In this document: positions 1 to 64,000 of the stretch, piece by piece
How the letters are laid out: the number at the start of each line of letters is the position of its first letter
How positions within the stretch are numbered: position 1 is the stretch's first letter
Source: Nitrospira sp.
GTDB taxonomy: Bacteria > Nitrospirota > Nitrospiria > Nitrospirales > Nitrospiraceae
Direction: 5' to 3'
NCBI GenBank assembly: GCA_029194675.1
Contig: JARFXP010000002.1
Location: 62,001-126,000, forward strand
DNA length: 64,000 nucleotides
The notes under the pieces: model-generated
What the model was told of the DNA's origin: nothing
Database searches by the model: none
The model's input: the letters and a program-made list of their open reading frames with translations, nothing else
Translations under genes and position numbers: made by a program

Positions 1-1007
1 ATGAAGACATCCACCTGGATCTACCGGCGCGTGTTCCGAAAGACAAAGAAGCCGAGGTGATCCAGCAGTTTGCAGGAAAAATGCCGGAAGGTGACCAGAT
101 CTTATTCGAACGAATGGTCGATAAGGACACCGGGCTTGAGTTTCGCATTCCCTATGTCGTCAAAAAACGGGTCATGCTGACCGGTGATGTGCTGAGCGAT
201 GCGCGTGTGGCCATCGGTCAATTCAACGATTCGTATGTGTCCATCACATTTGACTCCAAAGGGGGGCAGGAATTCGAACGAATTACAGGCGAGAACGTCA
301 AGAAGCGTATGGCCGTCGTCCTCGATAACACCATCTACTCGGCGCCTGTTATCCAAGAACGTATCTCAGGGGGACGTGCGCAGATTACCGGAACCTTCAC
401 CACGCAGGAGGCCAATGATTTGGCGATTGTCCTACGCGCCGGCGCCTTACCCGCTCCATTGAAGATCGTCCAAGATCTCACGGTCGGACCATCGCTTGGA
501 CAAGATTCCATCGACAAGGGCGTCAGGGCGACCCTCATCGCAGGGGCGATGGTGGTGATTTTCATGATCGTGTATTACCGCCTCTCCGGGCTTATCGCCG
601 ATTTTGCGCTGGTGCTGAACCTTGTCTGCCTCATGGGCGCACTGTCCGCGTTGACCGCCACGTTAACGCTCCCCGGCATCGCCGGTATCGTGCTGACGAT
701 CGGAATGGGAGTCGACTCGAACGTCCTGATTTTTGAGCGCATTCGTGAAGAACTCCGTGGCGGAAAGGCCGTACGATCGGCAATCGATGCGGGTTACGAC
801 AAAGCGTTACTGACGATCGTCGACTCACACGTCACGACGTTGATCACAGGAGTTGCTTTGTTCCTCTTCGGGACCGGGCCCATCAAAGGGTTTGCCGTGA
901 CGTTGTGTCTTGGTATCGCCATCAACCTCTTCACGGCGTTGGTCGGGACAAAAGTCATTTTTGATCTGTTGTATCATCGACAAAAAGTCGAAGCGCTGAG
1001 CATCTAG
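1..1007 (+). CDS. secD: Protein translocase subunit SecD, C-terminal part (cut by window edge)
   Basis: SecD works with SecF in the inner membrane and uses the proton gradient to help release and pull proteins that cross the SecYEG channel. The reading frame is open from base 3, so the start and N-terminal part lie outside the window. The visible part shows the end of the periplasmic region, the conserved stretch ending [10 protein letters not shown], and then the membrane domain with the signature [17 protein letters not shown] near the fourth membrane helix. It ends in a charged tail. The secF gene follows within a few bases, as in most secDF operons. Nothing looks broken. Confidence 0.95.
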
Positions 1008-1069
1008 CCATGAAACCGACGATGATCAGTCTTCAGGGGAAGGCCCAAAGCGATCAAAAGGGAGCGCGC

Positions 1070-1987
1070 ATGTTAGAGATTCTCGGGAAGACCAACATTG
1101 ACTTCATGGGCAAGCGCAAGTTCTCGTTTCTCCTTTCAGGGATTATGGTCTTGCTCGGTCTCATCGCTCTCGTGCAGATTGCCCGAGGCGCGGCTAATTT
1201 GGGCATCGACTTCGCGGGAGGGACGGCTGTTCAACTCAAGTTCGAACAGCAGGTCCGGATCGATGAAGCCCGCAAGGCCCTGGAAACCAACGGCTTGAGT
1301 GATGCGGAGTTGCAGGAATTTGGACTAGACAACAAGCTCCTCATTCGGGTGAAGGCTTCCACGACGATCGAAGAGAAGACCGCGGATCGTGTGGTGGGAA
1401 TCTTCGCCAAAGAGTTCCCTGCCAATAAATTCGTGGTCGACTCCACCACTGAGATCGGACCGACCATCGGGAAGAAGCTTCAGGAAGATGCGCTCGTCGC
1501 AATCGTCATCTCATTTGCGGGCATTATCCTGTACATTGCGGCGCGATTCGAGCTCCGGTTCGGCGTCGCCGCCGCGTTGTCGACGTTTCATGACGTCTTG
1601 GCCGTGGTCGGGGCTTTCTACCTCTTGGACAAAGAAATTACCCTCCTGATCGTGACCGCGCTCTTGACGCTGGCGGGATATTCCTTGACCGACACCGTCG
1701 TGGTGTTTGATCGGATCAGAGAAAATCTGATGTTGCGGCGTCGAGAAAGCGAAGAAGCGACGATCAACGCCGCCATCAATCAGGTGTTGAGCCGTACCAT
1801 TGTGACCAGCTCAACCGTGGTGCTCGTTCTTATCCCGTTGACCGTGGCAGGCGGGGAAGTTCTGCACGATTTCTCACTTGCCCTGCTCTGGGGTGTGATT
1901 GTCGGCACCTATTCCTCGGTATTCGTTGCCAGCCCACTACTGCTCTTGTGGCCGGGAGCGCCAGGTCGACTCTTGAAACGCAGCTGA
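1070..1987 (+). CDS. secF: Protein translocase subunit SecF
   Basis: SecF is the partner of SecD in the accessory translocation complex of the inner membrane. The 305-residue protein opens with the typical N-terminus around NIDFMGKRKFSF, then has a first membrane helix, the periplasmic motif GIDFAGGTAVQLKF, and five C-terminal membrane helices. These include YSLTDTVVVFDRIRENL, the SecF counterpart of the SecD signature. I chose the ATG at 1070 because GGGAG lies six to seven bases upstream and translation then starts at the residues usual for SecF. An in-frame ATG at 1010, three bases after the secD stop, would add 20 residues of unlikely sequence. Confidence 0.95.
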   Translation: MLEILGKTNIDFMGKRKFSFLLSGIMVLLGLIALVQIARGAANLGIDFAGGTAVQLKFEQQVRIDEARKALETNGLSDAELQEFGLDNKLLIRVKASTTIEEKTADRVVGIFAKEFPANKFVVDSTTEIGPTIGKKLQEDALVAIVISFAGIILYIAARFELRFGVAAALSTFHDVLAVVGAFYLLDKEITLLIVTALLTLAGYSLTDTVVVFDRIRENLMLRRRESEEATINAAINQVLSRTIVTSSTVVLVLIPLTVAGGEVLHDFSLALLWGVIVGTYSSVFVASPLLLLWPGAPGRLLKRS

Positions 1988-2126
1988 GCGAATGGTGGAA
2001 TAGAGCGTTGAGCGTCCGTCCCGTGCTGCCGGTGGTGAGCGGTGCATTGAGCCCGCCACACCGTCGACTTATCACGCGAACGCGTTCTCACAAGGAAACA
2101 CCGTCCCACGTCTCGGTGGTGTAGCC

Positions 2127-5100
2127 ATGGCACTCTGGAGCCGTTCTCACAGTCTCCAGCAGAAGATCATCACAGCGATCGTGATGGTCGGTCTCTTGCC
2201 GCTTACGCTTCTGCTTGCCCTCATCTATATAGAAGAGCGACGAGCCTTGCGAGAGTCGACGGGGGCGAATTTTAAAGAAGTGGCCGTCGAAGCCGCCCGT
2301 CGGATCGAAATACACATTACGCGAGGCATGAACGAAGCCCAACAACTGGCGACAACACCCTTCCTTCGCACCGCCGTCTCAGAGGCCAACCGAACGTACG
2401 AGGGCAAAGACGCGCAAAGTATTTCAGAAATCCTCAAGGACTGGCAACAGCGGTGGGGGCAGCGCGACAAGCGAAGCGAATTTCCGCTCTTCGTCAACCG
2501 GATTGTGACGAACTACTTGATTCGATGGCACGAGATTCGACAGTCGGACTATCTCGGCATTTTGATCACCGACGGACAGGGGGCCTTGGTCGTCAGTTCA
2601 ATCCCCCAAGTGGAGTATTCCTACGCCAAGACCGGCTGGTGGCAGGCTCTGGTAAAAGGCGGCAGCCGGCAGCCGTACGTGAGTGAAATTGCTTTCGACC
2701 CATCGTTCGGGACTCACGTGGTCGCCGTAGCTGCTCCGATCCTGGACGATCAACGCCGAGCTGTGATCGGAGCCGTGACGATCCTGCTTCGGCGGGACAC
2801 CTTGTTCCAGTCCATCGCCGAGGGCTCCTTCGGCATGACAGGCCACGCCATGCTGTTCGCCTCAGACGGGGGTGTGGTGATGTGCCCGGTCCTTGCACCC
2901 GAGGCCCATTCGATCGATGCCGAGTTGCTCAGTACGCTGGGGGCTCTGAAATCAGGATGGACGGTGGCCCTCGACGATTCTCACGGAAACAAGCACGCCC
3001 TGGTCGGATTTGCGCCGGTGCGGTTTACCGATCAACTTGCGGCAGGCAGTCTCGGCGGAAAACGGTGGATTACACTGGTGCGTCAGGAAGCGGCGGAAAC
3101 GTTCGCTCCGTTGGGTGAGCTGATGACCAAGATGCTGTTGTTCGGCTCTGTGGTACTGATGGGGCTGGGGGGAATCGGAGTCATCGTCGCCCGCCGGATC
3201 GCGAGGCCGATTCGGCTGTTGCACGAAGGAGTGCAGCAGATCGGGAGCGGTCGCTTGGAGCAGCGGGTGGAGTTGAAGACCGGCGATGAAATCGAGGGGC
3301 TTGCCCAGGCCTTCAATCAGATGGCGTTCAATCTGCAACGTTCGTTCGGACAGCTGGAACAACGGATAACGGAGGTCCGGCAGTTAGAGGAGAAATATCG
3401 CGATTTGATCGAACATGCTCCGGAAATGATCTGTCAACTCGATCGCGGCGGTCGACTGGTGCACGTCAATAAGACCGGCCTCGACAAACTCGGATATACC
3501 CACGATGAGATGCTCGGCATGAAGCTATGGGATTGTGTTCCCAACGGACAGGAATTGAACGTATTGCACTTCCTGGAACGGCTTGTGTCACAGGGGCAAA
3601 GCTCGATGGAAACAGTGTTGTTGGCCAAGGATGGCCGGTTGATGGATGTGGAGGTTCATGGGACGGCACTGTTCGATCAAGCGCGAGGCGGGCTGATTCA
3701 CTCGCGTGCGTTCGTTCGAGATGTGACCGAACGGCGTCGGTTGGAGCAGCAGATACAGCGGTATACCGTGGGATTGGAACAGGCGGTGTCGGAGCGTACG
3801 CAGCAGCTGACGGTCTCGCAAGCCCGCTACAAGGCCTTGTTCGACTTCGTGGCCGATTCTGTTTTTATGGTGAGTGCAACGGGGTCCATCGTTGCCGTCA
3901 ATGAACGGGAAGAGCGGGTGCTCGGTTATGCCGAGTCGAAGATCGTCGGGAAGAACTTTCTCGACATCGTACCGGACGCGTACCACCGGGCTTTCACGGG
4001 TTGGTTGTGCGATGTCAGTACGGAGCAACGGCAGGTCGTCACTCAGGAGATGACCGTGTACCACGCCGATCGCGATGAGATTCCCGTGGAAATGGACTTG
4101 ATCCGCGTGGGTGGGACCGAACCATTGCTTGTGATGGTGCAGCTTCGCGATATTACCGATCGGAAGAAGCTCGAGCGCCAACTCCAATCATACCGAGAAG
4201 ATCTCGAGCTGAAAGTTCGGGAGCGCACCAGAGAAATCGAAGAGACCAAGCAGTACTTGGAAAATTTGCTCGAGAATGCCAACGACGTCATCTATACACT
4301 CGATCTGGATCAACAGTTCACCTATGTCAACGGCAAGGTCAATGCCTGGGGGTATCGCAAAGATGATTTGATCGGTCGGCCATATCTCTCGCTCCTTTCA
4401 CGGCGTCATCGGGGACGGCGTCTCAAGAGCACATTAGATATCGGAGCCAAGCAGGTGTACGAGGTCGAAGTCGTGACTCGGCTGGGTGAAGTGCGTGCCG
4501 TCATGGTCAGTGTCTCTCCTCTTCAAGGGGTTGACGGGGAAATCCTTGGAGTGCTCGGCATCGCGCGTGACATGACGGAGACCAAGAAGCTGGAGCGACA
4601 GATTCGTCATGCGGAAAAACTGGCCTCAATCGGCCAATTGGCGGCTGGGGTGGCCCATGAAATCAACAATCCATTGGGGGGAATCCTCAATTGTCTCTAC
4701 AACCTTCGAAAAGGTCCCCTCTCCCCGGCACGTCAAGAGGAATACTGGGTTTCCATGGAACATGGCGTTCGACGTGTTCAAAAAATCGTTCGGCAGTTGC
4801 TTGATTTTTCACAGCAGCACGAACCGGCATTCAGCCCGGCCGATATCAATCGAATCGTCGATCAGGTCCTGGGACTGACCACCCATCTCTTTGTTCCCAA
4901 TCGGATTCGCTTGGAAACCGTTCCTGGGGATGGCTTGCCCAACGTGATGGTTGATCGGCATATGATCGAACAGGTCTTGATGAACTTGATCTTGAACGCC
5001 GTGCAAGCCATGAAAAACGGCGGAGTGCTGACGATCAGAACATCCGTGGCCGAGGGCGTCTGCCGGGTTGAGGTGAACGATACGGGTTCGGGCATTCCTG

Positions 5101-5306
5101 CATCCGTCCTCCCACGGGTCTTTGATCCCTTCTTCACGACCAAAGGGGAAGGGGAGGGGACAGGACTGGGTCTTTCGGTCAATCTCGGCATCGTGGAACG
5201 TCATGGCGGGAAAATTTTGGTCGAGAGCGAGGTCGGAAAGGGAACGACCTTCACATTGTGCCTGCCCGTGTCACGAGAACGTACCTTTGCGGAGAAGGAG
5301 GCATGA
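2127..5306 (+). CDS. Multi-PAS sensor histidine kinase
   Basis: A membrane sensor kinase that should phosphorylate the regulator encoded next to it. The 1059 residues show a first membrane helix (about 14-34), a periplasmic sensing region (about 35-330, probably Cache-like), a second helix (about 334-354) and a HAMP linker. Three PAS domains follow, starting near 421, 566 and 709, and then the kinase core. The phospho-acceptor His is near residue 844 in AHEINNPLGG, followed by the N box (NLILNAVQAM) and the ATP-lid motifs DTGSGIP and GTGLGLSV. The stop codon overlaps the ATG of the NtrC-type regulator (ATGA), so the two are translationally coupled. The ligand cannot be told from sequence. The start has only a weak ribosome site. 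Confidence 0.93.
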   Translation: MALWSRSHSLQQKIITAIVMVGLLPLTLLLALIYIEERRALRESTGANFKEVAVEAARRIEIHITRGMNEAQQLATTPFLRTAVSEANRTYEGKDAQSISEILKDWQQRWGQRDKRSEFPLFVNRIVTNYLIRWHEIRQSDYLGILITDGQGALVVSSIPQVEYSYAKTGWWQALVKGGSRQPYVSEIAFDPSFGTHVVAVAAPILDDQRRAVIGAVTILLRRDTLFQSIAEGSFGMTGHAMLFASDGGVVMCPVLAPEAHSIDAELLSTLGALKSGWTVALDDSHGNKHALVGFAPVRFTDQLAAGSLGGKRWITLVRQEAAETFAPLGELMTKMLLFGSVVLMGLGGIGVIVARRIARPIRLLHEGVQQIGSGRLEQRVELKTGDEIEGLAQAFNQMAFNLQRSFGQLEQRITEVRQLEEKYRDLIEHAPEMICQLDRGGRLVHVNKTGLDKLGYTHDEMLGMKLWDCVPNGQELNVLHFLERLVSQGQSSMETVLLAKDGRLMDVEVHGTALFDQARGGLIHSRAFVRDVTERRRLEQQIQRYTVGLEQAVSERTQQLTVSQARYKALFDFVADSVFMVSATGSIVAVNEREERVLGYAESKIVGKNFLDIVPDAYHRAFTGWLCDVSTEQRQVVTQEMTVYHADRDEIPVEMDLIRVGGTEPLLVMVQLRDITDRKKLERQLQSYREDLELKVRERTREIEETKQYLENLLENANDVIYTLDLDQQFTYVNGKVNAWGYRKDDLIGRPYLSLLSRRHRGRRLKSTLDIGAKQVYEVEVVTRLGEVRAVMVSVSPLQGVDGEILGVLGIARDMTETKKLERQIRHAEKLASIGQLAAGVAHEINNPLGGILNCLYNLRKGPLSPARQEEYWVSMEHGVRRVQKIVRQLLDFSQQHEPAFSPADINRIVDQVLGLTTHLFVPNRIRLETVPGDGLPNVMVDRHMIEQVLMNLILNAVQAMKNGGVLTIRTSVAEGVCRVEVNDTGSGIPASVLPRVFDPFFTTKGEGEGTGLGLSVNLGIVERHGGKILVESEVGKGTTFTLCLPVSRERTFAEKEA

Positions 5307-6748
5307 AAGGGTTGACTATTCTGGTGGTCGACGATGAGCCTTTGATGCGGCTTTCCATGATGGATGCATTGGAGGCTGTCGGTTGCGATGTCCGGGCGGT
5401 ACCGACCGGTACGGAAGGGGTCGACGCGATCCGAGAGAAGACATTTGATGTGGTGATCACCGACCTCCGGTTACCGGGTGTGGATGGGCTGACCGTGCTC
5501 CAGACGGCCAAAGACAATGAGTCCCAGACCGAGGTGCTCGTGATTACCGCACATGGATCGGTCGAAACAGCTGTTGAAGCCATGAAACTGGGAGCATTTG
5601 ACTACATCACGAAGCCCTTCCAGATGGAGGAATTGCTCCTGATCGTCGAGCGGGTCAGCGGCATGATCACACTCCGTCGCGAAAATCAGGATCTCAAACA
5701 CCAGCTCGAAGACAAGTTCTGTTTCAACGGCATTTTAGGGGCGAACAGTCAGATGCGCGCCGTGCTGGACAAGATCAAGCTCGTGGCTGAGACCGATTCC
5801 ACCGTCCTGATCGTCGGGGAGAGCGGGACGGGCAAGGAACTTGTCGCCAATGCGCTGCATCAGAACAGTTCGCGAAAAGGGTATCCGCTGATCAAAGTCA
5901 GCTGCGCCGCGTTGCCGGAGACGTTGCTGGAAGCGGAACTCTTCGGTCACGAGAAAGGCGCCTTTACTGGTGCCCTGCGTCAGCGTCGGGGGCGATTCGA
6001 AATGGCGAATCGAGGGACCTTGTTCCTGGATGAAATCGGCGAAATCTCGCCTGTGGTGCAGGTGAAGCTCTTACGTGTCCTGCAGGAGCGTACTTTCGAA
6101 CGGGTGGGGAGCAATGAGCCTATGGAAACGGATGTGCGGCTCGTGTGCGCCACGCAGAAAGACTTGCGCAAAGAGGTGGCTCAGGGCCGGTTCCGTGAAG
6201 ACCTCTTTTACCGCCTCAACGTCGTGCCGGTCGTCGTTCCACCGCTCAGGCAACGGCAAGAGGACATTATGGTGATTGCCGATCATGTCCTCGAAACATG
6301 CTCGCTGAAGCTGAACAAACAGCTGCGCGGGTTTTCCCAGCAGGCGCGTGAATTGTTGCTTCGTTATTCGTATCCAGGGAATGTGCGGGAGTTAGAAAAT
6401 ATGGTCGAGCGGGCTGTGGCTCTCGGTCGAGATCGTGCCGCGGTTCAACCGGCCGACCTCTGTGGATTTCAAGCTTGCCCATTCTTGGGGGGCGTCCCAC
6501 AGGAATCCTGCGGCTTCTGTAGCGAAGGTTTGACCGGAGGGAAAAAGAAGAAAGATGCGACCCTGACATCGCTTGCTGCCGCGCGAGAACGATTTGAGAA
6601 GGACTACATTGTCTCCGTATTGGAACGTGTCGATGGAAGCCGCACGACAGCCTCCAGAATCTTGGGACTGTCCAGAAAAGCTCTTTGGGAAAAATGCAAA
6701 CGCTATGGTATTCCGTCGGCACACGGCGACGCTGAGGATGAAAGCTGA
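5303..6748 (+). CDS. Sigma-54-dependent NtrC-family response regulator with a cysteine-rich linker
   Basis: A DNA-binding activator of sigma-54 promoters, the output half of the two-component pair. Order of domains in 481 residues: receiver (1-120, phospho-Asp in VVITDLRLPG), AAA+ ATPase (about 140-380) with Walker A GESGTGKE, the sigma-54 contact loop GAFTGA and Walker B LFLDEIGE, then a Fis-type helix-turn-helix at the end (SRTTASRILGLSRKALWEKC). The ATG at 5303 has GGAGAAGGAGG just upstream and overlaps the kinase stop. Unusually, the linker between ATPase and DNA-binding domain carries four cysteines (near 387, 392, 403 and 406; C-x4-C-x10-C-x2-C), which could bind a metal or Fe-S cluster. 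I found no clear -24/-12 promoter beside it. Confidence 0.95.
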   Translation: MKGLTILVVDDEPLMRLSMMDALEAVGCDVRAVPTGTEGVDAIREKTFDVVITDLRLPGVDGLTVLQTAKDNESQTEVLVITAHGSVETAVEAMKLGAFDYITKPFQMEELLLIVERVSGMITLRRENQDLKHQLEDKFCFNGILGANSQMRAVLDKIKLVAETDSTVLIVGESGTGKELVANALHQNSSRKGYPLIKVSCAALPETLLEAELFGHEKGAFTGALRQRRGRFEMANRGTLFLDEIGEISPVVQVKLLRVLQERTFERVGSNEPMETDVRLVCATQKDLRKEVAQGRFREDLFYRLNVVPVVVPPLRQRQEDIMVIADHVLETCSLKLNKQLRGFSQQARELLLRYSYPGNVRELENMVERAVALGRDRAAVQPADLCGFQACPFLGGVPQESCGFCSEGLTGGKKKKDATLTSLAAARERFEKDYIVSVLERVDGSRTTASRILGLSRKALWEKCKRYGIPSAHGDAEDES

Positions 6749-6849
6749 AGGCCGCTCATCCCCATACCGACGAGATTCCAAGTTGTCGCCTGGTCGTGGG
6801 GGAGGGCCGTCGTGTTAAAGGATGTCACGTACTTGATGTAGGAGGAATC

Positions 6850-7257
6850 ATGAATGTTTGGCGCCAAGTCATTCTTATCTCGTGGGGTGTCGTTCTCCTA
6901 GCGGGAGCCGTGTCTGCAGCTGAACCGGCAGAAGTGGAGAAGTTCGTCAACGCCCGAATCGAGATCGGTGAGATGATGACGAACTATTTCAAAGATGGCC
7001 AGAGCTATGGGGAGGGGCAGCGCCCGTCCCAGGAGCAAATGCGACAAATGGGAGCAGACATCACCGCCAAGCTCACCGCGCTTCTCGCCAAGTACGATCT
7101 GACGCTCGATGAATATCGCAAGCGCAGCCCGGAGGTGTTTGCGGATGATGCGGCGGTCAAGCGCTATCTCAACGAGCATCCGGACCTCAAACAACGCTAC
7201 GAGGCGCTTCCACTCGACCGAATGGGGCGGGGCGGCAGTACCGGGCGGGGGTATTAG
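6850..7257 (+). CDS. Small secreted protein of unknown function
   Basis: I do not recognise a named family. The 135-residue product begins with a clear signal peptide (hydrophobic core ILISWGVVLLAGAVSA, likely cut after AEPA), so it should be periplasmic. The mature part is charged and probably alpha-helical, and ends in a glycine-rich tail (RMGRGGSTGRGY). The start at 6850 is supported by GGAGGA seven bases upstream; the reading frame is open further up but without a site. It follows the two-component genes by 100 bases, so it could be a target or a reporter of that system, but this is only context. Confidence 0.75.
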   Translation: MNVWRQVILISWGVVLLAGAVSAAEPAEVEKFVNARIEIGEMMTNYFKDGQSYGEGQRPSQEQMRQMGADITAKLTALLAKYDLTLDEYRKRSPEVFADDAAVKRYLNEHPDLKQRYEALPLDRMGRGGSTGRGY

Positions 7258-7348
7258 GTCCGATGGCATCGTCTTCTCAGGCCGAAACCGCTCAATTTTC
7301 CGGTGGTGATCCCTTCTGAGGAACTCCCAGAGAGAAGGCTGCATACCC

Positions 7349-8320
7349 ATGGAATACACACACCTTGGCCGGTCCGGAGTGAAAGTCAGCCGACTCTGTC
7401 TAGGCACGATGAATTTCGGTCCGCAGACGAACGAGCCGGACAGCTTCGCACTGATGGATCGGGCATTGGATCTCGGCATCAATTTTTTTGATACGGCGAA
7501 TGTGTACGGCTGGAAACTCGGTGAAGGCTGGACAGAGCAGATCATCGGACGTTGGTTCGCACAAGAGGGAGGCCGTCGGGATAAGGTGGTGCTGGCTACG
7601 AAAGTGTACGGTCGCATGGGCGAATGGCCGAATCAGTCACGCCTCTCGGCCGTACACATCAAACGAGCTTGCGAGGACAGTCTCCGACGGTTGAAGACCG
7701 ACTGGATAGATGTGTATCAAATGCATCATGTCGATCGGGAAACACCGTGGGAAGAAATCTGGCAAGCGATGGAACAGTTAGTCAGGGAAGGCAAGGTGGT
7801 GTATGTGGGCAGCAGCAATTTCGCCGGTTGGCACTTGGCCCAAGCTCAGGAAGCCGCACGGAGCCGTAACTTTTTGGGGCTGGTGTCGGAACAAAGCCTT
7901 TATAACCTCAATGAGCGTACCATTGAACTGGAAGTCATCCCTGCCTGTGAGGCCTACGGCATCGGTCTCATCCCATGGAGTCCCCTGGGAAGGGGCCTCT
8001 TGGCCGGTGTCCTTCAGTCAGACAACATTGGTCGGCGCGCGGACGCGGATCTGAAACAAGCGGTGATCAAGTCCCGTCCCAAATTGGAAGCTTACGAGGG
8101 GCTGTGCGCACGGATTGGTGAAAGACCGGCGAATGTCGCACTTGCCTGGCTATTGCATCAACGGGCAGTTACTTCACCTATTATCGGACCTCGCACCATG
8201 GAACAGCTGGAGGGGGCTATGAAGGCACTCAGTCTTTCTCTCAGTAGCGACATCTTGAAGCAACTGGACGAACTCTTTCCTGGGCCCGGTGGAACTGCGC
8301 CGGAGTCCTATGCCTGGTAG
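7349..8320 (+). CDS. Aldo/keto reductase family oxidoreductase
   Basis: A cytoplasmic NADPH-dependent carbonyl reductase with the TIM-barrel fold. The 323 residues carry the family tetrad: Asp and Tyr in FFDTANVYG, Lys in VVLATKVYG and His in YQMHHVDRETP. The C-terminal cofactor-binding stretch TSPIIGPRTMEQLEGAM is also present. The length and the N-terminus (YTHLGRSGVKVSRLCLGTMNFG) match the Tas/YajO-like branch of the family. It stands alone, with a non-coding stretch downstream. The substrate cannot be predicted. Confidence 0.93.
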   Translation: MEYTHLGRSGVKVSRLCLGTMNFGPQTNEPDSFALMDRALDLGINFFDTANVYGWKLGEGWTEQIIGRWFAQEGGRRDKVVLATKVYGRMGEWPNQSRLSAVHIKRACEDSLRRLKTDWIDVYQMHHVDRETPWEEIWQAMEQLVREGKVVYVGSSNFAGWHLAQAQEAARSRNFLGLVSEQSLYNLNERTIELEVIPACEAYGIGLIPWSPLGRGLLAGVLQSDNIGRRADADLKQAVIKSRPKLEAYEGLCARIGERPANVALAWLLHQRAVTSPIIGPRTMEQLEGAMKALSLSLSSDILKQLDELFPGPGGTAPESYAW

Positions 8321-8982
8321 GTCACTCATCTTTTGTTTCAGCTTCTTCTTCCAACATGATGAGTATCCGATTTCATCCTACCTTCACAGCGTCCTCTTCG
8401 GCGACCTCGCATAAAGGATACGGTTGTGCCTGTGGCCGACCATTCGGCTCTGGATTTGAGAAATTGGTCCCTAGATCTTTGTCCTATTTGATGGAGCCGT
8501 CTTTCTTCATCTAAGCTCTTGACAGATACGAAACCTCGCTCCTGACGCTGAGAGCAACCATCCACAGAAAAGTCTTGAACCTGTGGATAGTGACCCGAAC
8601 GGTGGCAATAGTCAGTGGATGGCGGGCAGTGATCATATGATGTCAAGCAGATTTTTCTAGGTATACGTGAAAATATACAGAAGTATCACGTAGACCACTA
8701 TTACTGGTGGTCCTGCCGATATGGAGCGGATGCCTAAAAAATAGGCGATCCGATGAATAAGTACGCCATTCGCACCATCTTTCCAGCACAAAGCGACTTG
8801 CCCACATGGTTATCCACAGAAGATGGGGAGTGGGAATTTTCATGCCAGGTTCGCAGATAATTCGTATTCCATGGGAAAAGTTTTATCGGATCTCTGGAAG
8901 CTCTCATTCGGTTCTGAGGTCAAAAGCTACTAAAGTCGGGACGACGAGAAGGAAAATACGGAGAGGGGGGACAAAACAGTTG
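8321..8982. other. Non-coding stretch with DnaA-box-like sites
   Basis: About 660 bases without a convincing gene; open frames here are short and have odd composition. It holds one perfect DnaA box, TTATCCACA at 8810-8818, and two near matches, CATCCACA around 8559-8566 and TGTGGATAG (reverse of CTATCCACA) at 8582-8590. An A+T-rich patch lies between 8645 and 8760, with the inverted repeat GACCAC/GTGGTC at 8693-8698 and 8707-8712. No dnaA or dnaN is nearby, so a full origin is not supported. Confidence 0.4.
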
Positions 8983-9558
8983 TCATGCGTAAGGCGGAGT
9001 ATGCCCCGGCTTCCACTTGATGCTGCAGCCGATGCTTGGTCGCTGGGTACCGCCGATAGGCTTGCCGACGAGCACGGCTTGGATGGCAGTGCGGAGATCA
9101 CGGCCGGTCACAGGCTTATTATTACCGGGACGACTCTCATCCAATTGTCCACGATACACCAGCCGCCTGTCACGATCGAAGAGGTAGAAGTCCGGAGTGC
9201 AGGCGGCGCGATAGGCTTTCGCAACCTCCTGCGTTTCGTCGTGACAGAAGGGAAAGGTAAAGTTCAAACGTAAGGCCATTTCTTTGAGCTTGGGCGGGGC
9301 GTCGTCGGGATACCCGATAGGGTCATTGCTGCTGATGGCGATGATCCCCAAACCCGTGTCTCTATAGTCGAGCCCGATCTTGGCGAGCTCCTGCTCGACA
9401 TGGACCACGTAGGGACAGTGCCGGCAGATGAACATCACCAAGAGCGCGGTCTTATCGGCAAATGATTCGAGTGAATAGGTCTGCCCGCTCACCACGTCAC
9501 GCAGTGAGAAGCGCGGTGCGGCTGTTCCCACTGGGAGCATGGCGGATGATGTTGCCAC
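8983..9558 (-). CDS. Thioredoxin-fold peroxiredoxin-like protein
   Basis: A redoxin of the AhpC/TSA-thioredoxin superfamily, 191 residues, probably cytoplasmic because no signal peptide is seen. The N-terminal PRFSLRDVVSGQTYSL strand pattern is followed by the active-site region FICRHCPYVVHVEQEL, which gives a CxxC pair, and later by the cis-proline region ACTPDFYLFDRDRRLVYRGQ. This is the architecture of the small thioredoxin family proteins often annotated in Nitrospira and cyanobacteria. It is transcribed away from the SIMPL gene. The partner protein is unknown. Confidence 0.88.
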   Translation of the reverse strand: MATSSAMLPVGTAAPRFSLRDVVSGQTYSLESFADKTALLVMFICRHCPYVVHVEQELAKIGLDYRDTGLGIIAISSNDPIGYPDDAPPKLKEMALRLNFTFPFCHDETQEVAKAYRAACTPDFYLFDRDRRLVYRGQLDESRPGNNKPVTGRDLRTAIQAVLVGKPIGGTQRPSIGCSIKWKPGHTPPYA

Positions 9559-9738
9559 AGGGACACCTCCTTTGTGATGCTAGAAGATGGCGCATCTTCG
9601 TAGTTGCGTCAAGTGGCTGCGAGGGGGGCTGTTTTTTTCTCCATAACTGAGTGAGAGGATATGCTGCCGCACATCTCTTGGTGGTGTGGGCAAGCCATGA
9701 CAGAGATGAGTTGTCCCGTTGACGAAAGGAGGACGAAC

Positions 9739-10467
9739 ATGCGGATTGTCCAGCTGTTGGTGCTGCTGATGCTGGCGTTTCCGGCTGTGACGCAGGCGCA
9801 TGATGAGACGAAGCCCGACACGCCGACCCTTACGGTCAGCGAAACCGGAACGATGACGCACGCGCCGGATACGGCTTACGTGACATTCGGTTTGGACAGT
9901 CCCGGTAAAGTACTCGCCGAGGCGCAGAGGCGGAACAGCGCCGCCATGAGCAACGTCATGGATCGGCTGCGGGAGTTACAGATCGGCAAGGAGCGGATAC
10001 AAACCTCGTCCTTTACGGTCACCCCCCAGTATCGGCCGCCGGCTAAACGTTCGGCTGATGCGCCGTCTGCTCCGCCGGAAATCATCGGGTATGTCGTCAA
10101 CAACATGGTGACGGTGGAAATCCGCGCCCTCGACGGAGTCGGCACGGTAATTGAGGAGGTCTTGAAGGCCGGTGCGAACAGCTTTCAGGGGTTGCATTGG
10201 GGGTTGCGCGACGAACAACCGGCACGGCTGAGCGCATTGAAACAGGCCGCGGCTAAGGCGCGTGAGAGAGCGGCAGCCCTGAGCGAGGCGCTGCACGTGA
10301 AACTCGTGCGGATTGTATCGGTCAATGAGGGTGGCCATATGATCAGGCCTGTCTCTCCCGTGGCACGCATGGCGATGGATGCGGGCGCAGGCGAGGTGCC
10401 GATCTCGCCGGGGGAGCTGAAGGTTGAGGCAACAGTGACGCTCGTCTACGAAATCGCTCCGAACTGA
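9739..10467 (+). CDS. SIMPL-domain (DUF541) periplasmic protein
   Basis: A 242-residue exported protein of the SIMPL/DUF541 family, whose members sit in the periplasm or outer membrane and whose function is poorly defined (a link to oxidative stress has been reported in E. coli). The signal peptide MRIVQLLVLLMLAFPAVTQA is clear. The family features TLTVSETGTMTHAPDTAYV near the N-terminus and the C-terminal VEATVTLVYEI strand are present. The ATG at 9739 has AAAGGAGGA eight bases upstream. The HicA-like gene begins 11 bases after the stop. Confidence 0.9.
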   Translation: MRIVQLLVLLMLAFPAVTQAHDETKPDTPTLTVSETGTMTHAPDTAYVTFGLDSPGKVLAEAQRRNSAAMSNVMDRLRELQIGKERIQTSSFTVTPQYRPPAKRSADAPSAPPEIIGYVVNNMVTVEIRALDGVGTVIEEVLKAGANSFQGLHWGLRDEQPARLSALKQAAAKARERAAALSEALHVKLVRIVSVNEGGHMIRPVSPVARMAMDAGAGEVPISPGELKVEATVTLVYEIAPN

Positions 10468-10478
10468 GGTGTATTCTC

Positions 10479-10739
10479 GTGAATAAGCAGAAACTGCTCG
10501 CCAAGGCATTGGCCGGCTCAAAAAATCTGCGGTTCACCGAAGCCGTCGCGCTCGCGAAAGCGTTCGGTTATCGTTTGGCGAGGACCAAAGGAAGCCATCA
10601 CATTTTCGTTCATCCTAAAATCAAGGAACTGATCAACCTTCAAGAAGTCGGAGGCAAGGCAAAGCCGTATCAAGTACGTCAGTTGCTGGATATCGTGGAA
10701 CGGTATAATCTACTGCTGGAATTGGGAGATGAGCCATGA
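10479..10739 (+). CDS. HicA-like toxin
   Basis: Probable mRNA-interferase toxin of a HicAB type II toxin-antitoxin module. HicA proteins are small double-stranded-RNA-binding-fold RNases. The 86 residues include the diagnostic core GYRLARTKGSHHIFVHP, with the catalytic histidine in GSHH, but the protein has an extra N-terminal arm and C-terminal helix compared with the ~60-residue classical HicA. It starts with GTG and its stop overlaps the start of the HicB-like gene (ATGA), so the two are coupled. The toxin-first order is normal for hicAB. Confidence 0.82.
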   Translation: MNKQKLLAKALAGSKNLRFTEAVALAKAFGYRLARTKGSHHIFVHPKIKELINLQEVGGKAKPYQVRQLLDIVERYNLLLELGDEP

Positions 10740-10957
10740 AGGATTATCACATCAACATCTTCTACAGCGACGCCGACAAGGGCTACATCGCCGACATTCC
10801 TGATCTCGAAGCCTGCTCCGCTTTCGGCAAAACTCCGGCAGAGGCGCTCAGGCATGCGCAGCTGGCCAAGAAGGCTTGGGTGGAAGCAGCCCGTGCCGAA
10901 GGCAAACCGATTCCTCGTCCACGGTACCGGCCTGTGATTTATCAGACCGGCTCATGA
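10736..10957 (+). CDS. HicB-like antitoxin
   Basis: Partner of the preceding HicA-like toxin. The 73-residue product has the HicB partial RNase-H-like fold: YHINIFYSDADKGYIADIPDL followed by ACSAFGKTPAEALRHAQLA, which is the standard HicB signature. No separate DNA-binding domain is visible after it, so it belongs to the short HicB group. It overlaps both neighbours by an ATGA junction: the HicA stop upstream and the ATG of a 36-codon frame downstream. Confidence 0.85.
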   Translation: MKDYHINIFYSDADKGYIADIPDLEACSAFGKTPAEALRHAQLAKKAWVEAARAEGKPIPRPRYRPVIYQTGS

Positions 10958-11064
10958 TCGTTTCCATGAACGTTGAAGAGTTGGATCCCGAGCTGTGTGC
11001 TTGGCGAGAGCGACACGACACTCCCACCAAGGTGGCGTCTACTCCTGAATTCGACACCGTCTAG
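10954..11064 (+). pseudogene. Truncated Fic-antitoxin-like frame (36 codons)
   Basis: A short frame whose ATG overlaps the HicB stop. Its product contains WRERHDTPTKVAS, which matches WRSQHNTPAKVAA of the antitoxin-like gene at 14406 (8 of 13 residues identical). It stops before the region that would hold the inhibitory S-x3-E-N motif. I read it as a cut-down copy of the same small family, either a remnant or a very short functional peptide. Coupling by ATGA means it may still be translated. The 220 bases from here to 11284 contain no other supported gene. Confidence 0.45.
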
Positions 11065-11284
11065 GCCGTCTTTCCCTATTCAGATCTTCTAGGGTCTCAT
11101 GGCCAAGCAGCAGGATTGGAGTCCGCTCCAGCCTTCAGCTCTGGTGGCGATGCCTCTTCCGGCTCTTCGCCAGCCGGTTGACTGATAACTTGACTAATAC
11201 TTGACTCATCTACTCTGCTCCATCCTCCTGCACCGTTGTCATAGAGACATTCTCTTGTTTCTGAGAATCAGTAACTGAAGGCCA

Positions 11285-14200
11285 ATGACTTCTTTCGATG
11301 AAAACGGTATTCTTCGGCCCCATTCGGAACGGTATCTGGACGAGAAGTTCTCTATGGAGCAAGCACCTTCCATTGTTTCCTCACTCATCGAACGGTTTGA
11401 GGGCCAGCGGGAGGCCTACAAAAGTCAGGGCTATAACGAGACACAACTGCGCCGTGAGTTTCTCGATCCCTTCTTCGAGGCTCTCGGTTGGGACGTAGCC
11501 AACAAGCAGAGTCATGCTGAAGCCTACAAGGATGTCATCCATGAAGATGCGATCAAGATCGGCGGCAACACCAAAGCGCCCGACTACTGTTTTCGCATCG
11601 GCGGCGCACGAAAATTCTTCCTTGAAGCGAAAAAACCCTCCATCAATATCAAGGATGAACCCAGCCCCGCCTATCAGCTGCGCCGCTATGCCTGGTCGGC
11701 CAAGCTGCCGCTGTCGATTCTGACGGACTTTGAAGAATTTGCCGTCTACGACTGCAGGACTCGCCCCAATCCGTCCGACAAACCCAGCGCCGGACGCATT
11801 CTCTATCTCACCTATCAGGACTATCTCGCCCAATGGGATCAGCTTGCCTCCATCTTTGCCAAGGAGGCGGTGCTCAAGGGTTCCTTCGACAAATACGCCG
11901 TCACGGACCGGAAACGCGGGACGGCCACCGTCGATGCGGAATTTCTGAGGGAAATCGAAACCTGGCGAGACGCGCTGGCCAAGAATCTCGCGCTCCGCAA
12001 TCCCAGGCTCACCGTCCACGAGCTGAATTTTTCCGTCCAGCGCACCATCGACCGGCTGATTTTCCTCCGCATCGCGGAAGACCGGGGCATCGAACCCTAT
12101 GCCCAACTGCAATCGCTGCTCAGCGGCCAGAATATCTATAGCCGCCTGCGCTATCTCTACAACCAGGCCGACGACCGCTACAACTCCGGCCTGTTTCACT
12201 TCCAGGCTGAGAAAGAACGCGCCGAAGCGCCGGACGATCTGACGCCCAGCCTCAAGATCGACGACAAAGTACTGAGAGACATCATCGGGCGGCTGTACTA
12301 CCCCAGCAGCCCCTACGAATTCTCCGTCTTCCCCACGGAAATTCTCGGCCAGGTCTATGAGCAGTTTCTTGGGAAGGTCATCCGGCTCACCTCCGGGCAT
12401 CAGGCCAAAATCGAAGAGAAGCCGGAGGTCAAAAAGGCCGGTGGCGTCTACTACACGCCCGCCTACATCGTTGAATACATCGTGAAGCACACCGTAGGGA
12501 CTCTGTGTGAGGGCAAGACACCCAGGCAGATCGCCAAACTCACGATTCTCGATCCCGCCTGCGGATCGGGATCGTTCCTGATCGGCGCCTATCGCTATCT
12601 GCTCAACTATCACCGCGACTGGTACGCGAAAGATGGCCCGGAGAACCACCGCAAGGCACTCTTTCAGGCCGGCAGCGGGGAATGGCGGCTGACGACGCAG
12701 GAGAAGAAGCGGATTCTTCTGAACAATATCTACGGCGTGGACATCGACAGCCAGGCCGTCGAAGTCACGAAGCTCAGCTTGCTGTTGAAAGTCTTGGAAG
12801 GCGAGAGCGACGAAACGCTGAAACGGCAGCTCTCCTTCGTTCACGAGCGGGCCTTGCCGGACTTGGGACAGAACATCAAGTGCGGCAACAGCCTCATCGG
12901 ACCGGACTATTTCGCTGGCCAACTCATGCCGGACGACGACGAGATGCGCCGGGTGAATCCCTTCGACTGGAAGGCCGAGTTTCCGGAGATATTCAAGGGG
13001 GACGGTCCTTCGACAGGCTCAGGACAAGGCTTCGATGCCGTGATCGGTAATCCACCGTATGTGCGGCAGGAGTCTCTGTCGGCATTAAAAGATTATCTCG
13101 CGCAACGCTACGAAGCCTTTGACGGAGTGGCGGATCTCTTCACATACTTCATGGAAAAGAGTGTCAGATTGCTTCGTGAAGGAGGACGCTTCAGCTTTAT
13201 TGTCTCCAGCAGCTTTCTCCGCACCACCTACGGGGAGGCCTTGCGCCGTACGCTCAAGAAACACGCCGCCGTGCTGGGCATCCTGGACTTTGGCGGACTC
13301 GCCGTGTTCGAGAACGCCAAGGACACCTATGTCTGCATTCCGCTCCTGGCGAAAACGAAGCCGCCTCCCCGTATCGAAGTCTCGCGGATACCTTTGCTGG
13401 ACTTTACGAGTCTTGACGATAGCGCGATCGAGCACCGCTTCACGATCCCGCAAGAGCGTCTCACGGAAAGCGTCTGGTCGTTGAAGTCAGACGAAGAGGC
13501 GGCAGTTTTTGAAAAAGTTTTGAATGCCGGAAAACCGCTAGGGGAATATGTGCAGGGCCAGTTCTTTCGCGGTGTAACATCTGGGCTTAATGACGCGTTC
13601 ATTATCGACTCTGAAACCAGGAAAGCCCTCATTCGAAAGAACAAGGCGAACGAGGAGTTAATAAAACCGCTACTGGGTGGTGAGGATGTTCGACGCTACT
13701 TCATTGAAGATCCTGGTACGTGGCTCATTTTTGCCCGGCGAGGTGTTGATGCCGATCGCTATCCGGCTATTCGTGAACATTTGGCCAAATGGAAGGCTGA
13801 GCTAACCCCCAAGAAATCTTCAAGCGATAAGGTAGGACGGAAGCCAGGGCGATATGCGTGGTATGAGATTCAAGATGATGTAGCGTACTTCCCAATCTTT
13901 GACGGCCCCAAGATCATCTTTCCCGACATCTGCAAGGCGCCACGATTTTTCCTCGATCGCAGCGGCATGTATCTCGCCAATACGGCCTATTGTCTGGGCG
14001 TAGACGATCCCTACCTTCTTGGTATTCTCAATAGCCGCTTGTTCTGGTTTGCGATTAGCAACCTAAGCATCCCATTCGGCGTTCGTGCCGGGCAGTATCG
14101 CTATCGGCTCATCTACCAATATATGGAGAAGGTGCCGATTCGAATTATTGACTTCAACTCGAAGGCCGATAAGGAAAGGCATTGCCGGATAGTCTCGCTT

Positions 14201-15199
14201 GTCGAAGGCATGCTGAAGTTGCACCAGCGGCTCACTGATGCCAAGACACCTGCCGACAAAGACCGTTTACAACGTCAGATCGACGCAACCGATGAGGAGA
14301 TCGACCGGTTGGTCTATGATCTCTACGGCTTAACGGAGGATGAGACCAAGATTGTTGAAGCCGCCTCGGTTGCATCTTCAGCCAAAGTGAAGGAGAATGA
14401 CAGCCATGAATCAGACACCCAACCAGCCGATCAACCTGGCTCAGGCCGAGGCGCGGCTACAACAGTGGCGCAGCCAGCACAATACTCCAGCGAAGGTGGC
14501 GGCGGCTCACAGGAAGGTCTTGCTGGAGCGGGTGAGCCAGTCCATGGCGTTCGAGAACCAGCCGGTCAGTACGGATCGCCTCAAGACCCTGATGGCGAAG
14601 CCGAAGGCCAAGGCGAGTTAAGCTCCACGCGCGAATTCGATACGGCCGAAGGCCGCCTCTCCTATTCTGAACTCTCCGAACGTCTCGCGGTCCCACTGGT
14701 CGCGATCTGCGACGAGATTCTGCAAGCGCGTCCCGATCAGATTGTCATTACCTCCGAATGGCTTTGCCTCCGGCACAAACGTCTCGCCGGGCATCTCTAT
14801 CCCGATTGGGCCGGTCGCTTCCGTGACGTGAACGTACAAGTCGGCGTCCATGTCCCGCCGCCGTTCTATGAAGTGCCGATCCATATGCGGCAGTTCTGCG
14901 ACGATCTGGCCGAGCGTTTGCGGCACGATCCTGGCGCGGCGATCGGAAGCGCAGCGGAGTTTTTCTCCTGGGTTGATTGGCGCTTCCAGTGGATTCACCC
15001 GTTCAGGGATTTCAACGGACGGATCGGGCGAGTACTTTTGGCCGCGTTGCTCTATAAACTTGGATTGCCCCACGTCGAAACGGCATCTGCTGACCCAACT
15101 GTGCGCCGTGAATATCTCGAAGCCCTGCAAGCTGCAGACGAGGGGAGCCATGGCCCGCTCATAGATCTGTGGATTCGTCGAATCATCGAATCAACATAG
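11285..15199 (+). CDS. Type IIG restriction-modification enzyme read through into a Fic domain
   Basis: One 1304-codon frame that seems to join two proteins. Residues 1-1035 are an Eco57I-type enzyme that both methylates and cuts DNA: a PD-(D/E)xK nuclease (APDYCF near 98, FFLEAKKP near 112), the N6-adenine methylase motifs DPACGSG (about 423) and NPPY (about 589), and a C-terminal target-recognition region with coiled coil. Residues 1040-1110 are a Gly/Pro/Gln-rich linker that is really the out-of-frame reading of a small gene at 14406. Residues 1120-1304 form a Fic domain with HPFRDFNGRIGR near 1238; the catalytic His, the acidic residue and both Arg are kept, but the usual Gly before NGR is Phe. 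No ATG, GTG or TTG lies in this frame between 14467 and the middle of the Fic domain. Confidence 0.88.
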   Translation: MTSFDENGILRPHSERYLDEKFSMEQAPSIVSSLIERFEGQREAYKSQGYNETQLRREFLDPFFEALGWDVANKQSHAEAYKDVIHEDAIKIGGNTKAPDYCFRIGGARKFFLEAKKPSINIKDEPSPAYQLRRYAWSAKLPLSILTDFEEFAVYDCRTRPNPSDKPSAGRILYLTYQDYLAQWDQLASIFAKEAVLKGSFDKYAVTDRKRGTATVDAEFLREIETWRDALAKNLALRNPRLTVHELNFSVQRTIDRLIFLRIAEDRGIEPYAQLQSLLSGQNIYSRLRYLYNQADDRYNSGLFHFQAEKERAEAPDDLTPSLKIDDKVLRDIIGRLYYPSSPYEFSVFPTEILGQVYEQFLGKVIRLTSGHQAKIEEKPEVKKAGGVYYTPAYIVEYIVKHTVGTLCEGKTPRQIAKLTILDPACGSGSFLIGAYRYLLNYHRDWYAKDGPENHRKALFQAGSGEWRLTTQEKKRILLNNIYGVDIDSQAVEVTKLSLLLKVLEGESDETLKRQLSFVHERALPDLGQNIKCGNSLIGPDYFAGQLMPDDDEMRRVNPFDWKAEFPEIFKGDGPSTGSGQGFDAVIGNPPYVRQESLSALKDYLAQRYEAFDGVADLFTYFMEKSVRLLREGGRFSFIVSSSFLRTTYGEALRRTLKKHAAVLGILDFGGLAVFENAKDTYVCIPLLAKTKPPPRIEVSRIPLLDFTSLDDSAIEHRFTIPQERLTESVWSLKSDEEAAVFEKVLNAGKPLGEYVQGQFFRGVTSGLNDAFIIDSETRKALIRKNKANEELIKPLLGGEDVRRYFIEDPGTWLIFARRGVDADRYPAIREHLAKWKAELTPKKSSSDKVGRKPGRYAWYEIQDDVAYFPIFDGPKIIFPDICKAPRFFLDRSGMYLANTAYCLGVDDPYLLGILNSRLFWFAISNLSIPFGVRAGQYRYRLIYQYMEKVPIRIIDFNSKADKERHCRIVSLVEGMLKLHQRLTDAKTPADKDRLQRQIDATDEEIDRLVYDLYGLTEDETKIVEAASVASSAKVKENDSHESDTQPADQPGSGRGAATTVAQPAQYSSEGGGGSQEGLAGAGEPVHGVREPAGQYGSPQDPDGEAEGQGELSSTREFDTAEGRLSYSELSERLAVPLVAICDEILQARPDQIVITSEWLCLRHKRLAGHLYPDWAGRFRDVNVQVGVHVPPPFYEVPIHMRQFCDDLAERLRHDPGAAIGSAAEFFSWVDWRFQWIHPFRDFNGRIGRVLLAALLYKLGLPHVETASADPTVRREYLEALQAADEGSHGPLIDLWIRRIIEST
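13005..13025. repeat. Small palindromic repeat inserted in frame in the methylase gene
   Basis: A 21-base stretch with inverted ends GTCCT and AGGAC around CGACAGGCT. It matches the widespread interspersed palindrome known from many environmental genomes. Here it adds codons for PSTGSGQG just before the FDAVIGNPPY catalytic motif of the restriction-modification gene, without breaking the frame. Confidence 0.6.
14406..14621 (+). CDS. Fic-antitoxin-like protein nested out of frame at the restriction enzyme-Fic junction
   Basis: A 71-residue protein in a different frame from the gene that surrounds it. AAGGAG at 14390-14395 gives it its own ribosome site, about ten bases before the ATG at 14406; an ATG at 14397 is less well placed. 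The product is helical and charged. It holds SMAFEN (residues 46-51), which fits the [S/T]xxxE[G/N] inhibitory motif by which VbhA-type antitoxins block the ATP site of Fic enzymes. Its place directly before the Fic domain is the normal place for such antitoxins. A truncated relative follows the HicAB pair at 10954. Function is inferred from motif and position. Confidence 0.7.
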   Translation: MNQTPNQPINLAQAEARLQQWRSQHNTPAKVAAAHRKVLLERVSQSMAFENQPVSTDRLKTLMAKPKAKAS

Positions 15200-15285
15200 C
15201 TGCATTTCGTTGACGTGACCTGTCATAAGACTTGGCTGGCGGTGTATGAGTCGAGGATGGGTTTTGGTGCTGCAGGGGTAAACCA

Positions 15286-16014
15286 ATGAAAGCGATTGAC
15301 CTGTTTGGAGATCTCGAAAAAAGCATTTTGCACATCATCGGTGCTGCGGATTTATACGCAATCCATCTCCTTGCAAGTTCACGGAAAGAGGAGCCCGACA
15401 CGGAACTCGTTCAAAGCATTCTCGCGGGTAAGCACATCAGTACCGTCACAGTTCTTGGAATGCCATATACTGAAACAGAGAGAAAAGAGTTAGAGGAGAG
15501 AAGAATCTTTCGAGGTATTGGAAGCCAAATCGTGCTGGCTACATATACCGCGCTCGAGTCTTATCTGATAAATAAGTTCAGGGAATATTTTCGGTTCCGT
15601 TTTAGAGGTGCGGATGATGAGATGGTTGCGAAGGTCTTGGGAAAGTTTTCGTTTCGGAGCTTAAAGGACATAGCAAAACTGTACAAGGACGTTTTAGATA
15701 TACATCTGCCATGTTTTGAAATTGACATGTATTTCATCGGTGCGAGTTCCTCCTTTAATCCCCAAAGGACGTGGGATGGTATTACGGCTATAGAAAAAGC
15801 CAGGCATGATATCGCTCATGAAGGGAAGGCTAAAAATTACAAAATTGGAATTTTGCCTGATGCATGGGAGCCGTTTGAGTTCGTGAGGCGTTGGGTTGGG
15901 TTGTTTGACGTGAACTTCGATTCCCTGGTTTATGAAGATAGGCCAACACCTTCTATCCAAGAATATCGAAAACGCGTAGCAATAGTTAAAGAGAACACTC
16001 GGTTCCAGAGCTAG
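15286..16014 (+). CDS. HEPN-domain protein (possible RNase)
   Basis: A 242-residue protein, helical throughout, with ARHDIAHEG near residue 180. This is the R-x4-H motif of catalytic HEPN ribonucleases, here in the setting seen in MAE_28990/RiboL-PSP-type HEPN proteins. No second domain is evident. The gene is visibly more A+T-rich than its neighbours, which suggests later arrival. It lies between the Fic region and the MNT/HEPN pair and could be a stand-alone toxin or an abortive-infection factor. The antitoxin, if any, is not obvious. Confidence 0.65.
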   Translation: MKAIDLFGDLEKSILHIIGAADLYAIHLLASSRKEEPDTELVQSILAGKHISTVTVLGMPYTETERKELEERRIFRGIGSQIVLATYTALESYLINKFREYFRFRFRGADDEMVAKVLGKFSFRSLKDIAKLYKDVLDIHLPCFEIDMYFIGASSSFNPQRTWDGITAIEKARHDIAHEGKAKNYKIGILPDAWEPFEFVRRWVGLFDVNFDSLVYEDRPTPSIQEYRKRVAIVKENTRFQS

Positions 16015-16048
16015 GGAAGGTCTGATTAATTCAAAATTCGAGGGAGTC

Positions 16049-16150
16049 GGTCCCAGGAGGCGCTGGCCATCCGATGAAAAGGTGATGGAGTACACGACTC
16101 CGCTGTGGCCCTTCAGAGCCTGGAAGTTTCGCTCCACCGGAGGCGAAAAG
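16049..16150 (-). pseudogene. WD40 gene fragment
   Basis: Read on the minus strand this gives RNFQALKGHSGVVYSITFSS, which copies the last repeat of the intact WD40 gene at 17023-18120 (RNFRTVKGHSGGVRCITFSS). At DNA level 19 bases at 16049-16067 are identical to the corresponding place in that gene. The frame breaks on both sides. It is followed by a GGAGGC/GCCTCC hairpin near 16138-16154. The MNT/HEPN pair lies between the fragment and the intact gene. Confidence 0.7.
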
Positions 16151-16214
16151 CCTCCTCGCAGATGATTTCTGAGGCCTAAAAGAGTATCCTTCGACTTCAG
16201 GAGTCCCAAAAAGG

Positions 16215-16559
16215 ATGATGCAACCAGCGGGGAACATAAGGGCAGTTCAAGTTGCCATTGCCGAAATGGTACGGCGCATTGTCGAGCGGTTCCATCCGGA
16301 GCGCATCGTTCTCTTTGGATCACATGCCCGTGGGACAGCCGGTCCACATAGCGATGTCGATTTGCTCGTCGTGATGCAGCCGCAGGGTTCCAAACGAAGG
16401 CGAGCGGTCGAGATCCATGGATTGCTGGCCGGCATAGGGATTCCCAAGGATGTCATTGTCGTGACTCCTGAAGAATTTGAAGCCTACCGAGACGCGCCAG
16501 GCACTGTGATAAGAACAGCGTGGCAAGAGGGGAAGATCTTGCATGACCGTGCGGCCTAA
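16215..16559 (+). CDS. MNT-type nucleotidyltransferase (antitoxin of HEPN/MNT pair)
   Basis: A minimal nucleotidyltransferase of the MntA/DNA polymerase-beta superfamily, 114 residues. The catalytic signature GSHARGTAGPHSDVDLLVV provides the GS motif and the D-x-D pair. In MNT/HEPN (MntA/HepT) modules the MNT protein adds AMP to the HEPN toxin and silences it. The gene overlaps the downstream HEPN gene by 17 bases. Two ATG codons in a row begin it, preceded by AAAAAGG. Confidence 0.88.
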   Translation: MMQPAGNIRAVQVAIAEMVRRIVERFHPERIVLFGSHARGTAGPHSDVDLLVVMQPQGSKRRRAVEIHGLLAGIGIPKDVIVVTPEEFEAYRDAPGTVIRTAWQEGKILHDRAA

Positions 16560-16953
16560 GGACGAAGATCTTGTCCGGGCTTGGATTCTAAAGGCCGAAC
16601 ATGACTTGCTCAACATCGAGAATAATCTCGCTGCGCGGGATATCCCGTGGGATACGGTAAGCTTCCATGCGCAGCAGTGCGCAGAGAAATACCTCAAGGC
16701 TCTCCTCGTTTTTCGACAAATCGATCCTCCGAAGATTCATGATCTGACCGAACTCTATGCGCTATTGCCGGAGGGCCTGCTGGGAGATTTCGACGTACGC
16801 TTGCTCGGTGAATTGAATCCCTACTCGATTGAAGGGCGATACCCTGGAGTTTGGGAGCCGGTTGAACAGGCAGAGGCAATACGTGCTGTTGAGGCTGCGA
16901 GAACGATCCGTCAGGCAATTCGCCGGATACTACCGGGCACCTGTCTCGTCTGA
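16543..16953 (+). CDS. HEPN-domain protein of the HEPN/MNT pair
   Basis: The 136-residue partner of the upstream nucleotidyltransferase. The pattern AWILKAEHDLLNIENNL and VSFHAQQCAEKYLKALLVF is typical of small HEPN proteins. I cannot find the R-x4-6-H motif that catalytic HEPN toxins use, so it may be a non-catalytic member or bind nucleotide or RNA only. The gene ends 70 bases before the stop of the convergent WD40 gene; a TCTGCCG/CGGCAGA hairpin lies between them. Confidence 0.8.
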   Translation: MTVRPKDEDLVRAWILKAEHDLLNIENNLAARDIPWDTVSFHAQQCAEKYLKALLVFRQIDPPKIHDLTELYALLPEGLLGDFDVRLLGELNPYSIEGRYPGVWEPVEQAEAIRAVEAARTIRQAIRRILPGTCLV

Positions 16954-17022
16954 ACTATACGGATATTGGAAGAAATGTGTTTGGCGAGTTGTTCTGCCGC
17001 TCTGCGGCAGAGCCGTGCGAGG

Positions 17023-18120
17023 TTACTCTTCCGCTTTCGCTCCGCCTTCCCACAGCTTCACGGTCCGGTCCCAGGAGGCGCTGGCGAGGCGCTTGCCGTC
17101 GGAGGAGAAGGTGATGCAGCGTACTCCTCCGCTATGGCCTTTCACGGTCCGGAAGTTTCGTCCGGTGGCCAAGTCCCAAAACTTGATGGTCTGATCGTCG
17201 CTCCCGCTGACCAACACTTTCCCGTCCGGGGACACAGCGAGACAGCGGACCCAGTCCTTGTGGCCGGTGAGGATTTTCTTCTCGACAACGGTCGGCATCT
17301 CGAAGAGCTTGATGGTGGTGTCTCGGCTGCCGGTAATCAAAAGCTTGGCATCCGGGGTGAAGGTCATGGCGCCGATCCAGTAGTCCATCGGCTTTTGGAA
17401 TATGCTGTCATCCGTCGCGACGAAGTAGCCGCGGGTTTCAGTGGTATCCTCCTCGTCCTGCCGCCAATGACCATTGTGCAGCACCTTCTCCTCGCCGCTC
17501 GGGAGCACCTCCCAAATCTTGATCTTCCCGATATCGGTCCCGCTGGCGAGATGGATACCGTCCGGTGAAAACGCCACGCAAACCGACCAGTGATGGTCGT
17601 ACTCGTCTTTCCCGAGCAGGGTCATCAACTCGGTCCCGGTGGTAATCTCCCAGATCTTGATGTCTTTGTTGTGGCTGCCGCGCGCGAGCATGAGGCCGTC
17701 CGGCGAAAGCGATAGGCAGCAGACATTATGATCGTAGCGTGTGAACAGGAGCTTCATCGGCTCGCCGGTCTTGCCGTTCCATAACCGGATCGTGCGGTCT
17801 TCGCTACCGGTGGCGAGGACCTGTCCGTCCGGAGTGAAGACGATGGCGCGAATATCTTGGGTATGACCGCGAAGCGAGCGCAGTAGCCGACCGGTTTCGA
17901 TGTCCCACATGCGCACGAGGCGTTCGGCGCCGCCGCTGGCGAGTGTTGTCCCATCGGGAGAAAAGGCGACCGCCCAGACTCCGTGCGAATGACCACGGAA
18001 CGTTTTCACTTCTCGGCAGTCGGTCGTCCAGTACCCTAAGAAATCGACGGAAGGTACAGGCGCAGCCGCCGTCTCAGAGGAGTTGTTCACGAGCGAAGTG
18101 GTCATTGTGCGTTCCATCAT
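17023..18120 (-). CDS. WD40-repeat protein, seven repeats
   Basis: A beta-propeller protein of about 366 residues with seven recognisable WD repeats (for example HSHGVWAVAFSPDGTTLASG, RTIRLWNG, HKDWVRCLAVSPDG, RTVKLWEGG). Such propellers act as platforms for protein complexes; there is no enzymatic domain. The frame is open upstream to 18222, but the double ATG at 18120/18117 after AAGGAAAG is a better start. A short serine/threonine-rich N-terminal part precedes the first blade and no signal peptide is seen. A decayed copy of its 3' end lies at 16049. Confidence 0.85.
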   Translation of the reverse strand: MMERTMTTSLVNNSSETAAAPVPSVDFLGYWTTDCREVKTFRGHSHGVWAVAFSPDGTTLASGGAERLVRMWDIETGRLLRSLRGHTQDIRAIVFTPDGQVLATGSEDRTIRLWNGKTGEPMKLLFTRYDHNVCCLSLSPDGLMLARGSHNKDIKIWEITTGTELMTLLGKDEYDHHWSVCVAFSPDGIHLASGTDIGKIKIWEVLPSGEEKVLHNGHWRQDEEDTTETRGYFVATDDSIFQKPMDYWIGAMTFTPDAKLLITGSRDTTIKLFEMPTVVEKKILTGHKDWVRCLAVSPDGKVLVSGSDDQTIKFWDLATGRNFRTVKGHSGGVRCITFSSDGKRLASASWDRTVKLWEGGAKAEE

Positions 18121-18394
18121 TGGTAAGGTACTTTCCTTGGTCGCCCGGTCCTTGATTGGGCAACAGCCGGGCCAGTATAATTCCGCTGGTCGTTCGGATC
18201 GTAAGAGATGCCTCACAGCCAAGTCAACCCTTCGACCGCCCCATCTGTGGGAGGGAAGATGCGCAGGGTTGACGGTGAGGGTGTGCTCACGGCATCATCG
18301 AAGCGCCAAGCCAGGCTCTGATAAACGATGTCGTCGATCGGTCATCATACAGGTTGTCTCACAGTGGTATTCTCAAGCCGCTAAGGGTTCGTCC

Positions 18395-19393
18395 ATGGAA
18401 ATCAGATTCCAACCGGCTTTGCTCCAGGAAGTGATCGACTCGTTCGTTGAGAAGACGGAACGGGAAGGCGATCCTACGTACTACAAGGAATTCCATGAGC
18501 ATGCCGACCCGATTTATGAGAAGTTCATTCTCGAAGACCGAGAGGGGGAGTTCAAGAAGCTCTATCAATATCTCTTCGGTATCTGGGGGTTTTCAGATAT
18601 TGTGCGAGACTCGTTTCACGAGTATCCGCTGTTACGGGAGAAGGTCGGAATCGTCCTGGTCAAGGGTGTGCTGAAGGAGGATCAGGAAGGCGTCGATATC
18701 CTCAGGAAATGGGGGGCTGTTGAGAAAGGTTTGGCCCAGGAGTTTGAGGCGAAGGGGATGAAGGGCGTGGGGATCAAGCTGATTCCCCGTCGATTTTACG
18801 ACCCGGCGCTGACGCGCTATTGTCGCCATGAGCTCATGCACATCTCCGATATGATCGATCCACAGTTCGGTTACGATCCTGATACCAAGGTGGGGCTGAA
18901 TCCCGGCGAAGAGACGTTGATCTTACAGCGCTATCGTGTGCTCTGGAGTTTGAGCGTGGATAGCCGGCTGGTCACGGCCGGCAAGGAACCCATGCTGAGC
19001 AAGGAGGATCGATTCAAGGAATTCCGATCGTGGTACCGAAAGATTCCACCGCCTCAGCTGAAGTCGGTGTTTGAGGGACTCTGGCAGGCTTCGTATTTCA
19101 CTCACGCCGAGCTGATTGAGATGGCCGGTGACACGCTCCGTGTGATGGATCGGGCTGTGGATGTGGAAGGCGGCGAGGTCCCGGAGACTGAAAATAAGAT
19201 CATGCTCATGCCGGGCTTCCCTTGCCCGCTCTGTCGGTTTCCCACCTATTCGTGGGTCGAAGATATGGGAACGAAACTGGAGCCGTATGTGCTCGACTTC
19301 ATCCGTGAGAATCATCCAGGATGGGACGTGGAGTTCGGAGCCTGTGATCGCTGTGTTGAGGTGTATCAGTTGCGTGCCGATGGCGTCATGTAG
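18395..19393 (+). CDS. Conserved protein with HExxH motif and C-terminal cysteine pairs
   Basis: I do not know a named family. The 332-residue protein carries CRHELMHISDMID near residue 148, an HExxH zincin-like motif, and a C-terminal pair of CxxC motifs (CPLC and CDRC) that would suit a zinc ribbon. No signal peptide or membrane helix is visible, so it is probably cytoplasmic. It opens the respiratory cluster, ahead of the polyferredoxin and the TorD chaperone, which suggests a maturation or quality-control role for a metalloenzyme. The ATG at 18395 begins the conserved-looking part; a longer frame reaches back to 18083 but overlaps the divergent WD40 start. Confidence 0.72.
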   Translation: MEIRFQPALLQEVIDSFVEKTEREGDPTYYKEFHEHADPIYEKFILEDREGEFKKLYQYLFGIWGFSDIVRDSFHEYPLLREKVGIVLVKGVLKEDQEGVDILRKWGAVEKGLAQEFEAKGMKGVGIKLIPRRFYDPALTRYCRHELMHISDMIDPQFGYDPDTKVGLNPGEETLILQRYRVLWSLSVDSRLVTAGKEPMLSKEDRFKEFRSWYRKIPPPQLKSVFEGLWQASYFTHAELIEMAGDTLRVMDRAVDVEGGEVPETENKIMLMPGFPCPLCRFPTYSWVEDMGTKLEPYVLDFIRENHPGWDVEFGACDRCVEVYQLRADGVM

Positions 19394-19395
19394 AT

Positions 19396-19609
19396 GAGGA
19401 GGGTGAAAAAGACCGCCGGCTGTGTTCTCGGCTCCCAAGAATCTTCAACGTACCGAACTCGGGAAAGATGCCGCTTCGGCCGCTCGGGACGGGCGAGTGA
19501 GATCGGGAAATGAGCTGCTCCGGCAGCTCGGGGCGGGCGGGTGAGAAAAGTGCGCCTGCGGTCCTTGCAGCGCCCGTAGCCTTGCCGAACGACCTTTTTG
19601 ACCCTCCTC
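19396..19609. repeat. Palindromic element A (MITE-like), about 214 bases
   Basis: Left end GAGGAGGGTGAAAAAG (19396-19411) and right end CTTTTTGACCCTCCTC (19594-19609) are inverted copies with one mismatch. The inside is G+C-rich with several further short inverted repeats and has no gene. The layout and inner words (GTTCTCG, CAACGTACCGAA, GGGCGGGTGAGAA) recur in the element at 30725, so both belong to one family. It fills the gap between two genes of the respiratory cluster. Confidence 0.7.
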
Positions 19610-19625
19610 CAAGGAATCCACATCA

Positions 19626-20228
19626 GTGGCAACCAACCCTTCATATGGCCGGCGAGATTTCTTGAAGGATTCCGTCTTCTCGACCGTCAGAGCCGCGCGC
19701 GAACTCGTCAAAGAGGCAGATGGTCTTCAAGCGGAGCCGCCTTCCGCGCCGACGCGTATTGACTGGCTGCGTCCCCCTGGTGCGGTGGGAGAACAACTGT
19801 TCCTTGAACGTTGTACAAAGTGCAAGGATTGCGTCACGGCCTGTTCACCCGGCGCGATCGTCGCACATCCGCAGGACGGCACTCCCGTTCTTTTTGCCGA
19901 TCAATCCCCCTGTCTCCTCTGCGAAGACCTCCCCTGCATCGCAGCATGTGGGACGGACGCGCTCGTGCCCGTCATGGGGATCACTCAAGTCCACATGGGC
20001 ATCGCCGCGATTTCACACCGATTCTGTACGGCTGGTCAGGGATGTCATGCGTGCGTGTCGAAGTGTCCAACAGACGCCCTTGTGATGGATGTTGCGTCGT
20101 TGCATCTTTCCGTGGTGACGGAATCCTGTGTCGGGTGTGGAATGTGTGAGATGATCTGCAAGACCGTCAATGACCATGTTGCGATCCGTGTGATACCGTC
20201 AAGGCATTTGGCAAGGATCGATGCGTGA
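19626..20228 (+). CDS. NapG/MauM-like polyferredoxin, four [4Fe-4S] motifs
   Basis: A 200-residue iron-sulfur protein that should carry electrons or help cofactor assembly. Four cysteine groups are visible: CTKCKDCVTAC, CLLCEDLPCIAAC, CTAGQGCHACVSKC and CVGCGMCEMIC, the layout of NapG/NapF-type ferredoxins. The N-terminus GRRDFLKDS resembles a twin-arginine signal but lacks a proper hydrophobic stretch, so export is uncertain. The start is GTG at 19626, with AAGGA just after the repeat element. Its neighbours point to a role with a molybdoenzyme of the DMSO-reductase family. Confidence 0.85.
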   Translation: MATNPSYGRRDFLKDSVFSTVRAARELVKEADGLQAEPPSAPTRIDWLRPPGAVGEQLFLERCTKCKDCVTACSPGAIVAHPQDGTPVLFADQSPCLLCEDLPCIAACGTDALVPVMGITQVHMGIAAISHRFCTAGQGCHACVSKCPTDALVMDVASLHLSVVTESCVGCGMCEMICKTVNDHVAIRVIPSRHLARIDA

Positions 20229-20293
20229 TGACGTCACTCCGGAGAGATCGCTCAGCAGAAGATCTCAATTCACAACATCGAACCAATTCGCTC

Positions 20294-20323
20294 TTGACTT
20301 CATACCGCCCTTATTCATATACA
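20294..20323 (+). promoter_or_regulatory. Likely sigma-70-type promoter for the TorD-like gene
   Basis: TTGACT at 20294-20299 and TATACA at 20318-20323 are separated by 18 bases in an A+T-rich patch, 63 bases before the start codon. Confidence 0.45.
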
Positions 20324-20386
20324 TACATGGCTCTGTTGCCTAACCTTAGGGGGTAAGGTGAACGAGGCGGCGAGGAGATAATTGCT

Positions 20387-21358
20387 ATGACGAGTCAACA
20401 GCCGATGCAAAGCGTATCTGCATCAGCAACCGGCATACTACCGACCTCTTCCACCATCAAGGACTCTCCTGCCGTCGAACGCGCGCTTAGTCGCAGTAAA
20501 ATCTACTTGCTGATCTCCTGGAGCCTGCTGTACCCCGAGGATGAGGAATTTCTCGATTATCTCCGGTGCGGCGAGTTCGTGGAGGATGGTCGGGCGGCTC
20601 TCGATGCATTGGAGGTCGCCCTCGGACCTGACGGCAGCGGGCTGGCGAAGGAAAAGTTGAGTCCGCTCAAGCAACAGTTTGTCCGGGTGGAGAGCCTGAT
20701 CGCGTCCGAATGTGTGAACTGGCACTTGAGCGATCTACAGTCGGAACATCGTCGCGTCTTCAGTAACGTGATTACGCTCGATTGCCCTCCCTATGAAACT
20801 CTGTTCGGGAACGACCATGTGTTTGCGCAATCCCACGTGATGGGCGACATCTCCGGCTTCTACAAAGCCTTCGGAGTCGAATTGTCGAAAGACATTCATG
20901 AGCGCCTCGACCACCTCAGCGTGGAATTCGAATTCATGCACTTCCTCGCCTACAAGGAATCCTACTCGCTCTGCCACGATGGGCCGGAGAAGACGCAAAT
21001 CGTTGTCGATGCGCAGAAGAAGTTCGTGAAGAATCATGTCGGCCGATGGGTGCCGCTGTTCTGTCGTATGCTGACCAAGAAAGCGGACTCCGGTCTCTTC
21101 AAATTAGTCGCCGATCTGACCGCTGATTGGATGGAGTTTGAGACGGCCTTCTTGGGCGTGACCCCTCAGCCCTATACGGAAACCGACTATCGTCCGGCGA
21201 CGTTCAGCTCTCCCGAAGGCCAGACTTACGAATGCGGCGCGCAAGATCAGGGGAACGAATTGACCATGTTGTTGAACGAAGTCGGTGCCCAGTCGTTTAT
21301 GGATGTGAAAGAGAAAGACAAGGAGAATGAAGAAGGGCATCCATCCGGAACGGCATGA
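20387..21358 (+). CDS. TorD/NxrD-family molecular chaperone
   Basis: A cytoplasmic chaperone of the TorD/NarJ group, which holds a molybdoenzyme catalytic subunit until its cofactor is inserted and it can be exported. In 323 residues it shows CPPYETLFGNDHVFAQSHVMG and the hallmark DHLSVEFEFMHFLAYKE. It is longer than typical TorD, with extra residues at both ends. GAGGAG precedes the ATG. It is placed directly before the NxrC-like gene, so it is probably the dedicated chaperone for a nitrite-oxidoreductase-type complex whose catalytic subunit lies elsewhere. Confidence 0.88.
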   Translation: MTSQQPMQSVSASATGILPTSSTIKDSPAVERALSRSKIYLLISWSLLYPEDEEFLDYLRCGEFVEDGRAALDALEVALGPDGSGLAKEKLSPLKQQFVRVESLIASECVNWHLSDLQSEHRRVFSNVITLDCPPYETLFGNDHVFAQSHVMGDISGFYKAFGVELSKDIHERLDHLSVEFEFMHFLAYKESYSLCHDGPEKTQIVVDAQKKFVKNHVGRWVPLFCRMLTKKADSGLFKLVADLTADWMEFETAFLGVTPQPYTETDYRPATFSSPEGQTYECGAQDQGNELTMLLNEVGAQSFMDVKEKDKENEEGHPSGTA

Positions 21359-21424
21359 ATCGACTTGATAACGGTTTTAGCACAAACAGAGTCCTTATAA
21401 TAATTCAGAGAAGGGAGTAGCACT

Positions 21425-22375
21425 ATGAGGATAGCGCAGACGACCAACAAGAAATTGGTGTTTGCCATTCTTCTCTCCGCTGTCACCGTCGGCCTGATGC
21501 TGACGTTGGGGCGGGTACCGCTGGCCGTCAGTCAACCGGTCACGATACCGGCCAAGACGATCAAGGGCCCGATCCCCATGGACGGCGCCAATCCCATTTG
21601 GGAAAGTGTCCCGGGCGTCGTCATTCCGTTGAGTGGTCAGCTCATCACGACACCGATGCATCCGAATATCTCGGTGAAGTCGGTGTTCGTCAAGGCCATG
21701 ACCAACGGCAAGGACATTGGGTTGCGGATGGAGTGGAGTGATCAAACGAAGAATGACACGGCGATCGGGCCGCAAGACTTTCGAGACCAGGCTGCCGTGA
21801 TGTTTCCGGTGAACACCGCCGGCGCTCCGCCGTTCCAGTGCATGGGACAGTCCGGGGGGACGACCAATATCTGGCGGTGGAATGCCGAATGGCAGAAGGA
21901 TCTCGGCAAGGACAGCGCGGGAATCTGGGATGTGGACGATCAGTATCCAGGTATCTTCTGGGATTATTATTTTGAAGAGCCGGCAGGCGGTGTCACCTAT
22001 CCGGATCGCATCGGTCGAAGCCTAGGGCCATTCAATCCCGGCATCTGGTCCGGGAACATCATGTCTGATCCGACACTTCGTGTGAGTTCAGTGGAGGATC
22101 TGAATGCGAACGGGTTCAGTACTCTCACGACACAATCGCACCAGAATGTCATCGGAAATGGGGTCTGGGAGCCGGCGGGGTCCGTCAAAGGTGGAGGCTA
22201 TACCGGTCCGACATGGCGGGTTGTCGTGAAACGGACGTTGGAGAGCGGCGATGCGAACGATGTGCAGTTCAAGGCAGGAATGTCGGTGCCCATCGCTTTT
22301 GCGGTGTGGGATGGTGCCAACGTCGAGCGGAACGGTATGAAGTCGCTTTCGACCTGGTTCACGCTGAAACTGTAG
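21425..22375 (+). CDS. NxrC-like / ethylbenzene-dehydrogenase-like haem-binding gamma subunit
   Basis: A 316-residue exported subunit related to the gamma subunit of ethylbenzene dehydrogenase, which binds one haem b and passes electrons between the complex and cytochromes; Nitrospira NxrC is in this family. A signal peptide (KLVFAILLSAVTVGLMLTLG...LAVSQ) is followed by the family fold: IPLSGQ, VFVKAMTNGKDIGLRMEWSD, FQCMGQ (Met about 140, candidate haem ligand), and VEDLNANGFSTLTTQ. TATAAT at 21396-21401 is a likely -10 box and AAGGGAG the ribosome site. A terminator follows. A shorter paralogue is encoded at 28035. Confidence 0.88.
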   Translation: MRIAQTTNKKLVFAILLSAVTVGLMLTLGRVPLAVSQPVTIPAKTIKGPIPMDGANPIWESVPGVVIPLSGQLITTPMHPNISVKSVFVKAMTNGKDIGLRMEWSDQTKNDTAIGPQDFRDQAAVMFPVNTAGAPPFQCMGQSGGTTNIWRWNAEWQKDLGKDSAGIWDVDDQYPGIFWDYYFEEPAGGVTYPDRIGRSLGPFNPGIWSGNIMSDPTLRVSSVEDLNANGFSTLTTQSHQNVIGNGVWEPAGSVKGGGYTGPTWRVVVKRTLESGDANDVQFKAGMSVPIAFAVWDGANVERNGMKSLSTWFTLKL

Positions 22376-22427
22376 TGGGCGGCATTCGAGCTGATCGCAA
22401 CCACCGCTACGTTGCGTCATTCTAAAG

Positions 22428-22479
22428 AGGCCTCGGATCGGGATCCCGGTAAAGGAGGGAACGGTTCGAGGCCTTTTTT
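22428..22479 (+). terminator. Rho-independent terminator after the NxrC-like gene
   Basis: Stem AGGCCTCG (22428-22435) pairs with CGAGGCCT (22467-22474) and is followed by a run of T. It separates the NxrC-like gene from the radical SAM gene. Confidence 0.8.
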
Positions 22480-22521
22480 CTGAATGATTCGGCACTCGAT
22501 TAAGTCTCGACGCTTGCAGGA

Positions 22522-22551
22522 TTGCATTTCTCAAAGTGCGGAGGGTATAAG
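22522..22551 (+). promoter_or_regulatory. Possible promoter for the radical SAM gene
   Basis: TTGCAT at 22522-22527 and TATAAG at 22546-22551, 18 bases apart, lie downstream of the terminator and 52 bases before the start codon. Confidence 0.35.
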
Positions 22552-22603
22552 AGAAAATATGTTCGAAACTGCTGATTTTCAAGCATAAAAGGACATACAT
22601 CGC

Positions 22604-24382
22604 ATGAAAGTCTCGCTACTTTTTCCCCCAACCTGGCATCCTTCTCAACCCTATCTCAGTTTGCCGTCCCTGACCGGCTTCTTGCGCCAGGGAGGGATTT
22701 CCGATGTCTCGCAGCGCGACCTTGGTATCGAATTGTTGGACACCGTGCTGACCCGAGATTATGCAGCCGAGGTGCATCAGTGTTTGATTGTCAGGCAGCG
22801 CGAGCTTGAGCGGACTCAGACGGGAGAGACAGGTCCAGGAAGTCGCGAGCATTACGTGAAAGTGACCGACGCGCTCGATCGGTTCTCCTATCTCGTTGAT
22901 CGTATTGAGCTTGCCAAGGAAACGTTACGCAGCGAAGGATTTTACGATCCGGACGCCTATCGAGCGAGCTTGTTCATGATCGACAAGTGGTTGGAGGTCG
23001 TTTCCTCCGTCTATTTCCCGACCAGGCTCACAGTTGTGGATAATCAGTTTGGGACCTATTCCATCTATTCCTCGAAGGATCTGATGCGGGTCGTTCGTGA
23101 CGAAACCCAGAATCCCTTCCTCAGTCTTTTTCGCGACCGATTCATTCCCTCGATCATCAACAGCCGCCCCGATCTCATCGGTGTCTCGATTACGGCCACG
23201 TCCCAAATCATCCCAGGCCTCACACTCTGTCGACTGATCAAGGAGGCTGCCCCAGACCTGCACGTGACCATCGGCGGCAGCATCTTTACGCGGCTCGTGG
23301 ATAACATCCGTCGCTGCCCGAGCCTCTTTGAATTGACCGACGATATCGTCGTGTTTGAGGGCGAAACGGCCCTGTTGGAGTTGGTCAATCAGCTGGCAGG
23401 CAAGAAGGACTACAGCAAGGTGCCCAACCTGATCTATCGACACAATGGAAAAATCACGGTCAACCAGCCGTTCTATTCTGAGAATGTCAATCAGCTCCCC
23501 GCGCCGAACTATGACGGGTTTCCGCTGGATCGCTACTTATCGCCGGAGCCGGTGTTGCCGGTTCAGTTTTCACGGGGCTGTTACTATAAAGATTGTGCCT
23601 TTTGCGCGCTGACTCTCGACCACCAGAATTTCAGACAGAAGGATCCGGGACGGACGATCGAGGACTTGCAATGGCTGAAGCAACGCTATGGCGCGCGACA
23701 TTTCTTTTTCACCGACGAATGCTTCGCGCTGGCACCGACAAAACGGCTGTGTCAGCAGATGATCGCGCAACAGCTCGATGTCAAATGGACGTGCGAGATG
23801 CGGTTCGAGAAAAACCTCTCACGCGAGCTGTTGGCATCGATGCGGGAGGCCGGATGTCTGAAAATCGTCTTTGGGTTGGAGTCGTTCAATCAACGTATCA
23901 TGGATTTCATGAAGAAGGGGATCAAGCAAGAATGGGTCAAGAGGATCGCGGCTGACTGCGTGGATCTCGGCATCGCCGTGCATTGTTACATCATCGTCGG
24001 GTTCCCCACGGAAAAAGAAGAAGAAGCGCTTGAAACCATGAACTTTATCGTCGAAAACAAGAAACTCCACGAATCGTATGGGTTCTCTTGTCAACCCTGC
24101 CTGTTCGACTTGGAAAAGGAAGCTCCCATCATGAGCGATCCCGGCGGATACGGGATTCGACGAATCATGCGACCGTCGGCGGAAGACTTGAGCCTCGGGT
24201 TTTTCTATGAAGTGCAGGAGGGTATGACTCCCGAAGAGGCGGAGCGACTGTATCAGTATGTTTACGAGCGGATCAGTGAAGTCGTGTGCGAGCTTCCCTT
24301 CAACTATGCGATGGCAGATGGGTTACTGTACATCTCGAGGGCGAAAGAAGGAGCCGGACAGGCGCCGATGGCCGCACATTGA
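22604..24382 (+). CDS. B12-binding-domain radical SAM protein
   Basis: A 592-residue radical SAM enzyme with an N-terminal cobalamin-binding-like domain (LLFPPTWHPSQPYLSLPSLTGFLR; LIGVSITATSQIIPGLTLCR; VTIGGS). A TIM-barrel core follows, whose cluster motif is CYYKDCAFC, near 327. The spacing is C-x4-C-x2-C rather than the common C-x3-C-x2-C, as in some other B12 radical SAM subgroups. Later motifs include HFFFTDECFA and HCYIIVGFPTEKEEE. The substrate is unknown. Its place between an NxrC-like gene and a membrane protein suggests a cofactor, lipid or maturation role, but that is inference. Confidence 0.85.
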   Translation: MKVSLLFPPTWHPSQPYLSLPSLTGFLRQGGISDVSQRDLGIELLDTVLTRDYAAEVHQCLIVRQRELERTQTGETGPGSREHYVKVTDALDRFSYLVDRIELAKETLRSEGFYDPDAYRASLFMIDKWLEVVSSVYFPTRLTVVDNQFGTYSIYSSKDLMRVVRDETQNPFLSLFRDRFIPSIINSRPDLIGVSITATSQIIPGLTLCRLIKEAAPDLHVTIGGSIFTRLVDNIRRCPSLFELTDDIVVFEGETALLELVNQLAGKKDYSKVPNLIYRHNGKITVNQPFYSENVNQLPAPNYDGFPLDRYLSPEPVLPVQFSRGCYYKDCAFCALTLDHQNFRQKDPGRTIEDLQWLKQRYGARHFFFTDECFALAPTKRLCQQMIAQQLDVKWTCEMRFEKNLSRELLASMREAGCLKIVFGLESFNQRIMDFMKKGIKQEWVKRIAADCVDLGIAVHCYIIVGFPTEKEEEALETMNFIVENKKLHESYGFSCQPCLFDLEKEAPIMSDPGGYGIRRIMRPSAEDLSLGFFYEVQEGMTPEEAERLYQYVYERISEVVCELPFNYAMADGLLYISRAKEGAGQAPMAAH

Positions 24383-24408
24383 CCTCATTTTTTTACGACA
24401 GCTATAAT
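24379..24408 (+). promoter_or_regulatory. Strong sigma-70-type promoter for the membrane protein gene
   Basis: TTGACC (24379-24384) overlaps the stop of the radical SAM gene and TATAAT (24403-24408) follows after 18 bases. The likely transcript would have a leader of only about 15 bases before the ATG at 24430. Confidence 0.55.
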
Positions 24409-24429
24409 GCCAGAATCTATGGTGTGGTC

Positions 24430-25554
24430 ATGAAGGCAGCAGCCCTCGGCGAGCGAATGACGGGGAAAGTTTCGGACTTCGGTCCACTGTTTGAGTATAC
24501 CGTTAAGCTGGTTCTCCTGACCTCCTTTCTTGAGCTGGTTCTCTATCGTCTGATCTCCCGTCTTGGGATGCATCTCAGCAAGATGGCGGCAGATCATCCG
24601 TGGATCACACCCACATTCACCGCTCTGACCGAGGTCGGCATGTGGCTCCTCAACATCGTCGCGGTGTTGTTGTTCTTGGCACTCACGTTGACCCTCATCA
24701 ACCGATGGGGAGGGCCTGAAGTAGGTCGGTTCGGCAAACTTGGCACGGTGGGGGCGGCACTCCTGTTGCTGTTGACCGTGGTGTTTCTTGTTGTGCAGCC
24801 CGGCATGGTGGGCGCAATCGTCTACAACGGGTTGACGCTACTGGTTCTTACGGTCTTTGTGTCGGAATATGTGATGACCCATCGCGAGCCGGCACAACGG
24901 GTACTGGCAGCCACGTATTACTTGGGCGTTTCCGGATGGCTCTACTATCAGATCGTTTCGACGACCTACGGTTTGATTGGAACAATCGCGGCGCCTCCCT
25001 TGGTCTACGAATCTCATCGTGTGGGTGAGGCGTTGATGATTCTGGCCAGTTTCTTCGTTTTTGTGGCCTATGGTAAGAGTAAGAGTCTATCGCTGCGAAC
25101 GACGAATCGGCGGCAACGGAACCGGGCCGTTTGGTTTTGGTCGACGACGGGTGTCATTTTTACCGCACTCATCGTGGCTGACTATCTGCTGGACATCTTT
25201 AATCCGGCATTCGCTTCGGCCTTCCGGCAGGCCTCGCAAGGCATCGGCTGGATCTTTCAATTCGGAATGGGCTACACCTTCTACCTCCCTTTTGCCCTGT
25301 ATGTCGGGGGATTGCTCTGTTGGTCCTACACCGTGGTCAAGTTGCTGATGATCGGGCGACTGGCGGGCTATGGGATCGGTTTGATGTTCATGGCCGGCTA
25401 TGCCTTACTGTTCTCGAACCTTACGTTGATGGTTGTGCTTGGGGTTATGTTGCTTGCCCTTGATCGAGTGAAAGCAACCGCTGCCGAATCGGTGCCGACC
25501 GCCGCTGGTCCTGTAATGTCGGCATCGGACGGCCTACTTCCAGGACAGATCTAG
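24430..25554 (+). CDS. Polytopic membrane protein of unknown function
   Basis: I do not recognise a family. The 374-residue product has about nine or ten hydrophobic helices (for example VKLVLLTSFLELVLY, LLNIVAVLLFLALTLTLI, AALLLLLTVVFLVV, LLFSNLTLMVVLGVMLLAL) and few charged loops. No CxxCH, quinone or metal signature is visible. The start is taken at the ATG following a good promoter; a GTG two codons upstream is possible. It is followed at 12 bases by the TPR gene, so the two, with tatA and the NHL gene, form a likely operon. Confidence 0.72.
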   Translation: MKAAALGERMTGKVSDFGPLFEYTVKLVLLTSFLELVLYRLISRLGMHLSKMAADHPWITPTFTALTEVGMWLLNIVAVLLFLALTLTLINRWGGPEVGRFGKLGTVGAALLLLLTVVFLVVQPGMVGAIVYNGLTLLVLTVFVSEYVMTHREPAQRVLAATYYLGVSGWLYYQIVSTTYGLIGTIAAPPLVYESHRVGEALMILASFFVFVAYGKSKSLSLRTTNRRQRNRAVWFWSTTGVIFTALIVADYLLDIFNPAFASAFRQASQGIGWIFQFGMGYTFYLPFALYVGGLLCWSYTVVKLLMIGRLAGYGIGLMFMAGYALLFSNLTLMVVLGVMLLALDRVKATAAESVPTAAGPVMSASDGLLPGQI

Positions 25555-25566
25555 TTTCAGAGCGAG

Positions 25567-26379
25567 ATGCTTATGGAAAATTCAGAACCGACGCCATCGC
25601 AATCAGAGACCGTTCTTGACCCCGGCGATCAGCCGCTTACTCCCGACGAAGAGATCTCCGGGATCGAAAAATTATTGGCAGACGAACCTGATGACTTTCA
25701 GGCTCGTTGTCGACTCGGTGAACTGTACTTCAGCAAAGGGCGCCTCGACGATGCCTTGGCAGAAGTCAAGAAAGCGATCGAGATGGCGGAGTTCCTTCGT
25801 GCGGAAATGAATCGCTCGCTGGCCATGTATTACGCAAATCTGGGAACGATCTATGCCACCAAGAACATGACCGATGAAGCCGAGGCTGAGTTTCGACATG
25901 CATTGGATATCTTCCCCCATGATGTCCTGGCGCTGTTCAACCTTGGGAGGCTCCACGCGGATAAGAAGCAATACATGGAGGCGAAGAACTACTATGAGCG
26001 CCTCGTCGAAATCACTCCGGACGATCCGATCGCTTGGTATAACCTGGGGGGGGTCTATATTGAGCTGGATAACCCTCAAGTCTCCGACTACAACACGATC
26101 GACATGGGAATTCAGTGCTATCTTCGCACCTTGGAGCTGGATCCCAAGCACTTGGAATCGAGCTTCAAGCTGATGGAAATCGCGCTCAATCATAAGAAGA
26201 CCGACTTGGCGGTTCGGGTCATGGAGAGTGCGGTGGAGCACAATCCGGACGAACCGCTCGCGTATTACAACCTCATCAGCGTGTATGACAAGTGCAAGAT
26301 GTTTGACCAGGCCGAAGAGGCCCGGAAACGGTTGAAGGAGCGGTTTGCCAAGAAGTCGAAGGATGGTCCGAGGCCCTAA
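25567..26379 (+). CDS. Tetratricopeptide-repeat protein
   Basis: A 270-residue TPR protein. About five repeats can be followed (RCRLGELYFSKGRLDDALAE, YYANLGTIYATKNMTDEAEA, ALFNLGRLHADKKQYMEAKN, AWYNLGGVYIEL, AYYNLISVYDKCKMFDQAEE). TPR arrays bind protein partners, and in this setting it may act as an assembly factor for the respiratory complex. There is no signal peptide. It sits 12 bases after the membrane-protein gene and 24 bases before tatA. Confidence 0.88.
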   Translation: MLMENSEPTPSQSETVLDPGDQPLTPDEEISGIEKLLADEPDDFQARCRLGELYFSKGRLDDALAEVKKAIEMAEFLRAEMNRSLAMYYANLGTIYATKNMTDEAEAEFRHALDIFPHDVLALFNLGRLHADKKQYMEAKNYYERLVEITPDDPIAWYNLGGVYIELDNPQVSDYNTIDMGIQCYLRTLELDPKHLESSFKLMEIALNHKKTDLAVRVMESAVEHNPDEPLAYYNLISVYDKCKMFDQAEEARKRLKERFAKKSKDGPRP

Positions 26380-26403
26380 TTCACTTTTAGGAAGAGGTGC
26401 ACT

Positions 26404-26682
26404 ATGTTCGGCAGTCTAGGGTTCACCGAGCTGGTTCTCATACTCATGATTGTGCTGATTATCTTCGGCGCTGGGAAGTTACCGCAATTGGGTGAAGGAC
26501 TCGGCAAGGCGATCAAGGGATTCAAGAAGTCCGTCCATGAGGCGGAGGCGATCGAGGCCGAGGCTGAGGCGGCGGCGCAACAGGCCGCTGTACCTCAAGC
26601 GGTGACCGCGGCTTCGACTCAGAACGCTGCATTGAATCAACAACCAGCGGGAGCTACCGCGCAGCCCGCTCCACGAGCCTAG
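26404..26682 (+). CDS. tatA: Sec-independent translocase protein TatA/TatE
   Basis: Pore-forming component of the twin-arginine pathway, which exports folded, cofactor-loaded proteins. The 92 residues show the single membrane helix [13 protein letters not shown], the hinge [20 protein letters not shown] and an amphipathic helix, followed by an Ala/Glu/Gln-rich tail. No tatC is nearby. Its presence inside the respiratory cluster fits export of a molybdoenzyme matured by the TorD-like chaperone. AGGAAGAGGTG provides the ribosome site. Confidence 0.93.
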
Positions 26683-26693
26683 CACAGCCGTTT

Positions 26694-27947
26694 ATGGAAA
26701 CCGAACTCGGATTAGCTGCCGGTTACATTGAAACCTTTGCCGGGAACGGTAAGGCCCGAAGCACGGGTGACGGCAAGCGTGCGGTGAAAGCCGGAATCCC
26801 GCTCCCCCATCACATCGCGCTCGACAAGACGGAGCAGTGGGTCTATTTTGCCGAGTCAGGGTCCGATCGAGTCCGGCGCGTCAATCTTCAGGAAGGCACT
26901 GTCCACAATTTTGCCGGAATCGGGGAGACGTGCTACAGCGGCGATGAAGGTCTCTGTGGCGAAGCAGGACTCTATCTACCCTTGGACGTCGCGTTTGATT
27001 CCCAGAACAATTTGTACATCTGTGATTCCGGGAGCAACAGGATTCGAAAGGTCGATCATGTGACGGGGATTATTACGACGGTGGTCGGTACCGGTCAGCA
27101 TGGATTCAATGGGGACGGTCCCGCGCTGGACGTCAATCTGACCTGGCCTGCAGCGATCGCCTTTGATCACGACGACGTTCTCTTTATCGCCGATACCCAA
27201 GCGCATAAAGTCAGGCGGTTTGATCCCAAGACGGGAATGATCACGACGATTGCAGGGACCTGGTCGGCCGAAGATGAAGCACGAGAACAGCCGTTGGTGG
27301 CGAGGAATTTAGTTGTTTTGTCAGGCGACGCGATTGGAATCGATTTCAGCGATGATCAGGGGTGGCTCATACCGGTCTGCTCGGATGGATTGGATATGTC
27401 GATGTATCTGGACGATGGACGGCCTGCGGTGGATGCCCGTCTTTACGACGTCGTCGGCCTAGCGGTTGATGCCGGGGGCGATGTGTATGTCGTCGACAAG
27501 GGCAGCAATCGTGTCAGAAAGATCGATTCCCGGACGGGAATTATTTCGACTGTCGCAGGAGTCTGTCGGTACGGATACGACGGCGACGATAAGCCGGCCG
27601 TCAGAGCCATGTTGCACGCCCCGGAAGCCGTGATCTTTGATCAAGATGAAAATCTCCTCATTTCCGATACGATGAATCATCGTGTTCGCAAGGTGGATGT
27701 GAAGAGCGGCCTCATTGCCACGGTTGCGGGAAACGGGGACAGCGGATATGAAGACAAGAACATCGGCGGCTGCGGGGCTGCACGGTTTGTCGCCAAGGAA
27801 TCGGCGGGGATGTTGAGACATGGAGACGGTCTGCTCGGGACCGAGGCTGTGGTGAATTCGCCCGTCGGTTTGGCCGTGGATTCGCAAGGCCACCTCTATA
27901 TCTGCGAACGAGGAGAAAATAAGATCCGCCGTCTGAAGCTCTCGTAG
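26694..27947 (+). CDS. NHL-repeat beta-propeller protein
   Basis: A 417-residue protein built of NHL repeats; five or six are visible, each with the pattern of a GxxTTVAG-like strand, a GDG loop, and a FDxxxNLYICDSGSNRIRKVD strand (for example GIITTVVGTGQHGFNGDG, NLYICDSGSNRIRKVD, DVYVVDKGSNRVRKID). No signal peptide is seen, so location is uncertain. It begins 12 bases after tatA. NHL propellers usually bind proteins or polymers; no enzymatic residues stand out. Confidence 0.88.
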   Translation: METELGLAAGYIETFAGNGKARSTGDGKRAVKAGIPLPHHIALDKTEQWVYFAESGSDRVRRVNLQEGTVHNFAGIGETCYSGDEGLCGEAGLYLPLDVAFDSQNNLYICDSGSNRIRKVDHVTGIITTVVGTGQHGFNGDGPALDVNLTWPAAIAFDHDDVLFIADTQAHKVRRFDPKTGMITTIAGTWSAEDEAREQPLVARNLVVLSGDAIGIDFSDDQGWLIPVCSDGLDMSMYLDDGRPAVDARLYDVVGLAVDAGGDVYVVDKGSNRVRKIDSRTGIISTVAGVCRYGYDGDDKPAVRAMLHAPEAVIFDQDENLLISDTMNHRVRKVDVKSGLIATVAGNGDSGYEDKNIGGCGAARFVAKESAGMLRHGDGLLGTEAVVNSPVGLAVDSQGHLYICERGENKIRRLKLS

Positions 27948-28034
27948 TCAATACCCACCTGCCTCCACATTTGTCTCGCACGCGTTTTGTGATATTCTGA
28001 ATTCGGCTTTTTCTCGGAGTACCGTGCGGTGCGA

Positions 28035-28859
28035 ATGACGGACATCGACAGTTCCCGCTTTCATCTGCTTGGGTTGTTTTTCAGTCTTTCTGTCGTTGCC
28101 GGCGTGCTCGGAGCGTTTGGAATTCCGCTGGTCAGTTCGGAGGGCATGACCATTAGATCTTATTTGGTCCAAGGTGATTTGCCGAACGCCGCCGATGATG
28201 TCGCATGGAAGAAGGTTTCACCGATCACGATCCCCCTGAGCGGGCAAGTGATCACGAGGCCTGTGTGGCCGGAACCCACCGTGCGTGCGTTGACGGTGCG
28301 GTCCGTACACAACGGGACCGAGATCGCCTTCCTGCTGGAATGGCAGGACAATACGAAGAATGATCGGCTGACTCCCGGCACCTTTCGGGATGGGGTTGCG
28401 ATCGGCCTTCCGCTCGGCGATGCGCCGGCATTTTTCTGCATGGGGCAGCTCGACCACTATATCAACATCTGGCATTGGAAGGCGGATTGGCAAAGCGATA
28501 TCGATCGACGGGCGGCTCGGGCATCGGAGAAAAAAGAGGGAGGGGTTCGGACCTTCGAAGTCATCCCCCGACGAGTCTCTTCGGTTGAAGATTTAATCGG
28601 CGGGGGATTCAGCACGTTGACCACAAAGGAGAGGCAGGGAAGAGTGCAGGGACAGGCGGTATGGAGGGACGGTGTTTGGCATGTCATGATGCACCGCCCC
28701 CTGGTGAGCGAAGAACAAGAGAATGAAGCCACCCTCGTTCCTGGTCGAGTGCAGACCGTTTCATTCGCCGTGTGGAATGGAGAAAACAAGGAGCGAAACG
28801 GCCAGAAGGCTGTGGCGCCATGGTTTCAACTCAGCATCGATCCTGTCGCCAGATTGTAG
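28035..28859 (+). CDS. Second NxrC-like haem-binding subunit
   Basis: A 274-residue paralogue of the NxrC-like subunit at 21425. It shares IPLSGQ, the WQDNTKNDRLTPGTFRDG block (WSDQTKND in the first copy), FFCMGQ (Met about 136, the candidate haem b ligand), VEDLIGGGFSTLTTKE and the closing NGENKERNGQKAVAPWFQL. A membrane-type signal (LLGLFFSLSVVAGVLGAFGI) leads to the periplasm. It lacks about 40 residues of the longer copy. A GTG at 28029 is an alternative start. The PDZ gene follows after eight bases. Confidence 0.85.
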   Translation: MTDIDSSRFHLLGLFFSLSVVAGVLGAFGIPLVSSEGMTIRSYLVQGDLPNAADDVAWKKVSPITIPLSGQVITRPVWPEPTVRALTVRSVHNGTEIAFLLEWQDNTKNDRLTPGTFRDGVAIGLPLGDAPAFFCMGQLDHYINIWHWKADWQSDIDRRAARASEKKEGGVRTFEVIPRRVSSVEDLIGGGFSTLTTKERQGRVQGQAVWRDGVWHVMMHRPLVSEEQENEATLVPGRVQTVSFAVWNGENKERNGQKAVAPWFQLSIDPVARL

Positions 28860-28866
28860 CAGGGCA

Positions 28867-29388
28867 ATGAAAAATCCCATTTATGACGATGTGTCTTGTA
28901 TGGAAGCGTTGTTCTCGGGACTGAGCGGTGGCCGCCCGTGGAGAGGCGAGATCGTGAGTTCTCGTATTGTCTGGGGAATGGTCCTGTTCTGTGGGCTTGT
29001 CTGTTGTGGGATGGAGAGCGTCCAGGCTGCGATGCAGAATGGTGCGATGACCGAGGATGAGGCGTCCAAGCTGGGAGAAGAGTTTGGGATTGTTGTCGGC
29101 GCCGTCGATGAAGAGATTCAAAAAGAGCTTAAACTGCAGAAACCGCAGGGCGTTGCTGTGTTCGAGGTCATCGGGAATTCACGCGCGGACTATGCAGGCA
29201 TCAAGGTTCGGTCCGTCATTAAGGAGATCGATAAGCAGGAAATTCGAAACATGACGGATTTCGGTCTGGCCATTAAGAAAGCGATGAAAGAGTGCAACTT
29301 TACCGTCGGAACCTATGAGCCTGCAGATCCAGGCGATCCGGTCGGCTGGGGGGTTAATTTTCATTTTGTCGGCTGTAAGCGAGATTAG
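28867..29388 (+). CDS. Membrane-anchored or secreted PDZ-domain protein
   Basis: A 173-residue protein with an N-terminal hydrophobic segment (IVWGMVLFCGLVCCGMESVQA) that is a signal peptide or anchor, and then one PDZ domain (EEFGIVVGAVDEEIQKEL, GVAVFEVIGNSRADYAGIKVRSVIKEID). No protease domain is present, so it probably tethers a partner through a C-terminal peptide. The C-terminal part keeps two cysteines. Its stop overlaps the GTG start of the first cytochrome gene (TAGTG). Confidence 0.8.
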   Translation: MKNPIYDDVSCMEALFSGLSGGRPWRGEIVSSRIVWGMVLFCGLVCCGMESVQAAMQNGAMTEDEASKLGEEFGIVVGAVDEEIQKELKLQKPQGVAVFEVIGNSRADYAGIKVRSVIKEIDKQEIRNMTDFGLAIKKAMKECNFTVGTYEPADPGDPVGWGVNFHFVGCKRD

Positions 29389-30725
29389 TGACGGTCGTGA
29401 TGAGTGGTGTGATGGGACATGGCCGGTTGTGGCGACGACGAGGCGCGGCAATGGCCGTCTGTCTTCTGAGCCTCATCGGCGTGCCGAGCACCAATCATGA
29501 ACGAGCAATCGCTCAAGGAGCGGATGGTCAGTCTCCGGCCGACTGGGTGGCAGAAATCGAGAAGGTCTTCATCCGTTCTGAAGAATGCAAGCAATGTCAT
29601 GAGCGTCATTACGAAGAGTGGAAGGGTGCCAGAGAGCAGACGCCGGACCTGAAGACCTTTGGCCGTGTGGATGCCGCTCTTCTTCACGGCACGTCGTTGG
29701 CGTCACCTGTATTTCGAACCGTGCTGGGTCTTTGGAGGCAGACGAATCCCACGCCTGATGAACAACGCCGCTGCCTGTCGTGCCATGTGCCTTCCATCAA
29801 CGCATTTCCCCAGCATGCCGAGAAGATTGCGATGCAAGTGATTGCCGGCACGCCAAAAATTGAAGGAATCGGCTGTGCGGCCTGCCATCTGATGAACGGG
29901 ATCGAAAAGGGTTTGAACTCACCGCCGACATTCACATTGCAGTTGGGGAACACATTCTACGGTCCATATGCCCATCCCGAGGAGAACCTTGTCCACCCCG
30001 CTGCACAGTCCGACCGGTTCCGTGAGGTCAGCTTTTGTGCCTCCTGTCATTTCGATAAGGTGAAAGATGTGACGCAGAAGAATCTGTCTGGAGAAATTCT
30101 TCAGGGCACGGTTTGTCAGGATTGCCACATGGAGCCATCGACCGGGAGCTCCACCTCTAAACGTGGTGCGCTGACTAGACCCATCGGGCGCCATTGGTTT
30201 CGTGGGGTCGTCGCTTCCGGTACCATGCTCAAGAATCGGAACCTACAGGCCGAGTGGATGCCTCGGATTGATATTGAAGTGACGAAGATCGATACGCCGG
30301 TGGAGGGAACCGGAATCGTGAAGGTCGGCAGTCTCCCGCACAGTTTCCCCGATGGGGATCCGGTATTGAAACAGTTCTTTCTGACTGTCACGGCGAAGGA
30401 TGAAACGGGCAAAGTATTAGCGGAAGAGACGAAACAGTTTGGGTTGTCGTACGACAAAATCCTTCGCGGTCCGATTCCTGATCCCTTCATTAAGGGCGGG
30501 AACACGAGGAAGGTCCCATTTTCGCTGACGCTCCCGGCCGGCCCCGCCGCCGCGTCGATAGAAGCCGTACTGACCTATTCGCTTCTTCCTACGCCCGATC
30601 CTCTCCTGCTGGAACGATATCTTGCGACTCTGCAGACCGACACAGAGCGGGAGGAGGCGAGAAAAATCATTCAGGAATATACGCAGCGGCGCTTTCTGAC
30701 GTATCGTGTCAAATCACTCTTCTAG
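29388..30725 (+). CDS. Five-haem c-type cytochrome (cytochrome c554-like)
   Basis: A 445-residue periplasmic multihaem cytochrome. A signal peptide (AAMAVCLLSLIGV) is followed by five CxxCH haem sites: CKQCH near residue 67, then CLSCH, CAACH, CASCH and CQDCH. The C-terminal third has no haem and looks like a beta domain (GIVKVGSLPHSFPDGDPVLKQFF). It should carry electrons between the periplasmic subunits encoded here and the respiratory chain. The start is a GTG coupled to the PDZ gene. A paralogue with the same haem layout follows at once. Confidence 0.9.
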   Translation: MTVVMSGVMGHGRLWRRRGAAMAVCLLSLIGVPSTNHERAIAQGADGQSPADWVAEIEKVFIRSEECKQCHERHYEEWKGAREQTPDLKTFGRVDAALLHGTSLASPVFRTVLGLWRQTNPTPDEQRRCLSCHVPSINAFPQHAEKIAMQVIAGTPKIEGIGCAACHLMNGIEKGLNSPPTFTLQLGNTFYGPYAHPEENLVHPAAQSDRFREVSFCASCHFDKVKDVTQKNLSGEILQGTVCQDCHMEPSTGSSTSKRGALTRPIGRHWFRGVVASGTMLKNRNLQAEWMPRIDIEVTKIDTPVEGTGIVKVGSLPHSFPDGDPVLKQFFLTVTAKDETGKVLAEETKQFGLSYDKILRGPIPDPFIKGGNTRKVPFSLTLPAGPAAASIEAVLTYSLLPTPDPLLLERYLATLQTDTEREEARKIIQEYTQRRFLTYRVKSLF

Positions 30726-30893
30726 CAGAATGTTGAAAAAGTCCTCCAGCATCGTTCTCGCATCGCTCAGAGGCTCAACGTACCGAAGCGTACGCCTCGC
30801 CTCTTCGCTCGCTGCGGCCTTGGCCGGTGGAATGCGCGGTCTGGCCGCGCTGGGATGGGCGGGTGAGAATGAAGGCCTTTTTGAACATTCTGC
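30725..30893. repeat. Palindromic element B (MITE-like), 169 bases, at the 5' end of a cytochrome gene
   Basis: Left end GCAGAATGTTGAAAAAG (30725-30741) and right end CTTTTTGAACATTCTGC (30877-30893) are inverted copies with a single mismatch. The left end starts on the last base of the stop codon of the first cytochrome gene. Inner words are shared with element A at 19396. The second cytochrome frame runs through the whole element without a stop. Confidence 0.75.
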
Positions 30894-32109
30894 GGTCCGG
30901 CTCAGTTTTATCGTAATAATTGGGGCGGCTGTGTTATCTGACGGTGCGTTCACATCCGTGTCCGCTCAGAACGTCACCGGTCAGTCATTGATTGAAAAAA
31001 CCTTCCCTCATTCCACCAAATGCAAACGGTGTCACGAACGCGTGTACGAGGAGTGGGAAACCTCTCCTATGGCCAAGTCCATCCATTCCCCGGCGTTCCG
31101 CGCCTCGCTTGATATTTACTTGAATTCAACGATGGGAAAAGACAAGACGCTGTGTTTTCGTTGCCATGCCCCGCATGTGCGAGAGTTTTCGGATCATGCG
31201 CAGCTCTTTGTGGATCAAGCGAAAGCGGGCGACCCCTCCTTGGATGGCGTAGCCTGCAGCCAGTGTCACCTGATCAAGTCTCTGGATCTGGGTAGACATC
31301 CCCCGGAACCGAAGTATGAGATTGGGAGCAAAACTCTCTATGGGCCCTACGGTGACTTCGTTCAGAACCTGGCCCATCAGTCCATGGAACTGAACCTGTT
31401 TCAAAAGTCGGACCTTTGTTTGAATTGTCATCAGTCAGTGCCTTCAGCGACGAACTTGGGTAAGGCCAACGACTTGCTCGGGAATTGGGACCAGAGCCGA
31501 GCCGTCAAGTCCGGCAAAGAATGTCAGACGTGCCACATGCCGCAGCAGGTCGGTGAGTCAGCCAATGGAGAAAAGAAACGTAAGATTGCAAACCATACGT
31601 TTCCCGGGCGCGTCGGTAAGCTTCGACAAGAAGCGGCGAAACTGGACGTGCAGACAAAGGTCGACGGGGACAAGACGACGGTCATGGTAAAAGTCCAAAG
31701 CCTGGTGCCGCACAACCTGCCGACCACTCATCCGGCTTGGGCTACGGTGGTATTAGGCCTTGAGGTCAAGGGTAAGAACCTCAAAACGGTATTTTCCGAT
31801 AAGCGTGTCTACGGTCGAACGTATCTGGATGCCCAAGGACAGAAGACCGTGTTCGACTTCGAAGCAGTGAAGGTGGCCGAAGACACGGTCCTGAAGCCCG
31901 AAGAGCCCAGAGAAGAAACATTCACGTTCCCGACACCGAAAGATACTAAGACGTTCGACGTCGAAGTCGGATTGAATTACGCTCCATTGACTGGCCCTGC
32001 CTCATTCCTCGAACGGGTCGAAGCCGAATCCTCAAAGGGATCGCAGGATCCGGTGTTCCAGCCAATCGAAATCGTCAAGCGGACGGAGAACGTACCGGTT
32101 GGTAAGTAG
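30730..32109 (+). CDS. Second five-haem c-type cytochrome, 5' end supplied by a repeat element
   Basis: A paralogue of the preceding cytochrome with five haem sites (CKRCH, CFRCH, CSQCH, CLNCH, CQTCH) and the same haem-free C-terminal domain. The mature part and its natural signal peptide (LSFIVIIGAAVLSDGAFTSVSAQ) lie after the repeat element. That part has no start codon of its own: between 30894 and the end of the hydrophobic stretch there is no in-frame ATG, GTG or TTG. Translation must begin inside the element (ATG at 30730 or 30832) or at a GTG at 30706 inside the previous gene. I give 30730; the ribosome site is weak for each choice. Confidence 0.85.
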   Translation: MLKKSSSIVLASLRGSTYRSVRLASSLAAALAGGMRGLAALGWAGENEGLFEHSAVRLSFIVIIGAAVLSDGAFTSVSAQNVTGQSLIEKTFPHSTKCKRCHERVYEEWETSPMAKSIHSPAFRASLDIYLNSTMGKDKTLCFRCHAPHVREFSDHAQLFVDQAKAGDPSLDGVACSQCHLIKSLDLGRHPPEPKYEIGSKTLYGPYGDFVQNLAHQSMELNLFQKSDLCLNCHQSVPSATNLGKANDLLGNWDQSRAVKSGKECQTCHMPQQVGESANGEKKRKIANHTFPGRVGKLRQEAAKLDVQTKVDGDKTTVMVKVQSLVPHNLPTTHPAWATVVLGLEVKGKNLKTVFSDKRVYGRTYLDAQGQKTVFDFEAVKVAEDTVLKPEEPREETFTFPTPKDTKTFDVEVGLNYAPLTGPASFLERVEAESSKGSQDPVFQPIEIVKRTENVPVGK

Positions 32110-32190
32110 TTGAGCAGGCGTGAAACGTCAAAGGTAAGACGCGAAATCTGACGGATTTGAATCTGTTTGATGCTGAGGTGTACTGAGCCC

Positions 32191-32409
32191 ATGCCCTTCA
32201 ACCTCCCTCTCAAAGATATGAGCCTCCACGAGAAGCTTGCCGCGATGGAGTCTTTGTGGGAAGACATTGCCCGTACCCCGGAAGCCATCGAGTCCCCTGC
32301 CTGGCACAAAGACATCCTTAATGAGCGTCGCCAACGACTCGATGAAGGACAAGCTCACTTCATCGATTGGGAGGCCGCCAAAGCGGATATCCGAAACAAG
32401 GGTTTGTGA
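32191..32409 (+). CDS. Addiction-module component (antitoxin, TIGR02574-like)
   Basis: A 72-residue antitoxin-type protein with the family pattern LSLHEKLAAMESLWEDI-like N-terminus (here LKDMSLHEKLAAMESLWED) and a C-terminal arm with FIDWEAAKADIR. Such proteins are short antitoxins placed before RelE/ParE-type toxins. Its TGA overlaps the GTG of the next gene (GTGA), so the pair is coupled. Confidence 0.85.
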   Translation: MPFNLPLKDMSLHEKLAAMESLWEDIARTPEAIESPAWHKDILNERRQRLDEGQAHFIDWEAAKADIRNKGL

Positions 32410-32705
32410 GGATCAAGATCCTGGACGAGGCCCAGGATGATTTAATCCGGGGCTCTCGTTTCTATGAGGCCCGGGAATCCGGTCTTGGGGCCTACTTTCT
32501 AGACTGCTTGTTCTCAGATATTGATTCTCTTCTCTTGTGCGGCGGAATCCATCAAGTCGTATATGGTCATCACCGTTGCCTCTCCAAGCGCTTCCCGTTC
32601 GCCATTTACTCCAGCGTGGAGGAAGACATCGTTTATGTGCATGCTGTATTGGATTGTCGCAGAAATCCCTTATGGATCAGGAAACGATTGAATAGAGAGG
32701 GCTAA
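32406..32705 (+). CDS. RelE/ParE-family toxin
   Basis: A 99-residue toxin of the RelE/ParE superfamily: IKILDEAQDDLIRGSRFYEAR at the N-terminus, the strand HRCLSKRFPFAIYSSVEEDIVYVHAVLDCRRNP and a basic C-terminus. ParE members poison gyrase and RelE members cut ribosome-bound mRNA; the sequence does not decide between them. It starts with GTG coupled to the antitoxin gene. Confidence 0.87.
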   Translation: MRIKILDEAQDDLIRGSRFYEARESGLGAYFLDCLFSDIDSLLLCGGIHQVVYGHHRCLSKRFPFAIYSSVEEDIVYVHAVLDCRRNPLWIRKRLNREG

Positions 32706-32857
32706 TCAGGCTCTCCAGCCAAGAACAGAAATCGTGCGGAGACTGAAAAAACCCAGGAACCATTGATTGCTCCTGCCCGCGGTAGATAGCGGAGGTTTAT
32801 TTTACGTCTTGTAGGGCCGTTGCAGTAGGGGTTTCCAGGATAGTGAGGATAGAACTC

Positions 32858-33442
32858 ATGCGTTCCATTTTGGTGATATGTGCACTCATAGCGCTGAGCT
32901 GCATGTTCGAACACGAAATTCGAGCGGAACAGATCTCCCAGGCTGACTTCGTTCAGTACCGAGATGAAAGATACAGATTCAGTATCCATTATCCCCGTTC
33001 ATGGTCCAAGGTAGAGGCTACTCATGCGCAGACTCGACTCAAAGCTGTGAGTGATGGCGGTTCGGGTGGCGATGACTTGAGCGTAGTTGTCACCACGGTG
33101 CCTGGGTCAGAAAACGAAACACCCGAAGAGTTTCTTAAGTCGATAGATGCGAAAGCATACTTGAACTATTTGCGCGAAAATGTGCCGGGCGCAAAGCTGA
33201 TGGAGCATGGGCCCACCAGCCTTAGCAATCAGGCCGCGTACTACTTCATAACGGATCTGACTCATCGTGTTATGGGAATAGAAGTGCCGATGCGTCAGCT
33301 CCAGTTTCAAACTGTGCGCAAGGGCAACGTGTACACAATCACCTTCCGGACCGATCCCGAGCAGTTCCCGGGAAAATTCACACTTTTCAAACTCATGGCA
33401 GCAGGGTTTGTGCTCTGGCCAGAAGTGCCAGCAACGAGATGA
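32858..33442 (+). CDS. Exported PsbP/DUF1795-like protein
   Basis: A 194-residue secreted protein with a signal peptide (MRSILVICALIALSCMF...RAEQ) and a PsbP/Mog1-like fold suggested by YRDERYRFSIHYPRSWSKVE, LSVVVTTVPGSENETPEEFLK and MRQLQFQTVRKGNVYTITFR. Function in bacteria is not settled for this group. The ATG at 32858 has GAGGA eight bases upstream. The first Cys of the signal (SCMF) might make it a lipoprotein but the motif is poor. Confidence 0.7.
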   Translation: MRSILVICALIALSCMFEHEIRAEQISQADFVQYRDERYRFSIHYPRSWSKVEATHAQTRLKAVSDGGSGGDDLSVVVTTVPGSENETPEEFLKSIDAKAYLNYLRENVPGAKLMEHGPTSLSNQAAYYFITDLTHRVMGIEVPMRQLQFQTVRKGNVYTITFRTDPEQFPGKFTLFKLMAAGFVLWPEVPATR

Positions 33443-33604
33443 TGATCATGGTGGCAGGTCTGCCAGCAGCGAGACTCTTGCCACGGTTAGGTGCTGGAAA
33501 ATTTCCATTCTCATAATTATGTTTTTCAGGATCAATTGTGAGATTTCTGCCACGTGGGCTTTTGTCTTTCTGTGTTGAGTGATGTGGCACACCCCAAGGC
33601 TGTC

Positions 33605-34381
33605 ATGGAAATTGTAATAGACAAGAGCTATTTACAAGGTGCTTCCCCGGACAAAATTCGCGACCTATGTGCTGAGCATACGGTTCTGTTTATCGAGACA
33701 CTGCTGTACGAGCTTCTGACTACCGAGGCGGCAATACAGAGGACGTGTTTTGACAAGCTTTCTGAGGAAAATGATAACGTCATAGTTGTCCCATGCACCG
33801 GCCCGTTGTTTCGGCATGAGATGGAGTGCCAGCGGCCAGCCTCGCCGTTGATCGACCACCGGGTGCAGATTACATTTCAGAGTCTCGTTGACGGAGTATT
33901 CTCTCGTCCCCTGAACGATCACCCAGCGTTAGCTAAGTGGAGACTTGAGGTGCAGCGGGAGATCGATACGTTTCATCAGGTGGCGACAGGGATAGCAGAA
34001 TGGTGTCCGGCTTTACTGAATGCGCCAGGCCAGGTGCTCAGCGAGGCATGTAACGACCTAAAACGACAGGCATGTACTGACGTCGATGTCGTTCGCAAGA
34101 TCTACCGAAGCCTCGATCTTGAAGGCTTCCCTCGTGCGACGCTACTTGATTCATCCTGGGCCTTGTTTCGCTGGGTACAAATGCATCTCCTGTTCGGCTT
34201 GGACTACATCCGACGCTATGGTTTTGCCGATCTTGCCGCAGTACCAAAGCGACTAGAGCATGATGTCCACGATCTTCAGTACGCCTTATTCGGGACCCTT
34301 TGTGGTGCGCTTGCAACAAAAGACACGGAGGTCGCACAGAACTTCAAACTTGCATGTTCGGATGGCGCATTGCTGTTGTGA
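33605..34381 (+). CDS. Hypothetical protein, possibly PIN-like
   Basis: A 258-residue protein I cannot assign firmly. It opens with MEIVIDKSYLQGASPDKI, followed by VLFIETLLYELLTTE, and near the end has YALFGTLCGALATKDTEVA. An early Asp after a hydrophobic strand, a middle Glu in a helix and a late Asp are the spacing seen in PIN-like nucleases, so this is a possible RNase. It lies in a patch of small toxin-antitoxin genes and its base composition is nearer 50% G+C than the housekeeping genes. The frame extends upstream to 33554. Confidence 0.6.
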   Translation: MEIVIDKSYLQGASPDKIRDLCAEHTVLFIETLLYELLTTEAAIQRTCFDKLSEENDNVIVVPCTGPLFRHEMECQRPASPLIDHRVQITFQSLVDGVFSRPLNDHPALAKWRLEVQREIDTFHQVATGIAEWCPALLNAPGQVLSEACNDLKRQACTDVDVVRKIYRSLDLEGFPRATLLDSSWALFRWVQMHLLFGLDYIRRYGFADLAAVPKRLEHDVHDLQYALFGTLCGALATKDTEVAQNFKLACSDGALLL

Positions 34382-34684
34382 GAGGCCACACAACCGACTC
34401 TAAAACCTGTCTGCGGTGTGCAGAAACAAAGCTGAGGATAATGGGGATCGGATCTTGTTCCGTGCATCACCAAATTATGAGTCTCCTTCAGTGTTCCAGC
34501 AGTCCAGGAACAGGAGTTTGATGGGTTTATTGGTGTGTGAGTAAACGCACAAATTCAGCGGCTGAAATAACAGGGACGCCGCTGTGGTTCGTCTTGAATC
34601 CAGCTCGGACTTGCCAGTAGACTTACCTGACGGTATCGTGAGCTGACACCCCATCTATCGACCGGTCTCCATCCGGGGGTTTTT
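34382..34684. other. Gap of about 300 bases
   Basis: I see no convincing gene, RNA or strong hairpin here. It lies between the possible PIN-like gene and a DUF433/DUF5615 pair. Confidence 0.5.
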
Positions 34685-34903
34685 ATGGAAGTCCAGTATC
34701 TGAGTCGTGACCCGGAAATCATGAGCGGCGCCCTCTGTTTCATGGGAACCCGTGTGCTGGTTCAATCCCTGTTTGATTACCTGGAGGGGAGCTCATCGTT
34801 GGAGGAATTTCTGAAGGACTTCCCCTCAGTCTCTCGTGAAGCAGCCGTAGCCGTGCTCGAGGTGGCGAAGGAGCGTCTTTTCGCTCATGCGCCTGCTGCT
34901 TGA
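34685..34903 (+). CDS. DUF433 antitoxin-like protein
   Basis: A 72-residue DUF433 protein: SRDPEIMSGALCFMGTRVLVQSLFDYLE and LEEFLKDFPSVSREAAVAVLE. DUF433 proteins are small helix-turn-helix antitoxins that pair with DUF5615 PIN-like proteins. It overlaps the next gene by 17 bases. Upstream is GGGGGT with a poor ribosome site. Confidence 0.87.
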   Translation: MEVQYLSRDPEIMSGALCFMGTRVLVQSLFDYLEGSSSLEEFLKDFPSVSREAAVAVLEVAKERLFAHAPAA

Positions 34904-35207
34904 CGAGTCCGTCCCGCGCCGTTTTCTCCAGGCACTACGCGCACACACTGTCAAGACTGCTGTGGAGATGGGGTGGGGCGGGAGAAAGAACGGTGAGCTG
35001 TTAGCACTCGCAGCTACCGAGTTCGAGGCATTCATTACGGTTGATCAAAACCTTCCTTACCAACAGAATATTTCGACTCTTCCCATCGCGGTCGTTGTGC
35101 TCGTAGCCCCGTCTAATGAGCTGCAGGCCCTGCTCCCCCTTGTACCACGTCTTGAGGAGGCACTTGCGACGTTGCGGCCGAGATCGCTTGTTCAGATCAG
35201 AACATAG
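34887..35207 (+). CDS. DUF5615 PIN-like toxin
   Basis: A 106-residue PIN-like (Mut7-C/VapC-related) protein. MRLLLDESVPRRFLQAL carries the first acidic residue, and EFEAFITVDQNLPYQQN the later Asp in the typical TxDxxL-like motif. It forms a toxin-antitoxin pair with the DUF433 gene that overlaps it. The expected activity is RNA cleavage. Confidence 0.87.
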   Translation: MRLLLDESVPRRFLQALRAHTVKTAVEMGWGGRKNGELLALAATEFEAFITVDQNLPYQQNISTLPIAVVVLVAPSNELQALLPLVPRLEEALATLRPRSLVQIRT

Positions 35208-35245
35208 CGGGGGCACAATGAAATAGAGGCCCAGAATTGATTGGC

Positions 35246-35929
35246 TCATCCCTGGATGGTCCCAATCACGATGGCATTGGCGACGAATCGGCCGTAGGGC
35301 ACGTCGCGGCATTGCTCCCAATCCGACTCGATCCAATAATTCTGCTTTGAAATCCGCTTGAGAAAATGCTGGGTCGTGAATGGGCTCTTGCCGCTGTTCT
35401 GCAAATAATCGAAGTAGCGGTTGTAGCCGATGGGCAGGCTGGCCACGAGTTGGCCGGACGGGGCCAGGCAGGTGGATCGCAGATGATCAATTGCCTGCAG
35501 CAGTTTGATTGGCTTCTGGGGCTGTTCGTCCCAGCCGACATGCTCCAAGGTTGAGATGCTGATAATCAGATCATATTTATCCTGAGGGGCAAACTCGACG
35601 ATATCCCGATTGATGATGCCGGAGCTGACTTCATATTTGTCGACGACGTCATGATGAATGGGGAAATAGTGAGATAAGACGTTGCCCACTTCGAGCACCC
35701 GCTTACCTTCATGTTTCAAAAGGAGTTCACGGAAGATGGGGATCTCGACGCCGCGCTCGTTCTTCCAGGTTTTGTTGTACATGTGGTACAGGTACTCGTA
35801 CGTCTTGTCGTCGAAATGGAAAGTCTTGGTCCGCATGAAGCGGGTCAGCGTCATCTTCATGAGACGCCAGTATCGCCTGAATGCGCTTTCACCGGCTGAG
35901 GCTCTTGTGTAATCGTAGGTATAGGACAA
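35246..35929 (-). CDS. Class I SAM-dependent methyltransferase
   Basis: A 227-residue methyltransferase with motif I at KRVLEVGNVLSHYFP, an acidic residue near VVDKYE, and post-motif II at YDLIISISTLEHVGWDEQ. No membrane segment is evident. The substrate is unknown; the family includes small-molecule and sugar methylases. A small unassigned gene lies just upstream on the same strand. Confidence 0.85.
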   Translation of the reverse strand: MSYTYDYTRASAGESAFRRYWRLMKMTLTRFMRTKTFHFDDKTYEYLYHMYNKTWKNERGVEIPIFRELLLKHEGKRVLEVGNVLSHYFPIHHDVVDKYEVSSGIINRDIVEFAPQDKYDLIISISTLEHVGWDEQPQKPIKLLQAIDHLRSTCLAPSGQLVASLPIGYNRYFDYLQNSGKSPFTTQHFLKRISKQNYWIESDWEQCRDVPYGRFVANAIVIGTIQG

Positions 35930-35949
35930 GAACGTCCTGCTTCGAGAGA

Positions 35950-36204
35950 TTACTCGAAGATGATGCGAGATCCGGGTGATTTCATTTTGAAGATCTGCAA
36001 GGCATTGTAGATACCCTTGGCTGGGTGGTTCAGGATCAGGCGAGAATTGGTGATATGAGTATCGAGGAGCTCGTATTGTCCACCACTGTAATAGAGGTCG
36101 CAGTCGTCGATCTGACAGTTCTTGTAGACGTGATTGTCCAATGCCAGTTGCGCCTTGGAAAAGGTTTGCCCGTCAATAATGATGTAATTCGGTTCCAACC
36201 CCAT
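35950..36204 (-). CDS. Small protein of unknown function
   Basis: An 84-residue product I cannot assign. It contains short strands with repeated N/D/C/Y turns (YKNCQIDDCDLYYSGGQYELLDTHITNSRLIL), reminiscent of right-handed beta-helix or pentapeptide-like rungs. It is on the same strand as the methyltransferase, 20 bases ahead of it, and may share its transcript. Confidence 0.55.
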   Translation of the reverse strand: MGLEPNYIIIDGQTFSKAQLALDNHVYKNCQIDDCDLYYSGGQYELLDTHITNSRLILNHPAKGIYNALQIFKMKSPGSRIIFE

Positions 36205-36292
36205 TCCGCCTGTCTCCGCGGCGCACTATAGCAAGTCTCTCCTTGAACAGCAAACCAACGTTCGGTCATGACTTCGCGGGACTCACGCCTCG

Positions 36293-37533
36293 TTATCGAT
36301 TCTCCAACCGGTTGAAGTCGAGCAGCCCCGCTCCGAGCGGGTCGATCCGCCTGTAGATCTCGTGGATCCCATAGACATAGTCCTTGACCGACTGGTGGGC
36401 ATCTCGGTACCAGAAGTCCCGTTCCCGCTCCCGTTCCTTGCCGGGGAGCAGCATCAGGAAGTTGAATTCCCCCTCCATCCGCAAGAAATCCATGTAGAGG
36501 CGCGTGTCGAGCCGGTGTCCGGCGAAGCATAGACGTCGAAGCCGGCCACGAGTAGATAGTAAATTCGCTCGAGCAGATCGTAGGACAGGAGCCAGGCGGT
36601 TTTTGGATCGTCGCCGACCAGGCCTTGTACCACAGAGGCGCTGTCGGCGTGGCGGAACACGGTGAGGGCTGTGTTACGGTTCCGTCCCCGCCCGTTCCAG
36701 ACAAAGGACAGGTCGTGCGCCTCGTGTTCGACTCTGAGGTCTTCAAGATAGGCTTGCTTGGCTTTGAGGAATTCGTTTTGCGTACGGGAGTATTTCAGCC
36801 AGGAGGCCAGGCCGAGTCGGCTTGTTCCTTCGGTGGTCGGCAGGTAGAGATGTTTGCTCGTCCTCGCCAGGAATTCCTCGTTCTTGTCGAGCACAGCGCT
36901 GTCCGGGTCCACGAAGAAAATCCAGAACCGATCATCGATGGCGGTGAGCGCGATGGTTCCGCGGCAGACCGGCCCCTTGATGAACAACATGACAAAGGCA
37001 AGGGCATCGTCGAGCAGAAACCGGTAACGTGAGCGGACCGGCAGGTCGCGGAACGCGACAAAAGGGTTCGAGACTACGGCGGCCTCATAGGTGGGCAGCG
37101 CTTGGACGTTGTACGGCTGGTCAAGGAACAGTTCGGTATAATGCTGTTTCCGTGAGGTATTGAGCACGTAGGGGGTGTGTAGCTTGGTCAGGAAGCTGCC
37201 ACGCACCGGCTCGAGACGATAGTAGACGCGGGTCACTCCAGGGTCGTCATAGGGCCGACGTGTCACGATCGGGTCGATGGGCTGACCTGGTGCCGAACGA
37301 GACCGTATGAGGCGAAACCACTGCCGATCGGGTAGCTCGTCGAAATAGAGATGGGTTGACCTCGATTGTCAATAGTGGACGGCTGCACTGCCGGCCGTCG
37401 TGGGAGGAGGCGCGGCCGGTTCACCGGCGTGCGCCGGTCCTGATGACGTAGAGCGTGCGCATCCGGTCAGGCTCCACAAAAGAAGGCTCAGAAATAACCA
37501 GCCGGCTGTGGCGAGGCAAGGGGGTCGGATCAC
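36293..37533 (-). pseudogene. cti: Fatty acid cis/trans isomerase, decayed
   Basis: Remains of the periplasmic haem enzyme that turns cis- into trans-unsaturated membrane fatty acids under solvent stress. The N-terminal signal with lipobox (LLLWSLTGC) runs from a GTG at 37533, but the frame stops at 37369-37371. It then resumes in the same frame with HLYFDELPDRQWF, TRRPYDDPGV, FIKGPVCRG and RYRFLLDDA, all typical of the C-terminal half. The middle part, including the CxxCH haem site expected in this family, is missing. Around 36510-36525 one base is lost, because AGHRLDTRLYMDFLRMEGEF continues in another frame to 36293. Stop, large deletion and frameshift together make a functional product unlikely. 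Confidence 0.82.
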
Positions 37534-37842
37534 ACCGAGAACTTCGTCCCGTCCTCGGCATGACCTTTGTCTCCCATCGTTGCTCTCCCCTCCGTTCCGC
37601 AGCTGACCGGAGACTGTAATATAACGCAGTGAGAAATAGCCGAGCCCTGGCGCTGGCCCCGTTTCGAGACAACGCTTCATCGGAGCAGAAGACGGCTTCG
37701 ACCGTCTGTTCCGGCTGACGAGGGGAGGCGCATGTATTCGGAGGCAGGAACCGGAGTGAGCTGTGCACCCTTCTCCAATTTACATAAGTGGCGTGCTCTC
37801 ACCAAGAGGAGCTGCTGAGGCACATAACAAATGGAAAGAACT
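37534..37842. other. Gap of about 310 bases between minus-strand genes
   Basis: No convincing gene. It would hold the promoter of the decayed isomerase gene and the 3' end of the sugar dehydrogenase transcript; I see no clear terminator. Confidence 0.45.
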
Positions 37843-39006
37843 CTAGTTCGGGACGATTCGGGATATGTTGCCACCCTTGGTCAGAATATAGAGCTCTCCC
37901 GAGCCATCCTGGCCAAAACTGGTGATGGAAGAAGCAGCCAGCAGGGGCCACTCTGTTTGTTCAAGAGCTGAGCCATTATTGAAGCGGAAGCTGCGGACAA
38001 ACCCGGCGCAAAAATCAGCATAGAAATAGGTGCCTTGGATTGCCGGTGCTGCTTGGCCTCGATAGACATACCCTCCGGTAACAGAGCAGGCTCCATTGTC
38101 ATGGGTATACTCAACAATCGGCAATGTAAGATTCCCGTTATTGCAGTTGGTGGCTGGGTTAAAACAAACTGATCCCTCCATGAGTCGCCAACCGTAATTG
38201 AGTCCTCTTCCTGCATTGGGACCCGCCGACACATTGATTTCTTCTCGAGCATCCTGGCCGACATCGCCGATATAGAGATCGTTCCCATCGAACGAAAAGC
38301 GCCAGGGATTCCGGAGTCCATAGCTCCAGATCAACTGATTGCCTCCGCTGAGGAGAAAAGGGTTGACTGTTCCGCTGGTGCAGGCTGCTCCGGTGGTTGG
38401 ATCGATCCGGAGCAGTTTTCCCAGTCGGCTTCCGAGGTTTTGGGCGTTATTGTTCGGATCCCCGGAACCTCCTCCATCTCCGACTCCTGCGTACAAACAG
38501 CCATCCGGTCCGAATGCCAACATGCCCCCATTATGGTTGGCGAAACCCGGATGTGGAATGGAGACCAAGATGACCTGCGAAGCTGGAGCAGCGACGTTGG
38601 GGTCTGTTGGTGACACTAGAAGCCGAGCGATCGTGATTGCTCCGTTGGCGTCCGTATAATAGATATAGAACCGACCGTTGGTATTGTAGTTTGGGTCAAA
38701 GGCCGCTCCCAGCAAGCCTTGTTCTCCTCCACTTGTGATGCCCGTCACGGTCAGAAATGTCGAGAGCACGCTTCCAGTTGCCCGATCAAGTACTTTAATG
38801 GCGCCTCCCAGTTCCAGGACGAAGAGACGATTCGAATCACCAGGGGGCGCCGTCATGAATACCGGAAAATTAAGGTTGCTCGCGATGGTTTGGAGCTTCA
38901 GAGTGGTTGATGTCGGAGCGCTGTCCTGGGTGTCACCTTTTCCTCCACAAGCAGCAAGGCCGGTACAACACATACATAGGGTGGTCCAGAGGATAAGCGT
39001 TCTCAT
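37843..39006 (-). CDS. PQQ-dependent sugar dehydrogenase-like lipoprotein
   Basis: A 387-residue six-bladed propeller protein of the soluble glucose/aldose dehydrogenase (YliI/Asd) family. The signal ends in the lipobox LAACGG, so it is probably a membrane-anchored periplasmic lipoprotein. Family motifs are FPVFMTAPPGDSNRLFV, GGEQGLLGAAFDP, PGFANHNGGMLAFGPDG (with the catalytic-type His), GVGDGGG and SYGLRNPWRFSFD. The family oxidises aldose sugars with PQQ; no PQQ synthesis genes are in the window. Confidence 0.9.
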   Translation of the reverse strand: MRTLILWTTLCMCCTGLAACGGKGDTQDSAPTSTTLKLQTIASNLNFPVFMTAPPGDSNRLFVLELGGAIKVLDRATGSVLSTFLTVTGITSGGEQGLLGAAFDPNYNTNGRFYIYYTDANGAITIARLLVSPTDPNVAAPASQVILVSIPHPGFANHNGGMLAFGPDGCLYAGVGDGGGSGDPNNNAQNLGSRLGKLLRIDPTTGAACTSGTVNPFLLSGGNQLIWSYGLRNPWRFSFDGNDLYIGDVGQDAREEINVSAGPNAGRGLNYGWRLMEGSVCFNPATNCNNGNLTLPIVEYTHDNGACSVTGGYVYRGQAAPAIQGTYFYADFCAGFVRSFRFNNGSALEQTEWPLLAASSITSFGQDGSGELYILTKGGNISRIVPN

Positions 39007-39348
39007 TGGGTAAGCCCTTGTCTTGCTTGGGAGATATTCCGCATCTTATCACTCCTTGTGGTAACAAATCCTTAGCGCCATTTGAAGAGGGCAGACTTAT
39101 CTCAGGAATGACACCAGAACAACCTGGTCCCTGGGCTTCGCTGAGTCTGGTGTTTTCTAGAAGGGCAGTCTTTTGTCTTGATCCGCTCAGGGCGACTCTA
39201 TAGAATGGCTCAGCTTTTCGGGTGGTTAGCTTCTTGTTCGACTCCGCCCGCCTTGGATTTACCCACTCGCGCATGTACTTTGGATGGGTTGAAGCCACGG
39301 AGAGCCGTGTGACATAAGGAGTCCGTTTAACCAGCAGGAGGATTTCCC
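39007..39348. other. Intergenic region with a hairpin upstream of hppA
   Basis: The divergent promoter region of the sugar dehydrogenase and hppA genes. ACACCAGA (39111-39118) can pair with TCTGGTGT (39146-39153), followed by TTTTC. This could be a terminator-like leader structure about 190 bases before hppA. No gene is supported here. Confidence 0.35.
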
Positions 39349-41403
39349 GTGAGTGACTCATCGATTGTAACGTTTGCTCTTATAGCGGCCGTGGCTGGTA
39401 TCGCCTATGGGCTGTACCTCGCGATGTGGGTGTTCAGGCTCGATGCCGGCAATGCCAAGATGCAGGAAATCTCAAAAGCCATTCAAGAGGGTGCCAGCGC
39501 CTACATGAATCGACAGTACAAGACCGTCGGGTATGTCGCCGCGGGCCTGTTCGTCATTCTGGCGGCGGCTGGAGCCGTCTCGGATAAATTTGGTCTGATC
39601 ACTGCGGTCGGATTCTTAGTCGGCGCCAGTGCCTCGGCCATCGCCGGCTACGTGGGCATGATCATCGCGGTTCGTGCCAATGTTCGGACTGCCCAAGCAG
39701 CCCATGATGGGATGAATGCGGCCTTGATCGTTGCCTTTCGCGGTGGAGCGGTGACGGGCCTGCTCCTGATCGGGCTCGGACTTCTGGCTATTACTGGGTT
39801 CTATACCATTGCAGTATCAATGGCTGGACAGGAGAAAGCCATTCACGCGTTGCTCAGTCTTGGCTTCGGTGGCAGTCTGATCTCCGTCTTCGCACGCGTC
39901 GGTGGCGGCATCTACACGAAGGCAGCCGACGTCGGTGCCGACTTGGTCGGCAAAGTAGAAGCGGGGATTCCAGAAGATGATCCGAGAAATCCGGCCGTGA
40001 TTGCAGATAACGTGGGTGACAATGTGGGTGACTGCGCCGGAATGGCGGCAGACTTGTTTGAAACCTATGCCGTGACGACCGTGGCAGCCATGGTGTTGGC
40101 CTTTACGATGTTCAAGGGAGCGACCGCTCCAATCCTTTATCCGTTAGCGTTAGGTGGGGTGACGATCTTTGCCACAATTATCGGTATCTTCTTTGTCAAG
40201 GTCACTCCGGGCGGGGAAATCATGCCGGCGCTCTATAAAGGGTTGTTTGTAGCCGGTGGGATCGCAGCTGCGGCATTTTTGCCGATCACCTTCATGATCA
40301 TGGGTGGAGTAGGCGGTGTCAGCGGATTCAGCTACTACATCGCAGCGTTGATGGGCTTGGCCGTGACATTGGCGCTTGTGTTTATCACGGATTATTACAC
40401 CTCCAAGAGCTATGAACCGGTGCAGTACATCGCCAAGGCGAGTGAAACCGGCCATGCGACGAATATTATCGCAGGCTTGGCGGTGGGTATGCAGGCGACT
40501 GCAGCTCCTGTAGTGGTGATTGCCCTGGCAATTCTCGGCAGTTATTGGATTTGCGGGGGAGCGGAATCCAGTGGCCTGTATGGCGTTGCCGTCGCAGCGG
40601 TGTCCATGCTCTCGATGGCAGGGATTGTCGTTGCGATCGATGCCTTCGGTCCTATTACGGACAATGCGGGTGGCATTGCAGAAATGTCGCATTTGGGCAA
40701 GGACGTTCGAGACATCACGGATCCATTGGATGCGGTCGGCAATACGACCAAGGCGGTCACAAAGGGCTATGCGATCGGGTCCGCTGGTTTGGCGGCGGTC
40801 GTGTTGTTCGCGGAATATTCCCGCGAGGTTGCAGCCCGCAATCCCTCACTGGCCGCATTTGATCTTTCCAATCCGAAAGTTTTAGTGGGGCTGTTCCTCG
40901 GTGGCATGTTGCCGTTTATTTTCGGCGCATTGTGCATGAAAGCCGTCGGTCAAGCCGGTGGTTTGATCGTCGAAGAAGTCCGGCGCCAATTTCGGACGAT
41001 CAAGGGCATCATGGAGGGAACCGGTAAGCCGGAATATGGAACTTGTGTGGATATCGTGACGCAGGCGGCGATCCAGAAGATGATGATCCCAGGATTGATT
41101 CCGGTGGTGTCGCCACTCTTGATAGGCGTGATTCTTGGCCCTCAGGCGCTGGGTGGGGTGCTCGTGGGCAGCATCGTGACCGGTTTGTTTGTTGCGATTT
41201 CCATGACGAGCGGTGGTGGCGCCTGGGACAACGCCAAGAAGTTTATCGAAGAGCAGGGCAAGAAGGGGAGCGAAACACACAAGGCGGCGGTCACCGGTGA
41301 TACGGTCGGTGATCCATACAAGGACACAGCGGGTCCTGCCGTGAATCCGATGATCAAGGTGATTAATATCGTGGCGTTGCTTATTATTTCGCTCATTGTA
41401 TAG
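39349..41403 (+). CDS. hppA: K+-independent proton-pumping pyrophosphatase
   Basis: A membrane enzyme that couples hydrolysis of pyrophosphate to proton export or uptake across the membrane. The 684 residues form about 16 helices and include the substrate site [19 protein letters not shown], the [23 protein letters not shown] loop in parts, and [13 protein letters not shown] with [15 protein letters not shown] at the end. At NTTKAVTKG the Lys (about 468) and Thr (about 471) are those of the K+-independent, H+-pumping class. The start is GTG with AGGAGG upstream. Low-energy autotrophs often use this enzyme to save energy. Confidence 0.95.
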
Positions 41404-41502
41404 GGTAGCATCTCTTGTATCTCGCGAATCGTTGTTCGAGCCATGAAGTGGGTTGCTCGCGCTTTCTTCATGATCGAGCAGTCTTCCTCCTGTCGGTTCC
41501 TG

Positions 41503-41524
41503 AAGCCATGAGATGGCTTTTCTT
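41503..41524 (+). terminator. Possible terminator after hppA
   Basis: AAGCCAT (41503-41509) pairs with ATGGCTT (41513-41519) across a three-base loop, followed by a T-rich tail. It is about 100 bases after the hppA stop. Confidence 0.45.
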
Positions 41525-41626
41525 CTCGGCGAGAGTCTTCTCATGGTTTTTACGTTAGCTTGACGGTTTTACGAATGCTGGAGTAAGGTTAATTAAACCT
41601 GTCCTTGGTTATCGGGAGGTGCTCGG

Positions 41627-41830
41627 ATGGAAAAACAAGAGCGAAAACAGGAAACCAGACGAGAGCCGCAAGGTCAAGGTAAGGAAGAAGTCAAGGCGAA
41701 TCCCAAGGTTGTCGAAGCCGGCAAGAAGATCAAGGAAGACATCGATAAACTGGTCGATGAAATTGACGATGTCCTTGAAAAGAACGCCGAAGAATTTGTG
41801 AAGAACTACGTACAGAAAGGAGGAGAATAA
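41627..41830 (+). CDS. pup: Prokaryotic ubiquitin-like protein Pup
   Basis: A 67-residue intrinsically disordered tag that is linked by PafA to lysines of target proteins for the bacterial proteasome. The C-terminal half IDKLVDEIDDVLEKNAEEF and the ending VKNYVQKGGE match actinobacterial Pup closely. The last residue is already Glu, so deamidation by Dop would not be needed. GGGAGG precedes the ATG. It stands alone: no prcA, prcB, mpa, dop or pafA is adjacent, and recJ follows. Confidence 0.92.
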   Translation: MEKQERKQETRREPQGQGKEEVKANPKVVEAGKKIKEDIDKLVDEIDDVLEKNAEEFVKNYVQKGGE

Positions 41831-41996
41831 CACCGGCTCCAACTACCCCATTCCCACTCGATTCGTCCTACCCCTCCCACAAGGTCCTCGGTTTGACAAA
41901 GAATGAGCGACTTATTACAGTCTGCCCCGCTCCGCCGTGATTCGTAGTCTGAGTGGTCTGAATTGTGACACGGCGCAGCTTCTTAAGGAGACGAGG

Positions 41997-43697
41997 ATGA
42001 AGTCTAGACTTTGGGTCGTTCGCCAGGTCGATCCAATTCAACGGGGTCTCTTATCACAAGCCTTATCCATCTCATCGGTGACTGCCTCGTTGTTGCTCAA
42101 TCGGGGTGTCACGAACGTGGACCAGGCGACAGCCTGGATGTCTCCTCTCCGAACTCATGATCCTTTCTTGATTCCCGATATGGAACGGGCAGTTGACCGT
42201 CTGTATCAGGCCATGCAACGGCGCGAGGTCGTCTGTTTTTACGGCGATTATGATGTGGACGGCATGTCCGCGACGAGTATTTATCTTTCATTTTTCCGTG
42301 AGCTCGGCGCCGAAGTCCGAGCCTATGTCCCTCATCGCCTGCGTGAGGGATATGGTCTGAATGAGAACGCCGTTCGGATCTTGGCGAAGGAGGGTGTTTC
42401 TCTATTGGTAACGTCCGATTGCGGGACCACGTCGCATCGTGAGATCAGCCTTGCCAATCAATTGGGAATCGATGTCGTCGTGACCGACCACCATCAAAGC
42501 GACATGGAGATGCCGCCGGCTTTGGCGGTGATGAATCCGCATCGGTCCGAAGCGTGGTATCCCTTTCACGGGCTTTGTTCCGGTGGGCTTGCATACAAGG
42601 TTGCTCAGGCCTATGACAGAAAGTACGGTTCCGGTTCGGTGCCACTGGAGTCACTATTGGATCTGGTCGCGCTTGCGACGATCGCCGACGTGGTTCCGCT
42701 GCAAGATGAAAATCGACTATTCGTTCGAGAAGGTCTCGCTCAAATTTCACGAGGGGCGCGCTGCGGCATACGAGCCTTGAAGTATGTCGCCGGTATCAGT
42801 CGTGAATGCACGACGGAAACCGTCGCGTTTAAACTCGGGCCTCGACTTAATGCCGCAGGGCGATTAGATGAGGCTATCAAAGGGGTCAAACTTCTGACGA
42901 CGGAATCTGAATGGGAAGCCAAAGAGTTGGCTGAAGATTTGGAACGGTTGAATCGAGCCCGCCGTGATCTCGAGGCCGAGATTCTACAGGAAGCGTTAGC
43001 TCAGGTGGAAGCACGGGAGTGGCCGGGCGGCATCGTGCTGTATGCACGAGGGTGGCATCTAGGGGTCGTCGGTATCGTGGCCGCCCGTATCATGGAGCGG
43101 TTCCATCGTCCGACGGTCGTCATCGCTGTGAATGAACAGGGTATTGGAAAAGGGTCCGCCCGGACCGTGCCCGGGTTCGACTTGTATCAGAGTTTAACAG
43201 CCTGTCGAGACTTGCTCATGGCATTCGGTGGCCATCCCAGCGCGGCAGGAATTACGATTCAGGAAGCAAGGCTGCCGGAATTTTTGGAACGATTTTCCGC
43301 CATCGCCGAGACATGGCTCCGAGAGACTCAAAGTGTTCCCATGCTGCATGTGGATTCAGAAGTTCTGCTGAACGACGTCACGTTGCAGCTGATTCGGGAG
43401 ATCTGGACGTTGCATCCATTCGGGGCTGGAAATCCGGAGCCGACGTTCGCCGTCAAGGGTCTGGATGTTCTCAGCGCTCGAATGGTCGGAGAGAAGCATT
43501 TGAAGATGACGGTCCGCCAGGGAGGGTCGGTACCGTTTGATAGTATTGGATTCGGGATGAAATCGTTGGAGGAGTATGGATTGTCTCTCAAGACACCGAT
43601 CGACATCGCGTTTACGCCGGAACTGAATCACTGGAACGGGTATGATCGGATTCAACTGCGCCTCCGAGATATACGGGCGGCAGGTTGTGAGTCATAG
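41997..43697 (+). CDS. recJ: Single-stranded-DNA exonuclease RecJ
   Basis: A 5'-3' exonuclease acting in recombination and mismatch repair. The 566 residues show the DHH phosphoesterase motifs FYGDYDVDGMSA, LLVTSDCGTTSH, VVVTDHHQSD and NPHR, then the DHHA1 region with GGHPSAAGITI. The C-terminal OB-like domain is present. The ATG at 41997 has AAGGAGACGAGG upstream; the frame continues upstream but without support. The rel gene starts three bases after its stop. Confidence 0.94.
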   Translation: MKSRLWVVRQVDPIQRGLLSQALSISSVTASLLLNRGVTNVDQATAWMSPLRTHDPFLIPDMERAVDRLYQAMQRREVVCFYGDYDVDGMSATSIYLSFFRELGAEVRAYVPHRLREGYGLNENAVRILAKEGVSLLVTSDCGTTSHREISLANQLGIDVVVTDHHQSDMEMPPALAVMNPHRSEAWYPFHGLCSGGLAYKVAQAYDRKYGSGSVPLESLLDLVALATIADVVPLQDENRLFVREGLAQISRGARCGIRALKYVAGISRECTTETVAFKLGPRLNAAGRLDEAIKGVKLLTTESEWEAKELAEDLERLNRARRDLEAEILQEALAQVEAREWPGGIVLYARGWHLGVVGIVAARIMERFHRPTVVIAVNEQGIGKGSARTVPGFDLYQSLTACRDLLMAFGGHPSAAGITIQEARLPEFLERFSAIAETWLRETQSVPMLHVDSEVLLNDVTLQLIREIWTLHPFGAGNPEPTFAVKGLDVLSARMVGEKHLKMTVRQGGSVPFDSIGFGMKSLEEYGLSLKTPIDIAFTPELNHWNGYDRIQLRLRDIRAAGCES

Positions 43698-43700
43698 AAG

Positions 43701-45878
43701 ATGTACGAAACCGTGACGAGTATCGACCAATTGTTGGATCGTTTGCAAGACTATCAGCCTGACGCTGATCTTGGCGTGGTACGGAAGGCGTATGAGTTTT
43801 CCGCGAGGGCGCATGAAGGACAAGTGCGTCGATCCGGAGAGCCCTATGTGAGGCATCCTCTGGCGGTGGCTGGGGTGTTGACGTCCTTGAAAACCGACGT
43901 CACCGCGGTTGTGGCCGGACTCTTACACGATACACTGGAAGATACGGTCGCGACGGCCGCGGAGCTTCAGCGTGAATTCGGGAATGAAGTCGTTCATCTC
44001 GTCGATGGGGTGACCAAGATCGGGAAGATCACCTTTAAGAGTTCAGAAGAAAAACAGGCCGAAAATTTCCGCAAGATGGTGCTCTCGATGGCGGACGACA
44101 TTCGCGTCGTGATCATCAAACTGGCCGATCGTCTCCACAACATGCGAACCCTTGAACATCTCAGCGAGAAAAGAAGGCAAGAAATCGCACAAGAGACGGT
44201 AGAAATCTATGCACCGTTGGCGAATCGCATCGGGATCGGATGGGTCAAGAATGAACTGGAAGATTTGTGTCTGAAACATCTCAAGCCGGATGTCTATGAA
44301 ACCTTGCGAGTGTGCGTGGCGAAGCGCGACGAAGATCGTCAGCAGTACATCCATGAGGTGCAGGCACTCGTTGAGAGGGCGCTGAAAGAGAATGGGCTTG
44401 TCGGAGGGGTGTATGGGAGACCGAAACATCTCTACGGTATCTACCAAAAAATGAAGAAGCAATCGATCTCCTTCGAAGAGGTGTACGATCTCACCGCCTT
44501 GCGCATCATTACGGATACGAAGATGAACTGTTATGCGCTGTTGGGTGTCATCCATTCGTTGTGGCGACCGCTGCCGGGTCGCTTCAAGGATTACATCGCG
44601 ATCCCCAAATCGAACCTCTACCAATCTCTCCATACAACCGTGGTAGGGCCGAAGGGGGAGCACGTAGAGTTTCAGATCCGCACGGAAGAAATGCATCGCG
44701 TGGCTGAGTACGGGATCGCAGCGCATTGGAAATATAAAGAACAGGGGAGGGTGCAGGATAAAGATAGTAAGGCCTTCGGATGGTTGCGGCAGTTCATCGA
44801 ATGGCAAAAAGATCTGCCGGACAATCGCCAATTCATGGATTCCGTGAAACTTGAGCTGTTCCACGACGTGGTCTATGTCTTTACGCCCAAGGGAACCGTC
44901 AAAGAACTGCCTAAAGGGGCCACGCCGGTAGACTTCGCCTACGCGATTCACACGGAAGTCGGCGACCACTGTGTCGGGGCGAAAGTCGACGGGAAGATCG
45001 TTCCGCTCAAACATGAACTGGCGAGTGGCGACACCATCGCAATTCTGACATCGCCAAACCAGACTCCACACAAAGATTGGCTTAAGTTCGTACGCACGTC
45101 ACGGGCAAAGACAAAGATCAAGCATTGGATCAAGGCGGAGGAACAGAAAAGGAGCTTGGAAATCGGTCGGCGTTTGCTCGAGGCGGAGGTACGTCGCCAT
45201 GGTCTAGCGCCGGCGCAGGTGTTGAAGTCTGATTCCCTTCTCGAGGCTGCGAAACAAGAGGGTTATGAAACGATCGACGACCTAGCGGCGGCTGTGGGAT
45301 TTGGAAACGTCGCAACGGCTCAAATCTTCGGAAAATTGATGGCTCCGCTATCCGCTGCTGCTCCAATTCAATCCGAGCCGGCCAGTGCTCGCAAAGTCAT
45401 CAGTACGAGAAGAGAGGAGCCGGGCGTCCAAGTGAAGGGGGGACGCGATCTGTTGATGCAATTGTCGCGATGCTGTAATCCAGTTCCCGGAGACAGGATC
45501 TTGGGATACATCACGCGTGGAAGAGGTCTCACGATCCATTCGGTCGACTGTCCCAACCTGGAAGCCTTGGATTATGATCGAGAACGTTTGGTGGAAGTGG
45601 AGTGGGATACGGCCACACCGAGTCAGCATGCGGTAAAAATAGCCGTCATTGCGGCGGATAAGACGGGAGTGTTGGCGAACGTCTCCTCAGCGATCGCCGA
45701 ATGCAGAGCGAATATCAGCCGAGCCGAAATCATCACTCGGGAAGACCGCAAGGCACAGCTGGATTTTGTCATCGAAATCGCTGATACAGCTCACCTGAAT
45801 CGAGTGCTGAAAACCATCGAACGGGTAGAGGGCGTCATTACGGCACGGCGCGTTCGGTCTTGGCAGGAACGATCCTAA
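43701..45878 (+). CDS. rel: Bifunctional (p)ppGpp synthetase/hydrolase
   Basis: The stringent-response enzyme that makes and degrades (p)ppGpp. Domains in 725 residues: HD hydrolase with intact LLHDTLEDT near 75, synthetase with RFKDYIAIPKSNLYQSLHT near 294 (the RxKD type seen in bifunctional enzymes), TGS (about 390-455, VYVFTPKGTVKELPKG), a helical and zinc-finger-like region with SRCCNPVPGD, and C-terminal ACT (about 650-725). It lies three bases after recJ, so the two are probably cotranscribed. Confidence 0.94.
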   Translation: MYETVTSIDQLLDRLQDYQPDADLGVVRKAYEFSARAHEGQVRRSGEPYVRHPLAVAGVLTSLKTDVTAVVAGLLHDTLEDTVATAAELQREFGNEVVHLVDGVTKIGKITFKSSEEKQAENFRKMVLSMADDIRVVIIKLADRLHNMRTLEHLSEKRRQEIAQETVEIYAPLANRIGIGWVKNELEDLCLKHLKPDVYETLRVCVAKRDEDRQQYIHEVQALVERALKENGLVGGVYGRPKHLYGIYQKMKKQSISFEEVYDLTALRIITDTKMNCYALLGVIHSLWRPLPGRFKDYIAIPKSNLYQSLHTTVVGPKGEHVEFQIRTEEMHRVAEYGIAAHWKYKEQGRVQDKDSKAFGWLRQFIEWQKDLPDNRQFMDSVKLELFHDVVYVFTPKGTVKELPKGATPVDFAYAIHTEVGDHCVGAKVDGKIVPLKHELASGDTIAILTSPNQTPHKDWLKFVRTSRAKTKIKHWIKAEEQKRSLEIGRRLLEAEVRRHGLAPAQVLKSDSLLEAAKQEGYETIDDLAAAVGFGNVATAQIFGKLMAPLSAAAPIQSEPASARKVISTRREEPGVQVKGGRDLLMQLSRCCNPVPGDRILGYITRGRGLTIHSVDCPNLEALDYDRERLVEVEWDTATPSQHAVKIAVIAADKTGVLANVSSAIAECRANISRAEIITREDRKAQLDFVIEIADTAHLNRVLKTIERVEGVITARRVRSWQERS

Positions 45879-45901
45879 AGACAGTGTGCCCAGAGAAGAC
45901 G

Positions 45902-46396
45902 CTAAGGCCGGCCGAACAGCAGTGTTGTCCCTTTCTCAATCTTGTACCCGTCGACTGTACCACCCCCAATTTCGAGCACATACATCGCATCATCACTGTT
46001 GGGGCGGTATTGAGGACAGGAGTCGTCGGTCTTCGTGCAAATCGGAACATTGCGTTCGATATGGATGACCCGTTTTTTGGCGTCGAGCCAAATCAGATCG
46101 AGTGCGATCTTGGTGTTTTTCATCCAGAATGACCAGGCTTGCGGCTGACTGAAGAAAAATAACATCCCATGATCTTTATTCAAGTGATCCCGATACATCA
46201 AGCCGACGGTACGCTTCAATGGCGTATCGGCGATCTCGGCATGGATCGTGATGCCCGAGGGAGTCTGGATATGTATGAGCCCTCCGTCAGAGGCGTTGGA
46301 TGTCGGCATGCCGAGAAGGAGTGATCCAATGAGCGGCATGGAACACCAAGAAAAGCGAATTACATTCCCGAATGGCATGGGGTGCATCGTAGCCAT
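45902..46396 (-). CDS. DUF192 exported protein
   Basis: A protein of about 165 residues with an N-terminal hydrophobic signal (FSWCSMPLIGSLLLGM) and a DUF192 domain: IHAEIADTPLKRTVGLMYRDHL, GMLFFFSQPQAWSFWMKNTKIALDLIWLDAKK and YVLEIGGGTVDGYKI. DUF192 proteins are small periplasmic proteins of unknown activity. I start it at the ATG at 46396; an upstream TTG at 46483 would add 29 unlikely residues. It converges on rel. Confidence 0.85.
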   Translation of the reverse strand: MATMHPMPFGNVIRFSWCSMPLIGSLLLGMPTSNASDGGLIHIQTPSGITIHAEIADTPLKRTVGLMYRDHLNKDHGMLFFFSQPQAWSFWMKNTKIALDLIWLDAKKRVIHIERNVPICTKTDDSCPQYRPNSDDAMYVLEIGGGTVDGYKIEKGTTLLFGRP

Positions 46397-46519
46397 CCGG
46401 CCCAGATCAGTCAAGGAACGTATTGGAGCCGTTGCGAGCAGACGGCGTTTCCCTTCCCTCAATCTTGCAATCCTTTCGGGCAATGTGCCATTCTCAGCCG
46501 CCGGGTGAAAGAGGGAATC

Positions 46520-46705
46520 ATGCAGGAAAAACGACGCGTGTTATACAAAAAGGGGGTGTTCGTCTGCCCTGGATGTCGCCAGTCCTATGTTCAAGAGAAA
46601 TGGATCGAAGAATGGCGGATTCGGTGCCACCGCTGTACCTACCGTGGAACTCTGACAGAAGTGTCGGTTGAGGAGCATATGGAGGAAGAGACGTTTCGTC
46701 GCTGA
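46520..46705 (+). CDS. Small zinc-ribbon protein
   Basis: A 61-residue protein with two CxxC pairs (FVCPGCRQSYV and IRCHRCTYRGT), which make a zinc ribbon. Such small ribbons bind nucleic acid or act as adaptors; the role is unknown. GAGGGAATC precedes the ATG. Its 3' end overlaps the open frame of the flavodoxin gene. Confidence 0.65.
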   Translation: MQEKRRVLYKKGVFVCPGCRQSYVQEKWIEEWRIRCHRCTYRGTLTEVSVEEHMEEETFRR

Positions 46706-46739
46706 CCCTTCCATAGGCTTTCATCCGGAACCTAACGTT

Positions 46740-47381
46740 GTGTCGCCATACCCCACGAAGACGCATGCTTCAAGTGAATCACGGCATCTCCTGGCCGTCG
46801 CGTTGACGTTGGTCACGCTTTGCACCGGCTGCGTGTCCAGGTCATGGGCGGACGAATCCTCGCCCGCGATCAAAATCCTTGTGGCTTATCATTCGCTCTC
46901 GGGAAACACGGAGCGCATGGCGGAAGCAGTGGTGGCGGGAGCAAAGTCGGTCTCCGGTACCCAAATTGTTTTGAAGCGTGTAGGACAAGTAACCGCGGAA
47001 GATTTGTTTTCTGTCGATGCGGTCGTGGTCGGCTCTCCTGTCTATTGGTCCAACATGTCTGGAGAGGTGAAGACTTTCTTCGATAATTGGCAGTTCAAGT
47101 TCGGCGTCTTTCCTGAATTCAAGATGAAAAATAAGGTCGGAGCTGCCTTTACCTCGGGAGGGCAAGTTTCAAGCGGGAAAGAGATTACGATGTTGACTAT
47201 CCTTGCCGCGATGCTGGGAAATCAAATGATTGTGGTGAGCGGTGGTGGAGCCTTTGGAGCGTCTGCCACAACCGAGGGTGAGAGTCCGGGAATCGATGAC
47301 AAAGAGCTCGCCGAGGCCGAAGCGTTGGGCCGGCGTGTTGCCGACGTGGCGAAGCTCATCAAAGGTGGGGCTTCCCGTTGA
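46740..47381 (+). CDS. Exported flavodoxin-fold protein (WrbA-like)
   Basis: A flavodoxin/NAD(P)H dehydrogenase-type protein. FMN-binding features are ILVAYHSLSGNTERMAEAV, DAVVVGSPVYWSNMSGEVKTF and AAFTSGGQVSSGKE. The domain follows an N-terminal segment with hydrophobic core and lipobox (LLAVALTLVTLCTGC), so it is probably a lipoprotein, which is rare for this fold because flavodoxins are usually cytoplasmic. The start is uncertain: I give GTG at 46740; the open frame goes back to 46668. Confidence 0.75.
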   Translation: MSPYPTKTHASSESRHLLAVALTLVTLCTGCVSRSWADESSPAIKILVAYHSLSGNTERMAEAVVAGAKSVSGTQIVLKRVGQVTAEDLFSVDAVVVGSPVYWSNMSGEVKTFFDNWQFKFGVFPEFKMKNKVGAAFTSGGQVSSGKEITMLTILAAMLGNQMIVVSGGGAFGASATTEGESPGIDDKELAEAEALGRRVADVAKLIKGGASR

Positions 47382-47446
47382 ACTATTCCGAATGGATGAG
47401 TGCCGAAACCTCTGCTGCGAATTGACCTGTCAAGGAAGCGCTGGAC

Positions 47447-47644
47447 CTACCGCTCCACGATGCCGGGCGATGCTCCTTGGACAGCGAGATCGACAAACTC
47501 ATGGATGTTTTTTGCGCAACGACCGCAGCTGCCGCTCTGCTTGAGGCCAAATTTGGACTTGAGCTGACAGGGCATCACACACCCTGCTCGCCCCGCATCT
47601 CGAACATCTGATTCTGTGATTCCTCGACACAAGCAAACAAACAT
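47447..47644 (-). CDS. bfd: Bacterioferritin-associated ferredoxin (Bfd-like)
   Basis: A 65-residue [2Fe-2S] ferredoxin that reduces bacterioferritin iron so that it can be released. FVCLCRGITESDVRDA and SGSCGRCAKNIHEFV give the four cysteines of the BFD fold (CLC and CGRC). A Fur-box-like site lies 17-35 bases upstream of the start, in keeping with iron control. No bfr gene is adjacent. Confidence 0.88.
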   Translation of the reverse strand: MFVCLCRGITESDVRDAGRAGCVMPCQLKSKFGLKQSGSCGRCAKNIHEFVDLAVQGASPGIVER

Positions 47645-47660
47645 TCAGTCACCATTGAGC

Positions 47661-47679
47661 GATTATGAGAAGCATTATC
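47661..47679. promoter_or_regulatory. Fur-box-like operator
   Basis: GATTATGAGAAGCATTATC matches the 19-base Fur consensus at 16 positions. It is placed just upstream of bfd, where Fur with iron would repress it. Confidence 0.65.
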
Positions 47680-47767
47680 AGTGTGCCATTGCAGAACGAT
47701 TCTGTCAAGTCTTCTCGTGCAGTCTTGTCATGTGTCGGTTTAACCGTTATTCATCAGTGAGATAGGG

Positions 47768-49567
47768 TTACGAGAGGGTTTCTTCCAGCTGCTGCACCAT
47801 GTCCTTAATGGTATCGAACCCTGACTGCCAAAAGGAGGCGGATGTCATATCCACGCCCAATTTGTTGAGAATGGCCTGGGGTGATTGAGATCCTCCGATG
47901 GCAAGCAGGTCCAGATACTTTGGGACAAATGATGCCCCTTGCTCTTTGTACATTCTGTATAAGGCCAATACGAGCAGATTGCCAAAGCTGTAGGCGTAGC
48001 AATAGAATGGACTGGCGAAGAGATGGGGAATCATGAGCCACTCCCATTGAAACTCGTCCGGTACTCGTACGGCTTTGCCGAATTGCTGTCTCAGCTCTGA
48101 GAGATAGGCTCGTGCCAGTTGGTCTCCTGTGGCCCCTTCCGCCACCATTTGATGCGCTACTTGCTCGAATCGAATGAAATAGGCCTGCCGTAGCACAGTT
48201 GCATAGATGTCATCCAGTTGACTCAGGAGCAAGCCTTGTCGAACGGTTTTGCTGTGCTCGTTCGACATGAGGGTGTCAGAGAGAATGCATTCGCCGAAGA
48301 CGGACGCTGTTTCCGCCAGTGGAAGGGTTGAATGGAAAGTAAAGATCGAATGGTCTTTCGCCATCATTCCATGGATGGCATGGCCGAGCTCATGGGCCAT
48401 GGTGGCGATGTCTCGGGCTTCTCCGGTGTAGTTCAACATCACATAAGGGGTCAAGCCCGGCACCACGCTGTGGCAATATGCGCCCCCCAGCTTGCCGGGA
48501 CATGTGGGCCCGTCGATGTGTCGATCACGAAAGACCTGCTCGGCCAACTCCGCAAGCCGGGGAGAGAAACCACGATAGGCGCCTAGCACCATGCTGACGG
48601 CGTCGGCATATGCATATTTCTTGGTATCTGCCCGATGGGGAGCGTAAATATGATACCGATTCATGGGGGAGATTTTGCAGATCTTCGCCTTCAGTTTGAA
48701 GTAGGTCTGGAAAATCTCCGCATTCTTGGCACAGGTGGACAACAGCACGTCGACGGCTTGGTCCGGCACATCATTACCGAGGTTGCGGGTTGCGATCGGG
48801 GAAGCAAACCTACGGAGTTCGACGTTCTCAGCTTTCCAGTCGTTCACGAGTGTCCGATATATCTCTCCGAGCAGGTCACGTTGGGTTGAGAACACGCGAT
48901 AGAGTTCTCTGTATGCAGCCTGGCGGATGGATGCCTTTTGGCTTCGCACGTGGGTCATGAGTTCTTCGCGGTTTATGGTGCGTGGCTTCCCGCCGATCTT
49001 CATCGTGAATGTCAGTCCGTTGGTCACGACGTCATAGAGTGTGTTGACGGCACTCCGACCGGTCACATTCTTGATGTTGATGATTTTCTCCTCCGATTCA
49101 GAAAGTGTGTGAGGTGTGTAACGCCTGATGGTTTCCAGGTAGTATCGAAGGTCGCCGACGTCGGCCATCAGTCTTGCCGCATTCTCCTTATCTACCCCCT
49201 GCCACCAGAGGTCAAGAAAGAGCAGGCGATTGTTTACGGCGGTGAGCCGCTCCTCCACCTGCGACTTAAACGAGCGTGCTTTAGTGTTTTTGGTGTTTTC
49301 CGAAAACCAAAGGTAGGCGAATGCGCCAAGCCGGGCGGAGCTCTCCGCGATCGACTCGGTGAGCGTCAGGATCGATCGGAAATCAGAACCCGCCATTGTT
49401 GCCTGGAGCCGAGGACGAGCCGACTCAACCTGCACGACCTGCTCATCAAGCGCTTCCAAATGCCGCGCCAGGTCGTTGAGAGGGTTCTTGACTAGATGAG
49501 TGAGATCCCAGCGGTCAGACACCGCCGGGGATGAAGTCTTCTGCCGAATCGGATGTCTCGCGATCAT
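47768..49567 (-). CDS. M3-family oligoendopeptidase (PepF-like)
   Basis: A cytoplasmic zinc peptidase of about 599 residues that trims oligopeptides. The metal site HELGHAIHGMMA lies near residue 392, with the third ligand in the following ETASVFGECILSD helix. The N-terminal helical domain is complete. The ATG at 49567 is chosen because AGGAG lies seven bases upstream; the frame is open to 49612. It stands alone on the minus strand. Confidence 0.92.
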   Translation of the reverse strand: MIARHPIRQKTSSPAVSDRWDLTHLVKNPLNDLARHLEALDEQVVQVESARPRLQATMAGSDFRSILTLTESIAESSARLGAFAYLWFSENTKNTKARSFKSQVEERLTAVNNRLLFLDLWWQGVDKENAARLMADVGDLRYYLETIRRYTPHTLSESEEKIINIKNVTGRSAVNTLYDVVTNGLTFTMKIGGKPRTINREELMTHVRSQKASIRQAAYRELYRVFSTQRDLLGEIYRTLVNDWKAENVELRRFASPIATRNLGNDVPDQAVDVLLSTCAKNAEIFQTYFKLKAKICKISPMNRYHIYAPHRADTKKYAYADAVSMVLGAYRGFSPRLAELAEQVFRDRHIDGPTCPGKLGGAYCHSVVPGLTPYVMLNYTGEARDIATMAHELGHAIHGMMAKDHSIFTFHSTLPLAETASVFGECILSDTLMSNEHSKTVRQGLLLSQLDDIYATVLRQAYFIRFEQVAHQMVAEGATGDQLARAYLSELRQQFGKAVRVPDEFQWEWLMIPHLFASPFYCYAYSFGNLLVLALYRMYKEQGASFVPKYLDLLAIGGSQSPQAILNKLGVDMTSASFWQSGFDTIKDMVQQLEETLS

Positions 49568-49723
49568 GCCCAATCTCCTTTGCGTAGCTGCCCCAGGGCG
49601 AACAGGTTGCATCCTATCATCCGGCTGTGCCGTGATTGGAGAAAATGATCAGAGCCCAATGGATGCACAGCCGCGTTGACAGTCAGTCGCCGGGGTGTAA
49701 AGATTGTTTTCACGGACTGCAAC

Positions 49724-50056
49724 ATGAACGACCACGAACTGCATCGTGTTGTCCAATATGTAACTGCAAGCACGTCGTATGCGCGGGACACGGTGTCGGA
49801 CATCCTTCACACAGGTCTCGGAGAGCTGTCTGCCTTGGCCGCGCATTCGACCAGACCCTTCGAGCGGGAAGCGCTCCTCGAATATGTTTCACAATGGACG
49901 ATCAAACGAACGGGACAGCCTGAGCCGTTGGTGCGGGAAGTTCTGGGGTGCGCGGGTCGATGGCTGGATGAAGTGTACGACCAATGTGTCGCTCGACAAC
50001 CGGAGGTCTTGGGCGAGTCACCGGATGACGACGAAGGCGACGAGCCGGTCGCATGA
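49724..50056 (+). CDS. Small acidic-tailed protein of unknown function
   Basis: A product of about 110 residues with no family I recognise. It is helical (HELHRVVQYVTASTSYARDTVSDIL) and ends with an acidic tail (SPDDDEGDEPVA). The ATG at 49724 is taken as start; a TTG at 49676 is an in-frame option. It runs divergently from the M3 peptidase gene and 90 bases ahead of the nuclease-like gene. Confidence 0.6.
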   Translation: MNDHELHRVVQYVTASTSYARDTVSDILHTGLGELSALAAHSTRPFEREALLEYVSQWTIKRTGQPEPLVREVLGCAGRWLDEVYDQCVARQPEVLGESPDDDEGDEPVA

Positions 50057-50145
50057 CGGTCGGTGGTGCCTTGTGAGGCGTATCTCGCCGCGGTAACATC
50101 AGGACAAGCTATCAACGTGTTTGACGGACCACAGCGGGAAAAGTG

Positions 50146-51000
50146 ATGGCACGATGGCGACCGCGACGAACAGTGAAGCTCCACTCCGGCTTGCGTGAAG
50201 TCTATGGTACACCCGTCGTCGTCATATCCTGGAAGCGCCATTCCCAGCAAGACCTTTCTCACCACCTTGATGACCAATGGAACATGCTCAGTCGGCACTG
50301 TATCGATCATTCAAGTCATCTTCGGCTCGGGCGGCTTCTTCATCGCTTGGCCCATCATGATCTCGGCGTGCAGGAATCTGCGATGGCGGAACTGGAGCTG
50401 GCCACCCAGCTGATTCGCGTCGGACACCGAGTCACGTTTCTTCCTGAGTCACAAGCCAGAACGGCCGATTTGGAATGCCGCCATGGATCAGAACGGTTTT
50501 TTGTGGAGGTGACGGCAATGGTAGGCTCGGCTGAACAACGGCGGCTGCCTGTACGTGGGATCACGAGTGACGAGGGGCCGGAAGAAGAAACGGATCGCGG
50601 CGTGATCTTGACCCACCGAATCTTAGCGCGCATCAGACAAAAGGCGAAGCAGCTTGCCGACTATTGCGATCCGGTCATCTTGAGCATTTCCATACCACGG
50701 GCGGATCTGCTGGGAGGACGTCAAGGTCGGCGGGAGCAGATTCGAATGGATCTGAAGGTGCTGGCCGGCTCCACAACAGTCGATCTGATGAAACTTCGAC
50801 AGCTCAGTGCCGTATTGATCTCACTGTGGGACGTCGAGCCGCTTCCCTCTCGAGCGGCGTTGAGGCTTGCCAATGTGGACTTAATTGAACGAGCCAATCA
50901 TCAGCGTACTCAACCGCGTGTGCGCATGTTTATTCAGAACCCCGCTGCCGCCGCGTCGCTGAGCGAGCGACAAGCGGAGGACTTCCGCCTGATTTTCTGA
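50146..51000 (+). CDS. Protein with a possible PD-(D/E)xK nuclease-like core
   Basis: A 284-residue protein of unknown role. In the middle, ELELATQLIRVGHRVTFLPE, then ARTADLECRHGSERFFVEVTAM, has the helix-strand-strand pattern and acidic residues (Glu, Asp, Glu) of restriction-endonuclease-like folds, though the usual Lys of ExK is Thr. The rest is helical and basic. It could be a defence or repair nuclease, or a dead relative of one. No partner gene is obvious. Confidence 0.6.
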   Translation: MARWRPRRTVKLHSGLREVYGTPVVVISWKRHSQQDLSHHLDDQWNMLSRHCIDHSSHLRLGRLLHRLAHHDLGVQESAMAELELATQLIRVGHRVTFLPESQARTADLECRHGSERFFVEVTAMVGSAEQRRLPVRGITSDEGPEEETDRGVILTHRILARIRQKAKQLADYCDPVILSISIPRADLLGGRQGRREQIRMDLKVLAGSTTVDLMKLRQLSAVLISLWDVEPLPSRAALRLANVDLIERANHQRTQPRVRMFIQNPAAAASLSERQAEDFRLIF

Positions 51001-51616
51001 TGGAGACCATCCGCAATCGATTTCATCAAGGACCAGGAAAAACTCCCGGCACCTTTTCATATCCCGGTACCGTTTCATACCCCACGCTGTCGCCATCGAG
51101 TCTCCTCTCCACTGTGTGGAGAAGCGTCTTGATCCTGCTCTTATAGCGAGAGTGGAGAAGATTGGTGATGGGGCTCACCAGGAACCGTCCTCTCAACCGA
51201 GAGGATTGATAACTCCTACCTGACATCGTCTGGTAGGAGTTGATTGTGGAGCCCCTGGGTCGGGTTGCTTCTGCTTCGTCCTTTCTCCATTCAATCGCAT
51301 ATCCGCTTGTGCGGTGCGACTTCCGTTCGGAAGTGTCAATTTGTCACGCCCGCTCAGTACTGTCCCAACGTTATTCGAACAAGTCAGCTGTTTTATCTGA
51401 AATGTGGTCGATGTCTTCAAGCACGGCTTATGCACATAGTTAGGCTCAAGGTATTTGTTCACTTTGTTCACATAGAGTTCGGCGATCGTGAAGGCCGGCA
51501 AGATGTGCTCCCACGATGGACCTCATCGCAAGGTCGTAAGCCGTCCATTTACGGTTACGGTTCAAGTCGACGACAGACGAAATCATGTGTGGTTTTCCCC
51601 AGTCAAGGAGGTTCGT
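51001..51616. other. Non-coding stretch rich in hairpins
   Basis: No gene is supported. It holds a series of perfect short inverted repeats: CTCCAC/GTGGAG near 51107-51121, CCTCTC/GAGAGG at 51189-51204, AACTCCTACC/GGTAGGAGTT at 51211-51220 and 51232-51241, and ACTTCC/GGAAGT at 51319-51334. This could be a structured leader, a small RNA or a processed transcript end. A good ribosome site (AAGGAGG) opens the small gene that follows. Confidence 0.45.
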
Positions 51617-51742
51617 ATGAGAGCGGTAGTCATGGGTTGTATCATCACGTGCGGCTATGTGCTGCCCGAGTTGCTGCCGGCCGTGTATGCCGGTTTGTTG
51701 TGGAAGGTTTGGCTGCAGGCGGTAGGTGGAGTGAGCTCATGA
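51617..51742 (+). CDS. Small hydrophobic protein, 41 residues
   Basis: A short gene preceded by AAGGAGG at the best distance. The product is one membrane-spanning stretch (VVMGCIITCGYVLPELLPAVYAGLLWKVWL). No family is recognised. It may be a small membrane protein or toxin-like peptide; the hairpin-rich region upstream could control it. Confidence 0.45.
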   Translation: MRAVVMGCIITCGYVLPELLPAVYAGLLWKVWLQAVGGVSS

Positions 51743-51925
51743 CGATCGAATAGCCTCTTCCCGCAAATAGACTGCTGGGACGCTTAAAGCAGGTCACACA
51801 GAATCGAACGAAAGGGGTGTCTATCGAAAAAACTTCTGTATCTACTCTGCTGTCGGAGGCCAGAGATCTTCAGAGTCCAGAGCCTTCTGTCGTCCGTCTG
51901 TTTCCTGACGGAATAGGAGGATACG

Positions 51926-52756
51926 ATGAGGCTCTGGATATGGTTTTCGATGATACTGCTCTCCGCGCTGCTTGCGGGCGAGGCATGCGCCGATCTTGAT
52001 CCCTTCGAGTTTCAGATCTACCCTTATGAAACCGGTGGCAAAGGGCATTTCGATCCTCAGCTGTTGTCCAGTTTCGTGGCGTCTGGGTTTCGGGAACCCG
52101 GCCGCGGTACCTCATCGGACAGCACATTCGCCAGTCAATATATGACGCGGATGGCTGCTGAATTCGAGTATGGTCTCACCAAGAAGATTGACTTCGCTTA
52201 TTATCTGAATGTGGCCATTCCAGGGTCTCCCCTGATGGCTCCTCAGTATGCCGGCTCGAAGTTCCGACTGCGCGGCCGGCTTTTTGAAAAAGACGTGCTG
52301 CCCGTCAACTTGGGATGGTATGCGGAGATCGAATGGTGGAACAAGCAGTTCGAGGATAACCTCGTGGAGGGAGAGATCATGCTCGTCGCTCAAAAGGATA
52401 TCGGTCGTTGGACGTTCATCATAAACGCCCCAGACTTGGACCACGGCTTGGTCGGAGCCGATACGGGCAACTGGTTTTCGTTGGGCTATCGAGCCGAGGT
52501 TCGGTATTGGGTCAGCAAAAAGCTGACTCTAGGGCTCCAGCCTTATGGGACGATCGGCCAACTACAGGATCCGCACCCGCTGCCGGATCAGCAGCACTAT
52601 ATCATGCCGGTCGTGCATATGATGCTCGGAGAGGTTCCTGCGAGTTTTGGCCTGGGGTTCGGTCTCACACCCAATTCCGATCTGGTGATTTTTAAGGGCA
52701 ATTTTTACTTTGGAGGGGCGGGGAGCCTAGCACGAGATATTCGGCTGTGGCGTTAG
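51926..52756 (+). CDS. Secreted beta-barrel-type outer membrane protein
   Basis: A 276-residue protein with a signal peptide (MRLWIWFSMILLSALLAGEACA) and alternating polar/aromatic strands (EFEYGLTKKIDFAYYLNVAI, FRLRGRLFEKD, LGWYAEIEWW, WFSLGYRAEVRYWVSKKLTLGLQPYG) typical of outer-membrane barrels. The very end (ARDIRLWR) lacks a C-terminal Phe. Function unknown. GGAGGATACG precedes the ATG. It ends 84 bases before the convergent deaminase gene. Confidence 0.72.
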   Translation: MRLWIWFSMILLSALLAGEACADLDPFEFQIYPYETGGKGHFDPQLLSSFVASGFREPGRGTSSDSTFASQYMTRMAAEFEYGLTKKIDFAYYLNVAIPGSPLMAPQYAGSKFRLRGRLFEKDVLPVNLGWYAEIEWWNKQFEDNLVEGEIMLVAQKDIGRWTFIINAPDLDHGLVGADTGNWFSLGYRAEVRYWVSKKLTLGLQPYGTIGQLQDPHPLPDQQHYIMPVVHMMLGEVPASFGLGFGLTPNSDLVIFKGNFYFGGAGSLARDIRLWR

Positions 52757-52840
52757 TTGTGCGTTGGCTATGGGCTAAGGATTTCATCGTTCTCATGGGC
52801 CACGACCATAGCACTATTTCCGGCTGAATATGCCCAATCA

Positions 52841-53428
52841 TCACTTTCGGGTATTGTAAATTCGACCTCCGGATCGCTCATATCGCTGAAAGACAGCGAC
52901 GGCTTCATCTCGGCAGAGATCTCTGGTTACGGTAATCCTACGTTGCTTCAGCTCCGCGATCCAATTCTTGGGTTTGGGAGCTTCGTCGAACCCGATCGAT
53001 GTTGCATCGGATCTTCGTGCGCCGCAAACGACTTTTGGGACACCGGACCAAATGATCGCACCGTAACACATGGCACAGGGTTCACAACTCGTAACCAGTT
53101 CGAGCGTCGGCATGCCGTCGGTCCCCAGGTCGAAATGCCTCAGGGCTTGGTGTGCATTCGCGAGCACCACCATTTCGGCGTGGGCGAGGGAACAGTTGGA
53201 GGGTTCCACGACATTTACCCCGACAGCGATGAGCCGGCCCGTTTGAGACTCAAATACGGCAGCTCCGAATGGCCCACCGGTTCGAGCAGTGACGTTCGTG
53301 AGGGCGAGTTGGATCACGAATCGCATGCGATCAGCAGCCGTCACAATCGGCTCTTGCCGGCGGCGCGCGACCGAGATAGCCCAAGGTGGAAGGCGAAAAA
53401 GGAAGCTGGATGAGGGACCGGACCTCAC
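52841..53428 (-). CDS. Cytidine/deoxycytidylate-type nucleoside deaminase (guanine deaminase-like)
   Basis: A 195-residue zinc deaminase. CSLAHAEMVVLANA gives the first zinc ligand and catalytic Glu, and TSCEPCAMCYGAIIWSGV the two cysteines. It resembles guanine deaminases of the GuaD type (FGAAVFESQTGRLIAVGVN). The start is the GTG at 53428, which overlaps the stop of the TPR gene (GTGA), and so adopts a coupled start rather than the longer frame to 53527. Confidence 0.85.
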   Translation of the reverse strand: MRSGPSSSFLFRLPPWAISVARRRQEPIVTAADRMRFVIQLALTNVTARTGGPFGAAVFESQTGRLIAVGVNVVEPSNCSLAHAEMVVLANAHQALRHFDLGTDGMPTLELVTSCEPCAMCYGAIIWSGVPKVVCGARRSDATSIGFDEAPKPKNWIAELKQRRITVTRDLCRDEAVAVFQRYERSGGRIYNTRK

Positions 53429-53748
53429 GATGGGAGTGACAGCTTCAACGCTTCGAGGTTCTTTGTGACCATGGCGTCGCCGTTTTTTGTTGATACGTCG
53501 ATGCCCGTGACACAAATGGTTCGGCATTCATCCAGGCGTCCCAGTTTTTGGAGTGACTGAGCGAGTGCGAGATAGGCGGCCGAATAGGTCGGTTTCACGG
53601 TCACGCACTGACGTAGGGATTTGGCGGCTTCCTCGAAAATGCCATCATCCATATAGGCTTTTCCCAAGCCGAACCAGGCCACATCATCATTCGGGTCCAT
53701 GGCAAGAAGTTTCTTGAGCGGTTCAATTCGAGGGTTAGGCATTAGCAC
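53425..53748 (-). CDS. Small TPR protein
   Basis: A 107-residue protein with about two and a half TPR units (DDVAWFGLGKAYMDDGIFEEAAKSL and SAAYLALAQSLQKLGRLDECR). Its stop overlaps the GTG of the deaminase gene. It probably acts as a protein-binding adaptor; no partner can be named. Confidence 0.82.
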   Translation of the reverse strand: MLMPNPRIEPLKKLLAMDPNDDVAWFGLGKAYMDDGIFEEAAKSLRQCVTVKPTYSAAYLALAQSLQKLGRLDECRTICVTGIDVSTKNGDAMVTKNLEALKLSLPS

Positions 53749-53847
53749 CTATCCGGATCACAGCATTGGAGTGACCGTAGCATGGGCTCGCCGACGTTGT
53801 CTATGGCGTTTTCTGCATGATAGTCTGACACGTCACAGGTGGTTGTG

Positions 53848-54792
53848 ATGGGGAAAACTGGTCTCGTCTATCATTCAGCCTATCTTGAGCACGATATGGG
53901 ACCCGGGCATCCGGAGTCTCCTCATCGACTGCGTGCGATCATGCAACGGTTGGAGCAGAGCGGGACTGTGGCTCGTCTGGTGAGAATTGAACCTCGAAGA
54001 GCCGAGGAGGAATGGATTACACAGGTCCATGCCCCCAACTATGTTGCGGCGCTCAATCGAGAAGCGCCGGCTACCGGCCGAGTGTCTCTTGATCCTGATA
54101 CGTCGATGTCGCCCGGCACGCTGAACGCCGCTTACCTGGCGGCTGGGGGAACCTTGGCAGCGGTCGATGCCATCATGGGTCACCAAGTTGACCATGTGTT
54201 CTGTGCCGTTCGGCCTCCCGGCCACCATGCCGAAGCCGGGCGGGCGATGGGGTTTTGTTTCTTCAACAACGTGGCCATCGCCGCGCGCTATGTCCAAAAG
54301 AAATACGGGCTCAGCAGGGTATTGATCGTAGATTGGGACGTCCATCATGGGAATGGAACGCAGCACAGTTTCGAGGATGATCCCTCCGTGTGCTTTTTTA
54401 GCACACATCAGTATCCGCACTATCCCGGCACGGGCCGAGGAACCGAGCGAGGCAAGGGGGCGGGGGTAGGATTGACAGTCAACGTCCCGATGGAAGCAGG
54501 GGAGGGCGATGAGGAGTACCACGCGATCTTCCTCAAATCGCTTGTTCCAGTGGCCGACGCGTTTAAGCCCGAGTTCGTCATCATCTCAGCGGGATTCGAT
54601 GCACACAAGGATGACCCGTTGGCCGGCATGGGTTTGACGGAGGCAGGATATGCCGATCTGACGGAAATCGTTGTCGGTATCGCCAAACGACATGCGAAAG
54701 GCCGCATCCTGTCTTCTCTCGAAGGCGGGTACAATCTGACTGCGTTGGCTCACTCAGTGGATGCGCACATCACCGCGTTATTAAATGCTTGA
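53848..54792 (+). CDS. Histone deacetylase-family (AcuC/HdaH-like) deacetylase
   Basis: A zinc-dependent deacetylase of 314 residues. Motifs: HPESPHRLRAI near the start, RPPGHHAEAGRAMGFCFFNN with the tandem His, VLIVDWDVHHGNGTQHSF with the zinc ligands, and ISAGFDAHKDDPLAGMGL. Bacterial members remove acetyl groups from small molecules, polyamines or acetyl-CoA synthetase. I start it at the ATG at 53848; GTG codons just before are possible. The rhodanese gene follows 36 bases on. Confidence 0.9.
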   Translation: MGKTGLVYHSAYLEHDMGPGHPESPHRLRAIMQRLEQSGTVARLVRIEPRRAEEEWITQVHAPNYVAALNREAPATGRVSLDPDTSMSPGTLNAAYLAAGGTLAAVDAIMGHQVDHVFCAVRPPGHHAEAGRAMGFCFFNNVAIAARYVQKKYGLSRVLIVDWDVHHGNGTQHSFEDDPSVCFFSTHQYPHYPGTGRGTERGKGAGVGLTVNVPMEAGEGDEEYHAIFLKSLVPVADAFKPEFVIISAGFDAHKDDPLAGMGLTEAGYADLTEIVVGIAKRHAKGRILSSLEGGYNLTALAHSVDAHITALLNA

Positions 54793-54828
54793 ATCACGCT
54801 ACGGTGAACTGTATAGAAAGAAGACATC

Positions 54829-55707
54829 ATGCAGCATCCGTTATTGATCGATACCGAAACGCTTCAGCAGCAATTAGGCCGGCCCGACCTCGTCATCATC
54901 GACGTGCGCGGTAAGGCGGCGTACGAGTTCGGCGGACATATCCCCGGAGCCGTGCATTCGACATGGCATGAGTACAGTGATCCTAGCGCCGTGCCGAAGG
55001 GATTGCTCAACCCGGATCTCGGCCGGATCGAGCAAATCCTCCGTCGGTTGGGCATCAATGAAGAGAGCGACGTGGTCATCTACTCCAATCCATTCGACAA
55101 TTGGGGCGATGAAGGGCGGATGTTTTGGATGTTGGAATATCTGGGCCACAAGCGTCTGCGCATTCTGGACGGGGGGTGGGTGAAGTGGACCGCCGAGAAG
55201 CGGCCGTTCGAACATGGACATGTGTCTCCTCCGATGGGAAATTTCAAGGCTCAACCGGTGCGGGCTCTGATAGCGTTGAAGGACGATTTGAAAGGCCTCG
55301 TCAAGGAGCCGCATCCTCAGACGGCCATTCTCGATGCACGCAGTGTTGAGGAATATCTTGGGAAAGAGGTGTCCGGTCTCCCACGGTCCGGTCACATTCC
55401 CTCAGCCATACATGTGGCGTGGAATGGCTTTCTGAACAAGGATGCGACCGTCAAGGATCTCTCCGTGATCAAGGAGATGTTGGAAGCAAAGGGGGTAGGG
55501 AGCGAGCAGGAAGTCATTTGCTACTGTACCGGCGGTGTGCGATCGGCTTGGCTCTATTTCATCCTCAAGCTTGTCGAGTACCCGAAGATCAGCAACTATC
55601 CGGGATCGTGGTGGGAGTGGAGTCGGGACTTCGCCTGCCCTGCCGAAACAGATCTTCATGCGCTCCAGAAAATCCTCGGGTTTAATCCGGCCTCCAAACC
55701 TGCTTGA
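54829..55707 (+). CDS. Sulfurtransferase with two rhodanese domains
   Basis: A 292-residue thiosulfate/3-mercaptopyruvate-type sulfurtransferase. The first domain (LVIIDVRGKAAYEFGGHIPGAVH) is the inactive one; the second (TAILDARSVEEYLGKEV) ends in the active-site loop CYCTGGVRSAW with the catalytic Cys. It moves sulfur from thiosulfate or mercaptopyruvate to an acceptor. It is cytoplasmic by the lack of a signal peptide. Confidence 0.88.
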   Translation: MQHPLLIDTETLQQQLGRPDLVIIDVRGKAAYEFGGHIPGAVHSTWHEYSDPSAVPKGLLNPDLGRIEQILRRLGINEESDVVIYSNPFDNWGDEGRMFWMLEYLGHKRLRILDGGWVKWTAEKRPFEHGHVSPPMGNFKAQPVRALIALKDDLKGLVKEPHPQTAILDARSVEEYLGKEVSGLPRSGHIPSAIHVAWNGFLNKDATVKDLSVIKEMLEAKGVGSEQEVICYCTGGVRSAWLYFILKLVEYPKISNYPGSWWEWSRDFACPAETDLHALQKILGFNPASKPA

Positions 55708-55791
55708 CAGCTTGATGAGCGCTGTGTAAATGTAAATTCACAAAATTTCTTCATGTGACCCTGCGAATCTTCAACCATCAAGGAGGCAGCC

Positions 55792-56151
55792 ATGATGAGA
55801 AGAATTGTTCGTAGTGCGAGGTTGGTGCTCGGGCTTGGCGTGGCGTTGGTTGGCACTCCAATGCTGAACGGCATGGCTCTCGCCGGACATGTCACAGATT
55901 CGGTTGATCATGCAAAGGCCGCCGTGTCGCACGGCAAGGAAGGACACGCGGATGTCTGTGCCGAACATGCAGAAGCAGCGCTCAAGCATGCGCGGGGTGA
56001 GAAAGTGAAGAACCCGCATGTGGATGAAGGTATCAAGCACCTAACGGAAGCCGTACAGCATGGCAAGGCCGGACATGCCGATGCCTGTACCGAACATGCC
56101 GATGCGGCGGTCAAGCATCTGGCTGAAGTGAAGCAAACAGGTGGCCCTTGA
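55792..56151 (+). CDS. SmbP-like small metal-binding protein
   Basis: A 119-residue periplasmic protein with a signal peptide and a mature part made of repeats in the form HAKAAVSHGKEGHADVC, HAEAALKHARGE, HLTEAVQHGKAGHADAC and HADAAVKHLAE. It closely resembles SmbP of Nitrosomonas europaea, a His-rich four-helix protein that binds copper and other metals. AAGGAGGCAGCC precedes the double ATG. A short second copy of its 3' end follows the stop. Confidence 0.87.
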   Translation: MMRRIVRSARLVLGLGVALVGTPMLNGMALAGHVTDSVDHAKAAVSHGKEGHADVCAEHAEAALKHARGEKVKNPHVDEGIKHLTEAVQHGKAGHADACTEHADAAVKHLAEVKQTGGP

Positions 56152-56166
56152 GGATATCATGGCCTT

Positions 56167-56207
56167 ATGCCGATGGGACGGCCAAGCATCTGGCTGAAGT
56201 GAAGTAG
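56167..56207 (+). pseudogene. Repeated 3' end of the SmbP gene
   Basis: This stretch copies the end of the upstream gene (ATGCCGATG...AAGCATCTGGCTGAAGTGAA) with a few changes and then a TAG. It is probably what remains of a tandem duplication or a slipped copy. Confidence 0.65.
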
Positions 56208-56250
56208 TCGACGAGAAGCAGCCACGGCTGCTGTAAGATGCCTTTGTTGA

Positions 56251-56284
56251 AGCGGGCAGGGACACAATCCCTGCCCGCTTTTGT
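56251..56284 (+). terminator. Strong Rho-independent terminator
   Basis: AGCGGGCAGGG pairs with CCCTGCCCGCT over a seven-base loop and is followed by a T run. It ends the SmbP transcript and directly precedes the GTG of the amidase gene. Confidence 0.88.
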
Positions 56285-56301
56285 ATGAAACGGAGTCTAC
56301 G

Positions 56302-57093
56302 GTGCGAGTCGGGTTTTACCAATTCGATCCACAGTTCGGGGAGGTGGCCAAGAATCTGGAGATGGTCACGGCCAAGCTGGACCAGGTGGACGCGGATCTT
56401 ATCGTGCTGCCGGAGCTGTTCGCCTCCGGCTATCAGTTCCTCTCACAGGAGGAAGCGCAACAGCTCGCTGAGCCGGTTCCCGACGGCCCGACGGTACGTC
56501 GTCTGATCGACATCGCAAAACGCCGCAAGATGCATCTCGTGGCGGGACTCCCTGAACAGTCCAGGGGCCGCTGTTACAATTCCGCCGTGATGGTGGGCCC
56601 GTCTGGTTTTCTTGGGTGTTATCGGAAGACCCATCTCTTTGACGAAGAGACGCAGTGGTTCACTCCGGGTGACTCAGGATTTCTCGTGTGGGATATCGGG
56701 CCGGCGACGGTCGGTATCATGATTTGTTTCGATTGGTACTACCCGGAGGCCGCGCGCACCCTAGCGATGCAAGGGGCCGATATTATTTGCCATCCATCCA
56801 ACCTGGTCTTGCCGAACTGTCCGGATTCCATGCCGGTCCGGTGCCTCGAAAATCGGGTATTCGCCGTGACGTGCAATCGCATCGGCAGCGAAGCGCGGGG
56901 CGGCAAGGAGCGCCTGACCTATATCGGCCAGAGCGAAGTGGTCACACCCAAAGGCGTCATTCAACATCGGGCGTCTCCTGACCGAGAAGAGCTGACCATC
57001 GTTGAGATCGATCCGGCGCAAGCCCGCAACAAAAGTTTGAATCGCTACAACGATCTGCTTCGCGACCGCCGCGCGTCGCTATACAAGATGTAA
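56302..57093 (+). CDS. Carbon-nitrogen hydrolase (nitrilase superfamily)
   Basis: A 263-residue amidase-type enzyme. The Glu-Lys-Cys triad is seen in LIVLPELFASG, CYRKTHLFDE and GIMICFDWYYPE. The substrate is unknown; the sequence is of the Nit/omega-amidase type. The start is a GTG at 56302 with GGAG seven bases upstream, after the terminator. Confidence 0.9.
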   Translation: MRVGFYQFDPQFGEVAKNLEMVTAKLDQVDADLIVLPELFASGYQFLSQEEAQQLAEPVPDGPTVRRLIDIAKRRKMHLVAGLPEQSRGRCYNSAVMVGPSGFLGCYRKTHLFDEETQWFTPGDSGFLVWDIGPATVGIMICFDWYYPEAARTLAMQGADIICHPSNLVLPNCPDSMPVRCLENRVFAVTCNRIGSEARGGKERLTYIGQSEVVTPKGVIQHRASPDREELTIVEIDPAQARNKSLNRYNDLLRDRRASLYKM

Positions 57094-57161
57094 TCCCGGG
57101 CACACATCCTGGTAACGCCCAGTGCTTGCGCAAGTTGCATGAGCAGAGTAGGATTTTGTTC

Positions 57162-57722
57162 ATGAACGTCGAACTCCGTAAAGGCATTTTTCTGATCGCT
57201 GCCCCGAGCCTGCGTGATCCGAACTTTCGCCAGACCGTCGTCTTGCTGTGTGAGCACGGGTCTGAAGGAGCGCTCGGCGTCATCGTGAATCGTCCCACTG
57301 CTATGTCCATCTCCGAAGCTCTCCCACAGGTTCCGGTGATCGAGGGATCAGGCCATGTGCTCTATGCCGGTGGCCCTGTGCAGACGAATCAAGTGATGCT
57401 GCTCTACCGGGGCGATCAGTTTCCGGACAATGCGCACCACGTGTTCGACGGCGTCTGTCTTGGCGGGGACGTCGGCATGGTCGAGCGCATTCTCACCGGT
57501 GCCGGGACGACAGAATTCTTTCGCGCCTATCTTGGGTATTCGGGATGGGGACCAGGCCAGCTGGAAAATGAGATGCAGACCGGATCGTGGATCACCTTGC
57601 CTGCGGACCCGCAGGCGGTGTTTGAAAAAGATCCGACGCGTGTCTGGGGGGATATCCTCCTCACGCTGGGCGACGCGTATCAGCCATATGCCGACATGCC
57701 TTTCGATCCCTCCTGCAACTGA
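57162..57722 (+). CDS. YqgE/AlgH-family protein
   Basis: A 186-residue protein of the YqgE/AlgH (DUF179) family. Motifs: GIFLIAAPSLRDPNFRQTVVLLCEH, GALGVIVNRPT, YAGGPVQTNQVMLLY, FDGVCLGGD and GYSGWGPGQLENEM. AlgH is named for a regulatory role in Pseudomonas, but the biochemical function is not established. The start at 57162 is the residue usual for the family. Confidence 0.92.
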   Translation: MNVELRKGIFLIAAPSLRDPNFRQTVVLLCEHGSEGALGVIVNRPTAMSISEALPQVPVIEGSGHVLYAGGPVQTNQVMLLYRGDQFPDNAHHVFDGVCLGGDVGMVERILTGAGTTEFFRAYLGYSGWGPGQLENEMQTGSWITLPADPQAVFEKDPTRVWGDILLTLGDAYQPYADMPFDPSCN

Positions 57723-57802
57723 ATGTTTCGGGGAGTTTCTGCGGCAGAATCCACCACATCATCGTTGAAGCTTGCCGTGCCGAATGGTAGGGTTCACGGC
57801 TG

Positions 57803-59056
57803 ATGCAATCCTTCCTCCCCCCCTGTTCTGTCCGGCTCCGGGAAGTTGCATTGGTCATCGCAGCCATGGCGCCGGCACTATTATTATCCGGCTGTGGCGT
57901 CGGTTATACGATCGTCAAATCAGAGGCGAAACTGGATCGATTGTCGGTTCCCATGACCAAAGCGCAGGTCCTGCAAGAAATCGGAAAACCGGATCGAATT
58001 ATTCGTGACGATGGACGGTTGCTGGTCTGGGAATATTCGTTGACGACGAGGAAACAATGGCTGTACGAGATGGCTTATTGCCCGATTTCGGTATGGTTCG
58101 GCGGGTGCATCCTGTATCCCTTTACGAATTTCGCGTCGGATCAGCACGAGTCTCCGCACCATGTGGTCTTGGTGGATGATGAACTCTGTGCCTGGGGACC
58201 CCCGGCGGCTATCCTTCAGCGGCGGCGCGTCTGCGTCACCGCCGGCGGAATGACATCGACACGATATGGACGTGGGGTTCGGCCGGAACCGGTGGTGACC
58301 GGCAACGGGCCGATCAACCGCGACACGATCGACCAGTATCGTACGATGGCTGTCATGCTGTTCAAAGACGCCGACGGCGCTCCGGGAACCGGCTCACGCG
58401 TGGCGGGTATCGTGACAAATCTCATGCTGGATCTGGATGTGCATATAGTTGAACGGTCCAAACTGGACGACGTGTTGAAGGAACAGGTGATCCAACTGAC
58501 CCATGCCGACGATGCGGATGCCCTTGAGGTGGGTAAATTGATCGGTGCTCAAGCCATTATTGTCGGAGAAGTGCAGCAGTGGGAACGGCGTGAGCAGGAA
58601 CGGGCCCATAGTGTCTCGCTGACCTTGCGGATGATCGACGTCGAGACGGGCTTGTTGTTGTTCAGCGGTCAAGGACATCTGACCGATCCGACCACCGACA
58701 ATCCTGAAGGCTCTGCTCGGCTGATTGTCCATAGGATGCTTGCCCGATTCGGTGCGCAGACCGGTTTGTTGGGATCCGGTCAGATCGGCGTGAGTTGGGA
58801 GCTGCAGGGGGACGATGTGAGTCGATTCTATGTCGTCAAAGAATTAGGGAGTGGGACGCCGGCGGACAAGGCCGGACTCAAGGTCGGTGATCGTGTCACC
58901 GCATGCAATGGAATTCGGCTGGTCGACGCCGAGACTGAGCGGGAAGCCAAACGATTCTGCCAGGTTGAGGCTGGACAGGTATTACAACTCAATGTGCGAC
59001 GTGCCGATCAGTTGCTCGTGATTGCTGTCACGGCTGAGAAGCGGCCCGGCTTATAA
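57803..59056 (+). CDS. Lipoprotein with SmpA-like, CsgG-like and PDZ regions
   Basis: A 417-residue lipoprotein (lipobox LLLSGC). The N-terminal part MTKAQVLQEIGKPDRIIRDDGRLLVWEY is BamE/SmpA-like. The middle VERSKLDDVLKEQVIQLTHADDADALEVGKLI with GAQAIIVGEV is CsgG/LpoB-like. The C-terminal VVKELGSGTPADKAGLKVGDRVTACNGI is a PDZ domain. A combination of this sort suggests an outer-membrane assembly or secretion role; I know of no characterised protein with it. Confidence 0.78.
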   Translation: MQSFLPPCSVRLREVALVIAAMAPALLLSGCGVGYTIVKSEAKLDRLSVPMTKAQVLQEIGKPDRIIRDDGRLLVWEYSLTTRKQWLYEMAYCPISVWFGGCILYPFTNFASDQHESPHHVVLVDDELCAWGPPAAILQRRRVCVTAGGMTSTRYGRGVRPEPVVTGNGPINRDTIDQYRTMAVMLFKDADGAPGTGSRVAGIVTNLMLDLDVHIVERSKLDDVLKEQVIQLTHADDADALEVGKLIGAQAIIVGEVQQWERREQERAHSVSLTLRMIDVETGLLLFSGQGHLTDPTTDNPEGSARLIVHRMLARFGAQTGLLGSGQIGVSWELQGDDVSRFYVVKELGSGTPADKAGLKVGDRVTACNGIRLVDAETEREAKRFCQVEAGQVLQLNVRRADQLLVIAVTAEKRPGL

Positions 59057-59093
59057 TAAACGCATCCCCACAACGTGTCATAAAGGAGGAACC

Positions 59094-60473
59094 GTGCATC
59101 AGTCGGATATCTCTGGGTCCGGGACTCAGACTTTCTTGAGAAAGTTGCATGAACGTCCGCATCAGCCGGTTGGGAGATGGTTGCGTGCGCCGGCCCATAT
59201 GCACTACGAAGCGTTTCGGATGTCCGACCCGCCGACGCAACGTCCAGCCAGCCGGTCGGAATTCCAATCGCTATTGGAACATTTTAAGGTTCCCGCCGAG
59301 ACGACTGATCTCCGGGAAAATTTCGGCTACGGTATCAAGGAATCCGAGGACGGCGATCGGCTCATTCTCATCTGGCAGGCGCATACGGAATACTATAACT
59401 ACCAACTCTGGCATGTCCCGTCGCAAGCGAACGGAACAGTGACCTTCGGACCATTGAGGTTTCCGGATTACACGTTTCCTCTGGAGCCGCTTGGGTCGAT
59501 GGTCTGCCGATTGGACATTCTTCTGACGACGGGCATGCTGCCACCGCGGAGCGAATTGCGTGGGCTGATGCCTGGCCCCGTCTTGTACGGAAGTCGAATC
59601 TTCAATGAAGAGACATGCGTCGCGACGAGCTTTACACCGGACGACCAAGGGCGAGAGCGGTACTGGGTCGGCGTCGGATCGTCGCAAGGCGATCCTTCAC
59701 GTCTGAAAGACATCGTCGATGCCATTGTGCGGATCGAGACCTACTATCATTTGTTGTTGATGCAAAAGCCGCTGTCCTCCGCCGCCATCGACCAGGTCTA
59801 TAAATTTGAGCAGGTTCACTTGAAGCAACGAGAAATCATTACGTCACACATCGCGCGCGCAAACTCGGAAATCTTGCAGCGCTGGCTGAATACCCTCACC
59901 CAGGATCTGTTGAAGACGAACCGTATGGCGGGAAAGCTGCACTTCGAGTTGTCCGCTTCGCTACCCTACGACAAGATCGTGCATACGACGCTGACGTCCA
60001 TTGCCGAGCATCCAATGGACTCCTACCGTCCGATCTCCGATTATGTGTTGGGAGGCATTACGGGAGTTGCGGAAGGCTATCAGCAGCTCTTGCGTCGCAT
60101 CGACACGCTCCGCGGCGGCTTCGAGGGCATCATCGCGATCATTCGGACCCGCATCGACTTGATCGTGGAATCGCAAAACCTCGCACTGCTCCAAAGCGTC
60201 GACAAAACGACCAAGAGTCAAGTGATCCTGCAACACACGGTTGAAGGCTTGTCCGTGATCGTGATTGCCTATTATCTGGCGGGGCTTGGCGGATATGTGT
60301 TCAAAGGGTTACAGGAAATGGGTTGGCTGAGGAGCGCCAACCTCGCCTTGGCGATTTTTGTTCCCATCGCCATCGGCCTGGCCTTTCTCGTCACGACGGT
60401 GAGCAAGAAATATCTGCAGAAGAAGCTGGCAGACGAGCAGCCGGCAATGAAACAGGACAGGTCCGACGAATAG
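59094..60473 (+). CDS. DUF3422 family membrane-anchored protein
   Basis: A 459-residue protein of the DUF3422 family (LHERPHQP at the start; YGIKESEDGDRLILIWQAHTEYYNYQ; GRERYWVGVGSSQGDPSRLKDIVDAIVRIETYYHLLLM). Two membrane helices lie at the end. The function is unknown. The GTG at 59094 is supported by AAAGGAGGA. The frame overlaps the upstream gene if extended. Confidence 0.85.
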   Translation: MHQSDISGSGTQTFLRKLHERPHQPVGRWLRAPAHMHYEAFRMSDPPTQRPASRSEFQSLLEHFKVPAETTDLRENFGYGIKESEDGDRLILIWQAHTEYYNYQLWHVPSQANGTVTFGPLRFPDYTFPLEPLGSMVCRLDILLTTGMLPPRSELRGLMPGPVLYGSRIFNEETCVATSFTPDDQGRERYWVGVGSSQGDPSRLKDIVDAIVRIETYYHLLLMQKPLSSAAIDQVYKFEQVHLKQREIITSHIARANSEILQRWLNTLTQDLLKTNRMAGKLHFELSASLPYDKIVHTTLTSIAEHPMDSYRPISDYVLGGITGVAEGYQQLLRRIDTLRGGFEGIIAIIRTRIDLIVESQNLALLQSVDKTTKSQVILQHTVEGLSVIVIAYYLAGLGGYVFKGLQEMGWLRSANLALAIFVPIAIGLAFLVTTVSKKYLQKKLADEQPAMKQDRSDE

Positions 60474-61140
60474 CTCCCAGCCAGTGGTGACTCATTGTTG
60501 TACAATTGTCCGATCCCACATAATGGAGTCTACTTGTTGGAATAACGATCACCCGGACATCATGCTTCCAGGAGTGCCTCCTTTTCGAAGCCTCCCACGG
60601 AAGTATCGACCACTCGTATATTTTCTCATCCGAACTACGAAATGTACTGGACCTAAACCTGTCGTCTCCGCTGGGTGTACAGGGAGAACCATCATCTCCG
60701 GTTCGATCTGCCCGTTATCCGAGAGCACGAAGGCGTGATGAACCGTTCGCGTGGGGTATCAGATTTGATACACCCCCTGAATCTCATTCGATACATGTCC
60801 GAGTCATTTTGGGACGTGCACATCATGGCAGGAGAAAACTTCTCACAAATCCTACGGTGCTCAAAGTAAAGAGATACGACTGATCGCATCAAGCACGTCA
60901 TCTTTTATTATCTCACTGGCACCCTACTTGCTGTAGGCAAAATGACGTCACACAAGAGAGCCTAGCAGTGATCGACTTCTGTCGGACTCAGTTAGAGCCC
61001 ATGCAAGGTGGGTCACCCAAGAAAAGGAGGTAATGGTCTGCTGATCTGCAGGCGTATGAATCGTATGACTTGTTAAGGGGCTCACCATTCTCGCGGTAAG
61101 GATCGATATCCGCATCGATTGTTGCAAGGTTAATAATTAC
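60474..61140. other. Non-coding stretch with short palindromes
   Basis: No gene is supported. Notable signals are the operator-like GTATCA/TGATAC at 60756-60761 and 60766-60771, flanked by G and C runs, and the perfect palindrome TGACGTCA near 60943-60950. The stretch may control the pair of genes to the right or mark an island edge. Confidence 0.4.
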
Positions 61141-61311
61141 ATGAATAGGAGTTATGACGATGGCGAAGGATCTTTGACCATTAACACAACTTGTCAGAAC
61201 GTGGAAGAACGAACCGACCCTACCGGGTCATGGATTGCCTCCGGCTGTTGCCCGGGCCTTATCCAGTGGCCGGACGTCAGCATCAATCTGATGGAGAAGG
61301 TCGTCGAATAG
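61141..61311 (+). CDS. Candidate small gene, 56 codons
   Basis: An open frame with coding-like third-position G+C bias. It yields TTCQNVEERTDPTGSWIASG and the following CCPGLIQWPDVSINLM, and no family is recognised. AAGG lies 12 bases before the ATG, a poor distance. It precedes the 746-residue gene and could be a small partner peptide; the evidence is weak. Confidence 0.25.
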   Translation: MNRSYDDGEGSLTINTTCQNVEERTDPTGSWIASGCCPGLIQWPDVSINLMEKVVE

Positions 61312-61367
61312 ATTGATCTTATCAACGGATTGCGGCGGAGGAGGACGTTCAATTCGCCGTGCCTCAT

Positions 61368-61393
61368 GCTCTGAGAGATCTTAACCTCAGAGC
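61368..61393. promoter_or_regulatory. Perfect 8-base inverted repeat before the 746-residue gene
   Basis: GCTCTGAG (61368-61375) and CTCAGAGC (61386-61393) with a ten-base spacer. It lies 57 bases before the ATG at 61450 and would suit an operator or an RNA hairpin; no T run follows. Confidence 0.4.
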
Positions 61394-61449
61394 GAATACC
61401 ACTAGCTAATGGTACGGGTAATATGAATTCACCATGAAAGGATTTCACT

Positions 61450-63690
61450 ATGGCATTGATTGACGATATGAAAGCCCTGTGCGATCGTCTGGCTCCCTTG
61501 GGCTGGCGTGACGTGCTGTTGAACGTGACTGGGGGGCAGCTCGATATTCTGAAGCCCACGAGTGCTGCACTGAAGACGGAACTCACGAAAACGCTCACGA
61601 CTATTGATCGGACTGTAACGGGATTTACCGACTTCGCTCTTTCCGGAACCAGAGCAGTTACAGCAGGATCGCCCGCGAATAGTCTGTTGTATCACGCATT
61701 GGCGTCGCCGAACGTGACTACAGGTCTCAGTGGGTTTCCGACGCTCAAGGAACTCGAGACGGTAGAAAATCATGTTTTTGGCGTTCAACCACCGACGCTT
61801 GGGAGTTTGAAAGCCAGGGCTGGGCTGACCGGATCACAGCGCCTTTCGGTGGTGCTGTTTGCATACGAGTATCGGCCGGCGCGTGATACCTGTGCTCGCC
61901 GCCAAGCCGACATGGTGTTCTCGCGAACAGGCATTTCACGGGTGGGCACAAGGCCGGCTAGGTACGATGCGAAGAATCGTGGGTTTCAGGCGCAAGTTGC
62001 CGATGATCCGTTCGCATTCCATGTGTGTCCGACGAGGTTCGCGGCCTTTCTCGCTGTACAGAAGAAAGGGAGCGACATCACACTCATGCGTGCCGGGCCC
62101 GGCGACAATACCCGTGATTTCTGGGTGCCGATCCATAAACTCTTCAACGGAACGGAATGTATTGCTGGTCTCGATCTGCAGGTTGAACTGTCTGCTTTCC
62201 ATTATAACGATAAGATCAGACGGACCCGTACCGTTACCTTACGAATGACGAGAGTTCCCACCACTGCGCCGTTTCAATTTTCAACGGGAATTGCGGAACT
62301 GTCTACCGACGCCTCGTTTGGCACTGGAATCGTCATACCGGTACCCCATCCACGGCTAGTGGAACCGGCTATGGTGAATGGCCGGTTATTGACCTATAGG
62401 GTTCCGCCGGGGCAGAAAGCGTTTGCCGCACTGGAGCCTGGAGCTGCTCAGGGCGCCGATGGATCAGAAATACGTCCCGCACCAGCCTATGTGCATGCCC
62501 GAACGCAGGTGCGTAACGGTGCGTTGATCGATCTGAATAATGATCCCAACAGGCCCGATGTGAACGCCACTGTTTCCACCGGAAATTATCGAGCGCTCCA
62601 CTACGTGGATTTCACCGGGGACGGTCAGGTCAGTGCGAGTGTGCCTGCGCTGACAGGAAAGCCTGAGGTGGCTGCGACTGTGGTACCATGCTATTCGTTG
62701 GTTGCGGCGCCTGATTTTTTCACATCAGCTGGCCAGCGGGAATTATTTGAGAGCGTACCTGATGACTTCTGGGGGGTGCCGCCGGTGCCATTATGCGATA
62801 CACGCCTTCCAGCCAATCTCCAGATGCCCGGGAACCGGTTTAGCGCTGCGGAGAAGACCATCTCTGCGGTGGTACCACTCTTAGCTCCAGCACCGACCGG
62901 GGTCACGATTCCCCAGTCTTTGGATGCCGATCGCTATTCGTGTTTGCCGGATGATTGTGCCGGGGTCTTCGCGCCGGGGTGGGATGTCAGCACCGATCGC
63001 ACTCGTGTCTCCGGTGCCCAAGTGCAGCACCTGGCAGCCTACGGCCTTGGCAGCCCGTTCCCGGAGGATGCCAAGCTATGCGCGGCGCTCAGTACATTCT
63101 GGCCGGCGGTGGCGCCGGATGCATCCAGAGCGATGTCGCCGAACACGGGGAATCCGGGTCTACGTGCAACAGTGGCACCGCTTACCGACGAGGAGATCGG
63201 GCAAGTGGGCGCACTTCCTTGGGATGGTGTCGTCGGCCCGAAGATCAGCACGTTCGGCGGCGTTGAGTTTCTCGATTGCGAGAAGTTTTTACATGTGGAC
63301 TACGTGAAAAACGCCTTGGAAGGACGCTTCACGCCGCGACTTACGACCCAAGTCTCGAGTGAAGAATATCGTCTGCGGATGCAGGCGATCGCGAGATGCT
63401 ACAGCATTGTGGGCGACGATCGGAACCTGCGCTTTGTGGTCTCCTTCCGTAAGGTCAGTGCCGGTGATCCAGAATTGCAGCGCGCGCAATTGGATACGTC
63501 GACGGTTTTGATCGGAGATGTCTATCGAATCGACATGATCTTAGGCGGGGAGGATACGGAACAGCCGCATCCGAGCGACTTCCGCCGTAGCCTGCTCCCG
63601 ATCCAAGATCGGCAAATATTTCTGGTCGGTCCACGGACCGATACGGCGCTTCGCAAGCGGGCTGATCAAGCTGTGTGGTCGCGCGTGTGA
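61450..63690 (+). CDS. Large protein of unknown family, coupled to a flavoprotein
   Basis: A 746-residue protein with no signal peptide that I cannot assign. Regions that look conserved are NSLLYHALASPNV (about 77), LSVVVLFAYEYRP-like, RDFWVPIHKLFNGTECIAGLDLQ (about 222), GLGSPFPEDAKLCAALSTFW (about 540, with Cys and Trp close together), LPWDGVVGPK and VEFLDCEKFLHVDYVK. The stop overlaps the ATG of an FAD monooxygenase/halogenase-like gene (TGATG), so the two products are made together. The pairing recalls protein-derived tryptophan cofactor enzymes and their flavoprotein modifiers, but the sequence itself does not match LodA. Confidence 0.75.
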   Translation: MALIDDMKALCDRLAPLGWRDVLLNVTGGQLDILKPTSAALKTELTKTLTTIDRTVTGFTDFALSGTRAVTAGSPANSLLYHALASPNVTTGLSGFPTLKELETVENHVFGVQPPTLGSLKARAGLTGSQRLSVVLFAYEYRPARDTCARRQADMVFSRTGISRVGTRPARYDAKNRGFQAQVADDPFAFHVCPTRFAAFLAVQKKGSDITLMRAGPGDNTRDFWVPIHKLFNGTECIAGLDLQVELSAFHYNDKIRRTRTVTLRMTRVPTTAPFQFSTGIAELSTDASFGTGIVIPVPHPRLVEPAMVNGRLLTYRVPPGQKAFAALEPGAAQGADGSEIRPAPAYVHARTQVRNGALIDLNNDPNRPDVNATVSTGNYRALHYVDFTGDGQVSASVPALTGKPEVAATVVPCYSLVAAPDFFTSAGQRELFESVPDDFWGVPPVPLCDTRLPANLQMPGNRFSAAEKTISAVVPLLAPAPTGVTIPQSLDADRYSCLPDDCAGVFAPGWDVSTDRTRVSGAQVQHLAAYGLGSPFPEDAKLCAALSTFWPAVAPDASRAMSPNTGNPGLRATVAPLTDEEIGQVGALPWDGVVGPKISTFGGVEFLDCEKFLHVDYVKNALEGRFTPRLTTQVSSEEYRLRMQAIARCYSIVGDDRNLRFVVSFRKVSAGDPELQRAQLDTSTVLIGDVYRIDMILGGEDTEQPHPSDFRRSLLPIQDRQIFLVGPRTDTALRKRADQAVWSRV

Positions 63691-64000
63691 TGCGTGTCGT
63701 GATTATAGGCGGCGGCCCCTCAGGAGCCGCCGCCGCGCTCACGCTCCTGGATGCGCAGATTCCTGTCACCATCGTTGAGCAGAAATCATTTCCGCGATAT
63801 CGTCCGGGCGAGACGTTGCATCCGGGTATTGAGCCGCTGCTCGACCGGTTAGGGGTTGCCGACCATCTGCATGAGGCTGGATATGTCAGGCATACAGGGA
63901 TATGGTCTGGATGGGGCGGCGTGACGCAATTCGTGCCATATGGCGGAGATACGAGCGGGCCGTGGAGAGGCTATCAGGCGATTCGTGCGGACTTTGATCA
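63690..64000 (+). CDS. FAD-dependent monooxygenase/halogenase-like flavoprotein (cut by window edge)
   Basis: The first 103 residues of a flavoprotein in the tryptophan-halogenase/LodB/QhpG-like group. VVIIGGGPSGAAAALTLLD is the dinucleotide-binding motif, VTIVEQKSFPRYRPGETLHPG the conserved stretch of this class, and EPLLDRLGV follows. The frame is open at base 64000. Translation is coupled to the 746-residue gene, so that protein is the likely target or partner. Confidence 0.85.
   Translation, partial: MRVVIIGGGPSGAAAALTLLDAQIPVTIVEQKSFPRYRPGETLHPGIEPLLDRLGVADHLHEAGYVRHTGIWSGWGGVTQFVPYGGDTSGPWRGYQAIRADFD

Follow-up and report, generated by a model that had tools for sequence, protein, structure and literature searches.

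How is a cytochrome gene translated when its signal peptide lies directly behind a palindromic repeat and has lost its own start codon? The question is raised by a locus in the window, a 64,000-nucleotide stretch of a Nitrospira sp. contig (JARFXP010000002.1, positions 62,001 to 126,000). Two five-haem cytochrome genes, here called cyt1 and cyt2, lie adjacent in it as a two-cytochrome operon, and the element sits in the short spacer between them:

29388-30725, plus strand: cyt1, the upstream five-haem cytochrome c gene (445 aa; open reading frame, Pfam Cytochrome_C7/C554, five CXXCH motifs)
30723-30725, plus strand: TAG stop codon of cyt1
30725-30893, plus strand: MITE-like palindromic element, long form (169 bp, imperfect palindrome, arms at 30725-30748 and 30870-30893)
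30894-30966, plus strand: remnant of the cyt2 signal peptide, VRLSFIVIIGAAVLSDGAFTSVSA, with the native start codons missing (alignment with relatives L033, L035, L036 and L038)
30967-32109, plus strand: mature five-haem cytochrome of cyt2 (stop codon at 32107-32109; Pfam Cytochrome_C554)

The cyt2 product is a cytochrome c554-like multihaem protein by its Pfam match (Cytochrome_C554, 38.9 bits against a cutoff of 20.8) and its five CXXCH motifs (CKRCH, CFRCH, CSQCH, CLNCH and CQTCH), and records labelled Nitrospira hold nearly all of its closest relatives. In the list of open reading frames, the frame runs uninterrupted from GTG30706 through the element to 32106. On the 3' side of the element, no in-frame ATG occurs until the mature protein, and the first in-frame GTG or TTG is GTG30931, which lies within the hydrophobic core of the signal. 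Since there is no usable start between the element end and GTG30931, a working signal peptide requires a start within or before the element.

The element belongs to a family with 43 matches in its own 5.2-Mb genome, and 72 of 79 congeneric genomes contain it. These repeats are MITE-like in being short (121–170 bp), multi-copy, dispersed and free of a transposase gene, and the copy at the cytochrome locus has terminal inverted repeats of 24 nt each that are 88% complementary. The usual copy is a short form of ~121–125 bp; the long form at 30725-30893 carries ~48 extra bases near its right side. Its RNA was predicted to fold at –86.8 kcal/mol, compared to –66.6 ± 4.2 kcal/mol for shuffled sequences (z = –4.8). 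The dispersed copies, together with corresponding sites that have no element, point to mobility. When copies in the own genome were compared as separate loci, TA preceded the left end in 20 of 30, with no regular TA after the right end. In 10 of the 30 copies, an open frame of 100 codons or more ended in a stop codon exactly 4 nt ahead of the element ATG; for comparison, ~14% of the intergenic TA sites in the window lie at such stops, a rough baseline built on mechanical ORFs. The excess of copies at stop codons may reflect targeting or simply harmlessness, the latter being possible because the first base of the element remakes the stop. An Rfam search of the region matched no family, and a literature search found no described Nitrospira repeat of this kind. 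Some short-form copies (L005–L010 and L016) share further sequence past the right end (AAGGTATTCTGG...), which suggests a larger repeat unit for this subset.

Relatives with and without the element record how the start codon of cyt2 was lost. In L033, L035, L038 and L039, which have no element, the gene opens with GTG and then ATGATG and continues into the core LSF..IIGAAVL; the native start region of L033 reads GTGAAACTGTTGTCTACTATGATGGCG. The GTG or ATGATG start of these element-free relatives stands directly ahead of GCGGTC, and their N-terminus is MKLLSTMMA.... L032 and L036 carry the element and still have the native starts downstream of it. At the locus in the window (L031; genome G000) and in a second species (L034; G055), the element end CATTCTGCGG abuts GCGGTC.GGCTCAG, and both GTG and ATGATG are gone. 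One short feature marks the join:

30892-30895, plus strand: GCGG microhomology where the element end meets the native gene at the deletion junction (alignment)

The GCGG common to both sides is compatible with a short-homology deletion and is no proof of one. An assembly error is unlikely as the cause of the junction, because G055 has the identical one. A 169-nt open frame is by itself unremarkable, and the informative part is the loss of the native start; a chance open frame as the whole story is rejected, as the relatives demonstrate that native starts were deleted. The preliminary description had called the palindrome mobile, had placed the signal of cyt2 right after it without a start codon and had read the entire element as open in frame. 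The comparisons bear out all three points, mobility as a conclusion drawn from copy number and empty sites. It had also named relatives with the same N-terminal residues and no palindromic DNA as contrary evidence. Relatives that lack the element turned out to have a different N-terminus, and the only relative sharing these residues carries the palindrome too.

Two codons within the element have to be weighed as the start:

30730-30732, plus strand: ATG in the left end of the element, 4 nt past the cyt1 stop, in frame to 32106, conserved in G055 and with the same layout in other fusions
30832-30834, plus strand: alternative in-frame ATG, with an SD-like GGTGG only 1–2 nt upstream

Judged from the sequences, cyt2 most likely starts at ATG30730, from which ~54–55 codons lead to the end of the element. 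No Shine-Dalgarno (SD) sequence precedes this codon, and the predicted hairpin leaves none of its bases unpaired. A strong SD is likewise lacking at the native starts of several relatives (among them L038 and L032), and translational coupling is therefore likely the normal mode at this locus; a ribosome terminating cyt1 would reach ATG30730. The n-region would have a net charge of +4 from ATG30730 versus –1 from ATG30832. A start at ATG30832 (or TTG30820), with a 45-residue signal peptide, appears unlikely. In its favour, the ATG continues in frame into the cytochrome, recurs in G055, is largely free of pairing in the predicted fold (0.86) and is preceded by GGTGG, but an SD spacing of 1–2 nt is too short and the n-region would be negatively charged. 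Moreover, this part of the element is missing from the comparable fusions in G013, G053 and G067, while the left ATG is in frame there. Translation from GTG30706, within the end of cyt1 and reading through the element, would give the longest open reading frame. We regard it as very improbable, as GTG30706 is a Val codon of cyt1 without an SD and is accidentally in frame also in relatives with proper starts.

The frame from ATG30730 depends on a small change within the element:

30834-30850, plus strand: 17-mer GCGCGGTCTGGCCGCGC, net +1 nt relative to the family form, which holds ATG30730 in frame with the cytochrome; also present in G055 at the same locus
30869-30916, plus strand: out-of-frame ORF MKAFLNILRSGSVLS-stop, with the long-form GGATGGGCGGGTGAG, G-rich and SD-like, before its ATG; G064/G065 have the matching ATG in frame with the cytochrome

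With the 16-mer of the family instead of the 17-mer, the frame from ATG30730 would end at MKAFLNILRSGSVLS-stop. Elsewhere, the 17-mer occurs once each in G003, G067 and G068. Between G000 and G055, mature cyt2 has a dN of 0.037 and a dS of 0.58 (dN/dS ~0.06, the same as among unfused relatives), and both fused genes retain five CXXCH motifs. These rates indicate strong purifying selection on the mature protein in both fused genes. Although 11 of 67 nt in the signal stretch differ between the two, both retain its hydrophobic core and the SVSA↓Q cleavage site.

These observations bear on whether export is damaged, with cyt2 being lost or translated from GTG30931 without a signal. An SD-like site precedes GTG30931, and long n-regions can slow export, which we counted toward this reading. 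We nevertheless consider it quite improbable: the five haem motifs are intact at a dN/dS of ~0.06, and the signal core and cleavage site persist in two species whose alleles have diverged. The preliminary description had expected 50 or so added residues, which agrees with the codon count from ATG30730, and had left a choice between a start in the repeat and poor export. The former fits better, given the shared junction, the conserved core and cleavage site and the low dN relative to dS, with use of the start being a deduction; the latter does not stand up well.

Conservation of the element itself has a different pattern. At the cytochrome locus it differs at 6 of 168 nt between G000 and G055, compared to a dS of 0.40–0.58 in the two cytochrome genes. 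It is thus more conserved across species than the flanking coding DNA, and the same holds in G053, where the native cytochrome start remains. In the leader, G000 and G055 are separated by three synonymous and three nonsynonymous changes; this count offers no support for selection on the peptide that the leader encodes, and since half of the changes are synonymous the constraint looks like a property of the DNA/RNA or of the family rather than of the peptide. What preserves the element may be mainly its structure as RNA or DNA, such as a hairpin affecting mRNA stability, with its coding role a by-product. We regard this as possible, if somewhat doubtful, and it is compatible with a start in the element. 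Its low divergence relative to the signal region and the cytochromes, and its equal conservation in G053 beside a native start, speak for it. On the other hand, it leaves the choice of start unexplained, and dispersed copies are 93–97% alike over the conserved half, so the similarity may reflect the biology of the element and not a local function.

Overall, we find it probable that insertion at the cyt1 stop and deletion of the native start led to a coupled start at ATG30730 and a leader that is cleaved off. A MITE-like palindrome would have inserted at the cyt1 stop codon, in the spacer of the two-cytochrome operon, its first base regenerating the stop (TA+G) and its ATG falling 4 nt beyond it. 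GTG and ATGATG, the native starts of cyt2, would have been lost later in a deletion that may have run between GCGG repeats and that placed the signal peptide in frame behind the element; the net +1 change within the element holds the frame. Coupled to termination of cyt1, ribosomes would probably re-initiate on cyt2 at ATG30730. The product would have a net positive n-region of ~57 residues ahead of an unchanged hydrophobic core. Because signal peptidase should cut off the entire element-derived leader, the mature cytochrome would be unaffected. We infer the order of events, and likewise coupling, export and cleavage, from comparison of sequences. Points against this account are the missing SD and the pairing of ATG30730 in the hairpin, the unusual length of the n-region, the even split of the leader changes and the separate placement of G000 and G055 in the gene tree. 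Extended signal peptides of autotransporters likewise combine a long, charged n-region with a hydrophobic core of the usual kind; the layout is similar and non-homologous, and the Nitrospira extension comes from a repeat.

Across the genus, an element match was present in the cytochrome spacer in ~22 of 90 distinct loci. The fused state needs ~4 changes on the tree of the mature gene, three of them forced by the starred branches. A single origin of all fusions is rejected on this count and on the differing junctions and element parts used, and replacement of the start by the element appears to have occurred several times, independently, in Nitrospira. Despite their identical junction, G000 and G055 do not group as sisters in the gene tree; the junction may therefore have spread by recombination. 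The fusion in G013 involves the same cytochrome and the same ATG but no more of the element than its left half (MFKKSSSGILASLRSSTYRSVRIASSRAAVLLTLVMM...). In G064/G065, the same cytochrome is captured via an ATG near the right end of the element, with a G-rich SD-like stretch.

Captures were also found at other genes, which we take to be flgH and a gene for a PHP-like protein from recognising the sequences rather than from a family search. In flgH of G053 (L148/L153), the stop TAA is followed by CACG and the element ATG, with no other plausible start, and G031 (L157) has a decayed version of this capture; the start in the element lies 4–5 nt past the upstream stop in these flgH genes. In G067 (L150/L183), the PHP-like exported protein is without the native MHN/MRN start of its relatives and begins in the element, which there appears to serve as upstream stop (TGA in ATGCTGA) as well as downstream start. 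Loci where the native start is kept, or where the overlap is 3' or by chance (L141, L142, L144–L147, L149 and L213–L216), were not counted as captures. The chances seem to us evenly balanced that the element is a portable gene junction, which lands on stops, restores the stop, supplies an ATG 4 nt later and has repeatedly become the start and n-region of exported proteins, whose leaders, being cleaved, would tolerate such an exchange. As separate observations, flgH N-termini are strongly variable across the genus and the pattern TAR-4nt-ATG is frequent among them, and a P1-family peptidase gene (L143, G039) is only a possible capture: the element lies in frame ahead with its ATG just past a TAG stop, but an in-frame ATG remains near the signal.

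In-frame fusions of small mobile palindromes are already known. Open reading frames of the enterobacterial repeats ERIC/RU-1 and RU-2 (YPAL) form in-frame fusions with genes (Delihas 2007, PMC2759123; review PMC2229807). The ERIC/RU-2 repeats are similar in being palindromic mobile repeats of 100–170 bp with TA at an end and in-frame gene fusions; the likeness is one of description, not of sequence alignment, and the phylum is another. Unlike in that case, deletion of the native start is demonstrated in Nitrospira, and capture recurs across lineages and genes. An open frame that lies in frame in protein genes is also a feature of the Rickettsia palindromic elements (RPE; Ogata et al., as summarised in PMC10969869); these are described as within gene products, whereas the Nitrospira element supplies a start and probably a cleaved leader. 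REP sequences are intergenic palindromes near upstream stops with a proposed effect on translation, and measure 14–40 nt in E. coli (RepRanger, PMC12306157). The Nitrospira element is also an intergenic palindrome close to an upstream stop codon, but its units of 121–170 bp are larger than the REP unit, have long inverted ends and code for a leader. New here are the demonstrated loss of a native start, the recurrence and the stop-4 nt-ATG layout.

The locus provides a before-and-after case, with parallels, of a mobile repeat taking over the start of a gene. The captures suggest that exported proteins are affected because the extra residues fall within a cleaved leader. Annotated start sites in Nitrospira operons can be wrong where such repeats lie, and the fusions offer a natural test of the length limit of signal n-regions and of start-codon exchange by termination-coupled translation. 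Downstream of the cytochrome, at 32191-32705, two small ORFs resemble a toxin-antitoxin pair; by eye we take them to be an addiction-module protein followed by a RelE/ParE-like protein.
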